Source: Blepharisma japonicum
Taxonomy: Eukaryota; Ciliophora; Heterotrichea; Heterotrichida; Blepharismidae
Reading direction: 5' to 3'
Length of the DNA stretch: 64,000 nucleotides
NCBI GenBank assembly: GCA_949751835.1
Contig: CATKHK010000098.1
Coordinates: 1 to 64,000, forward strand
The notes beneath the pieces were generated by a model. The model was not told the origin of the DNA, made no database searches, and saw nothing but the letters and a program-made list of their open reading frames with translations. This document shows positions 1-64,000 of this stretch, one piece after another. The number at the start of each line of letters is the position of its first letter. Position 1 is the first letter of the stretch. The position numbers were made by a program, and so were the translations under genes.

Positions 1-17
1 GCCTTGTTTGCGTTTGC

Positions 18-1735
18 TAAGTTTATTATTTCTAAGCTCAGATTTTCATTTCTAACCTTTTCTTCATTAAATTCATTCGACAAGTTCAAATAATTAGTTT
101 TAAGTGCCACAAACTCTATTTTCAAATTTCTTTTTTTTCTTCTAGCACCTTTTTTAGCTTTTCTTGCATTTCATTAATAGCCTGCAACGCTTTTTCTTGC
201 TTATATTGGCAGCCAAGACTTCATTTTCTGCATAAAATATCTTTGAATTCACATCAAGATCTCCTTTTCCTATTTCATGCTGCAGTTTCGCATTTTCCAT
301 CTGCAATTCAATAAGTGCTTTCCCAATATCTAGCCTTGCTTCTTCTGATTTAATCAATTCTTCTTGAAAATCTGTTTTTTTTCCTTTATCAATTTGTTAT
401 ATGCTGCTTTAATATTTCTCATCCTTAGAATCAGCTGTGATTTTTCATCAGCAATTCTCAGTTTTTGCAAGTTTCCATCAATCAGCTGCTTTTTAAGTCT
501 GTAATTTGCCCTGAGCCTAGAGCTGAGACTCTGAGGAGGCTTATTTGGTTCATCAAATTCATGATCTCAATTCTGCATTTCCCGAGTAAGCCTATTTGTC
601 TGTTTCAATAATCACTGGGAATTTGATAGTAGCCTTCAGCATTTTCATGTAATTAAGCACAAGCAAAGACCCTATGCTATCTCCATATTGCAAACAAGTC
701 AAGCACATTGATAAACAGTTGCCTGCAAAGATGCCTTTAAGCAAATGGGTTACATTAGACCCATCATACCTTATATAGTCTTCTTTATCTTGCCTGATAT
801 TTCGTATGAGCTCTCCTATAGTTAAAACTGCTTTGTTCAATGTATTTCCTTCACAACTCCTTAATGTCTCTGCATCTTATTCAGCTTTTCCATCCCAGAC
901 AGGTGTACAAAGTTCAACCTAGAAACCAATACATTTGCGTCCTTTGAGACCTGGTCCACTGCAATCTGCAAAATTCGACTGTGAAAAAAGTGGTTGCTTT
1001 ATCACTTAGAAGCCCGAATTCATTAGTAATTTGAGTTCTATTTCTTCTGGTTAATGTGAGCATGCCAATGAGCTCATGAGAGCTGTTGCACTGGAGCGAG
1101 CTTGCATTTTTCACGGCTGGGTCTTCTCATTCACTCTGCACAATATGCAGAGTTCCTAGGATTCTTGAACTGGACTAGATCAATAAGTAAGAAACTTCTT
1201 CATTGACGATTTCGAAGTAGTGAATTCTGACTGAGTATGAACAGTTTGAGAGCTTCCTTAAGAAGGCCGCCCTTAATTGAGCTTGTACTTTTTTTCGTTG
1301 AGAGATTCAAATAGAGGCTGAAAAAAGTAGTGAATCAAGCCGGACTCGGAGCCTTCACCCTCAAGATCGAAGGTTTTGCCTGATCCTGCCATTCCAAACT
1401 TACAATTCCTACATTTACACCTTCAAAAATTGCATCTAAATAAGCTTGGCAAGGATTTGGAAGATTTTGTAGAGAGGAGCTCCACGATCATAAATATCCC
1501 CACATTCGAATTCTTCACGAACTCGATTATTTGCGTCGAAAACTCCGATCTTAGTTCCTGTTATTTTAAGTCTTCTCGGAAATAGCCTGCGTTAGGCTTG
1601 ATTTTATGACTGATTGGATTGGAACACCAATTGCTAACTGTTTTAAATTGTGTGCTGTATTTGTAACTGCTATTTTAATATAATTCTTATAGAAAGCTTA
1701 CTATGATTAGTGTTTTAGAAGGTTATATATTGGTG
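18..1735 (-). pseudogene. kinesin-like motor gene remnant, copy A
   Basis: Decayed copy of a kinesin-like motor gene read on the minus strand. The clearest pieces are the region around 1370-1640, matching the N-terminal motor part with a P-loop-like GSGK motif near 1370-1390, a piece at 914-1114 and a piece at 592-840 (LNKAVLTIGELIRN, then a YIRYDGS motif like the kinesin YR-DSKLT region). The part below 540 is coiled-coil-like. Reading frames are broken by single-base differences and in-frame TAA/TAG. It is a near-identical direct repeat of 9635-11325, and both copies end 5' at the same point without an ATG. The left end may continue outside the window. Inferred to be non-functional. Confidence 0.7.
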
Positions 1736-1929
1736 TTGATAGAGTTAAAATATATAAAAGGTAAATTTGCAGGATTATTTGCTTATAAATAAATTTTTTA
1801 TTAAGGGCAATACTTATAAAATTACGAGTTTTAATATAAATTTTCATATATTTAAAAGCAAATCTGCTATTATAAATCACCATTTTTCAGAAAAATTTGT
1901 TTCAGATAATTATAAAATGTCGAACTTGT

Positions 1930-2345
1930 CTATAATAATAGAGGATATAATGCTCTAGCAGCGTGCTATTCTAATAAGCAGCTTATGAACTTATGCTCAG
2001 CTTCACAAGAAATTTGCGCAAATGTTTGAAAATAGTGAATTTAAATTAATTTTTGAGAATAAGTATTTGAGTTTGGACACTCAGGGAAATGCGACTTTAG
2101 AACAATTGAGATTTACTAATAACTCCAAATTCGAATAGTTCCAGATCAGAAATTGATGCAGATAATAATAGAGGATATAAACGGCCAAGCGCATACAATG
2201 CAAGTAAACAGCTCGTGCGGACTTATGCTGAACTTCACAACCAATTATGAAATGGTTTTGAAATGGCTGTGAATTAAGTGTAATTTTTTGGAATATGTAT
2301 TTGAGTGTGTGCACTTATGGAGCTGTTGCTTTGGAGTATTTAAAT
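1930..2345. repeat. imperfect direct repeat of about 230 bp
   Basis: Two related units lie next to each other. Both contain the string ATAATAATAGAGGATATAA (1932-1950 and 2162-2180), followed about 40 bases later by a CTTATG-ACTTATGCT-A-CTTCACAA segment and then by GAATATGTATTTGAGT-like sequence. The second unit ends where the truncated kinase reading frame begins on the other strand, so the duplication may have caused that truncation. No known element was recognised. Confidence 0.55.
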
Positions 2346-2725
2346 ATCACTAGCACTTGCGTCATACGTATATCTTCACTAAAAGGCCCAGAATCCCCAA
2401 TTCTATCATTTATGAGTTTATGGAGATCGCCATTCTCACAATACTCTATAACCATATAAACTTTGTTATCGACTCTTGCACAGAATTCTGCCTGGATGAG
2501 ATATGGATTTTTAAGCTCAGAAATGATTTTTGTTTCGGTTTCCACATTCTTTAAGCCAGTTTTATCGCCAGGATTTATGGCAACCACCTTCATTGCAAAA
2601 ATTCGACTAAATGAATAATACTTATCTTGCTTGCGCTTAACCTTAAAGACTGCTCCATATGAGCCAAAGCTAATTTGGTCTACGTACTCGAAATTATCTG
2701 CTACTTCAGCTGGGAATATCGACAT
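2315..2725 (-). pseudogene. protein kinase N-lobe fragment
   Basis: A 136-codon reading frame that matches only the first half of a Ser/Thr kinase domain. Visible are the glycine-rich loop (ISFGSYGAVFKV), the VAIK-type lysine (FAMKVV), a glutamate-bearing helix and the hinge (VYMVIEYCENGDLHKLI). It stops soon after the DIRMTQ stretch, before the HRDLKP catalytic loop, the DFG motif and the C-lobe, none of which I find downstream. The hinge region resembles NEK-type kinases, but the family call is weak. It begins with ATG and has no internal stop, so a short protein could be made, but it could not be an active kinase. Confidence 0.7.
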
Positions 2726-2841
2726 TCCTATTATATCAGGGAACCATTATACTTATTTTATAACCTACTACTTATATTTAGAACTTTGTTATAAACTTAT
2801 TAAATGTCTAAAAGCTTAAATAAATTTTAGTCTAGTCTTCA

Positions 2842-4717
2842 TTAACAGTAACTTGCTAATTTACTCCTTCGGGAGTTGCTAAATGATCGATTTGCTGGCG
2901 AGACAAGCATTGGTAAAGCATCTCTTCTAAGAAGTTCAGAAAGAGTTGATTCATCATTTATATTTCTTTTGTTTCAATTTTTAGAAGCGTCCAATATGAT
3001 TTGCTCAAAATCATTTTGTTTCAAGGCATTGCGGGAGATACTGAGTCTCAGCATGATTTTAATTATATTTCCTTTTAAAGATATAAGTTCAGGCCTATCA
3101 AGCCTTTTATTTCTATAAAAGAGCGGCGTAGGCTTATACATTATAGATGTTCGATAACCCGAGATAATGGAAGTCGTATTTCCATACACAAGGCATTACT
3201 TTTTGGAGCGAAAAATTGGCAGAAGATAAAGTTGAGTATATGGCTCAGGAGAATATTTAGGCTTGCTCATGACTAGCTCATTTTGGAGGTCCCTTTCATA
3301 ATTTTGAGCCATTGTATGGCGATCTTCTTCATCTTGTGCTTCTAAAGCTTGCTGAATCTGAGCGCATTCAATAAGGCACACGACCATTTGAGCAGTTTGC
3401 TTAAAGAATTTTCTATTTTTTCCAAATTTTCATCTATTTTATTATGTTTTTCCTTAAATTCTGCACTGCTTGCTTCAAAATCAGCTCTATCTTTTTTTAC
3501 CTTTTTATTAAGATCTTCAATCTCTTCAACTAAATGGTTTGCAAGAGCCATGGATTGATCGTCGCCAGTCTTGATTATTTTTTGCATCATTGCAAACCTA
3601 TCTTTAATTTCAAACCTGAATTTTAAAATACGAGGTTCAAATTGCTCTTCAAAACTTTTTCAACTATTTCTTGTATATTTTCAATATTATAGATTTGATT
3701 AGCTGGATTGACCTCTACTTCGATTTGCGGGAGAGGCGCTTTTATATTTTGTGTATTTATTGGACTTTTAGGATCAGAAGGGTTTGATAAAGCCCTCTGA
3801 GAACTCATCGCTGAGCTCTGCCTTCTAGATTTTTTATCACTGAGTAGGTCAACTTTTCTTTGCTCTATATGCTTCATGTCGTAAAGAATTTTTGTGACTT
3901 GAATTTCTCTTGGCTCAACTCCTCTTTCTATTAAGGCTTCAGAATTCAAGTCTCTCAAGAAATTTATCTCAAACTTGGCTATTCGTTTTCTTGCTAATAA
4001 GTCAAGAGAAGAATGCATATAGTCAGAAACAATTGTAGCAATTTTCAAAGGAATATATTTGTCAATAAAAGAGTCTCTCTTGATCAGCTCATCGTTGAAC
4101 TTATCTAATTTCTCTTTATAGCTCTCAAATTTTTGCTCAAATAGAGATTTTTCAATATTGAAAGAACCAATGCTAAGCTTATTAATATTTTGGTCTTCCA
4201 TTGAGGAAAGCAATGCTCCAGTTTCTGCTCTAAGCGATCTATTAGATTTCTCCTCTGCTCTAAGATTGTACTCTATATATCCCTTCGTCATTTCTTGAAA
4301 TCTTGTGTTTACGCCGTTAAACTCATCTCATTCATTACTAACTGTTGGTTAGCATCAATGCCTAAGCATATCTTGGAAGACACCCAGCTGAAACTGAAAT
4401 GATTTTATGACTTCTTTAATTCCTAAGAATTCTTGATTTACTATTGTTGCATCCTTATTCCGATTGCCTTCTAATTCAGTATGCTTATTTTTAATGCTAT
4501 CTATTACAGTTTCAAAAGGCTGATCACCTAAAACAGCTAGCTCTAACTCTTTAATCCTATCTTCTAACTGAACTACAATGCTTTTTAGCTTAGCATTCGT
4601 TTCTCTGTCTTCTCTTGCTTTTGAAAGTACAGGTTCAAGCTGCTGTTGCAAGAGTTTACGCATCTTTGTTTCTATATCGAACCATTCAAGCTCCCTCGTT
4701 GAGTATTTTGCTCCCAT
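2842..4717 (-). pseudogene. coiled-coil protein, broken gene with damaged 15-nt intron
   Basis: Consecutive minus-strand pieces make one long, Glu/Lys/Leu-rich coiled-coil protein: 4717-4352, 4291-3623, 3590-3342, 3387-3196 and 3189-2842. The first two pieces are in the same frame, separated only by an in-frame TAA inside a 15-nt stretch that looks like an intron with its donor changed from GT to GA (GATGCTAACCAACAG). Removing it restores an open frame. Two later joins (near 3640 and 3390) need frameshifts, and there is another in-frame TAA near 3205. The last piece reads through a TGA as Trp and ends at TAA 2842-2844. No family was recognised; the composition suggests a cytoskeletal or ciliary protein. 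Sequencing errors could explain some breaks, but three or four in one gene favour decay. Confidence 0.6.
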
Positions 4718-4811
4718 ACTTTGATTTTCTCTTAAATTAAAATTCTATTGGCAATAATATAATTTTATGGCTTATATAGATTTTATTTTCATAATTAATA
4801 TTTAAAAAATT

Positions 4812-5105
4812 AAAGATTCTTTGATGAATTCTCTGACGTCATCCAGCTCAGCTAGAGTTGTTTCAAGCTCATCCAATGAAACTGTATTGATGCACTTACC
4901 TTGAAGATATATTTGAGCTGTAGATATACTTCCAGACGCTAAGTAAAGCATCTTAAAAGGTCAACACTACCCAGTTGAATCTTCTCGCTAACCCGACGCA
5001 AAATTTCTAGTTTGTCTATAAAAGCTTCATCCCTATGATCCCAATATACTATTAACTCTTCTTTCTGAATGAATGAATTCATCAAAAGATGGATATGAAT
5101 CGATA
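4812..5105 (-). pseudogene. short unrecognised coding remnant
   Basis: Minus-strand fragments in different frames look protein-coding. One contains EELIVYWDHRDEAFIDKLEI with a helical continuation, the next SISTAQIYLQGKCIN and LDELETTLAELDDVREFI, ending in TAA near 4812. A frameshift and at least one stop separate them. No family was recognised. It could be the 3' part of a lost gene. Low certainty. Confidence 0.35.
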
Positions 5106-5204
5106 TCCTTGAAATCCGAGAAAATCAGAATGACTTATATAGTCTATAATAATCCATTATGGAATTTAGAGAAAATCCAAGTTGGGTCCCGACTCTAGAC
5201 ATAG

Positions 5205-5870
5205 ATTCTATCATTGGTGCAAATTGCCTACAGAGAGGAGTGTTGAGGAGATCTTCAGGCAATCCTGTGATATGGCGAGGAATTCTCTTATTGGCTAAAT
5301 ACCTGCTGCACTCAAGCTGCCCAAAACGAGGAACTCCAGTTTTTGGGAATTAGCAGTGGTGGAACGTTCTTCGGCTATACAGCTCCAGTCCAAACATTAC
5401 CAGAAATGCAGGAGAACCACTTGCTAGGCAATGCCATAAAGGTCTACCTTTCCAAATATGTGAAGAGAGATGACCAGTTGGGGAAAAAAGAGCTTTACTC
5501 AGCATTAATATTGACCCTTGAGACGATAACGAACCCAGGAGAGATACTCAGGTGCAGGCAACTACCGTCCGGTGATGCTATGGTGATTTTCACCAATGAC
5601 TCGGCGAAAAGAAAAGTGATGGAGCCGGGAAGAATTACGGTGCAGCATGGGAAAAATAGAAGAATTGTGCCTCTTGGACCAGTGGGGAAGAATGGGGATT
5701 TGAACTTTCAGAGGTACCTCATACAGGTGACGCTGCCGGTCGAGGTAGGGATTGAAGAAGTAGTTGAAGAGCTTGCCAACAGATGTAGGGTGATAGAAGT
5801 GGTGTCCGAAAACACCCTTATGGAAGGCGACACGATTTACATGGTGCATTTCAACGTTAACTCAAAGTAG
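5205..5870 (+). CDS. unrecognised open frame, possibly ORF1-like retroelement protein
   Basis: A continuous frame of 221 codons (two TGA read as Trp) ends in TAG. There is no ATG before about 5409. An ATG-started frame at 5159 overlaps its beginning but is frameshifted relative to it (about 5215), so the 5' end may be broken. The second half alternates beta-like and helical segments (YLIQVTLPVEVGIEEVVEEL) like an RRM-type fold, and the GC content is higher than in the surroundings. This makes me think of a LINE ORF1-type nucleic-acid-binding protein, and a reverse transcriptase relic exists at 43.3-45.1 kb. No diagnostic motif was seen, so the function is left open. Confidence 0.4.
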
Positions 5871-6049
5871 AGAATCATGTAGACTTATAGAGTTCTCAGA
5901 CAAAGTGAACCATCTACAGATAAAACTCCTATTATACATCTTTTTTTACAATATTGTAGGTGGCGTATAGAAGATAAAAAGTTGCCAAAGTGATTCCAAA
6001 TGCACAACTATTTTAAAATATCCCTTTTTTATCCACTTTGTGAATTTTC

Positions 6050-6860
6050 AGATGATTAATAATCTGAGCACAGCTTAGAAAAAGTATCAAGAATAAATTA
6101 ATGAGCTAAAACAGAAATTGGAGGAAAAAGAATTAATTTTAAGCACTCAAGAATCCACTATGAAAGATTATTGAATTTGTGTAATAGAGCTTAACAATAG
6201 ATGCATAGAATTGAAACAAAAGATTATATAAAATCTAAAAATGCAGAGAACCTGCTAGAAATCAAATTAAATATGATAGTGTTGAATCAACAATGAAATC
6301 ATTCAAATAATATATATAAATTTAGAGGCCTTAGAAAGAGAAAATAACAGATTAATAATTTGAGTAGCCAATCTGCAGAAAAGCCACTGTTTTCGCAAAT
6401 CCTATTTGGAAAATGAAAATTTAGGTCTGAGAAACAACAATAATGATACTTTCAATAAAGAAATAAAAAATTAAAAACAAGAAATAGCTGCTTTAGCTGA
6501 AAAAAGCAGATTGTTATTAATGAAAAAGAAAAATTGAAAAATTGCAGCAATAAAAAGAAAGTATCAAACATTGGGACACTTGAAAATAATCTTATCTAAA
6601 GCATTTTTAGTAATAAAACATATATTGCAAGAGAAAATTCATAACCTTGAAGAAACAGTTATCAGAGCAAAATGCAGATTTACCGTCAGAAATAGGTGAT
6701 ATACAGCATTATAAGAAAGCTATTCCAATTTATTCCCTGTCCTTATTTAAAAGGATGAGTGTGATGAACTAGATAATTATGCAGTAACAATTGCGAAATC
6801 TATTATAAGGATTAACTATCCTTAGCATTTATATTTCAAAACATTAAAAATTACTTTTAA
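6050..6860 (+). pseudogene. coiled-coil gene remnant, copy 1
   Basis: Plus-strand sequence with coiled-coil-like coding patches (for example LSTQESTMKDYWICVIELNN with TGA as Trp, and KEIAALAEKSRLLL) broken by frequent frameshifts and TAA/TAG. The same degenerate sequence recurs at 11345-12180, so it was already decayed, or is decaying in parallel, as part of a duplicated block together with the adjacent Kelch-like gene. No family recognised. Confidence 0.55.
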
Positions 6861-6875
6861 CTAACCATTTTATAA

Positions 6876-9161
6876 TTACTCTAATTCAATCACTCTCTTT
6901 TCATTCAAATCAAACTTGAAGTACTTTATAATCCTGTATACACCTAGATTCCCTACTATCCCAATGTATATTCCTCCTTTGTTATATGAACAATACACTT
7001 GATAACCATCATATTTGATTATTGAGTGTGCTATTCTTTTCCAGTTCGTGTCACTTCCAATTTCGCTTTCATAGACTGATCCATTAGGGCATTCAATCAA
7101 ATACAATCTCTCTGCATTTATCAGGATCTTTCTTTTATTTTCTGCAAACTCATAAGGAATTGTTGTGAAAGAGTTGCTATCAATTGAATATCGCAAAAGA
7201 TTTCTATTTAGATACCCAGAAATCAAAATATTCCCATTAAATATTATACTATTACATAATCAATCAGCTTTTGGCAATGGAGTTAATTGAATTCATCGAT
7301 TTTGATCCAAATCAAATCTACTAGATAGAGTTAAATATTTCCCATTATATCCTCCAAAGCAATAGAGGCTGTTGTTGAAATAGATACATGATGAGTAGCC
7401 ACAAGGAGTTCCAGATGGCAGCACTTCGACTCTACCATTCACATCAAATAGCAATGTAATTCCAGAAGGTGGATATCACTTACCAAAACAGAATAGCTTG
7501 CCATTTGGAAGTTGAGTTATGCGAGTGCGATAGTCTAGTTGTTCTGGAGTCTGCAAGATTTTGACTTCTTTGGTTTCAGTTTCAGTGTTATAAATAGTTA
7601 ATTCGTTATCCTCATTAAGATTATAAAGAGATGTGTTTTGTTGATAAGCATTAAGATAATCTTGGTAAGCTTGCGCTAGCAGTGGATCATAAATGCTAGA
7701 ATTGTTCTGGTACGCTGAGCAAGTTGCTCTGAAATCCATCTCTAATTCTCGATTGTTTGGTCTACTCAAAAACTCAGCTGTTTTATGTCTTAAGGTATTA
7801 ATACTATCCATAAGATTTAATTGGCTTTCTGATATTTCGAGTTTACTGTTGATATCACTAGGAATGGAATTTATTTTAGAATTAAGCAGCCTTGCCTCAC
7901 TTTCATTCTCAGTTTCGAATCTTATTGGATTTTGAAGCTCTTTTAAACTCTCACTGCACTCATTTGCTTTTAAAGAAATCGAATCCTCAATGTTTGCTAA
8001 TTCATTACCCATTGATTCAATAATCTTTTTATGCTCATCATTATTTGAATTGATAGTTTTATTGTGCCCTTCAAGAGTATTTTCTATATTAGAAAATCTT
8101 TTACTTATTTCTTCAAATTTGCTATTGCTTGAATTGATAGCTTTATTTTGCTCTTCACAAGTATTTTCTATGTTAGAAAATCTTTTACTTATTTCTTCAA
8201 ATTTGCTATTGCTTGAATTGGTAGCTTTATTTTGCTCTTCAAGAGTATTTTCTATATTAGAGAGTCTTTTATTTAAAATATCAAATTTGTCATTGCTTGA
8301 ATTAATAGCTTTATTTTGCTCTTCAAAAATATTTTCTATGCTAGACAATCTTTTACTTATGTCTTCAAATTTGTTATTGCTTGAATTGGCAGATTTATTG
8401 TACTCTTCAAGAGTATTTTCTATATTAAAGAATCTTGTATTTAAAATATCAAATTTGCTATTGCTTGAACTTGTAGCTTTATTATGCTCTTCAAGGGTAG
8501 TTTCTATGCTAATAGTTCTTTTATTTAAAGCTTCAAATTTTTCATTGCTTGAAATGGTAGATTTATTGTGCTCTTCAAAAGTATTTTCTATACTAGAGAG
8601 TCTTGTATTTAAATAAATTTCAAATTTATCTTCGATAAAATGCCCAATCATTTTTTCAACTTTTTCGTTGAGCCCGCAAAATAATCTTGCACTGCTGTGC
8701 AATTCTCGATTTGCTGGGATAATTTTTTTTAATTTCTCAATAGCTTCATCAGGCTGTAAACTCAGTAACCCTATAATAGGATCCTGCTCTGATTTTGATA
8801 ATTTTTGAATTTGAGAAATCTTTGTAAAATAATTGCTTAGCTCAGCTGAATCTGAATCCAAATCTTTTAAAAGTCCTTCAATGTCGCTCTTTGATTCAAT
8901 CAAGCGTTGACTAAAGGATGCTAGTATCTTTTCCTTCAGCTTGCTATTTTTTGACTGCTCTTTTGTAAAAAATCCAAGAATCGCTTCTTTTGTCCCTTTG
9001 CATGGCTCTACAAAAATTCTCTCAATGGCATGAGCCTTGTCAGGCTGGGCCAAATGCTCTCCACAATGCTTTTTACAGGATAGAATTTTAGGAGAATCGC
9101 ATGGGCATGCATACACAACCTCACGCTTGCACCCTTGCTCGAAACATTGCATAAGCTCCAT
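6876..9161 (-). CDS. B-box-like zinc finger / coiled-coil repeat / Kelch-like protein
   Basis: Reading TGA at 7475 as Trp gives 761 codons from ATG 9161 to TAA 6876. Residues about 6-45 hold a Cys/His pattern (C-x4-C-x7-C-x-C-x8-C-x3-H) like a B-box or related zinc-binding finger. Residues 187-382 are seven tandem 28-residue repeats (consensus like RLSNIENTLEEQNKAT-SSN-KF) that are four heptads long and should form a coiled coil. The last 230 residues contain Kelch-like blades (YCFGGYNG, later FDLDQNRW). The likely role is a scaffold or adaptor; the substrate cannot be told. A 5'-truncated copy lies at 12185-13309 and a more divergent one at 59149-60300. Confidence 0.8.
8016..8603 (-). repeat. 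seven tandem 84-bp coding repeats
   Basis: Within the Kelch-like gene, an 84-bp unit (28 codons) is repeated seven times without interruption. Neighbouring units differ by only a few bases in places; the units around 8080-8240 share stretches of more than 40 bases. This suggests recent expansion by unequal exchange or slippage. The heptad-compatible period preserves the coiled-coil register. Confidence 0.85.
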
Positions 9162-9634
9162 ATAATTATTATAATTCTGTCTTATTATAGTTAAATTTTA
9201 GTTATATGCTTTTAATATACTAAAGCTAGTTAAAATTAATTCAGTTTTTAAAATTCATAAGCATTTATTGAATCGATCTTTAGTAATTAAAAGCTCATTT
9301 CTTGCATTTTTTTATATGTTTTTGCTTATTAAAATGAGAATATTATTTTTGCAATTTTTATGTGATTTTTATTTCATGTCTTTAGTGTTGCTTAATTTTT
9401 AAATTTAATTTATAGTGTTTGCAGGAAGTTAATGTTCACTATAAGTTTTTATATTTATTTTACGGTTTTTACAGTCCATAGATTCTGCACTTAGATTTTA
9501 ATATAAAAATTATTAATTTTTATGTAATATCTCTTCTATTTGGCCCTTGCATTAGGGATTCAGCTATTTTCATAATCTTTAAAGCTACCCTTTTTCATAT
9601 AAAATATTCAAAAAAGTTGATTGTTAGTTTGACC
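9162..9634. other. intergenic, AT-rich
   Basis: No coding frame, RNA gene or repeat was recognised. It lies between the start of the Kelch-like gene and the 3' end of kinesin remnant copy B, so it should contain the promoter of the Kelch-like gene. Confidence 0.5.
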
Positions 9635-11325
9635 TAAGTTTATTATTTCTGGGCTCAGATTTCATATCTAACCTTTTCTTCATTAAATTCATTCGATAAG
9701 TTCAAATAATTAGTTTTAAATGCCAAAAACTCTATTTCCAAATCTCTTTTTTATTCTAGCACCTTTTTCAGCTTTTCTTGCATTTTATTAATAGCCTCCA
9801 GCGCTTTTTCTTGCTTCATATTGACAGTCAGGACTTCATTTTCTACATAAAGTTCCCTTGAGTTCACATCCTTTTCTCATTTCATGCGCATTTTCCATCT
9901 GCAATAAATAAGTGCTTTCCCAATATCCAGCCTTGTTTCTTCTGATTTAATCAATTCTTCTTGCAGATCTGCTTTTTCCTTGATCAATTTGTTATATGCC
10001 TCTTTAAGATCTCTCATCCTCAGAATATGATGTGATTTTTTCATCAACAATTCTCAGTTTGTGCAAGTTTCCATCAATCAGCTGCTTTTCTAAGTCTGTA
10101 ATTTGCCCTGAGCCTAAAGCTGAGGCGCTGAGGAGGCTTATTTGGTTCATCAAATAATGATCTCAATTCTGTATTTCCTGAGTAAGCCTACTTGTCTGTT
10201 ATCATTTGCCATTGGGAAATTGATAGTAGCTTTCAGCATTTTCATGTAATTAAGCACAAGCAGCGACCCTATGTTGTCTCCATATTGCAAACAAGTCAAG
10301 CATATTGATAAACAATTGCCTGCAAAGATGTCTTTAAGCAGATGGGTACATTGGACCCATCATACCGTATATAGTCTTCTTTATCTTGGCTGATATTTCG
10401 CATGAGCTCTCCTATAGTTAAAGCTGCTTTGTTCAATGCATTTCCTTCACGAATCCTTAATATCTCTACATCTTCATTCAGCTTTTCCATCCAAGCATGT
10501 CTACAAAGCTCAACCTAGAAACTAATACATATGTGTCCTTTGAGACCTTGCCCACTGCAACCTGCAAAATTTCGACTGTGAAAAAAGTGGTTGCTTTATC
10601 ACTTAGAAGCCCGAATTCATTAGTAACCTGAGTTCTATTTCTTCTGGCTAATGTGACCATGTCAATGAGCTCATGAGAGCTTTTGCATCGGAGCCAGCTT
10701 GTATTTTTTACGGCTGGGCCTTCTCATTCACTCTGCACAATATGTAGAGTTCCAAGGATTCTTGAATTAGACTAGATCAATAACTCAGAAACTTCTTCAT
10801 CGACGATTTCCAAGTAGCGAATTCTGACTGAGTATGAATAAGCTTGAGAACTCCCTGAAGAAGGCCCGCCCTTGGTTGAATTTGTACTTTTTTTCTTCAA
10901 GAGATTCAAATAGAGACTGAACAAAATAGTGGATCAAGCCTGAGTCGAAGCCTTCGTCCTTGAGATTCAAGGTTTTGCCTGATCCTGTCGTTCCGGAGCT
11001 TACAATTCCTACATTGAAACCTTTAAGAATTGCACCTAAATAATCTTGGCAAGAATTTTCGAAGATTTTGTAGAGAGGAGCTCCACCATCATAAATATCC
11101 CCATATTCTAATTCTTCACGGACTCGATTATTTGCGTCGAGAACACCGATCTTGGTTCCTGCTATTTTTAAGTCTTCTCGGAAATAGCCTGCGTTAGGCT
11201 TGATTTTTATGACTGATTGGATTGGAGCACCAATTGCTAGCTGTTTCAAGTTGTGTACTGTATTTGGGGCTGCTATTTCGATATAATTCTTATAGAAAGC
11301 TTACTATGATTAGTGTTTTAGAAGG
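9635..11325 (-). pseudogene. kinesin-like motor gene remnant, copy B
   Basis: Second copy of the sequence at 18-1735. The longest open piece (11249-10797, starting TTG) carries the kinesin P-loop (SSGTTGSGKT) after a beta-strand opening like SVIKIKPN. The next pieces carry LSFVDMLGW, in the place of the kinesin LVDLAGSE switch II, and LNKAALTIGELMRN. Upstream of 11249 the frame runs back to a TAA without meeting an ATG. Frameshifts separate the pieces. The switch II glycine and glutamate are not intact, so motor activity is unlikely even if transcribed. Confidence 0.7.
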
Positions 11326-11344
11326 TTATTTAAAAAAGTATCAA

Positions 11345-12180
11345 AAAAGATTAATAAGCTGAGCACAGCCTGGAGAAAAAGTATCAAGAAGAAATTAGTT
11401 AAATTGAAGAAAAAGAAGTAATTTTAAGCACTCAAGAATCCACTATGAAAGATTATTGAATTTGTGTAATAGAGCTTAATAATAGATGCACAGAATTGAG
11501 GAAAAAAAGATTATATAAAATCTAAAAATGCAGAACACCTGCTTAGAAATCAAATTAATTATGATAGTGCTGAATCAAAAATGAAACCATTCGAATAATA
11601 TAGAAATTTAGAGACCTCCAATTTAGCCTTAGAAAGAGAAAATAACAGATTTAAAATTTAAGTAACCAATCTGCCGAAAAGTCACTGTTTTCGAAAATCT
11701 GATTTGGAAAATGAAAATTTAGGTACGAGAATCAACAATAATGATGTTTTCAATAAAGAAATAAAAGATTAAAAACAAAAATAGCTGCTTTAGCTGAAAA
11801 AAGCAGATTGCTATTAATGAAAATAATTATAAAATAAAAATTGAAAAATTGCAAAAAACAAAAAAAGTATTCTAATAGCAAACATTGAAACACCTGAAAA
11901 TAAACGTATCTAAAGTATCTTTAGTAATAAAACATTTATTGCAAGAGAAAATTCATAACCTTGAAGAGCCTGTTATCAGAACAAAATGCAGATTTACGGT
12001 CAGAAATAGATGATATACAGCATTATCAGAAAGTTATTCCAATTTATTCCCTGTCTTTAATTAAAAGGATGAGTGTGATGAACTAGATAATTATGCAGTA
12101 ACAATTGCGAAATCTATTATAAAGATTAACTATCCTGAAAATTTATATTTCAAAAGCATTAAAAATTACTTTTAACTAAT
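11345..12180 (+). pseudogene. coiled-coil gene remnant, copy 2
   Basis: Direct repeat of 6050-6860 with small insertions and deletions. The same coding patches are present (LSTQESTMKDYWICV, AALAEKSRLL), again broken by frameshifts and stops. In this copy the block abuts kinesin remnant B at about 11330, whereas in the first copy the two are 4.3 kb apart. Confidence 0.55.
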
Positions 12181-12184
12181 CATT

Positions 12185-13309
12185 TTATAATGACTCTCAT
12201 TCAATCATTCTCTTTTCATTCAAATCAAACTTGAAGTACTTTATATATAGCCGGCTATCTACTACCCCAATGTATATTTCTCCTTTGTTATATGAACAAT
12301 ACACTTGATAAGCATGATAATCGATTTTTGAGTCTGCTATTCTTTTCCAGTTCGTGCAACTTCCAATTTCGCTTTCATAGATTGATCTATTATCTTCTTC
12401 AATCAAATACAATCTCTCTGCATTTATCAGGATCTTTATTTTATCTTCTGCAAACTCATAAGGAATTGTTGAGAAAGAGTCAATATCAACTGAGTACAAC
12501 AAAATATTTCTATTTTTATATCCAGAAATCAGAATATTCCCATTAAATATTATACTATTGCAACTAAGATCAGCTTTTGGCAATGGAGTTAATTGAATTC
12601 ATCGTTTTTGATCCAAATCAAATCTACTAGATAGAGTTAAACTATTCTTATAATTAGCTCCTCCAAAGCAATAGACGCTGTTGTTGAAATAGATACATGA
12701 TGAGTAAAAGCAAGGAGTTCCAGATGGCAGCACTTCGACTCTACCATTCACATCAAATAGCAATGTAATTCCAGAAACTGAAATATTACCAAAACAGAAT
12801 AGCTTGCCATTTGGAAGTTGAGTTATGCAAGTGCTAGAGTCTAGTGGTTTTGGAGTCTGCAAGATTTTGACTTCTTTGGTTTCAGTTTCAGTGTTATAAA
12901 TAGTTAATTCGCTATATCTACTAAGGTTATAAAGAGATGTCTTTTGTTGATAAGCATTAAGATAATCTTGGTAAGCTTGCGCTAGCAGTGGATCATAAAG
13001 GCTAGAATTGTTCTGGTACGCCGAGCAAGTTGCTCTGAAATCCATCTCTAATTCTCGATTGTTTGGTCTACTCAAGAGCTCAGCTGTTTTATGTCTTAAG
13101 GTATTAATATTCATAAGATTAAATGGGCTTTCTATTTTTTTGAGTTTACTGTTGATATTACTAGTAATGGAGTTTATTTTAGAATTAAGCAGTATTGTCT
13201 CGCTCTCATTCTCGGCTTTTAGTCTTATTAAATTTTTAATATCTTTTAAACTCTCACTGCTCTCATTTACTTTTAAAGAAATCGAATCCTTAATGCTTGC
13301 CAACTTCAC
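12185..13309 (-). pseudogene. Kelch-like gene, 5'-truncated second copy
   Basis: Corresponds to the C-terminal half of the protein at 6876-9161 (from SIKDSISLK onward). It stays open through two TGA Trp codons, at the SRFDLDQKR/WIQ join and near the end, to TAA at 12185. The B-box-like finger and all seven 28-residue repeats are missing. There is no ATG at the 5' edge; the homology simply stops at about 13310. The frame is fully open over 370 codons, so the truncation is recent or the fragment is under some constraint. Confidence 0.7.
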
Positions 13310-13464
13310 TAAAATGGTAGCACTTTAGAAATCAGAATTTAATATAGCATTCATAATTAATGATCAAACAATTTATTTTAATTCGGCTTTGAAGGAAAGG
13401 TAATCATAAAACTTAAATAAATCATTATCTTATCTCTAATAATACATACCACATATTAATATTA

Positions 13465-14940
13465 TTAAACTTCAAACTTTGCAAAAACTACTCTCGTTAC
13501 TTCAATTAACAAATTCGGCATTTGCTCTAAATGTTCAAACCCTTGCGTCTTATTTACATCCTGGAAATTTTTCAATATAAAATTCATGCAAAACTTTTTT
13601 AACTCTAAAGCCGAATATCTATGTGCTAAAATCATTATATCGCATACATTCTCTAATTCAACTGAATGAATAAGACAATTTTGGCATAGATTTTTCAGAT
13701 ATTTCAAGGTATACGCATCAGCAAGGCCTAGCAAATCAGCAGCTAAATTAGAAGTAAAGTTTGAAATACTTCCACTATAAAGAAATTCCATCATATGAAG
13801 ATATGAAGTGTAGCTTCAGTCAGGGATCTCTATTCTGCTCTGCTGAGACTCAAGCATTCCTCCACAGAACATTGCTTTGAAATGCTCACTCTGCTCTACC
13901 AAAATCGCTTTATGTGCATAAATTTCTTGCCCTTCCACTATAAAAGTCACATCAGAAAAAGTTGAATTGTTTACTAATTTTTTCATATTTGTTATAAGAT
14001 TAGTCACAGCTTCCCCTGCAATTTCGCTTGCTTCTAATTTCCCAACATCCAGCACAAATACATCATTAAGCCATTTATTCCCATCAAATCCTCCAAATAC
14101 ATATAGCTGTTTATTCCCAATAGCACAAGTTGTATGTCTTTGTCGCCCTGCGGGCGACCCTTCTGCTTCTAAAGGATGTGCCCAAGTCATGCATTCAGTG
14201 TCCAAAATATACAAATCGTTAGACCTCCCTCTCCCATCATAGCCTCCAAATAAGTAAATTTTAGTCCCAATTAAATTGGCTGTATGGCCCCTTAGTCCTT
14301 TTGGTGGTGATCCAAAGATATCAGGCTCCTGCCAAGTCATGATTTCAGTATCAAGAATATGAAGGTCTTTTAAATGCTTGTTCCCTGAGTGTCCTCCGAA
14401 TAGGAAAAGTTTTGTTCCAACCGCAGTCATAGTGTGAGCGTTTCTTGCCATGGGTATTTGGCCTTCGATATAAGGTTGCAGCCAAGTCATTGCTTTGAGA
14501 TCTAAGACGTCTATATCATTAAAGCACCGATATCCGTCATATCCTCCAAACAAATACAGTTTTTTTCCAACCCTATTCATAGTGTGACAAGCACGGGCTG
14601 ATGGTGCTTGGCCAGTTGTATTTGGTTTAGCTCATGATAAATTGCTTGTATCCAGTATATAAAGATCATTAAGTCATTGAGCGCCATCATGCCCGCCGTT
14701 CACATATATTTTTGTCCCCACAACAGCCGTTGTATGGTTGTTCCTACATACTGGAATTCTTCCTGTAGGTTCTGCTTCAACTCATTTGAGATCATCAGTA
14801 TCTAGAATATGAAGATCATTGAGTGCTTTCTTGCCGTTTCACCCTCCAAAGATATATAGCTTATTTCCTACTACGTCGCACGAATGGGCAGCTCTGGCTC
14901 CAGGGAGTTCTTGGTCGAAGCTTGGATAAGTCCATGCCAT
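13465..14940 (-). CDS. Kelch-repeat and BTB/POZ domain protein
   Basis: 491 residues from ATG 14940 to TAA. Residues about 10-310 carry six Kelch blades, each with a LY-FGG-G motif followed by a LND-LHILD-type strand and Trp. Residues about 325-430 are a BTB domain (NNSTFSDVTFIVEGQEIYAH, then HKAILVEQSEHFKAMF), followed by a BACK-like helical end. Several Trp are TGA, including the one in the FGGWNG blade and the one after IEIPD. The Kelch-before-BTB order is the reverse of KLHL adaptors and resembles LZTR1/RCBTB-like layouts. A Cullin-3 adaptor role is inferred from the family only. Starts 56 bp from the divergent TIM22 gene. Confidence 0.88.
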
Positions 14941-14996
14941 TTCTAATATTTATACTTTCAAATTATCTCTCTATTAAATTTCCTTAATTAAATCAT
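14941..14996. promoter_or_regulatory. shared divergent promoter region, 56 bp
   Basis: The ATG codons of the Kelch-BTB gene (minus) and TIM22 (plus) are separated by only 56 AT-rich bases, so both 5' untranslated regions and core promoters must fit here or overlap the coding regions. No specific motif was recognised. Confidence 0.6.
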
Positions 14997-15524
14997 ATGG
15001 ACACATCTTTCCTGGAGTGGTATGCCAAAAGGAGGGCTGAAAGGCCATTGTGCCAAAAACAGGAGTGGACACAGATTGCTTTAAATAGGCCAATACCTCA
15101 AGGGAAAGCTGACGGCGGAGGTCCTGAACTTTTGTCGTCGTGCATGTTTACATGCTTGATGGCAGGAGTCGGTGGGTATCTGATGGGCGCTGCATTTGGC
15201 TTTGTTTTCTTTGCAATGGAGCATAATGATATTGACACCTCACTTGCGGTGAAATCTCAGTTCAAGCAGAGCTATAAAGGAATGTGGACAAGAATGAAAA
15301 GCAGCGGAAAAAGTTTTGGAAGCTTCGGAGCTTTGTTCGTAGCTTTTGAATGCCCACTAGAAAGATTCCGTGGAGTTCATGACCATTGGAACTCTCTTAA
15401 CGCAGGATTCTTAACTGGGGCTGTTTTAGCAAGAATTCAAAGAGTAGGCATTAAAGGGACTATTTTTGGAGGACTGAGCTGTGGCTTGTTTTGTGGGCTG
15501 ATTGAAATGGTTATGAACAGGTAA
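14997..15524 (+). CDS. TIM22: mitochondrial inner-membrane translocase subunit Tim22
   Basis: 175 residues. Tim17/Tim22/Tim23-family features: a glycine-rich first membrane segment (GVGGYLMGAAFGFVF), a matrix loop, a second segment (FGSFGALFVAFECPLERFRG), the conserved R-x-x-x-D-x-x-N region (FRGVHDHWNSLNAGFLTGA) and a last glycine-rich segment. The order and the Cys residues fit Tim22, the channel of the carrier translocase that inserts metabolite carriers in the inner membrane. The first 40 residues are hydrophilic. No in-frame TGA is needed. Confidence 0.85.
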   Translation: MDTSFLEWYAKRRAERPLCQKQEWTQIALNRPIPQGKADGGGPELLSSCMFTCLMAGVGGYLMGAAFGFVFFAMEHNDIDTSLAVKSQFKQSYKGMWTRMKSSGKSFGSFGALFVAFECPLERFRGVHDHWNSLNAGFLTGAVLARIQRVGIKGTIFGGLSCGLFCGLIEMVMNR

Positions 15525-15593
15525 ACATAAAAATATATTTGCTATTCTCTATTTATTTTAAATTATACACTACAATTAAGGTGAAAATATTAA

Positions 15594-17045
15594 ATGCTAT
15601 CATTGGTGTTGTGCATTGGAGTTTTTTCAAGCTTTACTATCGCAAGTAGCTTCAAGACAGAGAAAACAATTAGAGATATTCCGCCTCCGGCAGGGTATAA
15701 ACTCTATCAATTCAGCACTTTTATTGATCATTTTTCAGCAAATGACAAGCTTTTCAACATGAGATATTATGTGAATTCAAACTATTGGAATTCAACCAAG
15801 CCAGGGCCAATCTTCTTTGGGACTGGCGGAGATGGGCCAATTGAAGACTATATCTCAGTTATGGGATACGTAGACCAGCTTGCTCAAAATCTCCAAGCCC
15901 TTATTGTATATGGAGAACACAGATATTTTGGTGGGTCTTTGCCTTTTGGGAACCTGTCTTACTCAAGCTCTCAAAATCTTAAGTATTTATCCCCTCATCA
16001 AGCTTTAGCTGACTATGCCTATTTAATCTCCCATTTAAAAACAATTTATGATGATGCTCCAGTTATATCATTTGGAATCCGCTACTCAGGCATGATGTCT
16101 GCATGGCTTAGAATGTCTTACGACAACCTAGTAGAAGGTGCCATCGCTTCAGCAGCCTCCATCATGCGCTGCAACGGCACTGTCGACCCTAACCAAGCCA
16201 ACGAAATCGTCACTAACACCTTTGCATTGGTCGGTCCAGAATGCCCTGCAAGTATCCGCACTGCTTTTGACTATTTAAGTTCACTAATAAACAACCAGTC
16301 ACAATATCAGCAATTATCTGAACTTTTCGAAACCTGTACCCCATTACAAAATGCTGCAGATGTTTATGCACTTATGAGCTGGATAGAGTCAGGCTTTATT
16401 GTCATGGCTGTATTTGACTATCCTTATCCTTCAGCTTTTGCACTCCCAATCCCTGGGAATATTGTGAATTTAGCTTGCAATGAATTTGCAGGTGTCGATC
16501 TTTCGAACATGTGGGAAGTTTTAGAAGCCACGAAGCGGTCAGTTAATATTTATTACAACTATACAGGCGAAAATCCTTGTGCAAATATTTTCAATACTTA
16601 TGCCAATGGGAATTTCGGAAACCCAATGGGGTGGAGTTACCTTACTTGCACATCATTGAATATGCCATATGGAGGGTCTGCAGCAACCTCGATGTTTGGA
16701 GATCAGCCTTATGACCAGACTGAACAGAATAATTACTGTTTAAGCTTATGGAACACAACTGCAAACATTAATTATGTTGCTCAATGGTATGGAGCAAATA
16801 TAGATCCAGCAGTAGTTTTACGATATAGGAGCAATATTGTGTTCAGCAATGGGTCATTAGACCCTTGGACATCAGGAGCAGTGACGAACTCAGTAGGAAA
16901 TTCAATTGTGGCTTTTGTTATGGATGGAGCTGCATCTGGGATGGACTTGATGGCTCCATCAGCTCAAGACCCTCAAGATGTGATAACAGCTAGGGCGACA
17001 GAAAAAGCATTGATCCAGTACTGGCTATACGGTCAGAACCAATAA
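15594..17045 (+). CDS. S28 serine carboxypeptidase homologue, catalytic Ser and His missing
   Basis: 483 residues with an N-terminal signal peptide (MLSLVLCIGVFSSFTIASS). Homologous to the lysosomal Pro-X carboxypeptidase / dipeptidyl peptidase II family: GPIFFGTGGDGPIEDY, LIVYGEHRYFGGSLPFG and LSPHQALADYAYLI are all present. The nucleophile motif GGSYGGM is replaced by GIRYSGM (Arg163 where Ser is expected) and the C-terminal GAHHLDL is replaced by GAASGMDL (445-452), while the Asp (SNGSLDPW, Asp423) is kept. The frame is otherwise intact, so this looks like a secreted or lysosomal pseudoenzyme rather than a decayed gene. Ser165 is two residues on and could be argued as a shifted nucleophile, but the His is still absent. 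Confidence 0.85.
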   Translation: MLSLVLCIGVFSSFTIASSFKTEKTIRDIPPPAGYKLYQFSTFIDHFSANDKLFNMRYYVNSNYWNSTKPGPIFFGTGGDGPIEDYISVMGYVDQLAQNLQALIVYGEHRYFGGSLPFGNLSYSSSQNLKYLSPHQALADYAYLISHLKTIYDDAPVISFGIRYSGMMSAWLRMSYDNLVEGAIASAASIMRCNGTVDPNQANEIVTNTFALVGPECPASIRTAFDYLSSLINNQSQYQQLSELFETCTPLQNAADVYALMSWIESGFIVMAVFDYPYPSAFALPIPGNIVNLACNEFAGVDLSNMWEVLEATKRSVNIYYNYTGENPCANIFNTYANGNFGNPMGWSYLTCTSLNMPYGGSAATSMFGDQPYDQTEQNNYCLSLWNTTANINYVAQWYGANIDPAVVLRYRSNIVFSNGSLDPWTSGAVTNSVGNSIVAFVMDGAASGMDLMAPSAQDPQDVITARATEKALIQYWLYGQNQ

Positions 17046-17119
17046 TATTTAAGCTCATTCTTCTCTTTTCCTTTCTTTTCATGTAACCGCTGTAATTTTC
17101 TAAAGATTATAATATATCA

Positions 17120-18385
17120 ATGACATCTGCCGGGTCCAACCCTCTATTGTAATTTCTAACCAGGGCTTTACAGAAGCTGAGAACTCAGAACGAAGAGCTA
17201 AGAAACGAATTAAGACAAATCAGCTCCCAACTAGACGAAGTTTTAATGAAGCAGCAACAGCAGCAGCAAACCCCGCCACCAGAAAGTAACTTATAAGCAG
17301 ACAAAGAGAAAAAGCTGAGAAACGCGCAAACCATGCTTCAGACCATGGAAAAAGAAGTCGAATTCCTCAGAGCCCAAGCACAGTCAGGGTCGATGGAACA
17401 AAAAGTGAAACTTGAAGAAGACGTTGCAGCCTTGCAAATGAAAATAAAAGAAAGTCAAAACAGGAACAGAGAAATGCAAAGGCAACTCAACGAAAACGAG
17501 AAAAAAATCGAAAATTTAACTTCCAACCCTGAAGAAGTCAAAGAAATTAGACTTCTCAATGAAGAGCTCAGGGTCAGCAAAGAAAAACTGCGAGAGGTTA
17601 AATCAAGATATGAGCACGATAAAAAGCAAGGCGAGGCTGCAGCCCAAAAACTCCAAACCTTAGAAGCCACTGCCAGAGAAAAAGGTATCAACCTCATGCA
17701 ATCCCCTCCTAAAAAAAGCAAAAAAATCAGCATTGACGAAGATGAGCCTAAGCTTCCACCTGTAGAAAGCCAAGATGTAATAATGTTGAGGTCTTCTCTA
17801 ACTGAGCTAGAAAATAACAGAAAAGACATTGAAGTCAGGACCAAAAAACGGCTGACTGAGCTGGAAACTGAATGCAAGTTTTACGCAGAATCTAAAGAAA
17901 AAACGCTTAAAGCCCTCAAAGAAAAAGAGCAGGAATGCAGAATTAAAGAATTCGAAATAAAAGAACTGAAGCGCAGCATAAGGGCTTTACGGCTAAAAGA
18001 AGGAAGTCTAGCGTCAGCCCCTGACCTTCTTGCAGAATCTAAAGAAGAAGAAAAAGAAAAAGTAAAAGTTTTCAAAGCAGAAATCAAAAAAGGAAAAGAA
18101 AAAGTCGCCAATTCTATTGAAGCTGCCAAAAAGAAAATTGAAGACATTAAAGAAGAATTAAAGCCAAAAGAAAGCTTCAAAGATAAAAAATCGAAAAATA
18201 GTGAAGGCGAAGAAGAGAAAAGAGAAGAAAAACCTACCAAGAAATCCAAACAAGAAACCTATGTTACTGCAGAAAGAGACGAAAGCCCTCAAAACCAATC
18301 CTCAATCAGCTCACGCAAGGACTCCCCATCCCCTGACAGAGCTGGTCGCAGCAAAATCGAGTCCTTTGGGTCAAGAAAAAAATAG
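17120..18385 (+). CDS. coiled-coil protein with two 15-nt introns
   Basis: ATG 17120 with introns 17149-17163 (GTAATTTCTAACCAG) and 17286-17300 (GTAACTTATAAGCAG). Each intron contains an in-frame TAA and removing both gives a 411-residue frame to TAG. A glutamine run (QQQQQQTPPPE) follows the first helix. Most of the rest is charged coiled coil; the C-terminal 80 residues are Lys/Ser/Glu-rich and probably disordered. No family was recognised. The next gene, CFAP57, starts 25 bp downstream on the same strand. The neighbourhood and composition would suit a ciliary or basal-body protein, but that is only inference. Confidence 0.75.
17149..17163 (+). other. 15-nt spliceosomal intron
   Basis: GTAATTTCTAACCAG with GT/AG ends and a CTAAC branch-like core. 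It interrupts the codon TTG and removes an in-frame TAA. The length is diagnostic for heterotrich ciliates. Confidence 0.85.
17286..17300 (+). other. 15-nt spliceosomal intron
   Basis: GTAACTTATAAGCAG with GT/AG ends. It removes two TAA triplets, one in frame, and restores the frame into the long coiled coil. Confidence 0.85.
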
Positions 18386-18410
18386 ATATAAATAATTCTA
18401 ATAATAGAAA

Positions 18411-21400
18411 ATGGAAGAACCGTGGGAAAACTCCGCAAACAATCAAAAGTACATTTCGATGTGTGGCCCTGACGAAACCCTCCAAAACGGCCTGGACCTC
18501 ACAATACAAGCTGTAATAGGGATCGATCAAAGCTCATTTTTTAAAAATGTCCAATTCAGTGCTGAGGACACTCTTATGTATTCATGTGGGCCGCATATCG
18601 TCCTCTTTGACATTATTTCAAGCAAATTCTTGGTCCATCCACGAGAAGACCCTGACCTTCAAGTAACTCTGCTAAAAGTTGCAAATAACGAAGAAGGAAC
18701 AGTTACTCTTATAGGAGAAGCTGGAGTTAATAAGCCGCCCCGTGTCACAATTCAAAGCACCCAAAGCATTTATCAGCTGATGCATTGGCATTTAGAGCCA
18801 AGTGACCATATAACTCAAGCTTCAATTTCAAATGATTCCATATTTGCATATTCCTTGTCAGGGACAAGATTGTCAATATGGATTTTAGAAGCTCAAAAAC
18901 TGCTGACTCATATACAGTTAATCCCCAATGTGAAGCTTCTTGAGGCTAGTCCTAGTGAGCCTCATATATGTGTCCTGGCTGGCAAAGGCTATTTGAAGGT
19001 ATGGGAAATTTTCCCAGAGCGAAAAGCTATAGAAGAGGATAAGCAGAGCTTGTATAGTGGAGCTATAGATGTAATAGAAATGCAATTTGTCCCAGAGAGC
19101 GCATCAAGTTTATTGATTTTGACAGCAGAAAGCAAGCTGATTCTGTTTAGGGACTGGAAACTTCATTCTGAAATTCAGACGAGGAATATTGGATACTGCT
19201 TAGCATGCAGCACACAAGAGTGTATGATTGGAGGTGAAGGAAAGGTCGAAATGTATTTATTTGACCAGGACTATAACTTTCAGTTTTTAAGGACCTCTAA
19301 AATCCCTATGAAAGAAGGCAAAATCATATGTGGGTCGTATTCCCCTGATGAAGAACAAATTGTGATAGCTGGGAAAAATGAGAATGGGACTGAGCTGTTT
19401 TTAATTGAATGTAATGAAGGAGAAGTATCGTCAGCCCTTGGGTTTTCACTTCATTCCAAAGCTATCAAAGGCAGCAGTTCTAGCTCAGGAAAAGATTTGT
19501 TTTTAAGCTATGGAATGGATAAGTCTTTAAAAGTATGAAGTCATACAACCACATGGAAAGGAATAGCCCAAGAATATTTTTCTGAAGTCCCTACTCGAGC
19601 TGCCATTCACCCATCAGGTTTTCAGCTAGCAGTAGGTTTTGAAAACAACTTAAAAGTTTTTTATTTATTATATGACTCTTTTTCAGTCGCCTTAAGCAGC
19701 CCAAAAAAATGTGAAGCAGTCGCATATAGTGAATGTGGCCGGTTTTTGAGCTTCGCTCAAAATAATTTAATTGCAATTTATGACCCTTATACATTGACAC
19801 TTCTTCATACGCTAAGCGGACATCCTGGGTCAATTATTTATCTGCATTGGCATAATTCAGTGATAACTTCAGTTTGCAACCATGGGAAGGTCTATTCATG
19901 AAGAATTGGTGATACTCCGACCAAGCTTATTGATTTTACCAATTCTAGCTCAACCATAAAACAAGCATTTTATGACCCTGAAATTGATAATTTAGTAACA
20001 TTATCCGCAAATGGAACTATTAGGGTTTGGGGAGAAAATGGGTCGAATTTGGTATATGAGGCAAAAGAAAGGGATTTTTCATGCATGTTTGTGAGCAAAG
20101 AGTTAAACGCGATTATATTAGGCTTGAAGCAAGGGATTTTGAGAGTCATGCTATGGCCTATCATTGAAGTCAGAGATAGTGACCCGAATTCTGTGCAAGA
20201 AGCAGAATGGATGGAATGGAAACTTCACAGTGGTCCAATCACTTCAATTGACGTCTCAAGCAATTTCAATGCAATTTTCACTACAGGTGAAGACTCCTCA
20301 GTTGTCTGCCTTCTTCCAAAACTAATCAGAAATGCAAAACCTCAAAAAGTGCCTATAAGAACAGAAGACAAGTCCTTAAACTCCTTATCCTTAGTCCCTC
20401 AGTCATTTTTAGAGCTCCAAGCTGAAGAAGTCCAGCAGCTCCAAGATACTATAAAAACCTTAGAATCCGATCACTTCAAGCTTGAGCAGCAAGAAAAAAA
20501 ATTTGAAGAAGAAATTGCCAAGGTTTCCTCAAATTTTGATAAAGAGATTGCCGCAATCAAAGAAGAGTCAATAAAAGTTGACGCCTTAATAGAAGAAAAA
20601 ACCAACCAATTCAAAATCCAAAGAGAAGAAAAAGAGAGTCAGCAGAAAAATCGTCTGATAAACCAAAATGATAGGTTTAATAGGATGCTTAATGAAGAAT
20701 TCGAAAAATATGACAAACTTCATGACGAAATGGAACAATTGAGGTCGAAATTTTCTCTGCAGAGGGACCAGATTTTGCTTGCACACTCTGATATCATGAA
20801 AAGAGCTCAATCAGACTATGAAGCAAGGCTTTCAAAAGTAATGCAGGCCCATGATCAGCTGCAAAACACATATCAAGAAGAAAAGGTGAAATATGAAGCA
20901 ATGGTGGTTCAGACTGATGAAGACTATGAGGAGCTTATAAAAAAGAAAAAAATCAAGCAGAAAAAAGAAGTCGACGAAGAAAAGAAAAAGGCTAGAGAAT
21001 GTCTAGGAAAACAAGCGAAGCTCATAAGAGATAACGCAGCCATGCAAAAAGAGCTGCAAGTGCTTAATGATAGATCAGCTGAGCTTCGGGAAGAAAATAA
21101 AAATTTAGAAAAAGAGTGCCAGTCCATCAATGAAAGACTAATTGAGCTTGAAAAAGAAATGGAAAAACGTGAAGAAATTATCAAAAAGAAGGAATCGACT
21201 ATAAAAGAACTGAGAAGCCTTCACATTCATCTCCAGAACTTTAGATTTGTGCTTGATCAAAAAATCAAAGCTTTAAAAGACGAAAGAGCCCCAATGGAAG
21301 AACAAGATATGCATTTACAAGAGCACATACAAAATCTTTTCAGTGAACTATTAGAAGAACATACAAGCCATTCTGCTACAAATGATCAGTTAAAGCAGCT

Positions 21401-22160
21401 AAAACAAAAAAGTAAGGACGCTTTAAAGACTAATCATTCGCTCAGAGAAGAAATGGTAAAATCAAGGAATAAGCTTGAACTTCTGTATAGTGATTTAGCA
21501 CTGCTTTTGCAAGAAAAAGATAAAGATCAGATGATTTTTAGACTAAAAGATTTATATTATAAACATGTAGGGAGGGATGATTTATATCCCTCAAAGGAAC
21601 CTATAAAGCAAACTTTAAATGAGCATTTTATGAAAATTAAGCAGGATAATGTAAACAATATCAAGACTGAGACTGAAAAACAAGGTGAATTTATGCAGTC
21701 AATGTTGAACCAAATGCAATTGAGCAAGGTTAGAGTGGAAAAAGAACAAAGCAAACAAATTTTACTGAAACAGCAAGAAAATGCGAAATTGATAAAAGAA
21801 TGCAACGACCTTAGGTCTGATAAAGAGCAGCTTCAGAAGAAAAAATCTGAGCTAGAAGCGATGATGAAAAGGCTGAATTTTTCATTGAAAGGTGGAGCAT
21901 TACCTGAGCCAGCGCCAAAGAAAACAAAGCCTAAGGACACTCCTTTCCAGGAAATTCAAAAGAAGCAAGCCTTTTTGAATCAGACGGAATTCTATAAAGT
22001 GAAAAGTAGACCTGACTTTAAGGTGAAAAGCTTGATTAAAGAGCTGGAAAAGAACCGATCTGAGTATGCGAAGCAAAACAATAAATTCCAAGAGGTGGTT
22101 CTTAAAGAATTTACGCCTTCAACTACATTTTTATCTCATTCAACATTGCCTCGTTCATAA
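18411..22160 (+). CDS. CFAP57: cilia- and flagella-associated protein 57 (WD40 plus coiled coil)
   Basis: 1249 residues when TGA is read as Trp, close to the family's usual length. Residues 1-650 form WD40-like propellers (for example FSAEDTLMYSCGPHIVLFD, SLKVW at 19535, GTIRVWGENG at 20018) and residues about 690-1215 form a long coiled coil. The TGA near 19538 and another near 19900 fall at blade Trp positions, strong evidence for the code. CFAP57 (WDR65) is an axonemal protein linked to inner dynein arm g and the N-DRC region of motile cilia. The gene is intact with no intron visible. Confidence 0.9.
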
Positions 22161-22802
22161 TTTTTATTAAAATATTATTATAATTATAATCAAAAATAAT
22201 TTTTATTAGATGAATAATTTTTCTTAAAAAATATAAGAAAATAAATAGCTTTAATTGTTTAAGTGATGAAATTGAAAATTACGGTATTAGAAAATACCTT
22301 TTGCTGCAATTACTTACCATATTTGTATCATATTGATATTAAAAAAGATCAGCATTTCTTAGCGAAAAACAATTTATTTCTCTTATAAAAGGCGTAAAAC
22401 GCTTTATAAAAAAGCCTAATCAATACCAAAACCTCAGACTATTGAATATTTTATTATCTCAAAAGTTCTGGCATAAAATAATGATTTCTCCAAAGTAAAA
22501 AATTTAGCATGGTATCACAGACTATTGTTTTAATAATCCACAACTTCTTTATTTATTATCATTTCCAGTAGATGTAGCACCTTAAAGATGGTTGAATCAT
22601 ATATTCAGTAGAGACGTTTAAAAATAAAAATTTAGTTAGGCACGACTAAGTGAAGTTATTCTTTCAAAGTCTTTTATCTTTTTGCTTCTTTTTAGGTCTA
22701 GGGAGTCATCATTCTATATTATCTTTAAATTAAAATTGTGTTATTTTATATGCACTCGCTCTTTAATTTGAAAACAGTCCGATTGGACAAAATCATTGAA
22801 AT
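22161..22802. other. intergenic, AT-rich
   Basis: No open frame, RNA or repeat recognised between CFAP57 and the small minus-strand gene. Confidence 0.5.
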
Positions 22803-23063
22803 CTAGAATTCATAATTTCTGCAGTTTTTTCGAGGATTTGACGCAGAAGTTCGTAAGGACCGAGAAAACTCATATGACAATGAAACAGTTGTTTGCTTCC
22901 TTAATGAATTTAAATGCCTGGCTTCATCGAAGGTGTTATTTTTTACCCAAACATGGACTGTGGCTTTCCTAACCAGAGGCCTTTCTTGCAATTCTGTCCC
23001 AGGTTCACTATCTTTTGAGCTCCTTAATATTTTCGCTTTCCCAAGAGAAGGGTTGCAACCCAT
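22803..23063 (-). CDS. small basic protein with N-myristoylation-like start
   Basis: 86 codons from ATG 23063 to TAG. The protein starts MGCNPS, a good N-myristoylation plus palmitoylation signal (Gly2, Cys3, Ser6), and is rich in Arg and Ser (for example RSLRTSASNPRKNCRN). No TGA, no repeats and no family recognised. If real, it would be a membrane-tethered phosphoprotein-like peptide. The isolated position and short length keep confidence moderate. Confidence 0.5.
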   Translation of the reverse strand: MGCNPSLGKAKILRSSKDSEPGTELQERPLVRKATVHVWVKNNTFDEARHLNSLRKQTTVSLSYEFSRSLRTSASNPRKNCRNYEF

Positions 23064-23291
23064 GTCACGTTTATTTACTTATGAAAATAATAAGTCGGCT
23101 TCTATTCCCTAATGCACCAAACATTAATTTTTGATTTTTGATTGCTTTTGCTAAATTTAACGAAAATGTTTATGAAAAATAACGACTGATCTTCAGACGT
23201 GAAAAGGAAGCATTATGGAGGCTAATTAAATAGAGTATAAAAATCAGTTTTTTCTTATAAAGTCAGCAATTTAATCTAAATCTCTAAATTA

Positions 23292-24110
23292 TTAAGCAAG
23301 CTGCTTGACGTTTCTTTGCTTAAGAGACTTGACTACTTCAATTTGCTGGTCAGGCCTATGGTGGTTGTCCAATATTTTCCAGTTTTCTGAGTTTCCTTCA
23401 TATATGTCAATAGCTCCTCTTTCCTCAATGTAATCTCTATAGTCTTCTAAATACTTTTCAATCTCCAGATACAGCTGCATTTCATAGGAGCTGAATTGAT
23501 ACATCAAATATTCGTGGATAAAAGTGTCAGGTGTTACCTGGTAAGGGCTTCCGCCAGGGATATCTCCAAGTTCAAGCCAATCGTGGTGCTTCTTAAATTC
23601 AGTCATACGCTCAACCATTTTATGATAGACGCTTATTGGGTTCTCTTTAGCCCCATCAATAATTTCTTTCATTCCTTTTAAGTCACTTTTAGCATCTCTT
23701 ACAGCTTTGGCCTTTAAATAGCGTTCTTTTTTCTGCTTGTTGCCAGCTTCGTCACCTTCGTGATACCTTAAAGTGATTGCTTCTTCTTTAGGAGACATAG
23801 TGTCAAGGGCTGGGGCAAAGTAATAATGGGCTGATCTTGTGCCTTCTACGTTTTTATTCCAATAGTTGCGCACGTAGTGAGGGGAAAACCAATAAGGGGT
23901 CTTGAAGTGGGTTCTTCTGATTTCACGATGTGAGAGTTCACCATTGACAGGGTCATTGCCTGGAGAAGGGTATCTATATCTGACTTCTTCCCATTCTGAG
24001 TAATTTTTCAATTTTTTTGCAAGCTTGGGAGTTTGGTAGAGGAATTTCCACCCATCCTTGATGCCGAGGTAGGTTAATGTTAGAAAAGGGATCTGAAATG
24101 CTGAGACCAT
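23292..24110 (-). CDS. conserved-looking hypothetical protein, possibly mitochondrial
   Basis: 272 residues, ATG 24110 to TAA. A hydrophobic N-terminal segment (FQIPFLTLTYLGIKDGWKFLY) is followed by a Tyr/His/Trp-rich soluble region (YWFSPHYVRNYW, later HKMVERMTEFKKHHDWLELG). No family was recognised. Small proteins of this kind in ciliates are often lineage-specific mitochondrial subunits, but nothing here proves it. It lies 81 bp downstream of the TMEM43 gene on the same strand. Confidence 0.6.
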   Translation of the reverse strand: MVSAFQIPFLTLTYLGIKDGWKFLYQTPKLAKKLKNYSEWEEVRYRYPSPGNDPVNGELSHREIRRTHFKTPYWFSPHYVRNYWNKNVEGTRSAHYYFAPALDTMSPKEEAITLRYHEGDEAGNKQKKERYLKAKAVRDAKSDLKGMKEIIDGAKENPISVYHKMVERMTEFKKHHDWLELGDIPGGSPYQVTPDTFIHEYLMYQFSSYEMQLYLEIEKYLEDYRDYIEERGAIDIYEGNSENWKILDNHHRPDQQIEVVKSLKQRNVKQLA

Positions 24111-24191
24111 TTATAATTGTTCAAAAAAATTTGCTTATCAAGAATTTACGAATTAATAGAAAAATTTTTCTCTCAATTTTTTAAGCTAATT

Positions 24192-25049
24192 TTATCCTTT
24201 AAAGCCGAAATAAGCACCTCCAAGAACTCCGAGCCCACAGAAAAACCTGATGAGCCAAATGCTATGTTTCTCTGATATTTCATAGTTCTCGATCATTTCA
24301 TCTGCAGTTACCTTTCCTTCCCTAACCATAAATATTTTCCCTCTATAAGGGACAATTCTGTCAGATCTTTGTTCTCCTATAATGCTTAAATAAATTTCAC
24401 TAGGAATATAATCATATTTTATCCTATAATCCCCGGGCTTTGGTTTATATAAAGTTCCTTTTATATTCAGCCTGCTCAGGTAGAAATATTGGCTATCTTT
24501 ATAGACGTTGTACCCTCTGTGTTTTATGTCTTTTGACGCTTTTTCTTGTTGGGTATCTGGATTTATGCCCCAAACAGACCTCAGGTAAGGAATAATATTT
24601 TTCCCTAATTTAAAAGGGGAAACTAAATAAGGCTCAGGCGATAGGAATTCCTTGCTGAAAAACTTCCAGTCAGGATTTTTCTTGTTTTTTGGGAATTTTT
24701 TGCTGTCTATAGCTCCACTTCTCCAATTTGTGGTGTATTGAAGCTCTTTGGTTTCTTCCCATTGATACATTTGGATATTTCTCATTAGTTTGACGCCAAC
24801 TTGTTGGACGTCTAAAAGGGGATCTACAAGGGTGATTGGGGATGATAGTGTCAAGAGACCAGAGGCGTAGACTGGTTTTCCTTCATTTTGGTCTTCAATT
24901 TTTGTTGGGGTTTGCAAATCCCGCTTCAAACGTTTTAGGATGTTTAAGTCATAGCTGTATTTGAGCTCAAGAACTGCTAAAATGCTTAAAGAAATTCCGC
25001 TGAAAAGAAACCCGAAGTTATAATTTCCTTTATTTTCATTTGTGCTCAT
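24192..25049 (-). CDS. TMEM43: TMEM43 (LUMA) family membrane protein
   Basis: 285 residues. An N-terminal membrane segment (FLFSGISLSILAVLEL) is followed by the TMEM43 lumenal domain with VYASGLLTLSSPI, the PLLDV-x-x-x-GVKLMRNIQMYQWEE motif and a Y-x-x-x-W motif, then one C-terminal membrane segment. Animal TMEM43 is near 400 residues with three C-terminal segments, so this one is short at the end; the stop is TAA and no intron-like rescue was seen. The family sits in the inner nuclear membrane and ER. Confidence 0.82.
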   Translation of the reverse strand: MSTNENKGNYNFGFLFSGISLSILAVLELKYSYDLNILKRLKRDLQTPTKIEDQNEGKPVYASGLLTLSSPITLVDPLLDVQQVGVKLMRNIQMYQWEETKELQYTTNWRSGAIDSKKFPKNKKNPDWKFFSKEFLSPEPYLVSPFKLGKNIIPYLRSVWGINPDTQQEKASKDIKHRGYNVYKDSQYFYLSRLNIKGTLYKPKPGDYRIKYDYIPSEIYLSIIGEQRSDRIVPYRGKIFMVREGKVTADEMIENYEISEKHSIWLIRFFCGLGVLGGAYFGFKG

Positions 25050-25541
25050 AATTATATAATTATTATGTAAGATATTGGCATTATTACTTGATCAGGTCTT
25101 TAATTTATGCAATTTCTACTAAAATACATGTTGCGAGGATCACATTCAAGTTGATAAGAGAATCCTTCTATTGAGTAAATATTTTCCTAATATTTTATCG
25201 ATTTTTCTGGCAAATCATAGCAGGCAGAAGGTGCTTGCTTTAATAATATTTTGTATATTAAAAATATTTATGTACGCTATTCAAATTCTCATTCATTATA
25301 TGAATTCTGCAGCATTAATTCTATCAAAAAAGTATCATAAATATCTGTCAAATGGACCTTCCATTCTATAATTAAATTAATTTTTAGTTCAGTAATTTGT
25401 GCATTCTAATTATTAATATTATGAACTTTAAATTAAATAATATTTATATATCTCGGTGCAATTTCTATAAAAAATCAATAATTTCACTCTCACAACCCAA
25501 TAATCAAAATTAATTCAATTTATAAAGAATTCCATATTAAA
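25050..25541. other. intergenic between divergent genes
   Basis: AT-rich spacer that must carry the promoters of TMEM43 (minus) and the calpain (plus). A 66-codon TTG-started frame at 25171-25371 has no ATG or family match and was not called. Confidence 0.5.
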
Positions 25542-27914
25542 ATGGATTCAAAGTTTATCTCAAAAGAAATTTACTCTGGAGTTTTCGTACACCGCATCAT
25601 GAAATCTGATAACCAACAAGAATTCCAAATTGAAAACAAAAGATTTAACACCCTCGATTTCACGATTGATTTTTCCGGCTCTCAAGAAATCGTCCTTAAT
25701 GGATTTAGCGGATTATTGGTATCTAGTGAAATCCCACCCAAGAAGCTTGTATCTTTAGTCACAATTGGCACTCCTCCAGGCTCAAAAGTGGTCGCCAAAT
25801 TTAAATTCAACTTAAACCCACCCCCTCCTGAGCTTGCACGCTCTGTAATTGAAGAAGAAGCTGCTGAAAGAGTCAAGAAATTAAGAGTTGCAAGTAAAAT
25901 TTTTAAAGAAAACCCTATAAACCTGACAAGTTTATCATATATCCATGACGCTCTTGACGGCATTAACTTTGTGGACCCTTATTTCCCACCTTCTGATAAC
26001 TCTATATACTCAGGGACCGCATTTCAGCCTGATGCCCTTGTACATTGAAGAAGAGCCCAAGATATTTTTGGGGCTAATTATGAGGTATTTTTAGATGAAA
26101 TTGAGCCAAATGATATAAAACAAGGGCATCTAGGTGATTGCTGGTTTATGTGCGCTTTGGCTAGCTTAGCAGAAAGGCCACAATTGGTGCAGAGGCTTTT
26201 TGTGACTGAAAAAGTAAACCCTGATGGGATATATAGGGTAAGATTTTGCAAGAATGGAGAATGGGTCGTGGTAACTGTAGACGACTATTTCCCTTGTTTT
26301 CCTCAAGGAAACCCAATATATTCAAGGTCTCATGGAAATGAGCTTTGGGTGCTACTATTAGAAAAAGCTTATGCCAAGCTCCATGGGAGCTATATGTTAT
26401 TAAGAGGAGGCTGGGCATTAGAAGGAATGATTGATTTAACAGGCTGCCCAACCAAAACTTTTGATATAGAAACCAGAGAGGTCGAAGAAATGATTGAAGA
26501 AGACGTGTTTTGGAAAACTTTAAAAGAGCTTGATGAAGATGGAGCATTAATATCAGCAAGCACGTCAGGAGAAGACAGATGGACTGAGTCAGGTGGACCT
26601 GATCAATCTGGAGGACTAGTCCCAGGACATGCGTATACCATAATTCAGGCTAAAGAAGCATTAGGAAACAGACTCTTAAATATAAGAAACCCATGGGGAT
26701 ATTTTGAATGGGACGGTGACTGGAGTGACAAAAGTCCTTTATGGACCCCTGAAATAGTAAATTTATTGAAGCCAGTGCTTGACGAAAATGATGGCACTTT
26801 TTGGATGAGCTATCAAGATTTCATCAATAAATTCAAAAAAATCAACGTGTGCTTGGTAAACAGCTATTATGAAGCTAGATTAAAAGGGAAATTTATTAGG
26901 ATAAATATAGATGAACGAAGTACTGTGATATCAAGATGGTACTATTGTGTCGATGTCCAAGAAAACACAGTCCTTCATATTGGAATCCATCAAGAAGATG
27001 AGCGCATTTTTGGGGTACATCTCAGAAGAGGGTATTTAGATATAGGATTTGTGGTCCTTAAAAGGGATCGTGGAGATGCTCCTAAAGTATTTTATTATCA
27101 GCCTAATAATATGGACCGACAAGTAGAGGTTGAGCTGCAGCTAGAGCCTGGGAGCTATATAATTCTGCCAAGGACAACTGGCTGCAAGCTGTGTAGACCT
27201 CCTCAGTCTAAATCTGAATATATACGACTTATAACAGGAAAACACTTAAACCCTCTATTTGAGTCTACTATAAAAGACATTTTCAGAAAATTCGACATGA
27301 GGGTAAGCGGGGATTTAAATTTCAATGAATTTAAAGCTTTATTAGAATCTGTAGGTGAAAATTTGACCATTTTAGAGTTTGACCAGTTGAGGAGGGACTA
27401 CTGCAGCACCCAAAATGGCATCACAATTGAAGGGCTGCTTAATTATTTCAAAGACACCATATTAAAGAACGGTGAAGATAAGGTCTGGACTTGGCTAAAC
27501 GCCCTTGGGTATGATAGAGACTTATATTCCATAAAATCACGCTGCTTTATGCTAACTGCTCATTCTAATAAACCACTAAAAATGACTATGAGAGACGCTG
27601 TGAACTCAAACCTCGACAAATTATCGACTTTAGAACTTCTCAGAAGATACGGCAAGAAAAAGAATGACCAAACAGAAATCGATTTAATGTCCCTCATAGA
27701 GCCAAATGCTGGTGGATTCACATATGGAGTCTTTAACAATTCCGAAGACAGGACGCTTAACCCCAAACTTGACTGCAGAAACGTCAAAGGTGCCTTAATA
27801 AGCACCATGACTGATATCATTTCTATAGATCTGCCTCCTAAAACAGGGGACATTTTGGCTCATTTTACAAGAATTAGTGACGATTTTGATTTTAGAGTAA
27901 ATTTCAGTTATTAA
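25542..27914 (+). CDS. calpain-type cysteine protease
   Basis: 790 residues with TGA (Trp) at about 26046. The catalytic triad is complete: Cys200 in LGDCWF, His363 in PGHAY and Asn383 in RNPWG. Upstream is about 160 residues without a recognised domain; downstream is a C2-like/CBSW region (RWYYCVDVQENTVLHIGIHQ) and then an EF-hand-like helical part near residue 585 (FRKFDMRVSGDLNFNEF). Domain order fits a classical-like calpain with a calcium-responsive tail. The gene ends 1 bp before the stop of the convergent NB-ARC/TPR gene. Confidence 0.9.
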
Positions 27915-27915
27915 C

Positions 27916-30900
27916 TTATTGTCGACTTAATAAAGCTAATTGGTCTCTCGCGTTTTTGGAATAAGGATGGTCTCTTCCATAGGCGTCGCTCAATATTTTT
28001 ATAGCTTTCATTATGACTTTTCTGGCTTCCACCATATTTCCTTTATGTTTCTCCAAAACTCCTATATTCAGTAAACAGTCAGCTACATCAGGATGATTAT
28101 CTCCCAATTTTTCAGTTCTGATGCCTAAAGCTTGGGTTAAATATTTGGAAGCCAGCGCATAATTTTTCATTTCGTCATAAGCCACGCCTAAGTTCACCAA
28201 AGGTGTAGTTACTTCAACAGAGCCTTCTCCTAGGTTTTTTTCCATAATCTCATATGCTTTTGATATGCATTTTACAGCTTCAGCCATTTCTTTTTTCTCA
28301 GAATAAGCTAGGCCAAGGTTATTATAAGAATAAGCCACCTCTAGTTTTCGGGCGCCTAGGCATTTTACTTTGAGGTCTAAAGCTCGCTTGTAGTTTTGTA
28401 TAGCCTGAGTCAGGTCTTTGTCTTCAAAATAAGCATTTCCCAGGTTATTATAAACTTTAGCAACCTCTAAGCTGTTTTTTCCAAATAATTCACTTTTCAG
28501 TTTTAGTGCTTCATGCAGAAAATCTTCAGCCGCTGTTGGATTTTGCTCAATTTCTAATGAAAAAAGTCCCATTAAATTCAACAGCTCTGAAGTCTGCTCA
28601 GTTCTTAGCGTCGTAAGTTTCAAATACGACTGCAAATGTGGAGCTAATTTTCTATAAAACTCCAACTTATCAAACTGCTCACTATTATACGTAAAAATTG
28701 ACGTAAAAGCTGCTTCTAGGCCTCTCATAGCTTGGCCACTGAGCCTGTATTTTTCTTTTACTACAGCTTGAATAATTTTATGCATGGTCACATTGCCTTC
28801 ATCGTCTAATTCTATTAGTGAAAAGGCCGCTATAAGGCCCAAAGCTTGTTTATATTTCATGACGTCTCCTTTTCTAGCGACATTAATGAAAAATTCTTTT
28901 GAAAATTCTTGTGGGATTGGGGTGGAGCCTAGATGAGCGATTCCTTCAATCCATAATAAAGCGTCTTTATTCTGCTGGCCAATTTCAGTTAGGTTAATGC
29001 TCCATGTGGCTGATGCAGTATCATTGTCACCGACCCTTAAAACAGCTTGGTCTTGGGTAGTCAATAAATTCAAATATTCTGTATATGAGGTGCGGGTTTG
29101 TTTCATAAAAGCTCCAGCTTGACTCAAGGCTAAAGGAAGGTCTCCAAGCTCGTCTGCTATTAAATTTGCATTGGCTTTATCATTAAAACCTGTAGAGGTT
29201 TGTAAGAGCTTAATTGAGTCTTCTCTGGCTAATGGTGATAATTGGTAAACATTGTCCCAGTTAGGGTTTCTTGAAGTAATCAATGCGACTCCTTGTCCAC
29301 TTGGGATGAAGTCTGAGACTAGCTTAGGGTTTAGCGCATTGTCAAATATAAGTAGTCAAGGCGATGTTTCCCTTGTAAGAGTCAAAATTATTTGTTTAGC
29401 AACTTCATCTTGCCTTGAGTTCGGGCTTGAAATTCCCATAGCTTCTGCAATTTCCATATAGGAAGCTTCAATTTGAGACTTCCCCCCTGCATCAATCCAC
29501 CAAATAAGCCCAAAATCGTCTTGGTACTCATTAGCAAACTCAATAGCCACCTGAGACTTCCCAACCCCTCCCATTCCTACAATAGCTATTTGTGTGACAG
29601 TCCTCTTTTTCCTTGGCGGAATCATAGCTCTAATAGCCTTAATCTCCTTAGATCTTCCTAAAAAGCTTTGGTTTTGTAATGGAATTTTACATAAGTTCCC
29701 TATATGTGAATTTTGTACAGACTGCCTATCATCAATTCTATGCATGACTGTAGAAAATTTTCTATCAAATTTTTTCCATAATTCTGAGGTTTCGCTTATT
29801 AAACTGTCAACTTTTTCTTTAATTTCTGTAGTAGAGCTTTCATATTTGTCAAGAAATGACATTTCTTTGCCAAATTTTGAGCCGATTTCGTTTATTTTGT
29901 CGATTTGAAAAGCCATGCATTTTCGCTGCTCACGTAGCCCTTCGACGATTTCGTCATAATCTTTGCCACCCTGAGATGTCCTAAGCTGCAATTCTAGCTG
30001 TTGGAGAATTTCTTTTTGCTCGTCTAAGGCACGCTCATAACGGTCTTTGCGCCTGTCCCAGGTAGCTTCGAGAACTGCTTTGGCTGCTTGGACTGATTCA
30101 GGGTTTGAAAGGATTTCTCTGACCCTTCTGTCTGATTCTAAAATCATTCTGTCAGCTATAATATCCGTAGCTTTTTTCTTAAATGAACTGTTATCACATT
30201 CAGAAATTTTTGCAAGACCTGAGGCTACTTTTTCCCTTATTCTCCAATTGTCGCCCCACAGCCTATCACTGATTCAATACCCATTAAAACTGGCAAAATC
30301 CAAAAATCCAAGGTGTTTTTGTGCCTTATCGCCTTCTAAAAAGGTTTTTCTGATAGCAATATCAACATTTTTATCTAAAATAATCCTTTCGACTTCATCC
30401 AAAATAATATAAAGTAATTTCCACTTGCTGCCTTTATGGGACTGTAAAAAACTGAATAATAAATCATAAGCTTCTCCATCAGTTTTGGCTAGTTCTCTTA
30501 AATAGTCTAAAACTAATGAATTTAAGGACAAATTAAATTGCAATGTGTCTCTTAAATTTTCCAAAATGTCCTTAAGCAGCTCTAAGCCGCTTTGCACATC
30601 TTTATTAACGACCACTTCTATGAGGTTTCTACCATTGCTGATGAGCCCTACATACCATCTTTCATCAGTTTTCATAAGATTTATGACAGATCTTATAGCT
30701 TTTATATCACAAAGAAGCCCGTTTTCTGGGAAATTGCTTTCTTCTTCTAGAATTCTATGTGCAATTGATTTTACAAGCTCAGAAAGCTCGCCTTTGTGCG
30801 TTTCGGTGAAACTAACCTTGTCAGGGGCTTTGTGATAGGCGAAAAACAAGAGCTTCCTTGCCATGTTCGTGATTTCTCTCCTGACATCGCTTCAGGAGCT

Positions 30901-31482
30901 TTGCTCTCATATTCCTTCCCTCTCGAGGCAGTTTAAAAGAGCTATTGATGAAGCTATTGGTGTTGCATGGTTCCCTAGAGAAATTTTTCGAAGAGATTGG
31001 AGGGAACTAACTATGTCTTCAATAACCCCTTTTTCAGCTCCAGATGATAAGAGCTCAAGTGACTCGGAAATTTCGTATTGGAAGTCTCGCTGCTCTTTAC
31101 TTAATGAGCTGTAAGTTTTAGCACTGAGGTCATCGTTAACCCTTTGTTTTAAACTGTCCAGTTTCTTATTGCCGCTTATGGGTGCTTGGCTGCTTGAGGG
31201 TTTCTCGGTGGAACTTTTGCACATGCACATACCACCGCCTTTGAGACCATAAGGGCCGATGATGATAAAATGTTGCCCTTTAGTATTGGTTTCAAAATCA
31301 ATTAAAAAAGAATTTGGGTGGTAAAGCATTTTTCAAGCTTTTGAGCAGTCAATGCCTGAGTAAATTACTTCAACGTCTTTGTAAAGCGATTCTCCAAATG
31401 CGCCGAAAACTTGGGCTTTTTTTTGGGATAAAAATTTTACTTGTTTGCCACCTCTTGCTTGAATCAAAAGAGATGTATCCAT
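27916..31482 (-). CDS. STAND NTPase: novel N-terminal module, NB-ARC, TPR repeats
   Basis: 1188 residues from ATG 31482 to TAA 27916, open through several TGA Trp codons (near 31332, 30905, 30270, 29353). Residues 1-210 are the family-specific N-terminal module (KKAQVFGAFGE; FIIIGPYGLKGGG; helices). Residues about 210-600 are helical. The NB-ARC NTPase has a P-loop GMGGVGKS at 636-643, a Walker B WLLIFDNA and a sensor-like GVALITSRN. A winged-helix-like region follows, then five 42-residue kinesin-light-chain-type TPRs (about 970-1188). NLR-like STAND proteins oligomerise on ligand binding; here the TPRs would be the ligand-sensing end. No transmembrane segment. Closest relatives in the window are 37681-41621 and 53057-55201. 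Confidence 0.88.
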
Positions 31483-33309
31483 TATAATGCACAAATCAAT
31501 CATTTTGCAACGAATATTCTATTAAGATTATGGCTTATTAAACACTAATATGTTAGGGCTATATTAGTATTTTAGTATTATTATTGGGTTAAATTGATGA
31601 AATTGTGAAAATACTAGGAAATCTTAAACGAAAAATTCTTGAAAATCTAGTGGTTTTTTAAAATTTAAAAATTAGATTATAAAGCATTAAATAATATTCT
31701 CATTTGATTTTTCAAGCTTTTTAATTAGGATAACCACTGTTTCTCTCGGTTTGAAAAACCCGGAAAGAAGCTTAATGCATATTTATACGTTAAATTTAGA
31801 TTGAAGAATTAAATTCAAAAATCAATATTATTTTAGAGAAAAAAGTTCTTGAGATTTGTGCTCATTAAGGATGAGTTCGAGGATAAATATTTGCATATAA
31901 TAAGCTGTGAAGAATGTAGATAATTTAATTATGGAATTTTATTTAATTATCAAAAGATTCTATAAATAAAATTGATAGGATTACACCTCTTAAGGATTAT
32001 GTTCATAGTAACAAAACTTTTATTTTTGTTAATGAAATAATGCCTTAATGAATTTATTAGATTTATAGCAATATGTATAATATCTTATGAAAAAGATGGA
32101 TATGGAATAATCTATACTAGACACTAAGGGTAAAACTCTATTTGGCTACAAATGATTTTTACATCAGTTTTTTATGAAAAAATTAATTTTGAGCCTTAAT
32201 AAATCCTGTAAATAAACAATTTCAATGGAAAAATGAAATTGCAAGAAAAAACTATAAAAGATGTGAATGCAATTTAATTCAGTATTTATATAGAAATTGC
32301 TTGCTATAAAGTATCAATTTACTACCTAAAGCTCTATTTTTGATTTAGTTATATTTAAAGCATGGCAGGTTGGATTAAAGAACTGAAAGTATCACTGAAT
32401 AACTTCTCCTTGAGCAAGTTTAAATCAAAATGGCAGGATTACTATCATTAGTCTTTCTTTTTGCTCTTCATAGAGATGGGTTAGAAGTATGAAAGAAGAG
32501 CCAAAATAATTGATTAATAAGGGATTTTTGTTTTCCAAATATATTATTCATCACTCGAAGATTCGCTTTCCAGTTTAAATAAAATATTGGCTTTTTTTCC
32601 TTAAAAATGATTCTTTGGTCTGATTTTTATCTATCCTGTTAACAAGAGATCCAATTAATTCAATTCTAGCAGATGCCTCATACTATATCAAAATTAAATA
32701 TTTTTGCTGTTTTCCCAATTTCTCTTCTTATTTTAATTATTCCCACATCACATATATTTTACATCTCCTCAAAAGCTTAGTCCTTGTCAAATTTTTTAAG
32801 TTCTTAAAATTTTAAGGGAAGCTTAATCCTTCAATGTTCCGTTTCTATGCCTAATATCAGGAGATCGAAATATTTTGGCTTTTATCTAAAAAAAGGATAA
32901 GGTTTCATTAAGCCTTCGAATATCAGCGTTTTTCATCTTTTCTTAAGAAATAGCAAGCTCACCGAATTTCTCTTTATAGACCTTCCTGTTAAAAGAAGGC
33001 TCAATTCTGGTTTATAATTTAAGAAATCCTAAATATTAGAGCATTGGGAATGCTAAACTTTTCTTGAAAAAGCAAAGATTATCAGATCCAATTTTGTGCT
33101 TTCTTTTATATTTTGAGTTTTTTGTTCAATTTTTTTCTCACAATATTTTTTTGAAGCCTCTTTGTAATTATTTCATTTTATCTTCTTCTGCTTTATAAGG
33201 GAGACTTAATCGTTTCATTTAAGGAGTCTTCCAAATAATGAAGGATTATGAATTTTTGCTATTGGAATCTGAGAGCTAATTTTTATTATGTGATTACTCT
33301 TTTGCTTGG
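31483..33309. other. 1.8-kb intergenic stretch
   Basis: AT-rich with no reading frame over 60 codons that looks coding, no RNA gene and no repeat recognised. It sits upstream of the NB-ARC/TPR gene and downstream of an N-terminal-module relic, so it may be the graveyard of another family member too decayed to read. Confidence 0.45.
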
Positions 33310-33578
33310 CCGTTCTTACATTTTCAAATGATCAGCAGTAACCTGATTTGGTCTTGGCAGCCTTGCAAGAGTAAGTTCTGCATCCTTTGGGGCCATAAGG
33401 TCCATATGATATGATGCGTTACAAAATTGAGCAAAACTAAAAATTCCAGACTTTTCACATTCGATATCCAAATAGTTATTTCCGGGTCTTCGTACGCCAA
33501 TATTCCAAACAGGTCGAGAATCAGAGCCTTGCCCGGCGATTTAATTTTCTCATATTTTCTATATCTTATCTTAATCAT
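33310..33578 (-). pseudogene. relic of the NB-ARC family N-terminal module
   Basis: Minus-strand pieces in two frames match the shared module: KSPGKALILDLFG corresponds to the KAQ-x-FG region, and after a frameshift IISYGPYGPKGC corresponds to the IIIGPYGLKGGG motif. Nothing recognisable follows. An ATG is kept at 33578 but the protein would run out of frame. Confidence 0.5.
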
Positions 33579-33873
33579 TGAGATATGTCCATTATAATTT
33601 TAGAATGATTATTTTTAGGAAACTTATTGAATGAAATAAAATTAATTCTTGATAATCAATAATTTTGGGAAGCCAAAAAACTTATAAATTGTTTTATCGT
33701 TCACAAATATTTTCTCAGATGTATTGCCCAATTCTGATATCAAAATTTAAAATGCTTATAATTTTTACAAAATTATTTATTTCTCAAATTAGTTTCTCAT
33801 CTCTTAAAAATTCCGACTTATAAAAGATGACTTTTCCAAATTCTTACGTGAAGTTAATAAATAAAAATGTTTG

Positions 33874-35862
33874 TTATTTATAAAGTAAAGGAGCAAGAGA
33901 ATCGTCAATTTCAAAAACATTTTCTCCGTCCTTATAATTTTGATACTCGCTCTCCCAATATTCAATATTCTGTATTATATTTCTCATACAAACAAAGACT
34001 GCTAGTTCTTCATTTTCTTCATTATTTTGCCTTATGAAATCTTCCCAAGTCTCAAAAAGTGGCTTAACTAATATCTTTAAGAAGCCATCCTGTGACTTGC
34101 TGATTACAACATTTTCTCTGTCGCACAAAGGGCTGATTGCAAGCCCTTGACTTCTCTCCATATCGCCCTGCTTAAAAAATTCTTTTGTAATTAAATTTGT
34201 CCACTTTTTATGTATATCTAATAATTTTGCCCCATGGCCTATGTCAGCACATTTAAGGCAAATTTGCAGTGCTTGCATCCTGAACTTGTCATCATCCAAG
34301 GTTTTTTTATTAGAAACTTGGACTTTAAACTCCCCAAGCTTATCAAAATGTACCTGCAAATCAGTCGACAAAATCGATAAAATCACGATTTTTCTGAATT
34401 TTTGAAAATCTGGCTTTGAAAGCATTTTGATTATATTTGTAGCTGGCTGTGATAAAATTCTAAAAACTTTCGAGGCGTGCATATGTTCTAAGACACTTTG
34501 GTCGTTATACCTTAAAGCTAGCGGGTCACGGTTTGCAATTAAATATGCATTATTAACCCCAGGATGTCCAATATCATGGCATAATGCAGCTACAACCAAA
34601 GCAAAAATTTCAACATCAACGAGTGAGCCACACATTCCGAGGCCTTGGTGGACCAAAAATACAATTGATGCTGTCACATCAGCAGCATGCAATGAATTAT
34701 GGTAAAAATTTTGCTTACTATACCCTGCCTCCACATCAGTCAAAAAATGCTGTAGAACTGCATTTTCTATTTCAAACCTTTCCACAAGGCCTAAAGTATC
34801 AAAAACGTATCTTCCTACTTCAAATGCAGGGTTATAAGTGATCCCTAGCAGCTTAAAAGTGTCAAAATCCCAGTCTTCAATAAACTCGAGGATTTTTCCA
34901 AGGTTTTCTGACTCTTCAATGACGCTTTGTATAATTTTTGGGACCCTTTTTTTCCTAGGAGACATCCTTCTTTGGGACCCTCCAGGCAATAATTCGATGT
35001 TCTGTGTATACAGATTTTTTGCATTTGACCCAAACATAGTCAAATCTTTTTCTAAGTCAATTGCAGAGTTTGGATTTCATATTAAATATTCTTTGTTTAT
35101 TAGCGATGTAATTGCTTCTTTTACTTCATCATTTAAATTAAATGTCTTTTTACCTGGAGATGAAAGAGCTGACGAATTATTCGAGCTGCTTGTATTTAAA
35201 TGAAAACAAGTGAAATCACTTGTACTGGAATGAAATTCAAATTCCGCGTCACTGCCAGACTCAATGTCTGATGAGTCAGAACAAAATTTAGTTATCTGTG
35301 GGTGGATTGCTCCAATTTTTTTTAATTTCTCTGCAAGTCTAGTAGAAACTCTTGGAAAATTGGGTAGCTCAAATGCACTTAATTTCTTTTCAAGTTCGTT
35401 AACTTTGTCTTGGAGATAATGATTTTTTATTGATAAACTTTTGCATTTATCTTGTAAATTTTCGTAGTCATTATTTTTTGATGCCTGAATAAGTGTGATT
35501 ATAATAGTGCTTATTAAAACCACACACTCGTTTTGGCCTCTGTGAAAAAATCCTCCGATTAAAAATCAGAGAATTAAGTTTGTTAGGCAAAGCTGGACTG
35601 AGTTTTGAAAGTCTAAGCCTAAATAAAAGGGGCCTATGTAAATCATTATGCATAAATTCAGCAAATCTTGAACTGTCAGGGATAGCAGAGAAAATGTAAT
35701 TGAGAATAGGGCTGAACAAAAATATTTTGATTTTTGGCTCGGGATTAGGAGAATTAAGGCGTTTATAGTGCCTTTGAGGAGGCTGTGAAGAGAAAAGTCG
35801 ATAAAAATGAAGCTTGCGGGGATGCTTAGTGTAAGTAACAGATTCAAAGTATCAATTTTCAT
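33874..35862 (-). CDS. membrane-anchored 3',5'-cyclic nucleotide phosphodiesterase
   Basis: 662 residues with TGA Trp codons near 35563 and 35074. Residues 1-125 contain several hydrophobic segments (at least four to six membrane passes), followed by a short coiled coil and a Ser-rich linker. The class I PDE catalytic domain spans about 330-640: FYHNSLHAADV (His388, His392), ALCHDIGHPG (His429, Asp430, His433) and LKCADIGHGA provide the metal ligands. It hydrolyses cAMP and/or cGMP; nucleotide specificity cannot be decided by eye. A multi-pass N-terminus on a PDE is typical of protists rather than animals. Confidence 0.88.
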
Positions 35863-36263
35863 TTTTCTTATTTAAATAGGTATATGCATCTTCCATTTAA
35901 ATAGCAAAACTGACATATATTTCTGTTATATTGATAAGGATAAATTATTTAAATTCTGGCCAATAATTAAAAAAAAATGACCTAAAAGCTAAAATTTTGA
36001 ATTTTATTATTTAATTCGTTGGAATATGTCAATTTTTTTGATAAATCCTTGGTTTAATTGATTTAGAAAATCAATTAAGCGATTTCTTAAATTGTTGACT
36101 AACAGAATTTATATTAAGACAAGAAGAGTATTTTGAATTTTAGATAAACTCAAATGCAAAAGAATTAATTCATATCCGTAGTTTCTACTGATTTGTTAAC
36201 TATAACATTAGATTGGTGTGAAAAAATAACAAATATAATCTTATTTCAGAATAATCTTAGATA
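35863..36263. other. intergenic spacer
   Basis: AT-rich spacer between the phosphodiesterase start and the end of the otubain-like gene. Nothing further recognised. Confidence 0.5.
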
Positions 36264-37280
36264 TTAATTATCATTACTCATCAAAAAGTTATATTTTCCT
36301 TCGTCAAGGCTATATTGCTCCATTTCATGTTCTCGCTTTGTATACAATATATCATAATGTCCACTTCTTCTTATGATTGAAATTGGATCCAGTGAAGAAT
36401 TATTTTCTTCCGGGTAGCAATGCGCAACAACTGATTCAAAAATGCTATAATGAACCACTTGAATCCCTAATGCAATTGGCAATGCAAATAATTCTAAGTC
36501 AGCAGCCTCTTCTCCAGCTCTCAAAATATTTTCAACTGTCATCCCGACGTCCTCAAAAATAAAATCTCTAATTCTTTCATCAGACCTTGCAATAACTCCT
36601 GCAGATAGCAATCTTCCAGTCATAAACATGCTTTGATCAAGATTTGGGTCCTGTGAATATTTTAAAAATTCCAAAAAGGCCTGCACTGGAGACTTTTGTT
36701 TTAAACTTAAAAATCAATCTAAGTATTGTATCAATACATTTTTGCATGCTAGAAAGGTTTCAAATTGAGAGAAATTTCGAAGATATTCTTCATCTTGCCC
36801 AGATCTCAATTTTGCTAAAAAATTCTCTAATTCGGTGGTTGCTGAATGTGGCTTAAGCAATTTTTCAAGAAAGCTATACATTACAGCTCTGTAGTAGCAA
36901 TTTCCATCTCCTCTACTCTTTTTCCAGGCAGAGAATTTAATTTTTATCGTTTCAATGCATCTTTTGAAGGTTTGGTTATATGGAGCTATTTCTTTCATCT
37001 TATTCAGAGGTATCCAAAATTTGCTGACTGTCTCTGGGTACTTATCGTGATCATTTTTAACATCTTCATCAAAAATTTTGAAGCCTTGCCATATGCATGG
37101 GTTTTTTTGATTTTTGGAAGCAGTTTTAATGCTGGGATCTTTAGGAATATCTTTAACTTGTGAAATTTCATTTATAGTTTGAGCCAATGGTTCTCTTTGA
37201 GATCCAAGTCTATTGTTTTCGAGGGCTCTACTTGGAATATTATGATTAGAATTCTGTTCTCTGTCTTTTTGATTTTTCAT
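36264..37280 (-). CDS. OTU-type (otubain-like) cysteine protease
   Basis: 338 residues with one TGA Trp near 36713. The catalytic cysteine lies in SRGDGNCYYRAVMYSFLE (residues about 124-141, Cys in GDGNCYYRA) and the histidine in SGHYDILY near residue 314. Length, the long helical insert between them and the family motif fit the otubain (C65) group, which removes ubiquitin, preferring Lys48 links in animals. The first 110 residues look disordered. No ubiquitin-related neighbour. Confidence 0.85.
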
Positions 37281-37680
37281 ATTTTATAATTCTATAATTA
37301 TGACATAATTTGACTATATATAACACTACAATATTGCTAATAATGATTAAAATCAGCTATAGCTCTATAAACTAATAAGTTTTCTATAGAAAATTATTTA
37401 ATATAATTCATGATAGCGATCTGAATACTTAAATAAGGTCTATAATATTTATTTCAAAATTGTTAAGACAAAAAAATCTTCATACTTTTATTCAATTTTG
37501 ATAAAATCCAAATAAAAATGATAAAATAATAAATTATAATTTTCTCTTAATTTTAATCGACATCTAATGATTATGGCGTAGAATCTAGATTCTATAATAA
37601 AGCAATTTACTAGAAAAATTATATCTATTATTAGAATTTTCTTGAGCATTTATTTTCATGCAAAATTTTGGCAATGTCTA
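37281..37680. other. intergenic spacer
   Basis: AT-rich spacer between the otubain-like gene start and the stop of the NB-ARC-kinesin gene. No feature recognised. Confidence 0.5.
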
Positions 37681-40600
37681 TTATAAATCTTCATTTATTA
37701 ATCCAGTAAAGTTATATCCCTTTTTTTCAATGATTTCTTCGAAATTCCCTAAATTCATATCAGCCTGCGATGAATTTTCTGAATAACAATTACCCTGAAA
37801 TTCTTTATAAATCGTCTCTATAATTTGCATATCTTTTTCCTGAGCCTGATTTTTTATCTTTAAATCTTCAACTTCCTGCTTTGAATTATAGATTACTACC
37901 AGCTGATCTAAAATGTCTCGTTTATCTTGATGCTTTATTCTTTTTTTAATGGAATCTTTTATTCTTATTCCTTGGTATCTATTTTCTTCCAGCTGTTGAA
38001 TAATTTGCTCTTTTTTCAGTGGATTTTTTTCCTAATTCTCCATTACTATATCGCTTTTCATTATCTGTATTTCTCTATACTGTTCCTTAATGCTATCAAT
38101 AATAGATTGACTATTTTCTGGTTGCCCTTCTTCCTCTTCTTTTATCCATTTAAGTATTTGAGCTTGTTTCATTTTAATATCTGATTCTTGTTCTTCTATT
38201 GTAGCTAGTTCTTTTTTCAGGTAAAACCATTTTTGGAAATTTTCAGAAATTTCATCTTTTAAATTTTTCATTTCTGTTTCATCTTTGTACAGACGTTCTT
38301 TATCTGATAAAGCCTGTTGGTTAGATACTAAATAAATATTACATTGATTTTTTAATGACTCGATTTCAGTTTTTAAATCTGAAATCATTTTTTCATATTC
38401 TTTATAATCTTTCTTATAAAAATTTTTATTTGCCTGAACTTTTCCTTTAATTACTTGAGCACGGTTAGAGATATAAAGAGTACTAGCACTCTCTTGATAC
38501 TGAGATGAGGCAGGCGAAATATTCGAAATCATTACATTTTTACAGTTTCCACCTAGGCAGCCTTCAAGGATGCGTGTAAGTTTTGAATCTCTGTATTTTA
38601 TAAAGCTCTGTCTTGAATAATTCTGTTTTGATGCCAGAGCCTCTATTAAATTGCATAAAGCAAGCAGAGATTTATTGATATTTGCACCTTCCTGTTTTCT
38701 AGTTTTATTATTGCTCACATTTCCCTCAGACCCTGCCAAATCAACCAGTAAAAATTTCCCATGAAAAATGGTATCGGCATTGCCTTTTTCTCTTTGAGAG
38801 ATCTCTAGTATTAGCACAGCATGTGACCTTGAAGAAGTTTTATTTGCACCAGTTTCTTGAGTTACCCTCCTCTCATTTCCTGTCGAAATTCATCACATTG
38901 CTTCATTAGAGTCTTTCACTTCAATTTCTTCGGCCCCACAGATTTTTGTCTCTTTTTTGTCACTTCTAACATCTAAATTAGCTGGATTTTCTGATAGTAA
39001 ATCTGAGACTTTTTCATTATAAATTTGTACGTAAGAAATTTTAACATTGTAGACTTTATCCGTGTCAGATTGGATTTTATCAAAAATTCTATGAATTGTT
39101 AAAGGAATGATGCCTGGGTCGTCAGCTGTGCCAGTCATTGTATACGTTTTCCCTGAACCTGTTGCGCCATATGCTAAAAAGCATGCATTTATTCCAGATA
39201 AAGCAGGCTGAATAAGGTCATATGCCGTATTCATAAAGATTGTGTTATTATCCGTATCTCGAAAAATTTTGTCAAAAGTGTATACTTTAGACTCATTGTT
39301 TCTTCAGTCGTTGATCTTTATTGTATCATTGTCAACTGTGACTACATCCTCATTTTCTTTATTGTTTAAAGGTCTGATGCGTATTACAACCTGCATATTC
39401 TTAGTGACTGGCTCACTAGAAACTCTCTCCTGGCTACTTGGAGCAGTCGGTTGTATTTCTTCTTGAAGCGCATTGCTATTATCATTAAGGCTTAGAACTT
39501 CTTCATAGGAAGATAATTTGTATACATTGCCCTTCCACTTTTCGTTTCTTGATGTAATTAACACAGCTCCATTGGCTTTTGGAATAAACTCAGAAATAAC
39601 ATCAAAATTTTTTGCATTGTCAAAAATAAGCAGCCACTTATTTCTTTGTCTCTCAAGTGATAAAATAATTTGTTTGACGATTTCAGCCTGATGCAAGCTT
39701 GCACTCAAAATCCCTAATTCCTCTGCAATTTTCATGTACGAGGCTTCTATTTGTGATTTACTTACCGCATTAATCCACCAAATAAGCCCAAAGTCTTTTT
39801 TGTGCATTTTTAAAAACTCAATGACTATCTGCGTCTTTCCTACCCCTTCTTCTCCTACAATTACCAATTGCACTACATCTCTATTTCATTCTTCCGGCAT
39901 ATATCTCCATATATTTTCAATATCTGCATATCGGCTTTGATAATTTTGGCTCTGTTGATATGAGTGCATATTGTTGATGCCTTCCATATTTGCACTTGAC
40001 AGAATTAAAATACATAAATTTTCATTATTTCCTTTTTTGATTAGATCCTTAACTTCTGTAATAGATACCCATTGTTCTTTTTCTTTGGAATCTTTATTGT
40101 CAAGTTTTTGGGAAAGTTTTGATACTTCCACAATAATGCATTCAATTTGTTTCTTCTCCTCATTGCTGAGTGATAGATGCTTAGCCATATAGTTTTGGAT
40201 TAGTTCTTTAAGTTCTTCATCAGGAGTTTTGTTTCTGTCTCAAACAGTTTCTAGGATTCTTTGAGATTCTTGAATAGATTCAGGGCTTGTAAGGATTGAT
40301 CTGATTCTTTTATCTCTTTCTAAAGCTCTTAAGTCAACCATTTTTTGTTCTGCCTTGCTTTGAAAGGAAACTTCATCACAGTTTAAGATTTTTATGAGCC
40401 CAGATACTACTTTTTCTCTTATTCTTCAGTATTTTTTTTCCCATAATTTTTAAAGTCAACGAAATCCAAAAATCCTTTGTATCCGTGAATCTTATCTCCT
40501 TCTAAAAATTTTTCTCTTATAGCCTTGTCTATCTTCTTATCTAAAATAACTTCTTCTATTTCATCTAAAATAATATAAAGAAATTCTCAGTCTTTCTTTA

Positions 40601-41621
40601 TATTAGACTGTAAAAAGTTTAAAAGCGTTCCATGAGATTCTGGGTTCTTTTTAACAACATCTCTTAGATATTCTAAGACTAAAGTGTTTAGGGAAAGTTC
40701 AGATTTAAGGAGATCACCTAAAATCTCTAAAATATCATTAATTAACGCTAAGCCACTTTCTAGATCCTTTTTAGCCAAGCAGTCTATAAGGTGCTTTCCA
40801 CCACTTCATAATTTATCATATCATCTTTGGTCAGTTTTCATTAGGTTTACTGCCGAAATTATAGCTTTGATATCACAAAGAGCACCATTCTCTGGATAGC
40901 TACTTTCATTGTTTAGAATTCTGTTTTTAACTGAGTTAGCAAGATCAGAAAGTTTATTTTTATTTTCTTTGAATAAATGTACCTTATTTTCTGTTTTATG
41001 ATAAGAATAAAACAAAAGTCTTCTAGCCAGCTTAAGAATTTCCCTTCTAATATCTCTTCAAGATCTTGACTCTCATATGCCTTCTATTTTAAAGCAATTT
41101 AAGAGCCTCAATGACGAGTTAAGTGGATATATATAATTTCATAACTCAATTTTTCTTAGAAGCTGAAGGGAATAAGCAATATCTTGTATAATCCCACTCC
41201 TAACTCCAGATTCTAATCTCTTTAAATTATCATCAATTTGGACTTGCAAATCTCTTTGTTCTTTGCTGAAAGAACTGTTTGTTTTGTCATTGTAATAGTT
41301 TTCTGCCTTATCTAAAATTTCTATGTTTTTTGCTTTCATACTCAATTTATTTCTTGAGGAACAACCGCATCCTCCTCCTTTCAGCCCATAAGAGCCTATG
41401 ATGATAAAAAATTTTCCTTCGAAGTTGGCTTCTATGCTAACTAAAAACGGTATTTTCTTTTCCAGCATTTTTCATGCTATTGAACGGTCAATCTCTGAAT
41501 AAATTACATCTACATCCTGGGAGATTGGCTCTTCAAAAACTCCAAAAATCTGGGCTTTGTTTGGCGATGAAAATTTAACGATTTTTCCATCTCTGGCTTT
41601 AACCAAGAGGTCTTTATCCAT
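37681..41621 (-). CDS. NB-ARC STAND NTPase fused to a kinesin motor
   Basis: ATG 41621 to TAA 37681, about 1308 residues after splicing one 15-nt intron (38029-38043) and allowing one base missing from an A8 run near 40432-40439. Residues 1-200: family N-terminal module (PNKAQIFGVF; FIIIGSYGLKGGG). Residues about 200-570: helical part. NB-ARC: P-loop GEEGVGKT near 590, WLLIFDNA, GAVLITSRN. After a short linker comes a complete kinesin motor (about 742-1065): VVIRIRPLNN, P-loop AYGATGSGKTYT, switch I NKTSSRSHA, switch II LVDLAGSE, and the YRDSKLTRIL helix; then a coiled coil. The motor replaces the winged helix and TPRs of the paralogue at 27916-31482. All motor nucleotide motifs are intact. 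Confidence 0.85.
38029..38043 (-). other. 15-nt intron in the NB-ARC-kinesin gene
   Basis: On the minus strand the sequence is GTAATGGAGAATTAG: GT/AG ends, exactly 15 nt, and it contains the only in-frame TAG at this point. Removing it joins the coiled coil (KSDI) to EKNPLKKEQ and extends the protein by about 115 residues to TAA 37681. Confidence 0.75.
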
Positions 41622-43329
41622 TAAAAATTATAGAAGAATTGTTTATTAGGAATATAAATAAACATTTCTTTACTAAAGAGCTCTGAAAAGATTTGGGCTT
41701 TGAAAATCTATTTAAATATTGGAATATTTTAATTTAATAGAAATGCATAATGAATGAAAAAGGATTATATTAAGCTATTTTAAAAAGATATTTTTGGTCG
41801 CTTTTAGGTTGCGAAACAAGAATTTATAAAAATTAGAAGAGCAATAAAGTGGCTTAGGTGAATGGTAGCTTGATTTATTGATAAATAAGAAATTAATCAA
41901 TAGCCCTTTCGGTTAGGTGGGCTGAAATTGATGCAGACTAGAATTTTTATGGATAAAGTTCTATTTATCATGATTTTATCGAAAAACTTAATTAATACGT
42001 AAGCAAATTAATAAATATATATTTTATAAGCAGCTTGAGTAATATAGAGGATTGAATAATATGCTAAATTTCAAAGGATCTGAAATAAACAAAGCCAATT
42101 TTACATATCGAAAATACAAATCTAGCATGCCACAAATAATATCCAAAGGAAAATTTGCATCTAAATTGTGTGTCGAAGTTCACAAATATAAAAAAAGCAT
42201 GATAAATTTGAAATTTAGCAGATTTTATAATAGCAAAAAAAATACATAGTGATCAATATGATAAAAGCGAAACAAAATTAAAAATCGATAGACAAGCACA
42301 GACTGGTAAGCCTTAGAAAAAATAAACTTAACAATGCTTATCATCAATTACTAGCTTTGATTGTGCCAAGCAAAACCGAAAATGAAATCACCAATGTCGA
42401 AACTTAGGAAGCGAGTTTGCCTTAATTACAAAAATCAGCAATAATGCAAACCAACCTGGAATAGAATCAAAATTAGAAAATATCATAAAGAAGCTTTGGG
42501 TTTAATAAAGAATGAAAGTTTTCTGTCAAGATAAGGCAAAAGCTCTAGACAAAAAAGAATATAAAAGGCATCAAAATTGAATATCAATTAGGATATATTG
42601 GATAGTCTTAAACTCATATTAGTTATAGAGCTCATTCCTGAAGATCGAAATGATTTAATTTTGTAGCTTTATATCATATTTTGATTTGCTCAAAATGAAG
42701 TAACCTTGCGATACAGTTGAATGGCTTGGAGAGGCTTAAAGCAATTAGTCTTAAAGGGTTGGACTTAGAAATAATAAATTATATTGTTAAAATCATTTTA
42801 TGATTTTTTTCAATTAAAAATAAGAATAATTAAATAATATAGAGACAAAAAAACAAGAAATAGTTTTATGCATTATTCTCTTTTATGCAAGAAACATCCA
42901 ATTAGTGCTTCAATTCGACTTTGCTATTATATTAGCAAGTCTATCCTTAATAACAAAGCCTAAATAAAAAGATCAAAGAAAAAAATTAATTGTATGAGTA
43001 AGTCTTTAGATTCCAATTTGGGGCAAAGATATATAATTCGGCGTTTAAAACACTGCACCCTTAATTATTTAACAGAGAAGCAGATATTTCTTTCTCTCAA
43101 ATGATGAAATTATCACTGATCTAATGAAATTGATCCTACTTTAAATCTTAAGAAAAATTTAGAATATTTAAATTTAAAGAATTCAGAAACATAAGGTTAA
43201 GTCTAAAGTTAATGAGTATACTGCTGAAAATTTAAACTTAAAATAAGCAATAGACTAATTTCCAGCAAAAATATAGATACTAATAAGTAGCTTTTAGGGT
43301 TAAGAAAAAAAAAGTAAATTTTAATAGGT
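41622..43329. other. 1.7-kb stretch without recognised gene
   Basis: AT-rich, with many short Lys/Ile/Asn-rich frames broken by TAA. A 65-codon TTG-started frame at 42052-42249 has no support. Possibly decayed coding sequence on the plus strand, but no family could be read. Confidence 0.4.
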
Positions 43330-43505
43330 TGCACCATAAAATAAGTGCATATTATCATAAGTAAATCCATATTCTTTCAAAAGTTTTCTATACACCTGAT
43401 TTATAAAGTTTCATACACTTGCTTTCCATATGATCCATAGAGAGCCATCGACAATTTCTAATAATTGATTATGTTTGCTCTCATTTATATCATTCTATTG
43501 CTCCA
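43330..43505 (-). pseudogene. coding relic downstream of the reverse transcriptase
   Basis: A minus-strand frame with TGA as Trp reads ESKHNQLLEIVDGSLWIIWK and continues VYRKLLKEYGFTYDNMHLF without a stop for about 55 codons, with a TAG just before it. Codon texture is coding-like. It may be the C-terminal part of the LINE-like element above it or a separate relic. Family not recognised. Confidence 0.35.
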
Positions 43506-43576
43506 AGAGCAACTTCCAGATAGCCCTCTGCTGCTGTAAAGGCCAATAAAAAGGGCCTAGCAAGAGCCTAACAGCA

Positions 43577-44016
43577 GGGGTCAGAGCCCAAGCCGAAATT
43601 CAAGTCAAAACGGTTCATCCCACCGCGAGGCTATTGGGAGTGAAGATTATCTAATTAGACAGAGATAGCTCAAAGCAGATCAAAAAGAGTATTACTTGCT
43701 GGAGAGTTTCTAGGTCAGCCCGCCCCACCAGGAGGCCTGAAAAGGGGTCAGAGCCCAAGCTGGAATTCAAATAGAAATGGCTCGTCCCACTGCGAAACCA
43801 TTGCTGGAGTGAAGATCATCCAATTAGACAGTGATAACCCAAAGTGGGGTAAAGTGTATAACTTGCTGGAGAGTTTTTGGGTCGGCCTGCCCCGCAGAGG
43901 GCCTAACCAGAGTCAGGGCCCAAATCGGAATGGTTCGTCCCACTGCGTGACTATTGTTGGAGTAAAGATCATCCAATTAGACAGTGATAACCAAAAGCGG
44001 GTCAAAAGTGTATAAG
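43577..44016. repeat. three tandem GC-richer repeats of about 105-168 bp
   Basis: Units start with GGGTCAGAGCCCAAGC-like sequence at about 43577, 43745 and 43910. Each contains a GGTTCGTCCCACTGCG-like core followed by GAAGATCATCCAATTAGACA and TGATAACC. The last unit is shorter. Base composition is clearly higher in GC than the flanks. The repeats directly follow (3' side, minus strand) the reverse transcriptase relic, so they may be element-internal repeats or the remains of its 3' region. Confidence 0.75.
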
Positions 44017-44029
44017 TATTTCAATAATT

Positions 44030-45000
44030 TTCTCTAATTAGATTTCCCCAGGTATCAAGTACTGTGCAAAATTGGTATCACCGTTTTTATTGATAAATCT
44101 GTAAGAACTATCTATTTTTTGGCCATGCATTACATAGCTATTCATCCATTTTACGCAAGTGCTTGCTGTGAGAAATCGTTAGAAAATGTAATTAATGCAT
44201 TCCCTGATCATAGCATAAATACTTTTAGCTGTATGGAAGAATTCTTGATACAACCAACAAAATTGACTCATTTGAAACCTTTATTTACAATTACTTAGTG
44301 ATTCTATGCTGATTTAAGTTATGAAGCATGCACAGTATTCTTTTTACATGCTGCATAAATGAGATAAGCTGGCTGAGTGTTTGGTATATGAATGAAGTTC
44401 ATAATGCATAGTAGGCCTTAAGATCCTTCCCAATTGCTGACATCTTCGACCTGAAACCTAGTTTTGCCTGACCTATGGTGTATTTCTTTTCAGTTTCTCT
44501 TATCAGCCTTTTTGGCCAATATCTTATATACGATCTTATAGCTTGAATTCAGTAACGATATGAGTCTGTAATCTTCTGACTGCTTGGTGGCATCAGCACT
44601 ACGAGAACTGCATTCAATTCTTTAGGCAGTTTCCTTTGTGTCCATATGCTGCGTATAAGCCTAAAATATGTTTTCTCCATAACCTCACCTTTGTGTTTAA
44701 TGATTACACAAGTGCATTTATGTGATCCCACTGTTTTTTATTTCCAAATAATTTTATGGCACACTGATTTCCTTTCTAATAGGAAGCTCCACATCCTTAG
44801 CATCTGCAACTTCAGCCTAATCCTGGTTAGGATACGGCTGTTTTCATCAATTTTTGATGCTCTCTTCTTAGCGTGCGAATTTGGCAGGCCCTGTACTTTT
44901 TGCTCGATTTATCCTCATGACGAGCTCCCATATGTCTTTTGCCTTGCTATCGCTCATTAAACCTCCCTTTCTATTCGCGTATTCTCTCTGCTCTTTCTTA
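44030..45000 (-). mobile_element. LINE-like (non-LTR) reverse transcriptase remnant
   Basis: Minus-strand pieces in several frames reconstruct the order typical of a non-LTR element. First comes a linker before the RT (FARKKRASK and an ...DIWELVMRINRAKSTGPAK region). Next, at 44731-44549, is the RT entry segment with LPKELNAVLVVLMP and ITDSYRY (the usual P-x-x-L-K-x-A-x-x-x-P-x-x-K...YRPI region). In another frame follows LNSSYKIVYKILAKK, and then LIRETEKKYTIGQAKLGFRS. The catalytic Asp box was not found, stops and frameshifts are frequent, and no endonuclease was recognised. Clearly dead. Confidence 0.65.
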
Positions 45001-45324
45001 AAGTCAGAAATGGTGCCTGTGGAGCCACAAATCCGAAGCAGACATCATCTCTGATCATTTCTACAGGCTCCATGGTAACAGTTGTGAGACCCCCCTTAAT
45101 GTTCATTTAATGGCATGCAAATAAAATTAAGCTACCTTGTTATCATACATGGGCAGCAAGATTTAAAGATTGGAATGGATTTTAATTTGTGCTACCAAAA
45201 ATTTTTGTCGATCAAATTTATTTATTTTAAAATTGGGGCAAATATATTTATTGAACATAGCGTTAATTAAATATAATACTTGATTTTCAAGCTTGATAAA
45301 TAATAATTAATTTAATCTAATTAA

Positions 45325-45876
45325 ATTAGTGCTGGCCAGCTTAAAAATCTCCCTTCTAATATCTCTCAAGTAGGGTTGATCTCATATTTATTCTTTTTCT
45401 AGGCAGCTTATGATATCTAATGAGGATTGCTTTGCGGATAAAAATTTATTTAGAGGGATATCTTTTAAGAAATTGATTTGGATAACTATGTCTCCAACCT
45501 TTTGATTATCCACTCCAGATTTCAAGATATTGATGGATTCAGTTATTTTTTCCCCATCTTCTAATTGATCTAAGGCAGAGGAGGAGGCGGGATCAAAAAT
45601 ATTCCTGGTATTAACTTCGGAACAACTACCTGCTCTAAGTCCGTAAGGGCCTACGATTATGCATTGCTGTCCTTTGGGACTAGTTTCAAAATCGATTAAA
45701 AAAGGATTTTTCCTTTCCAACATTTTTCATGCTTTCGAGCAGTCAATTCCTGAATAAATCACAACAGCTTTTTTTGAGATAGGTTCTCCAAAAGGTCCAT
45801 AAACCTCAGCTTTGCTTGGTGTTAAAAATTTTACTTCTTTCCCACCTCTTGCTTTTACCCAAAGTGCTGATTCCAT
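45325..45876 (-). pseudogene. truncated NB-ARC family member (N-terminal module only)
   Basis: ATG 45876 begins the family module with PSKAEVYGPFGEPI and CIIVGPYGLRAG, open through one TGA (Trp) to SCLEKE, where an in-frame TAA appears at 45388. Homology continues past it (YLRDIRREIFKLAS) and stops abruptly at about 45325. The NTPase and everything after it are missing. Confidence 0.65.
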
Positions 45877-46859
45877 AATAGCAAAATTGTAGATGAATCG
45901 ACAATTTTGTATTTATCATTAAAAAAATGCCGAAAGAAGGCAATTAAAATTGATCTATAATACTTAAAAGCAATTAGGATTCCAGAATTATTGTTGAATT
46001 TAATTATTTTCGAAGGCTAAAATAATTATATAAACAACTAATTTTTTATAAATTTGTATATGTTAATTTTTAGATTCTGAAGCCGATTCAATAAAGAATC
46101 GATAATTTTGTGTAATAAAAATAAAAAATTCTGTCTAGAAGAAAAATTTACTAAATTATTTTAGCAATTTTATATAATCTTAAATAAACCGAACTTAGAG
46201 TTCTATTATTTTAAACTTTTTATATTTATAAATTTGTTAATTACCTAATGGACTTTGATCTTTAACTATTTAAGTCACAATTTTCATTTTAGGGCCGTCT
46301 TCTGGATTGCTATCGTAATTTATGTCAGCTAGGATTTATATATACATCCTTTTTTAAAGTTAACTTAAGCATTTTTTCATGCAAGCCAAGAGTATCCCTT
46401 TACAAATTATATCAACACCTGCTATTTCTTTTTATATAATCTTTATTTTAGGTAATTGAAATTTAATGATCCCTTCTGTTCCTTCAATCCAAAAGTATTG
46501 AAAAAAATTATGACGAATTAGTTATTCTATTTTATTCACCTTTTAGTAACTTAAAAAATCTGAATTAAAAATCTATATAAAATAGATAGAAAGCTTAATT
46601 TAATAGATCAACAAAGCAAAAAGCGATTAAACTAGAAGAGAAAAATTTAAAATATATTTTTTATAAAAAATTCTTCAGAATAAGCTTTTATAACATAAAA
46701 TTTTATCACATCAAACTATTAGAATTCATTAAGTAATCATTTAAGGCTTTTATTTAACTGGTATAATGTTAGCAAATTTAAAGCAGAGAGTTTAATACTT
46801 TCTTTACTAAATGCCAACCCAAGTTAAGACATCATATTTTAATTATTGGCGTTTGGAGC
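45877..46859. other. AT-rich stretch without recognised gene
   Basis: No coding frame, RNA or repeat was recognised between two relics of the NB-ARC family. Confidence 0.4.
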
Positions 46860-47045
46860 TAGTTGCGAAACTAATCAAAAACGAGTATTTCCTTTCAAGA
46901 AGTTTTCATGATTTTAGGAAGTTAATTCCTAAAGTACATCGGCATCTTTTCAGATTACTTCTCCAAAAGCTCCAAAAACCTGAGTCTTAATCGTTGATAA
47001 AAAATTCACTTGTCTTCCATCTCTGAGCTTAATTAGAAAGGACAT
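46860..47045 (-). pseudogene. NB-ARC family N-terminal module relic (second of a tandem pair)
   Basis: Starts MSFLIKLRDGRQVNFLSTIK and continues TQVFGAFGEVIWKDADVL (TGA as Trp) before in-frame TAG and TAA stops. Only the first 40-60 residues of the module are readable. It lies head-to-tail directly behind the relic at 47054-47620. Confidence 0.55.
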
Positions 47046-47053
47046 CTGTATCA

Positions 47054-47620
47054 TCATAATATTGTTAATGAATAGATTTTATTAATTTTAAACATTTTAA
47101 AAATAGAGTTTTTTTCCTCATATTCATTGGTCTCTAAGCCCTGCAATAGGTCTATGGATGAGATTATTAGAGTTTCGTGGCCCTTACAAGAAGTTTCTCT
47201 TAAGAATTTAAGAGCACTAGTGACTTCGACAATATCTCTATTTTCAATTCCAGATTCTAAGCGCTTAATTGACAGCGATACTTTTTCCTTCTTCAATCTT
47301 TATTTGATCTTGGCTTAAATCATTTTCGCCTTCATTTAGTTTATTTTTTGGGGAAATGATGGATTTTTCCGCCAGCACATCCACACCCGCCTCCTTTGAG
47401 TCCATAAGTCCGACAATAGCAATTCTGCCCTTTGTAGCTAGTAACAAAATTAACTAGAATGGGGTTTTCCTTTCAAGCATTTTCCATGCTTTTAGACAGA
47501 CAATTGTGAGTAAATTACATCAACGTATTTTCAGATAATTTCTCCAAAAAAGCCTTAATTGGTGATAAAAAATCCATTAATCTTCCACATCTCGCTTTTA
47601 ACGGAAAGTGATGTCTCCAT
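47054..47620 (-). pseudogene. NB-ARC family N-terminal module relic (first of a tandem pair)
   Basis: Starts METSLSVKSEMW and carries frameshifted pieces of the module, including the glycine-Pro-Tyr region and the helical segment (LKFLRETSCKGHETLIISSI, matching LRKISLGNHATPIASSIALL of the intact gene). Several frameshifts and stops. Confidence 0.55.
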
Positions 47621-49087
47621 ATATAAATATTGTAGATGAATTAAATTTTACCATTTCATAGAGCTTTAAAAATACAATTAATATTCTATTTGTAAAAATT
47701 TCAAATATTTATATGTAGAAGGCTAAAATAGAAAATTATTCAAGCTTTTTTGTTTTATAATATTGTTTTCTAATAGTTGAATCTTTAGTTATCGTTAAGA
47801 ATTTAAAATCATAAGTTAATATAAAAATCAATAAATGCTGACTATAAGGGGAAATCCATAGAAGCTTCATATGGTTTTGAATATATTAAACCTATAAAAA
47901 TCTAAACTGTTTTTTACGCAATCCTTTTATGCTTATAAATGGAATATTATTTGATAGACTCTATATTATAAATACATAAATAATTAGCTAAAGATATTCA
48001 ATTTTGCAGAATAAGTGGATTAGCTTGTGTTCTTTGCTTTTCGACTCTCCAGTTTCATGCATAGAGCTCAAAGAAAAAATTCTTATTTCAGCCAATACTC
48101 AAGAAGAAGAGTCGGGGATAAGAGTATACGACATAATCTTGGATTTTTATAGCTAGAGTATTATTGCCAATAAAAAATTGAGCAAGGGTCTGCTTAGGAA
48201 TATGTTTAAAAATAATGGAAAATTATTGCATAATATTATATAAAGTGTATACAACCCAAGATCCTTTTTCAGAAAGAACACTAGTATTTACCTTGGTAGA
48301 TCAAGTATTTAATTTTAATTTTCCTACTAAAGTGCTTTATGAAGTATCAATATTCATTTTATATGAGTTTAATTTATCAAATTTTATACCAAAAGAAGCT
48401 GCAAACATAAATAGCTTATAAACAGGTATAAAAAATTCAAAAATGATTATATTGGAAAAGAAACCCTAAAAGACACACGATAATAAAACTTTTTGTTAAA
48501 TTTAATCTTGAATTAAACTAAATTAGAACGTATTTATAGATTAATATTTTTGAATAATTAACTTAATGCTTTATAAGGAGTATTATTATAAATTTAAATC
48601 TTAATACAGGTATGATCCTTCAATCTTAGCCTCAAATATCAGTTAATAATTAAATATAAATATAAAGGGGGATAAATTTTAAGTGTCCATAATTCCATTC
48701 CCTATTATTTTAGGCTAATTTCTAAATACTTTGATTTTGCAAAATTTTCCCTATTTCTATCAAAGTAAAAATCTAAACTCATGCCAATGTGTCTAAATCA
48801 GTTTTCAGATCTACAATAGTATTTCAGGATTTGAAATGCATCAATGCAATTTAATTTAAATGTTTAACCTAAAACCTATATTTCAGGTTAATTTATTAGT
48901 AAGCGCTTTTATTTTATTAAAAATTTATTATCATAACTTGTTTAAAAATTCATATAGCACACTAATGATTTCTGTAAAATAATAATTATCTTTCACAAAG
49001 CTTTCTCACCAATTTTTCCAAAAATTTTTCTAATGAAAATCAGCTCAGCATATCTCAATCTCATTTACGTTTAAATTTAGCAATAAA
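47621..49087. other. 1.4-kb stretch without recognised gene
   Basis: AT-rich. A 68-codon frame at 48215-48421 (plus) starts with ATG but has no recognised family, and the sequence just before it looks like broken coding sequence. The last 100 bases must contain the CcmE promoter. Confidence 0.4.
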
Positions 49088-49636
49088 ATGTGGAAAGTCA
49101 CTTATCGAGGATTTTCCAACATAATCCCCAAAAAAGACTCAGGCGGTTGGCTAAAAGCTGCCAAGGCCAAGTTTTTTGGCAGATCAACCGTCTATAGAAT
49201 GCTTCTCACTGGGAGTATCGCATCTACCCTCGCCATCTGATATTTAACTAACCCAAGACCTCTTGAAAGATCTGAAGCCCGCCGCTATATACAGCCAGCT
49301 GAAGTCCTCGAGCTCGGGGTCCAATTTGACTACAATGAATGCTACCTCGTCGGAATCATCAAGCCTGGGTCCTTAAAAATCGAAAAAAACACAAAAATCC
49401 ATGACTTCATTGTTACTGATTTTATTCACGAAATCAAAGTACATTTTGAAGGTAATTTACCAATGACTGCAAGGGAAGGGGAAACAGTCAGACTTCAAGG
49501 CGAATTTGTTGATGAATACAACCCCGTAGACCTGGTCGCTCGAAGTGTACAGGGAGCCCATGACAGTGAAAAGACCAAGGTATCGTACCAGACGAGGACT
49601 AAAGATATACAAATTAAATCAAAGCCCATGAATTAA
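49088..49636 (+). CDS. ccmE: CcmE-like haem chaperone, mitochondrial
   Basis: 182 residues, ATG 49088 to TAA, with one TGA Trp at the end of the membrane segment. A basic N-terminus suitable for mitochondrial targeting is followed by one membrane segment (MLLTGSIASTLAIWYL) and the CcmE OB-fold domain: VGIIKPGSLKI, FIVTDFIHEIKVHFEGNLP, REGETVRLQGEF. His158 in QGAHDSEK corresponds to the haem-binding His of the KHDE motif. CcmE carries haem to cytochrome c in the System I maturation pathway, which ciliate mitochondria are known to use. Missed by a standard-code reading because of the TGA. Confidence 0.85.
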
Positions 49637-49674
49637 TATAGGATTTTTATATAATAAGAGAACTATTTATAAAT

Positions 49675-50433
49675 ATGAATGACCTTACTCAGGGTGAAAG
49701 GACTTTAATGCTGGTACTGACTGGGATAACGAACTTTATATATATTCCAGCATTGTATGTGATTTATAAGAAAGAGCTTTATTTTCAGTTCCATATCGGC
49801 CTTTTTACCATGATTACGTCTTTTCTGTATCATTCCTTAGAAAGTGTAGGATGGAAAACTCTTTATTTGTCCATAGGAAATTGGCACAGGCTTGACAATA
49901 TAGGATCAATTATGTGCATGGCTATGTTTTTCATATACTTGATGGACAACTTGTATGCAAAATCTAATGGGACTTATAATTCAACGCATTTCTCACAGAC
50001 TGATTTGCAATTGAACTTGATTTTTCTGTTTATTACACTAACTATGCAGACGAGCCACCCTTGGGACTTAAAAAATACGGTAGTGCCGATTATATTGGCT
50101 GGGGTATTGTGGGCTTTGAAGATGATATTTTATAGGGTTGGGAGATATAATAGATATTATGTTATAAGAGGAGTTGTAGTATTAGGATTTGCATTTTTTT
50201 GCTTTGCAAAAGGGCTTGACGACAGAAATGACTATTTAAGAATTTGGCATGGGATGTGGCACTGCTCAGTTGGGATTGCAAGCTTTTATTTGTGGCAAAT
50301 AGTAGACAAAGACAGAGAAATAAAAGACACAAGAGTTAGAAAATATTGCAGACAACAGAGATTTTCATTCTTCCAAGTCCTGAAAAGACTGTCGTGTCTT
50401 CATTACCTCACAGCAATTAAAAAAGAATATTAA
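49675..50433 (+). CDS. TMEM8/CREST-superfamily membrane protein
   Basis: 252 residues with about seven hydrophobic segments. It has the hallmark residues of the TMEM8/myomaker/alkaline ceramidase (CREST) group: FLYHSLES in an early segment, a W-x-x-LDNIGSI segment and WHGMWHCSVG near the end, i.e. the His/Ser/Asp/His set that binds a metal in the family's lipid hydrolases. The substrate is unknown. Starts 38 bp after CcmE on the same strand. Confidence 0.72.
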   Translation: MNDLTQGERTLMLVLTGITNFIYIPALYVIYKKELYFQFHIGLFTMITSFLYHSLESVGWKTLYLSIGNWHRLDNIGSIMCMAMFFIYLMDNLYAKSNGTYNSTHFSQTDLQLNLIFLFITLTMQTSHPWDLKNTVVPIILAGVLWALKMIFYRVGRYNRYYVIRGVVVLGFAFFCFAKGLDDRNDYLRIWHGMWHCSVGIASFYLWQIVDKDREIKDTRVRKYCRQQRFSFFQVLKRLSCLHYLTAIKKEY

Positions 50434-50520
50434 TTTATGAGTATACGTAAATTTAGCTGAAATTTATTATTTTCCCTTATTTATCTCCTATAAATTTCCC
50501 AATTATATAACCTTTATTAA

Positions 50521-50991
50521 ATGGAGGACTCAGGACTCACATTTGGCAAAATTACTGAGAAAAACATTGGCCAATTCAAAAAAATCAATTTGGCCACCTT
50601 AGCAGTCCACTATAGTGATGCCTTCTACCACGGAATCCTTACTCAATGGAAAGAGCACATCTGGTTCGCATATTTGACTGACATCCCTGTAGGCTCCTTA
50701 GCCGCAAGAGAAGAAGAGCACAACGGTGAGCCTTCCGTCTACATCATGACCTGCAGCGTCTTAAAGCCTTATCGCCGCTTAAAAATCGGCAGCAAACTAA
50801 TCCAACATCTCGAAGAAACAGTAAGGCAAAAGCCACACATTAAAAAAATTTACCTTCACGTGTGGATTTCAAGTCCTGAGGCTTTTGAATTTTATAAAGC
50901 CCTCGGTTTCCAAGTGGTCAGTGAGATACCAGATTATTATAAAGATTTGGAACCACAAGCAGCTTATTTGTTAGAGAAAAGATTAGATTAA
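50521..50991 (+). CDS. NAA50: N-alpha-acetyltransferase 50 (GNAT fold)
   Basis: 156 residues, the usual length of NAA50. Matches along the whole family: ITEKNIGQFKKINLATLAVHYSDAFYH, the strand YIMTCSVLKPYRRLKIGSKL (acetyl-CoA loop; human RRLGIGTK, with the first Gly replaced by Lys here) and IYLHVWISSPEAFEFYKALGF, then YYKDLEP. NAA50 acetylates N-terminal Met-starting proteins and works with the NatA complex. Convergent with the next gene, 16 bp between the stops. Confidence 0.88.
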   Translation: MEDSGLTFGKITEKNIGQFKKINLATLAVHYSDAFYHGILTQWKEHIWFAYLTDIPVGSLAAREEEHNGEPSVYIMTCSVLKPYRRLKIGSKLIQHLEETVRQKPHIKKIYLHVWISSPEAFEFYKALGFQVVSEIPDYYKDLEPQAAYLLEKRLD

Positions 50992-51007
50992 TAAATAAAG
51001 AATTTTA

Positions 51008-51682
51008 TTAGGTCATTTTTTGGTATAATTTGGAGATGTCGGATTGGAAAGATGATGGGAGGGATAAGCCAGAGTTTTTGAGGAGATTTAGGAGCTCTTC
51101 GCTATTTTCTTTGGGATTTTCTGATTTGGCATTTTGGATACCATTGTAAATATTTAATAAAGTTTCAGTGTCCATTTCTTGGACATTTCTAATAAATTGT
51201 GAAGCTGTTTGAAACTCAGGGGAGTTTTCAAGCCCTGGAGGGATTCCTTGGAGAGAATTATCATAATCTTTTTGTATATTTTTCATAAGGTTTTGTATTT
51301 CTGTGTCATTTTTATATTGATTTTTACAAGCATCGCCAAAGACTTTTTTTGACGTAGAATATTTTTCGAAAATTTTGTTTTTGGCTTCAGAAAGCAGAGA
51401 ATTTATATGGGATAAAATAATGATGGCTTGCTTAATTTCGCTGTCTTTAGGGTCGCCATGGCTATCTTGTATAAATTTAAAGGCAAATTTTGCTACTTGA
51501 GAAAATATTTTTGTACATTCAGAGTGGAGTTCATTTAGGATTTTCAAGACTTTTTTGCGTGAAAGTGTGTGTTTTTGTGAATTTGATGAATAATAGTAGG
51601 CAAGGTATCCCAGGCTTAAAAATGCAAAAATGCAGATAATGGGAACTTTAATGCTCATCATAAATTGAAATTTATATGACAT
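51008..51682 (-). CDS. hypothetical protein with one N-terminal membrane segment
   Basis: 224 residues, ATG 51682. A membrane segment near the N-terminus (VPIICIFAFLSLGYLAYYY) is followed by a mostly helical, charged region and a C-terminal part rich in Asn/Ser/Leu (LLNLLKNSGLSLPSSF). No family recognised. An alternative start is Met9 just before the membrane segment. Probably a tail exposed to the cytosol or organelle lumen. Confidence 0.65.
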   Translation of the reverse strand: MSYKFQFMMSIKVPIICIFAFLSLGYLAYYYSSNSQKHTLSRKKVLKILNELHSECTKIFSQVAKFAFKFIQDSHGDPKDSEIKQAIIILSHINSLLSEAKNKIFEKYSTSKKVFGDACKNQYKNDTEIQNLMKNIQKDYDNSLQGIPPGLENSPEFQTASQFIRNVQEMDTETLLNIYNGIQNAKSENPKENSEELLNLLKNSGLSLPSSFQSDISKLYQKMT

Positions 51683-53056
51683 AAAACAATTCTCAAACTT
51701 GAAATTTTATATTAAATAAAAGAAATTTTGAAAGTGCATTAAATCAAAGAATAAAATTAGCTTGGCTTGGCGTTGGAGAAAGCTTTCTTAGTAGAGTTTT
51801 TCATAATTTATAGCTGTTAAGATAAAAAATAATTTAAAAAAAGCATAATTATTATTGCAGCAAAGACCAAGAAAGAAAAAATCCCAAAAATTAAGAAAAA
51901 TAATTTGAAATATATCAGAAATTGAAAAATCAGCTTTACACATTGAAAATCAAGACTTTTATAATTATCAATTTAGATATATCCTAAATAGTGTGAAAAA
52001 AATCTAGAATCCCTCAGCATTTCACCATGTAAAACTTCTATCATAAGTTTCAGACAAATGAAAAAATGTAAAGGGTTTTTACAAGAAATTGTTTATAGCT
52101 GATATCTTGAGAATTGGAATTTAGGTTAAAATTTTAGAAATAACACTATGGGCTCAAAAGTTAATTAGAAAATCCCCAAAATCTCAAGAAGTCAAACATA
52201 AATAAAAATTTATAGTAAAAACGAAATTTGTCAAAATTTGTCATTTTCCATAATAATTCTGTAATCGCTAATAAAAATTCAAAAAATATATGGTCTTAAA
52301 GGTTTTAGAAGAGGAAACTACCAAGCTAATTCCACTTTTAAGTCATGCATTGCAAGGGAGTTTTTAGAAGATAATCAGAGGCATGGAGAAAGAATTATGA
52401 TATTGCTTTTAGATATTTGAAGAATGCACAAAATTTGATTATTATAGCTCAAATATGCTTGGGATATTGCTATCTTAAAGGGTTTGGAGTTAGCATTATA
52501 TCAAAACTTCAGAGTGATTTGCCAGGGCGATAAAAATACAAATGAATGGATTAGGAGTGTAATAAAGGGGCAAAAAAGGAATCTGATATGTAATCATATA
52601 AGAATTACTAATATTTATAATAATTTCCAAAATATTTATTCAAAAATAAATTAAATAAAGATAAAATAAGTAATTTTATAATAAAATTTATTATAATTCT
52701 CCTGCTATTTTATTAGCAAATAGCTTTCACTTATGCTCGTGCTCTTGCTCCTGCGCTTTATAGACAAATTTATATCTTTAAAAGTTCCCTACGCTACATA
52801 CTTAGCTTTTTACAATTCGCATTCCTCTTCCATCTATTATAAAAAAGATTTAGCTTTACTTTAAGATGCCAGAAAATGCTCAAAAAGGCTTTGCAGCTGT
52901 AGCAGATATTTGACTTATTAATAGGTAAAGCAGCATAAGACATTATAAAAAGAGTAAACCTCTGTAAGCCAAGCCAATTAAAACTTTTTAAAGAAAGGCA
53001 CTCCTCATTGTGAAATTATTTGCAAAAAATCGTTATTTATATTAAAATTAAATTCA
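51683..53056. other. 1.4-kb stretch without recognised gene
   Basis: AT-rich spacer. No open frame with coding texture, RNA gene or repeat recognised. Confidence 0.45.
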
Positions 53057-55201
53057 TTATTTCATTGATGAGACCAATCGAAGTCCCCTACTGAGACGAT
53101 ATTGGGCATAGGATTCGATATTAAGAGCATTAATTCAGTTTGAATTTCTTGAAGTAACCAATGCAACCCCTCTGCAATTTGGTGTAAATTCTTTTATAAG
53201 CTCAGGATCTTCTGCACCATCAAAAATAAACAACCACGGACGTTTTTGCCTTGCAAGTGCCAACATTATTTGTCTGATGACTTCATCCTTATATAGACTT
53301 GGACTAATTATTCCCAGAGCTTCTGCAATTTTCATATATCCATCTACTATTTGTGACTCCTTCAAAGCCTCCTCAAATCACCATATCACTCCGAATTTTC
53401 CCTGAATCTTATTGACAAACTCTTTAGCCATTTCAGATTTTCCAGCCCCTTCTTTCCCAACAATCGCTATTTGAATCAAAAATCTTAACTTATTTTCTGG
53501 AATTTTTCTTTCTATTTTAGCAATTTCCTGTCGGCGTTGATAATTTTGGCACTGCTTAATCTGGGAGATATTACTAAGATATCCTATGCCATTAATTGAA
53601 GATTTTAATGCTAAAATGCAATATCTTTTGTCAATTTCTGTTCTGCATTTGATAATTTGGTTTTTAACGAATTCAAAGGATTCTCCGTCTTGTTCTCTTA
53701 TATTTCCAAGTATTGAGCTAAGATTATTGATTTTGACCATTAAAGAATTGAAATTTTCTGCTTGATTCTCTTTCAAATCTTGAAATGCTATAAGCAGCTC
53801 TTCAATAGGTTCTCGGCGTATGTCTCAAGTTTCTTCTAGAATTTTTTGAGCATCTTGTACATTTTCTGGATGTAAAAGAATATTTTTTACTCTTTTGTCT
53901 GATTCTTTTTGTATTCTTTCATCTATTACAGCTCGTGCTGTTTCTTGAAATGAGGTTATATCACATGTAGAAATTTTTGCAAGTCCAGATGCTATCTTTT
54001 CCCTAATCCTTCAATTGTCACTTAAGTGATAGCTATGAAATTCGGCAAATTCTAAAAATCCTGGATATTTTTTATCCTCATCATTATTTCCTTCTAAAAA
54101 TTTTTTCCTGATAGCTTCATCTGTACCTTTATCTAAAATAACCGCTTCAATTTTATCCAAAATAATATAAAGCAATTCTCAATTGCTGTCTTTGTAATAT
54201 TTTAAACACCCATGCAACTCATAATAAGCATTTATATCAGTTTTCAATAGATCGCTTAGATAGTCAAAGATTAATGAGTTCAAGGGCAGATCAGAACGTA
54301 TAGCATCTCTTGAACAATTTCAAATATCTTTAAGTAGCTCTAATCCACTATCTAAATCTTTTTTGAGTAAACAGTCCACTAGATGCTTTCCATGCACATA
54401 TAATTTTGAATACCATCTTTCTTCTGTTTTTATTAGTTTTATTGCTGATTTTATAGCTTTTATATCAGCAAGGAGACCATTTTCTGGAAATTCTTTTTCT
54501 TTATTTAGGATTTTATTTTCTATTGATTCGGCAAAGTTAGAAAATTCGTCTTTATTTGTTTTATAGAAGTTTGCTCTGTCTCTTGATTGATGAAAAGCAA
54601 AAAATAATAGCTTTTTGGCCATGTTAGAAATTTCTCTTCTGATAAATATTCATTGCTTATTCCATATGTTCTCTTCATATAAGCACCCCAAAAGCAATTT
54701 TGCAGAGGAGCATGGATTTCCATAATATCCTAAGGGAATATTTCCTAGCTTTTTTAGGGAAGATTTAATATTTTCAATGAACCCACCTTCAGCTCCCTTT
54801 AATAAGTTTGAGAGAGAATCTTGAATTTCTCTTTGAAGGTCTCTTTGTTTTTGATCTAAAGAGCTATAATTTTCATTACGGATATTTGTAATGGCTAGCT
54901 CACTTATTTTTTTTAAGTTAGGCATGATTTTTTGTGAGCCACAACATACTCCTCCTCCATTGAGCCCATAAGGGCCTATAATAATATAATGCTTTCCATT
55001 AGGACTCTCTTTAAAATCAATTAAGAAAGGATTTTTCTTTTCTAGCATTTTTCATGCTTTTGAGGAGTCAATACCTGAATAAATAACTCCTGCGTCTTTG
55101 CAAATAAGTTCTCAAAAAGCTCCAAAGATTTGAGCATTGTTTTGTGATGAAAATTTCACAAATTTTCCAGCCCTTGTTTTAATCAAAAGAGGATCATCCA
55201 T
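53057..55201 (-). CDS. NB-ARC STAND protein without C-terminal effector
   Basis: 714 residues, ATG 55201 to TAA 53057, continuous through TGA Trp codons. N-terminal module (NNAQIFGAFWE; YIIIGPYGLNGGG), helical middle region with KKLLFFAFHQ and NWRIREKIASGLAKI, then NB-ARC with P-loop GKEGAGKS, WLFIFDGAE and GVALVTSRNSN. The protein ends about 20 residues after that, with no winged helix, TPR or kinesin part. The frame is intact, so it could be an expressed truncated form, for example a regulatory partner that co-assembles, or a recent 3' truncation. It is the third intact member of the family. Confidence 0.78.
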
Positions 55202-55626
55202 TTTAAAATTATAGAAGGAATAGTTTCATTATTAAATCTTTAAAAATTCATTTTTAGCTGCTTAAGCGATTTTTATCCTTACTTATATCATATAAAAATA
55301 ATGAGTAGCTGGATAAAATTTTTGAGAAATTTAGATTTTCAGGTAAAAAAAGGAAATTCTAATATATTATTATAAAATAGGTCATTATACAATAAAATTA
55401 TTTCATGCTTCTAGGATTAAATCGAAAACTATGTGGACAGGTTTAAAAGTTATAAACTAATTATTTTATATAATTTATTTTCCACTATTAGAGAACATAT
55501 TATTTTTTAATCTTTTAAAGCGAATTCATGCAGTAATTCCATGAATATGTAATTGAAAAAATTTTATTTCAGTAAATTCTGTGTATATTCCATCTAAACT
55601 TAATTAAATTTTATTAATTTAATAAA

Positions 55627-55815
55627 ATGCATAAATGGTATGAATATAATTTCGAAATTATATTAATTGATGAGACAAGCCGCCTAAAAGCCAGTTTAGT
55701 GAATAAGCTATGCAATCCATAAGCACACTGGAAATAGGATTACTTTAGGAAATCTCGCTCGTCACTTAGAATCTAGAGTGATTATCAAAGTTAAAATATG
55801 AATTTTTAAATTTTA
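55627..55815 (+). pseudogene. degenerate Rab-like gene fragment
   Basis: ATG 55627 region reads WYEYNFEIILIDETSRLKAS, clearly related to the start of the Rab-like genes at 57998-63965, then TAA/TAG stops. The CTTAGAATCT-GAGTGAT-ATCAA-GTTAAAATATGA segment of the other copies is still recognisable around 55769-55810. Confidence 0.6.
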
Positions 55816-56053
55816 TGAATATTCTATGGCTCGTTTTATAATAATTAGTCATAAATTCAGATTCTATGGCCAAAAAATCTAATTCTAATGCTTACTGTTA
55901 TAAAGGCCGATACAAAAAAAAATTACTTCTTAATCTACTTAATATAAAATTAGGTTAATACAACAATTTGACTTTCTATTGTAAAAGAAAAACTATTTCT
56001 ATTGAATTTTGCTTCAAAAATATCAACATAGCCTTTTATGAAATTTTTATTAT

Positions 56054-56383
56054 TTATTTTAGCTCTGGCTTTTCTTTAAGTTTAAAGACTTGTGTTCTCC
56101 CAATTTCATATTGTCTTTTAACTTCTTTAGCTTTTTCTTCTGCTTGAACTTGCTCATCTTTCATTTCATTGAGTTGTGGACCATAGTAATATCTCAATGG
56201 CAAAACAATAAATAATCCAACTCCAAAAATCGCAATTCACAGCTTGTCAAGTTTAAAATCAGTGGAAAATGCTTTAAGAGGAGCTTTTTCTTTATTTTTA
56301 TTAACTGATGCTTCTAGAGATTGAGGGATACTTCTCTTTATATTTCCTCTGTATGCAGCTCCTCGAATAAGACTTCTCAACAT
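56054..56383 (-). CDS. small single-pass membrane protein, probably mitochondrial
   Basis: 109 residues, ATG 56383 to TAA 56054, seen only when the TGA at the start of the membrane segment is read as Trp. A basic, Ser/Arg-rich N-terminus (MLRSLIRGAAYRGNIKRS) looks like a mitochondrial presequence, followed by one membrane segment (WIAIFGVGLFIVLPLRYYYG) and a charged helical tail. Size and layout fit accessory subunits of respiratory complexes, but no family was identified. Confidence 0.65.
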
Positions 56384-57049
56384 TTTTATTTATAAATTTA
56401 TATTTAATTTTTGACTTAAGCTAAAGCTTCTTTCTCATAATTGAATTGCCTTCTTACCAAATTTAAAACCACTAGGTATATTATACACTCTAGCTCTATA
56501 TTTATATTATCTTAACACAAAGCATTGGAATCTTTAACGATTCTTAAAGATTTCCTTTATTCTGAAATCAAATATATTTTTGCAATAGATTGCTATAATA
56601 AACCATATGATTCTAATAAAATTATTTTTAGGTATGAAAACTCGAGTGATAGATTTTTTAAGATTTCCAATCTTCCCTTGGTCAAAATTTATGAGGGATT
56701 AAATGCAAAATTAAGGTTGACTTTATCATCTCCTAGAGAGTAAAACAAATAAAAGCTAAGAAAATAAGAAATCTAACTATAGCTATCTATTTAATCAGGT
56801 GCTATTCCGTTAGATAATTGCTTTTAGATAACATTTTCAGAGCTCTAAATAAAATTATAATTATGTCGAAATTTGTAATTGATTTGAAAAACTCATCAAA
56901 TTACATATAATTCATAATTGAAAAACAATTTTGCTAAATAAATGTGGTTTTGCTTTTCTATATATATTAGAAGCTAAATAGCTATTATGATAATATTTTT
57001 ATCTTTAAAGAACTAAGGATATCATCTGCTTGAAATTATATTCAGAAAA
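56384..57049. other. intergenic, AT-rich
   Basis: Contains a 72-codon TTG-started frame at 56525-56743 with no ATG and no family match, not called. Nothing else recognised. Confidence 0.45.
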
Positions 57050-57393
57050 GCAGGCAAAGAGAATGGTGCCGATCGAGAAACTAATTTAGCCAAAAATAAA
57101 GCCCGATTTTTAATTAACCCCAGCTATGGATGGAGGCTCTTTCTAATTCACAATCTCGAGATAACTGCCACATTTTGGAGTTGCCTATCAGTTTAAGAGG
57201 GTTCACATTTAAAATTGACCATAAACTTGATGAAACTTGGGTTTCTCAGTGAGAATTTTGGTCCCAAACTCGAGGCAGAGAGAAGTTTGGTGTTCGCTCA
57301 AGGAAGGCAATTATTTGTGAGCGTTTTCCATAACCGAGATAATTCTGAGCCTAGGCTGAAAACGCATATTTTCTAGCTTCAATAATTTAATAA
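57050..57393 (+). repeat. conserved 5' flank of Rab-like repeat units
   Basis: This segment (AACCCCAGCTATGGATGGA..., CTCGAGATAACTGCCACATTTTGG, GATGAAACTTGGGTTTCT-AGTGAGAATTTTGG) recurs, with small changes, before the Rab-like frames at about 57720-57997, 60460-60777, 61980-62261 and 63080-63398. It is as well conserved as the coding part, so whole units were duplicated, probably carrying their promoters. Confidence 0.75.
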
Positions 57394-57560
57394 AATGGGA
57401 GAAGAGTATGAGGATATTTCCTATGGGAAAAAAGGAGTTGGCTCGACTAGCTTGTGTTGGCCAAGTGGGTTCCCAAATGATATAACCATTTGCTGCAGGT
57501 TTTCTGTCATTTTGCTGAGGTGCTGACAAAAACAACTTGCTAGTTACCCCCATGGAAACC
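57394..57560 (+). pseudogene. Rab-like gene fragment with P-loop-like motif
   Basis: Follows the conserved flank. ATG 57394 reads MGEEYED, then YGKKGVGSTSL, which matches a small-GTPase P-loop (GxxGVGK[ST]) except that Lys is replaced by Ser. The frame then departs from homology. It is more Rab-like at the P-loop than the other copies, and the sequence is GC-richer. Confidence 0.5.
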
Positions 57561-57997
57561 TGGCTGGCTTGGTTCTATATCTCTTATAATCAAGTAATCT
57601 ATGTTTTTCAGATAAAATTAAACTAAATTTTTCCAGGTATCATTATAAAAAATTTTAAATTTTTAATGTATTTTTTCAGGGTGACCTGTATTTTTTTTCA
57701 GGACAGCACACTCTTAACCTTAGCTACTGATAGTAGCTCTTAATAATTTATAATCGTGAGATAACTGTCACCATTTTGGATTGCCCATAGATAGAAGAGA
57801 GCTCACACAATTAAAATTGACCATAAGTCAGATGAAACTTGTGTTTCTTAGTGAGAATTTTTGTTCCAAATTGAGACAGGAAATTTCTTGATGCTCACTC
57901 AAGAAAAACAATTATTTTTTAAGCACTCATACCCAGAGATAATTCATGAGCCTGAGCTTAAAAATGCTTATTTTCTAGTTTTAATAATATTTAATTA

Positions 57998-58615
57998 ATG
58001 GAAGAAGAGTATGATTACAATTACGAAATTATATTAATCGGTGAAGGAAGCTGCCTAAAAAATAGCTCAGTTTATCAACTATGCAAGAGGTGAATGCAAT
58101 TTAGAAATGGGGCTGAGTGAAGCAGCTGCACACTTTACTTAGAATCTGGAGTAATCATCAATGTTAAAATATGAGTTATTACAACTCCTAGCAGATGGAT
58201 ATCATATTTCTACCCTTGAAAGGTAGATGGAGCTATAATGATATATGATGTGACCGATTGGAAAAGTGTTGGGGATGTCTACTATTTTATTAATCAATTA
58301 AGAGAGGACTCAGGAGATCATTTAAAAATTTTACTTATGGGAAATGTTGCAAACATGAAAAATAGAACTCGTGAAAATCATGTAAAGAAACAAATCAAAA
58401 AAAGAGTTACGGCAGGATTTGCAAAGTATAATCGACTATTATTTGAAGAAGCAGATTGAGATGAGTATAGAGAAGTCCAAAAAGTAGTTGATAAGTTTAT
58501 CAAAAATATTTATGATGAAAATTGTAAGATTTGGAGTAGACTTTTGAATCAAGAGAGTTATTCTGTGTGTTGGATATTGATGAATCTGGATCCAAAATTT
58601 CAAATGCTCATTTAA
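57998..58615 (+). CDS. degenerate Rab-like small GTPase, copy 1
   Basis: 205 residues from ATG 57998 to TAA 58613-58615, open through several TGA Trp. Overall length and pattern are Rab-like: EIILIGEGSCLKNSS (P-loop region), VKIWVITT (replacing VKIWDTAGQE), YPWKVDGAIMIYDVTDW (YYRGADGAIIVYDVTD), then LKILLMGNVANMKNR (KILLVGNKCDL). The G3 Asp/Gln and the G4 NKxD are lost, so guanine binding is doubtful. No C-terminal Cys for prenylation. The last 20 residues differ from the other copies. Confidence 0.65.
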
Positions 58616-59148
58616 CATGCAATGAGCTCTAGTTATTTTAAGTTTGCATTATTAAATGAGTACATAAAATTGCATGATGGGGATTGAATATATAAAGTCT
58701 AAATTTAAAATATAAAACAGTTATTAATAAATCGCCAAATTTAATCATATCTCTCTGATGATTTATAAATTCTATATTTCATCAATGAAAACTATAAGAA
58801 TTTACTTGAGAAAGGTCATTGTCTATTGAGTAGAAGAATACTTTTATTCCATAAATAATAAATTCCCTTTAAATATTAACTATTGCATAAAGGATTAGAC
58901 TTGTCTTAGACACAGCTTAATTCATCGATTTTGTCCAAATATTATCTCTAGAGTTAGTAGCCATTATTTCATTTCTTCAGAACAATAAATGTTTTTATTG
59001 ATATAGCATATCAATCAGTATAAAAATTCTATAGTCTTAAATTAAGTAAGTTCTGTCATTTTAGTTAAGATAAGACGATTTAGTATCCCATATATTTATT
59101 TAGAATATATAGCATATCCTATCAACTCTTAAAATAGATAGTGCTATT
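58616..59148. other. intergenic, AT-rich
   Basis: Spacer between the first Rab-like copy and the third Kelch-like copy. No feature recognised. Confidence 0.45.
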
Positions 59149-60300
59149 TTAAAAAAGATAACAATTCTTATGGTTATCCTTTTTTATTTCAATCAGCTTT
59201 TTATTATCTAGCCTAAACTTACAGTAGCGGTTATCTTCTTTTCTAATTATTTTGGCTATATATCTCATATAAATTCCTCCTTTATTATATCTTCAATATG
59301 CACCAATATAGCAATTCGGAATTGTCGATTTTGCTATTTTTTTCCAAGAAAACCCATCTTCACTTTCATATACCATCATTTTTTGGCTATATCCAAGCAA
59401 ATAGAGTCTATTTTCTGTACTTATCAGTCTCTTGTGTTTATCTGGAAAGATATATGGAACAGTTGAGAATGAATTAATTTCAATTGAATATATCAAAAGA
59501 TTCTGATTTCAATATCCAGAAAATAAAATATTTCCATTAAATATTACACTAGAATACCAAAAATCAGCTTTTGGCATTGGAGGAAGTTTAACTCACCGAT
59601 TTTCATCTAAATCATATCTATTAGAGAGAGTTAAATGTTTATCACCCTCTAATCTTCCAAAACAATAGATGCTCTTGTTAAAATAAATAGCTAATGAATT
59701 GCAGCAAGGAGCTCCAGATGGTAAAATTCGAACTTTATAATCACTGTTACTTATTAACGCAACCCCATAATTGCCAAGGCAAAACAATTCACCATTAGGA
59801 AGTTGAGCAATGCATGTTGTATCGTCTAATGATTCTGGGGTTTCCAGAACTTTTATCTCTTCTGTTTCATTTTCAGTGTTGTAAATTATTAATTCAGTTC
59901 TATCGTTAATATCGGTAAGAAAGTAAAGAGATGTGATTTTATGATAAGTTTTGACATAAGCTTGGTAAGCTTCAATGAGCTCTGGATCATTCGTAGAATT
60001 CTCTTTGTAAAATGAGCAAGTTTGCCTAAAATCTTTTTCTGTTTTTGGATTATTAGCCCTGCTTCAAAGAGAAAATGTTTTATCTCTTATTTGTTGAAGA
60101 TTTAATTTTTGGGCGCCTATTAGTTCAGTATTTAGAGGTTTTTCAATAAGGCTTGGGCAGAAATTAAGCAAATTTATCTGTATTTGAGGCTTGGATTCCA
60201 TATTATAAATTATAACATTCTGAAAGGTTTTGATTCCATCATTCTCCAATCTCAAAATTCTTAAATCCAGCCACCAGTTAACTAGATGTCCTTTTCGTAG
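59149..60300 (-). pseudogene. Kelch-like gene, third, 5'-truncated divergent copy
   Basis: Open through TGA Trp codons from about 60300 to TAA 59149. Matches the C-terminal part of 6876-9161: SIEINSFSTVPYIF, LPNGELFCLGNYG, the Kelch-like CFGRLEGDKHLTLSNRYDL and the acidic NTENETEEIKVLETPESL strip. The B-box-like finger and 28-residue repeats are absent and no ATG is found at the 5' edge. Divergence is much greater than between the first two copies, so it is an older duplicate. It interrupts the Rab-like repeat array. Confidence 0.6.
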
Positions 60301-60777
60301 AATTATTAATTTTAGATGGCATTTCAGAGCCCTAAATAAAAAATTAGAATTAAGCAGAATTTATAATTAGATTTGCAACGATTGAACGAATTCACGTATA
60401 ATATATCTTTGAAACAGCAATTTTGCTAAATCAATAGAGTTTTCATTTTTGCATATAGAATGGTAATGCTTGAAGATTAGTTTAGCAAAAAAATATCAGA
60501 TTTACTCTTAACCCCAGCTATGGATGGAAGCTCTTAATGATTTATAATCTCGAGATAACTACCACATTTTGGTATTGCCTATCAGTTTAAGAGGGCTCAC
60601 ACATTTAAATCTGATAAAACTTGGGTTTCTTAGTGAGAGAATTTTGGTCTCAAACCTAAGACAGAGAGAACGCTTGGTGCTTACTCAAGGAAGGTAATCA
60701 TTTTTTAAGCATTCCATAGATAATTCATGAGCCTGAGCTTAAAAATGCATATTTTCTATCTCAATAGAATTTAATAA

Positions 60778-61350
60778 ATGGAAGAAGAGTATGATTACAA
60801 TTACGAAATTATATTAATCGGTGAAGGATACTGCCTAAAAAACAGCTCAGTTCATCAACTATGCAATAGCTGATTGCAAGTTAGGGATGGGGTTGAGTGA
60901 AGCAGCCGCACAATTTACTTAGATTCTGGAGAAATCATCAATGTTAAAATATGAGTTATTACGACTCTTAAAAGACAGATATCACATTTTTACCCTTGAA
61001 AGGTAGATGGAGCTATAATGATATATGATGTGGCCGATTGGACAACTCTTATGGATGACGAATATTTTTTTAATAAATTAAGAAAGGACTCAGGAGATCA
61101 TGCAAAAATTTTACTTATGGGAAATGTTGCAAGAATGAAAAATAGATCTCGTGGAGACCATATAAAGAAACAAATCAAAAAAAGAGATACGGCAGGATTT
61201 GCAAAATATAATCGACTATTATTTGAAGAAGCCAACTGAGATGAGTATAGCGAAGTCCAAAAAGTAGTTGATAAGTTTATCAAAAAAATTTATGATGAAA
61301 ATAGTAAGATTTGAAGTAGGCTTTTGAATCGAAAGGGTTATCCTAAATAA
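60778..61350 (+). CDS. degenerate Rab-like small GTPase, copy 2
   Basis: 190 residues, ATG 60778 to TAA 61348-61350, fully open with TGA as Trp. Same architecture as copy 1 (ILIGEGYCLKNSS, VKIWVITTLKRQISHFYPW, VDGAIMIYDVADW, ILLMGNVARMKNR) and the common C-terminus RKGYPK. G3 and G4 motifs are degenerate as in the others. Differences from copy 1 are spread over the gene. Confidence 0.62.
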
Positions 61351-61979
61351 AATAAGTAGATTATTTTCAATAATACAGTTTATTTAATTGAACAATGAAT
61401 TTGTAGAAATTTATAAAGGATTTATTGAGATAATTAGGCTTTATTGCATTAGATCATTTATTCTTAAATAAGCCTTTATATTTACTTTAACCGAAGATAG
61501 AAATTTTTAGTTAAGCTTTAAATCAACATATCTCATCTACTATAGCCTGCACCATGGGTTTTTGGTGCCAAATACTAATTCTAGCTAAGTTTATTTTTGC
61601 AAGACAGTCATAATACTTAGAGAGGCCTGACAAGAGTTTGACTCACTATGGTATTTATGCATAAAATGCTTATGGTTTCCTTGAGACAAAGTGTATTTTT
61701 AAAACACATAAGTCACAGGTTTTGCATCCATTTTAAATTAATTATTTGGATTTAAATCCAAAATAATAGCTGGTATTCTTCTGTTATTTATAAATTATGT
61801 TTCTTTATTCATTATTATTTATTCCTTATTTAATTTTTTTGACTTTGCATTGCTTTTCAAGGACGCTTAAGCTAAATTTTTTCAGGTGTGATTATAAAAA
61901 ATTTTAAATTTTCAATGTATTGTTTCAGGGTGATCTTGATTTAGACTCTGCAGAAAGTCATGAAAAAAATAAACTGTAT
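61351..61979. other. spacer with repeat lead-in
   Basis: AT-rich. The part from about 61870 (CTAAATTTTTTCAGGTGTGATTATAAAAAATTTTAAATTTTCAATGTATT type sequence, then a CAGGACAGCGCACTCTTAACC segment) is a copy of 57620-57730, so the repeat unit extends about 100-350 bases upstream of the conserved flank here. Confidence 0.5.
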
Positions 61980-62261
61980 TTTTTTCAGGACAGCGCACTC
62001 TTAACCTTAGCTACTAATAGTGGCTCTTAATAATTTATAATCGTGAGATAACTGTCACCATTTTTGATTGCCCGAGAGTTCACACAATTAAAATTGACCA
62101 TAAGCTAAATGAAACTTGTTTTCTTCGTAAGAATTTTTGTCCCATATCGAAACAGGAAATTTCTTGATGCTCACTCAAGAAAGCCAATCATTTTTTAAGC
62201 GTTCCATAGATAATTCATGAGCCTAAAAATGCATATTTTCTAGTTTCAATAATTTGATAAA

Positions 62262-62835
62262 ATGAAAGAAGAGTTTGATTACTATTACGAAATTTTATTA
62301 ATAGGTGAAGGAAGCTGCCTAGAAAATAGCTCAATTCATCAACTATACAAGAGCTGAATGCAAGTTAGAGATGGGGTTAAGTGAAAACAGCTGCACCCTT
62401 TACTTAGAATCTGGAATAATCATCAAGGTTAAAATATGAGTTATATCAACTCTAAACAGACAGATATCACATTTTTACCCTTGAAAGGTAGATGGAGCTA
62501 TAATGATATATGACGTGACCGATTGAACAACTGTTGGGGATGTCGAATATTTCTTTAATGAATTAAGAAAGGATTCAGGAGATTACGTAAAAATTTTACT
62601 TATGGGAAATGTTGCAAATATGAAAAATAGACCTCGTGAAAATAATATAAAGAAGCAAGTCAAAAAAAGAGATACGACAGGATTTGCAAAATATAATCGA
62701 CTATTATTTGAAGAAACCAATTGAGATGAGTATAGAGAAGTCTATAAAGTAGTTGATAAATTTATCCAAAAAATTTATGATGAAAATGCTAAGATTTGGA
62801 ATAGACTTTTGAAACGAAAGGGTTATTCTAAATAA
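62262..62835 (+). pseudogene. degenerate Rab-like small GTPase, copy 3, frameshifted
   Basis: ATG 62262 opens the same protein (YEILLIGEGSCLENSS) but an extra base in the AAGTGAAAACAGC stretch near 62380-62390 shifts the frame. Downstream the correct frame is intact to TAA 62833-62835 (MIYDVTDW, LLMGNVANMKNR, YDENAKIWNRLL). The total length is one base more than 573, consistent with a single insertion. Recent pseudogene or a sequence error. Confidence 0.65.
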
Positions 62836-63398
62836 CAATAATATAATTATTTTCAATTTACAGTAATTTAATTGAGCAGTGAATCTCTCAATAAATTATC
62901 AATGGATTTATTGGGATAATTAGATTTGCAACGGCTGAACGAATTAAATCAATACAGTTTGCTATTTCTATATATTGTAAAAATAAATACAGCTATTATG
63001 AATATATTTTTAACCTAAGCTAGCAATTTTATTATCTGCTTGAAATTATATTGAATATCATTTTCAAAGTTAAGGCAAATAGAATGGTACTGCTTGAAGA
63101 CTAGTTTAGCAAAAATAATATATGATTTGCTCTTTACCCCGGCTATGGATTAAAACTCTTAATGATTCACAATCGCGCCATTTTGAGATTCCCATGGGTG
63201 GAAGAGTCTCACACCTTTAAATTTTACCATAAACTGATGAAACTTTGGTTTCTTAGTGAGAATTTTTGCCCCAAATCGAGACAGGAAATTTAATGCTCGC
63301 TCAAGGAATCATTTGTGAAGCGATTTCTCCATACCCAGAGATAATTCATGACCTGAGCTTAAAATTGCATATTTTTTAGTTTCAATAATATTAAATAA

Positions 63399-63965
63399 AT
63401 GGAAGAAGAGTATGATTACAATTACGAAATTTTATTAATCGGTGAAGGAAGCTGCCTAAAAAACAGCTCGGTTCATCAATTATGCAACAGCTGAATGGAA
63501 GTTAGAGATGGGGTTGAGTGAAGCAGCTGCACCCTTTACTTAGAATCTGGAGTAATCATCAAGGTTAAAATATGAGTTATTACAACTTTTAAAGAACGTT
63601 CATCATCTTATTATCCATGAAAGATAGATGGAGCTGTGATTATATATGATGCAACCAATTTGAGAACTGCTTCTGGTGTCGAAAAATTCTTTAATAAATT
63701 AAGAGAGCACTCAGGAGATCACGTAAAAATTTTACTTATGGGAAATGTTGCAAATATGAAAAGCAGACACCGTGAAAATCATATAAAGAGAGAAGTCAAA
63801 AAAAGTGATGCTGCAGGATTTGCAAAGAAAAATCAACTATTATTTGAAGAAGCCGATTGAGATGAGCATACAGAAGTCCAAAAAGTGGTGGATGAGTTTA
63901 TCAAAAAAATTTATGATGAAAATACTAAGATTTGAAGTAGGCTTGAATCGATAGGGTTACCCTAA
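63399..63965 (+). CDS. degenerate Rab-like small GTPase, copy 4
   Basis: 188 residues, ATG 63399 to TAA 63963-63965. The most Rab-like switch II side of the set (FKERSSSYYPWKIDGAVIIYDATN). G4 is again GNVANM instead of NKxD. Two bases missing near the end (CTTGAATCG versus CTTTTGAATCG) change the last residues and move the stop. Without that the tail would match copy 2. Confidence 0.62.
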
Positions 63966-64000
63966 ATAAAAGTATAAGATTATTTCCAATATTTAAAGTT

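Follow-up and report, generated by a model that had tools for sequence, protein, structure and literature searches.

A probable in-frame fusion of an NB-ARC family N-terminus to a divergent kinesin-8-like motor in Blepharisma japonicum

A gene on the minus strand of a Blepharisma japonicum contig, hereafter the target, is probably a genuine fusion in which an N-terminus belonging to an NB-ARC family would dock or regulate a divergent kinesin-8-like motor. The window that was analysed is the whole stretch of bases 1-64000 of contig C98, from an assembly of 45.2 Mb in 224 contigs. The sequence gives good support to the fusion itself, because an open frame runs through both halves, the linker between them is coding-like, the start of the kinesin has been lost, both halves are constrained and no leftover second copy of either half was found among the genome matches listed. 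The retention of an intron in the tail, and the near agreement between the end of the profile match in a truncated paralogue (copy C, position 142) and in the target (position 144), add to this support. An earlier note on this DNA had drawn attention to the same architecture and largely holds, with two corrections: only the NB half of NB-ARC is present, and the whole span from 41621 to 37681 does not form one frame, since codons 1-400 lie in a different frame and a TAG at 38034-38032 requires removal of the intron GTAATGGAGAATTAG.

The genes concerned are read through with TGA as a tryptophan codon, and 15-nt introns take out in-frame TAG stops in the cases examined. The macronuclear genome of B. 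stoltei is AT-rich and 41 Mbp in size, with UGA encoding tryptophan and introns that are predominantly 15 and 16 bp long (PMC9942806); the code and introns seen here are consistent with Blepharisma. With this code, the 801 codons from 40449 to 38047 (minus strand) are open, without TAA or TAG, and carry in order the NB P-loop GEEGVGKT, ITSRN, the linker, VVIRIRPLNN and a motor with GATGSGKT, NKTSSRSH and DLAGSE, so that for this portion the continuous frame claimed earlier is borne out (Table 1). In the tail, GTAATGGAGAATTAG has an identical sequence at the identical place in the stand-alone kinesin L010 (contig C6), and GTAATTGTTATTCAG lies at approximately the position where L010 has a 15-nt intron that takes out a stop.

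Table 1. Features of the target and of its relatives within the window
Feature	Positions	Strand	Basis or remark
Target N-terminal part	40422..41621	-	400 codons, ATG to TAA, open with TGA = Trp
A8 run at the frame break	40432..40439	-	sequence
Break-to-NB region, homologous to paralogue A and copy C	39934..40449	-	38-39% identity over 164-172 codons
NB half of NB-ARC	39523..39933	-	NF040586 and Pfam NB-ARC; last codons overlap the linker stretch
Walker A / P-loop GEEGVGKT	39832..39855	-	sequence
ITSRN	39544..39558	-	sequence
Linker (49 codons) between ITSRN and the conserved methionine of the motor	39397..39543	-	sequence, alignment
Kinesin motor domain, kinesin-8-like	38452..39381	-	PF00225; solved-structure matches
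Motor P-loop GATGSGKT	39145..39168	-	sequence
Switch I NKTSSRSH	38821..38844	-	sequence
Switch II DLAGSE	38725..38742	-	sequence
15-nt intron GTAATGGAGAATTAG	38032..38046	-	takes out the TAG; needed to continue the frame
C-terminal tail and stop	37681..38031	-	TAA 37683-37681; tail shorter than that of L010
Probable second 15-nt intron GTAATTGTTATTCAG	37779..37793	-	frame-neutral candidate
Paralogue A: shared N-terminal region, full NB-ARC with winged-helix stretch, TPRs	27916..31482	-	one frame, TGA = Trp
Copy C: shared N-terminal region and NB half, then stop	53057..55201	-	one frame, 714 codons
N-terminal region remnant with in-frame stop	45277..45876	-	similarity
Further short N-terminal region remnants	46846..47620	-	similarity

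The NB half of the target is recognised by the NCBIfam model NF040586 over positions 11-144 of 830 (108.9 bits, E 2.6e-31), a score that lies under the whole-protein cut-off of 300 bits, and, when the NB piece is searched alone, by Pfam NB-ARC over positions 4-161 of 248 (35.6 bits; cut-off 23.5). In a Pfam scan of the whole 801-aa protein, NB-ARC is not listed at E<=0.1 and the best NTPase match is AAA_22. The Walker A, Walker B and sensor elements of NB-ARC and STAND proteins are all found, as GEEGVGKT (GMGGVGKS in paralogue A and GKEGAGKS in copy C), the Walker B-like LLIFDNA and ITSRN, which we take to be a sensor-type arginine motif. The switch of STAND proteins is made by the ARC subdomain, with its GLPL motif, and the winged helix, with its MHD motif; both are missing from the target, in which the NF040586 match runs only to 144 and that of Pfam NB-ARC only to 161. 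At E<=0.1, neither part of the target matches a repeat family that could provide a C-terminal sensor.

The family to which this N-terminus belongs is a local one. Paralogue A, about 9 kb from the target motor, matches NF040586 over positions 1-373 with 310.9 bits, above the cut-off of 300, and structures of kinesin light chains stand near the top of its ranking, so that its description as an NB-ARC protein with TPRs resembling those of kinesin light chains is confirmed by domains and structure ranking alike. The parallel with kinesin that had been seen in these repeats is real at the sequence level, but any connection with kinesin is probably fortuitous, because in fungi, too, TPRs are the preferred partner downstream of NB-ARC (PMC4986451). 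The likeness between paralogue A and nephrocystin-3 (Pfam TPR_NPHP3, 64.7 bits, cut-off 100) was dropped as TPR similarity alone. Copy C matches NF040586 with residues 556-691 (model positions 11-142, 75.4 bits), and its stop comes 23 codons past the end of this match (691 of 714), near the place where the target enters the linker. Truncation after the NB half is thus not unique to the target, and since copy C is truncated at the matching place, the truncation is likely either to predate the acquisition of the motor or to have arisen independently of it.

Matches to the N-terminal region, at least seven of them among those listed, fall on C98 only (paralogue A, the target, copy C and the remnants), plus a weak match on C5 (E 0.001), while no relatives of this region were found in viral and prokaryote collections and PADLOC gave weak matches only. 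The ARC stretch is matched by paralogue A alone among the 20 genome matches listed; the remaining 19 fall within the TPRs, at 22-34% identity. No other gene combining NB-ARC and kinesin was seen among the hits listed, the 13 NB-ARC hits having been compared by eye with those of kinesin. Apart from the target, the nearest pair among these hits involves an NB-ARC match at C2:174267 (E 0.09, under the cut-off), with a kinesin 5.3 kb downstream on its strand; this match was judged by eye to belong to a separate small-GTPase-like gene, and other ORFs lie between it and that kinesin.

The motor half matches the Pfam Kinesin profile (PF00225) over positions 1-326 of 327 (E 4e-95; 317 bits in another search), and it displays the motor domain, P-loop, switch I and switch II that define the kinesin superfamily. 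For the target and for L010 alike, the first 14 rows of solved-structure matches are KIF19, KIF18A, Kip3 and chains named kinesin-8 or 'Kinesin-like protein', among them one chain named 'Kinesin-like protein, Kinesin-1 heavy chain'; the rows that follow are KIF4 for the target and KIF13B for L010. KIF19 and KIF18A are taken here to be kinesin-8 motors, and the target motor is kinesin-8-like by this ranking of structure matches. Its identity is 53% to L010 and 49-52% to L011 (contig C123). In a tree of 17 rows, with L017 left out, the target groups with L010 and L011 at a support of 96/99, and with L010 alone at 80/74, although the placement of its long branch is unsure by the tool's own warning; the branch measures 1.44, against 0.023 for L010 and 0.026 for L011.

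The target departs at 9 of 75 near-invariant motor columns, compared with 0-3 columns in 15 of the 17 other motors (12 in L017 and 16 in L018). None of these nine departures falls in the P-loop or in the switch motifs quoted above; the Arg that follows DLAGSE in both L010 and L011 is absent from the target. The dN/dS of the motor is 0.226 between the target and L010, against 0.036 between L010 and L011, with dS near saturation and the value for the target against L011 not computable; at such saturation, a recent loss of function would stay invisible. By these measures the motor has evolved far faster than its stand-alone relatives with its P-loop and switch motifs retained, and its constraint, taken over its whole history, is relaxed, not gone. 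At such divergence, 800 unconstrained codons would be expected to contain stops, yet none is seen. The term "complete motor" is fair by motifs, with the reservation that belongs to the nine departures and the very long branch.

Upstream of the NB half, the N-terminal part of the target shares 53-54% identity with paralogue A and 49% with copy C, and no family in Pfam or NCBIfam matches it at the thresholds applied. Codons 1-400 (41621-40422) occupy a frame different from that of the rest, and the break lies between 40452 and 40419, at an A8 run where the distance from the flanking TAT to TGA is 14 nt in the target versus 15 nt in copy C. A frame-shifting intron at the break was rejected, as no GT-AG stretch of 14-29 nt joins both frames; a 16-nt intron that shifts the frame seems to be present in L017. 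A general loss of bases in A/T runs is likewise unsupported, the frame being kept at five other distinct A8/T8 runs inside the long ORFs of the window and at eight A8/T8 runs counted in long ORFs of other loci (a count without L009 and L019, in which one run of L004 was probably counted on both strands). An assembly indel at the A8 run of the target is possible, but not a systematic one. The heptamer A_AAA_AAT at the break fits the rule for programmed -1 slippage, which may act here. Over the first 400 codons, dN/dS is 0.214 against paralogue A and 0.419 against copy C, the two paralogues giving 0.287 between themselves; a three-way split of dN yields 0.203 for the target, 0.161 for A and 0.196 for C in the N-terminal part, and 0.170, 0.128 and 0.217, respectively, in the NB half. 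The target shows no clear excess over paralogues A and C in either part. Because codons 1-400 are constrained like the paralogues among themselves, the break is likely to be a recent mutation or an assembly indel, or to be bridged by slippage. Constraint is weaker in the region between the break and the NB half (dN/dS 0.317 against A and 0.593 against C).

The join between the two halves bears the features of coding sequence. The linker has a GC content of 0.395, no stops and an in-frame codon log-odds score of 0.58 bits/codon, whereas control sequences of linker length, taken from just ahead of the starts of stand-alone kinesins, have, in 15 of 15 cases, a GC content of 0.143-0.286, an in-frame score of -0.361 to 0.171 and 1-9 in-frame stops each (17 stand-alone loci, with L015 and L017 left out for an unclear start). 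Composition accounts for part of the linker's codon score, since its two alternative frames reach 0.379 and 0.442 as well, although they contain 1 and 6 stops. The final codons align to the N-terminus of the stand-alone kinesins, SSEPVTKNM in the target standing opposite MNEIDAKNM in L010 and MTEIEASNM in a stand-alone relative, and therefore the ancestral kinesin start has been lost and some of the residues next to it have been kept.

The main rival to a fusion is that two units adjoin here, a separate kinesin gene that begins at ATG 39396 with a short upstream region, and upstream of that a decaying NB-ARC fragment whose frame has stayed open by chance. The methionine at 39396, kept at the motor start from the stand-alone kinesins, could indeed act as an inner or separate start, yet the stretch before it is unlike that upstream of the 15 stand-alone kinesins in GC content, codon score and stops, and the position of the ancestral start is no longer ATG. 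Decay would agree with the upstream break that leaves codons 1-400 out of frame and with the weaker constraint ahead of the NB domain, and the long motor branch, the departures at near-invariant columns and the family remnants nearby are all compatible with a decaying locus. The NB half, however, has a dN/dS of 0.169 against paralogue A and 0.222 against copy C and is without a stop of its own, so that any translated NB half would continue into the motor. Two separate units are accordingly regarded as unlikely.

The fusion that is preferred here would have begun with the local, tandemly duplicated NB-ARC family giving rise to a truncated form that ended past the NB half, as is still visible in copy C. 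Such a truncated gene would then have been joined in frame, via the short linker, to a complete kinesin-8-like copy, motor plus stalk, and the captured kinesin would have lost its own start codon. The product, estimated at about 1,300 residues should the frame break prove spurious, would be a microtubule motor that carries an NB-family module at its N-terminus. Most probably this module, made up of the N-terminal region and the NB half, would serve for docking or regulation; it might pair with its counterparts in paralogue A or copy C and respond to bound nucleotide, and would thereby place or restrain the divergent kinesin-8-like motor. The common frame, the coding-like linker, the lost start, the constraint on both halves over their history and the lack of the ARC and winged-helix stretch can be read from the DNA, whereas a single transcript, nucleotide binding, docking and movement are inferred. 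A more ambitious proposal, that both nucleotide sites work, that an NB half lacking the ARC and winged-helix parts is now a head recruiting or regulating the motor, possibly by pairing with the NB-ARC paralogues, and that this ciliate gene arose separately from the plant NLR-kinesin fusions, is plausible but, taken as a whole, decidedly tentative.

Two further functional readings appear improbable, and in about equal measure. The intact P-loop, LLIFDNA and ITSRN of the NB half speak for an oligomerising STAND switch that gates the movement of the motor, along the lines of the earlier note, but the stretch of ARC and winged helix is absent (the NF040586 match, which ends at 144 in the target, reaches 373 in paralogue A), and because these parts are lacking a full oligomerising switch is hardly to be expected. 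The motor might instead be a bait or sensor integrated into a protein of immune type, an idea put forward for plant NLR-IDs, where a kinesin domain is listed (PMC4759884, Table 2); the fast evolution of the captured motor would fit this as well. The receptor half is nevertheless without switch and repeats, the nucleotide motifs of the motor are kept, unlike those of a mere bait, and the literature matches listed contain nothing on a ciliate immune role for this family. A false assembly join at about 39.4 kb is very improbable, since it should have left behind an ARC-TPR half or a close kinesin copy, whereas the 20 genome matches listed contain no orphan ARC-TPR half elsewhere, the nearest listed relative of the target motor is only 53% identical, and the junction is in frame with a coding-like linker.

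If the fusion protein is made, it would provide a natural test of what an NB half can do once the switch parts of NB-ARC are gone, and of how well a kinesin copes with a large folded partner at its N-terminus. With copy C, paralogue A, the fused target and the stand-alone L010 in one genome, the steps of a domain fusion become directly comparable.

NB-ARC-kinesin fusions have already been listed for plants. PMC4759884 tabulates kinesin among 41 effector-target domains also detected in NLR-IDs, and PMC11734081 places the kinesin motor (IPR001752) in the NLR set of Pisum sativum, a set drawn by NB-ARC and LRR keys, so that NB-ARC in the same protein is uncertain. Among the matches listed from the open-licence literature, mostly titles and abstract openings, there was no NB-ARC-kinesin protein of a ciliate, and the portions of PMC11096116 and PMC4986451 that were available report no NB-ARC-kinesin fusion. 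Plant NLR-IDs typically retain NB-ARC and LRR, whereas the target is truncated and comes from a ciliate; the origin of the ciliate fusion is likely separate from theirs. The NB half of the target resembles that of the NB-ARC/TPR STAND proteins (NF040586, FxSxx_TPR, and the fungal NB-ARC-TPR receptors), the architecture that paralogue A retains, but the target is without ARC, winged helix and TPRs and carries a motor in their place. By its top structure matches, that motor is like the kinesin-8 motors (KIF19, KIF18A, Kip3 and the Plasmodium kinesin-8), from which it differs in its NB-family N-terminus, its very long branch and the lack of an Arg after DLAGSE. The closest comparison is offered by the stand-alone kinesins L010 and L011, which share the motor with the target, and in L010 the tail intron as well, but which, unlike the target, are strongly constrained and begin without an NB-family N-terminus.

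The three remnants of the N-terminal region of the probable NB-ARC-kinesin fusion gene, one of them interrupted by an in-frame stop, indicate that copies have been both gained and lost at the NB-ARC family locus of the window. Among the adjoining genes, the otubain-type protease has six more matches elsewhere in the genome (E<=1e-10).

Features of the window and paired NB-ARC matches elsewhere in the genome
Feature	Position	Strand	Basis or remark
Divergent kinesin-like gene	10797-11249, on to ~9600 in other frames	minus	Pfam Kinesin match
Second, similar copy of its downstream part	1-1200, window's edge	minus	by eye
Calpain	25482-27911	plus	neighbour gene
Cyclic nucleotide phosphodiesterase	33877-35871	minus	neighbour gene
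Otubain-type protease	36267-37283	minus	neighbour gene
N-terminal-region remnant	45277-45876	minus	in-frame stop
N-terminal-region remnant	46846-47051	minus	homology to N-terminal region
N-terminal-region remnant	47412-47620	minus	homology to N-terminal region
NB-ARC match pair	contig C15, 475103-478603	one strand	genome NB-ARC search
NB-ARC match pair	contig C12, 390545-394042	one strand	genome NB-ARC search
NB-ARC match pair	contig C7, 718486-722001	one strand	genome NB-ARC search

The divergent kinesin-like gene matches the Pfam Kinesin profile at 39.9 bits (E 3.2e-10) and changes frame several times along its length, and is possibly intron-rich or decaying. The kinesin motor set of the genome is large, with at least 124 matches in a whole-genome search in which 122 of the 165 candidates were scored; those listed include two pairs (contigs C63 and C17), each resembling one gene in two pieces.

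Among the NB-ARC matches listed, three places hold two matches approximately 3 kb apart, and none of the kinesin matches listed lies within 15 kb of these pairs. Paralogue A, the NB-ARC-TPR gene of the window (27919-31482, minus strand), scores 310.9 bits against the model of a bacterial protein family (FxSxx-COOH system TPR protein), above that model's cut-off of 300, and the NB-ARC-TPR part of paralogue A may thus be of bacterial type.
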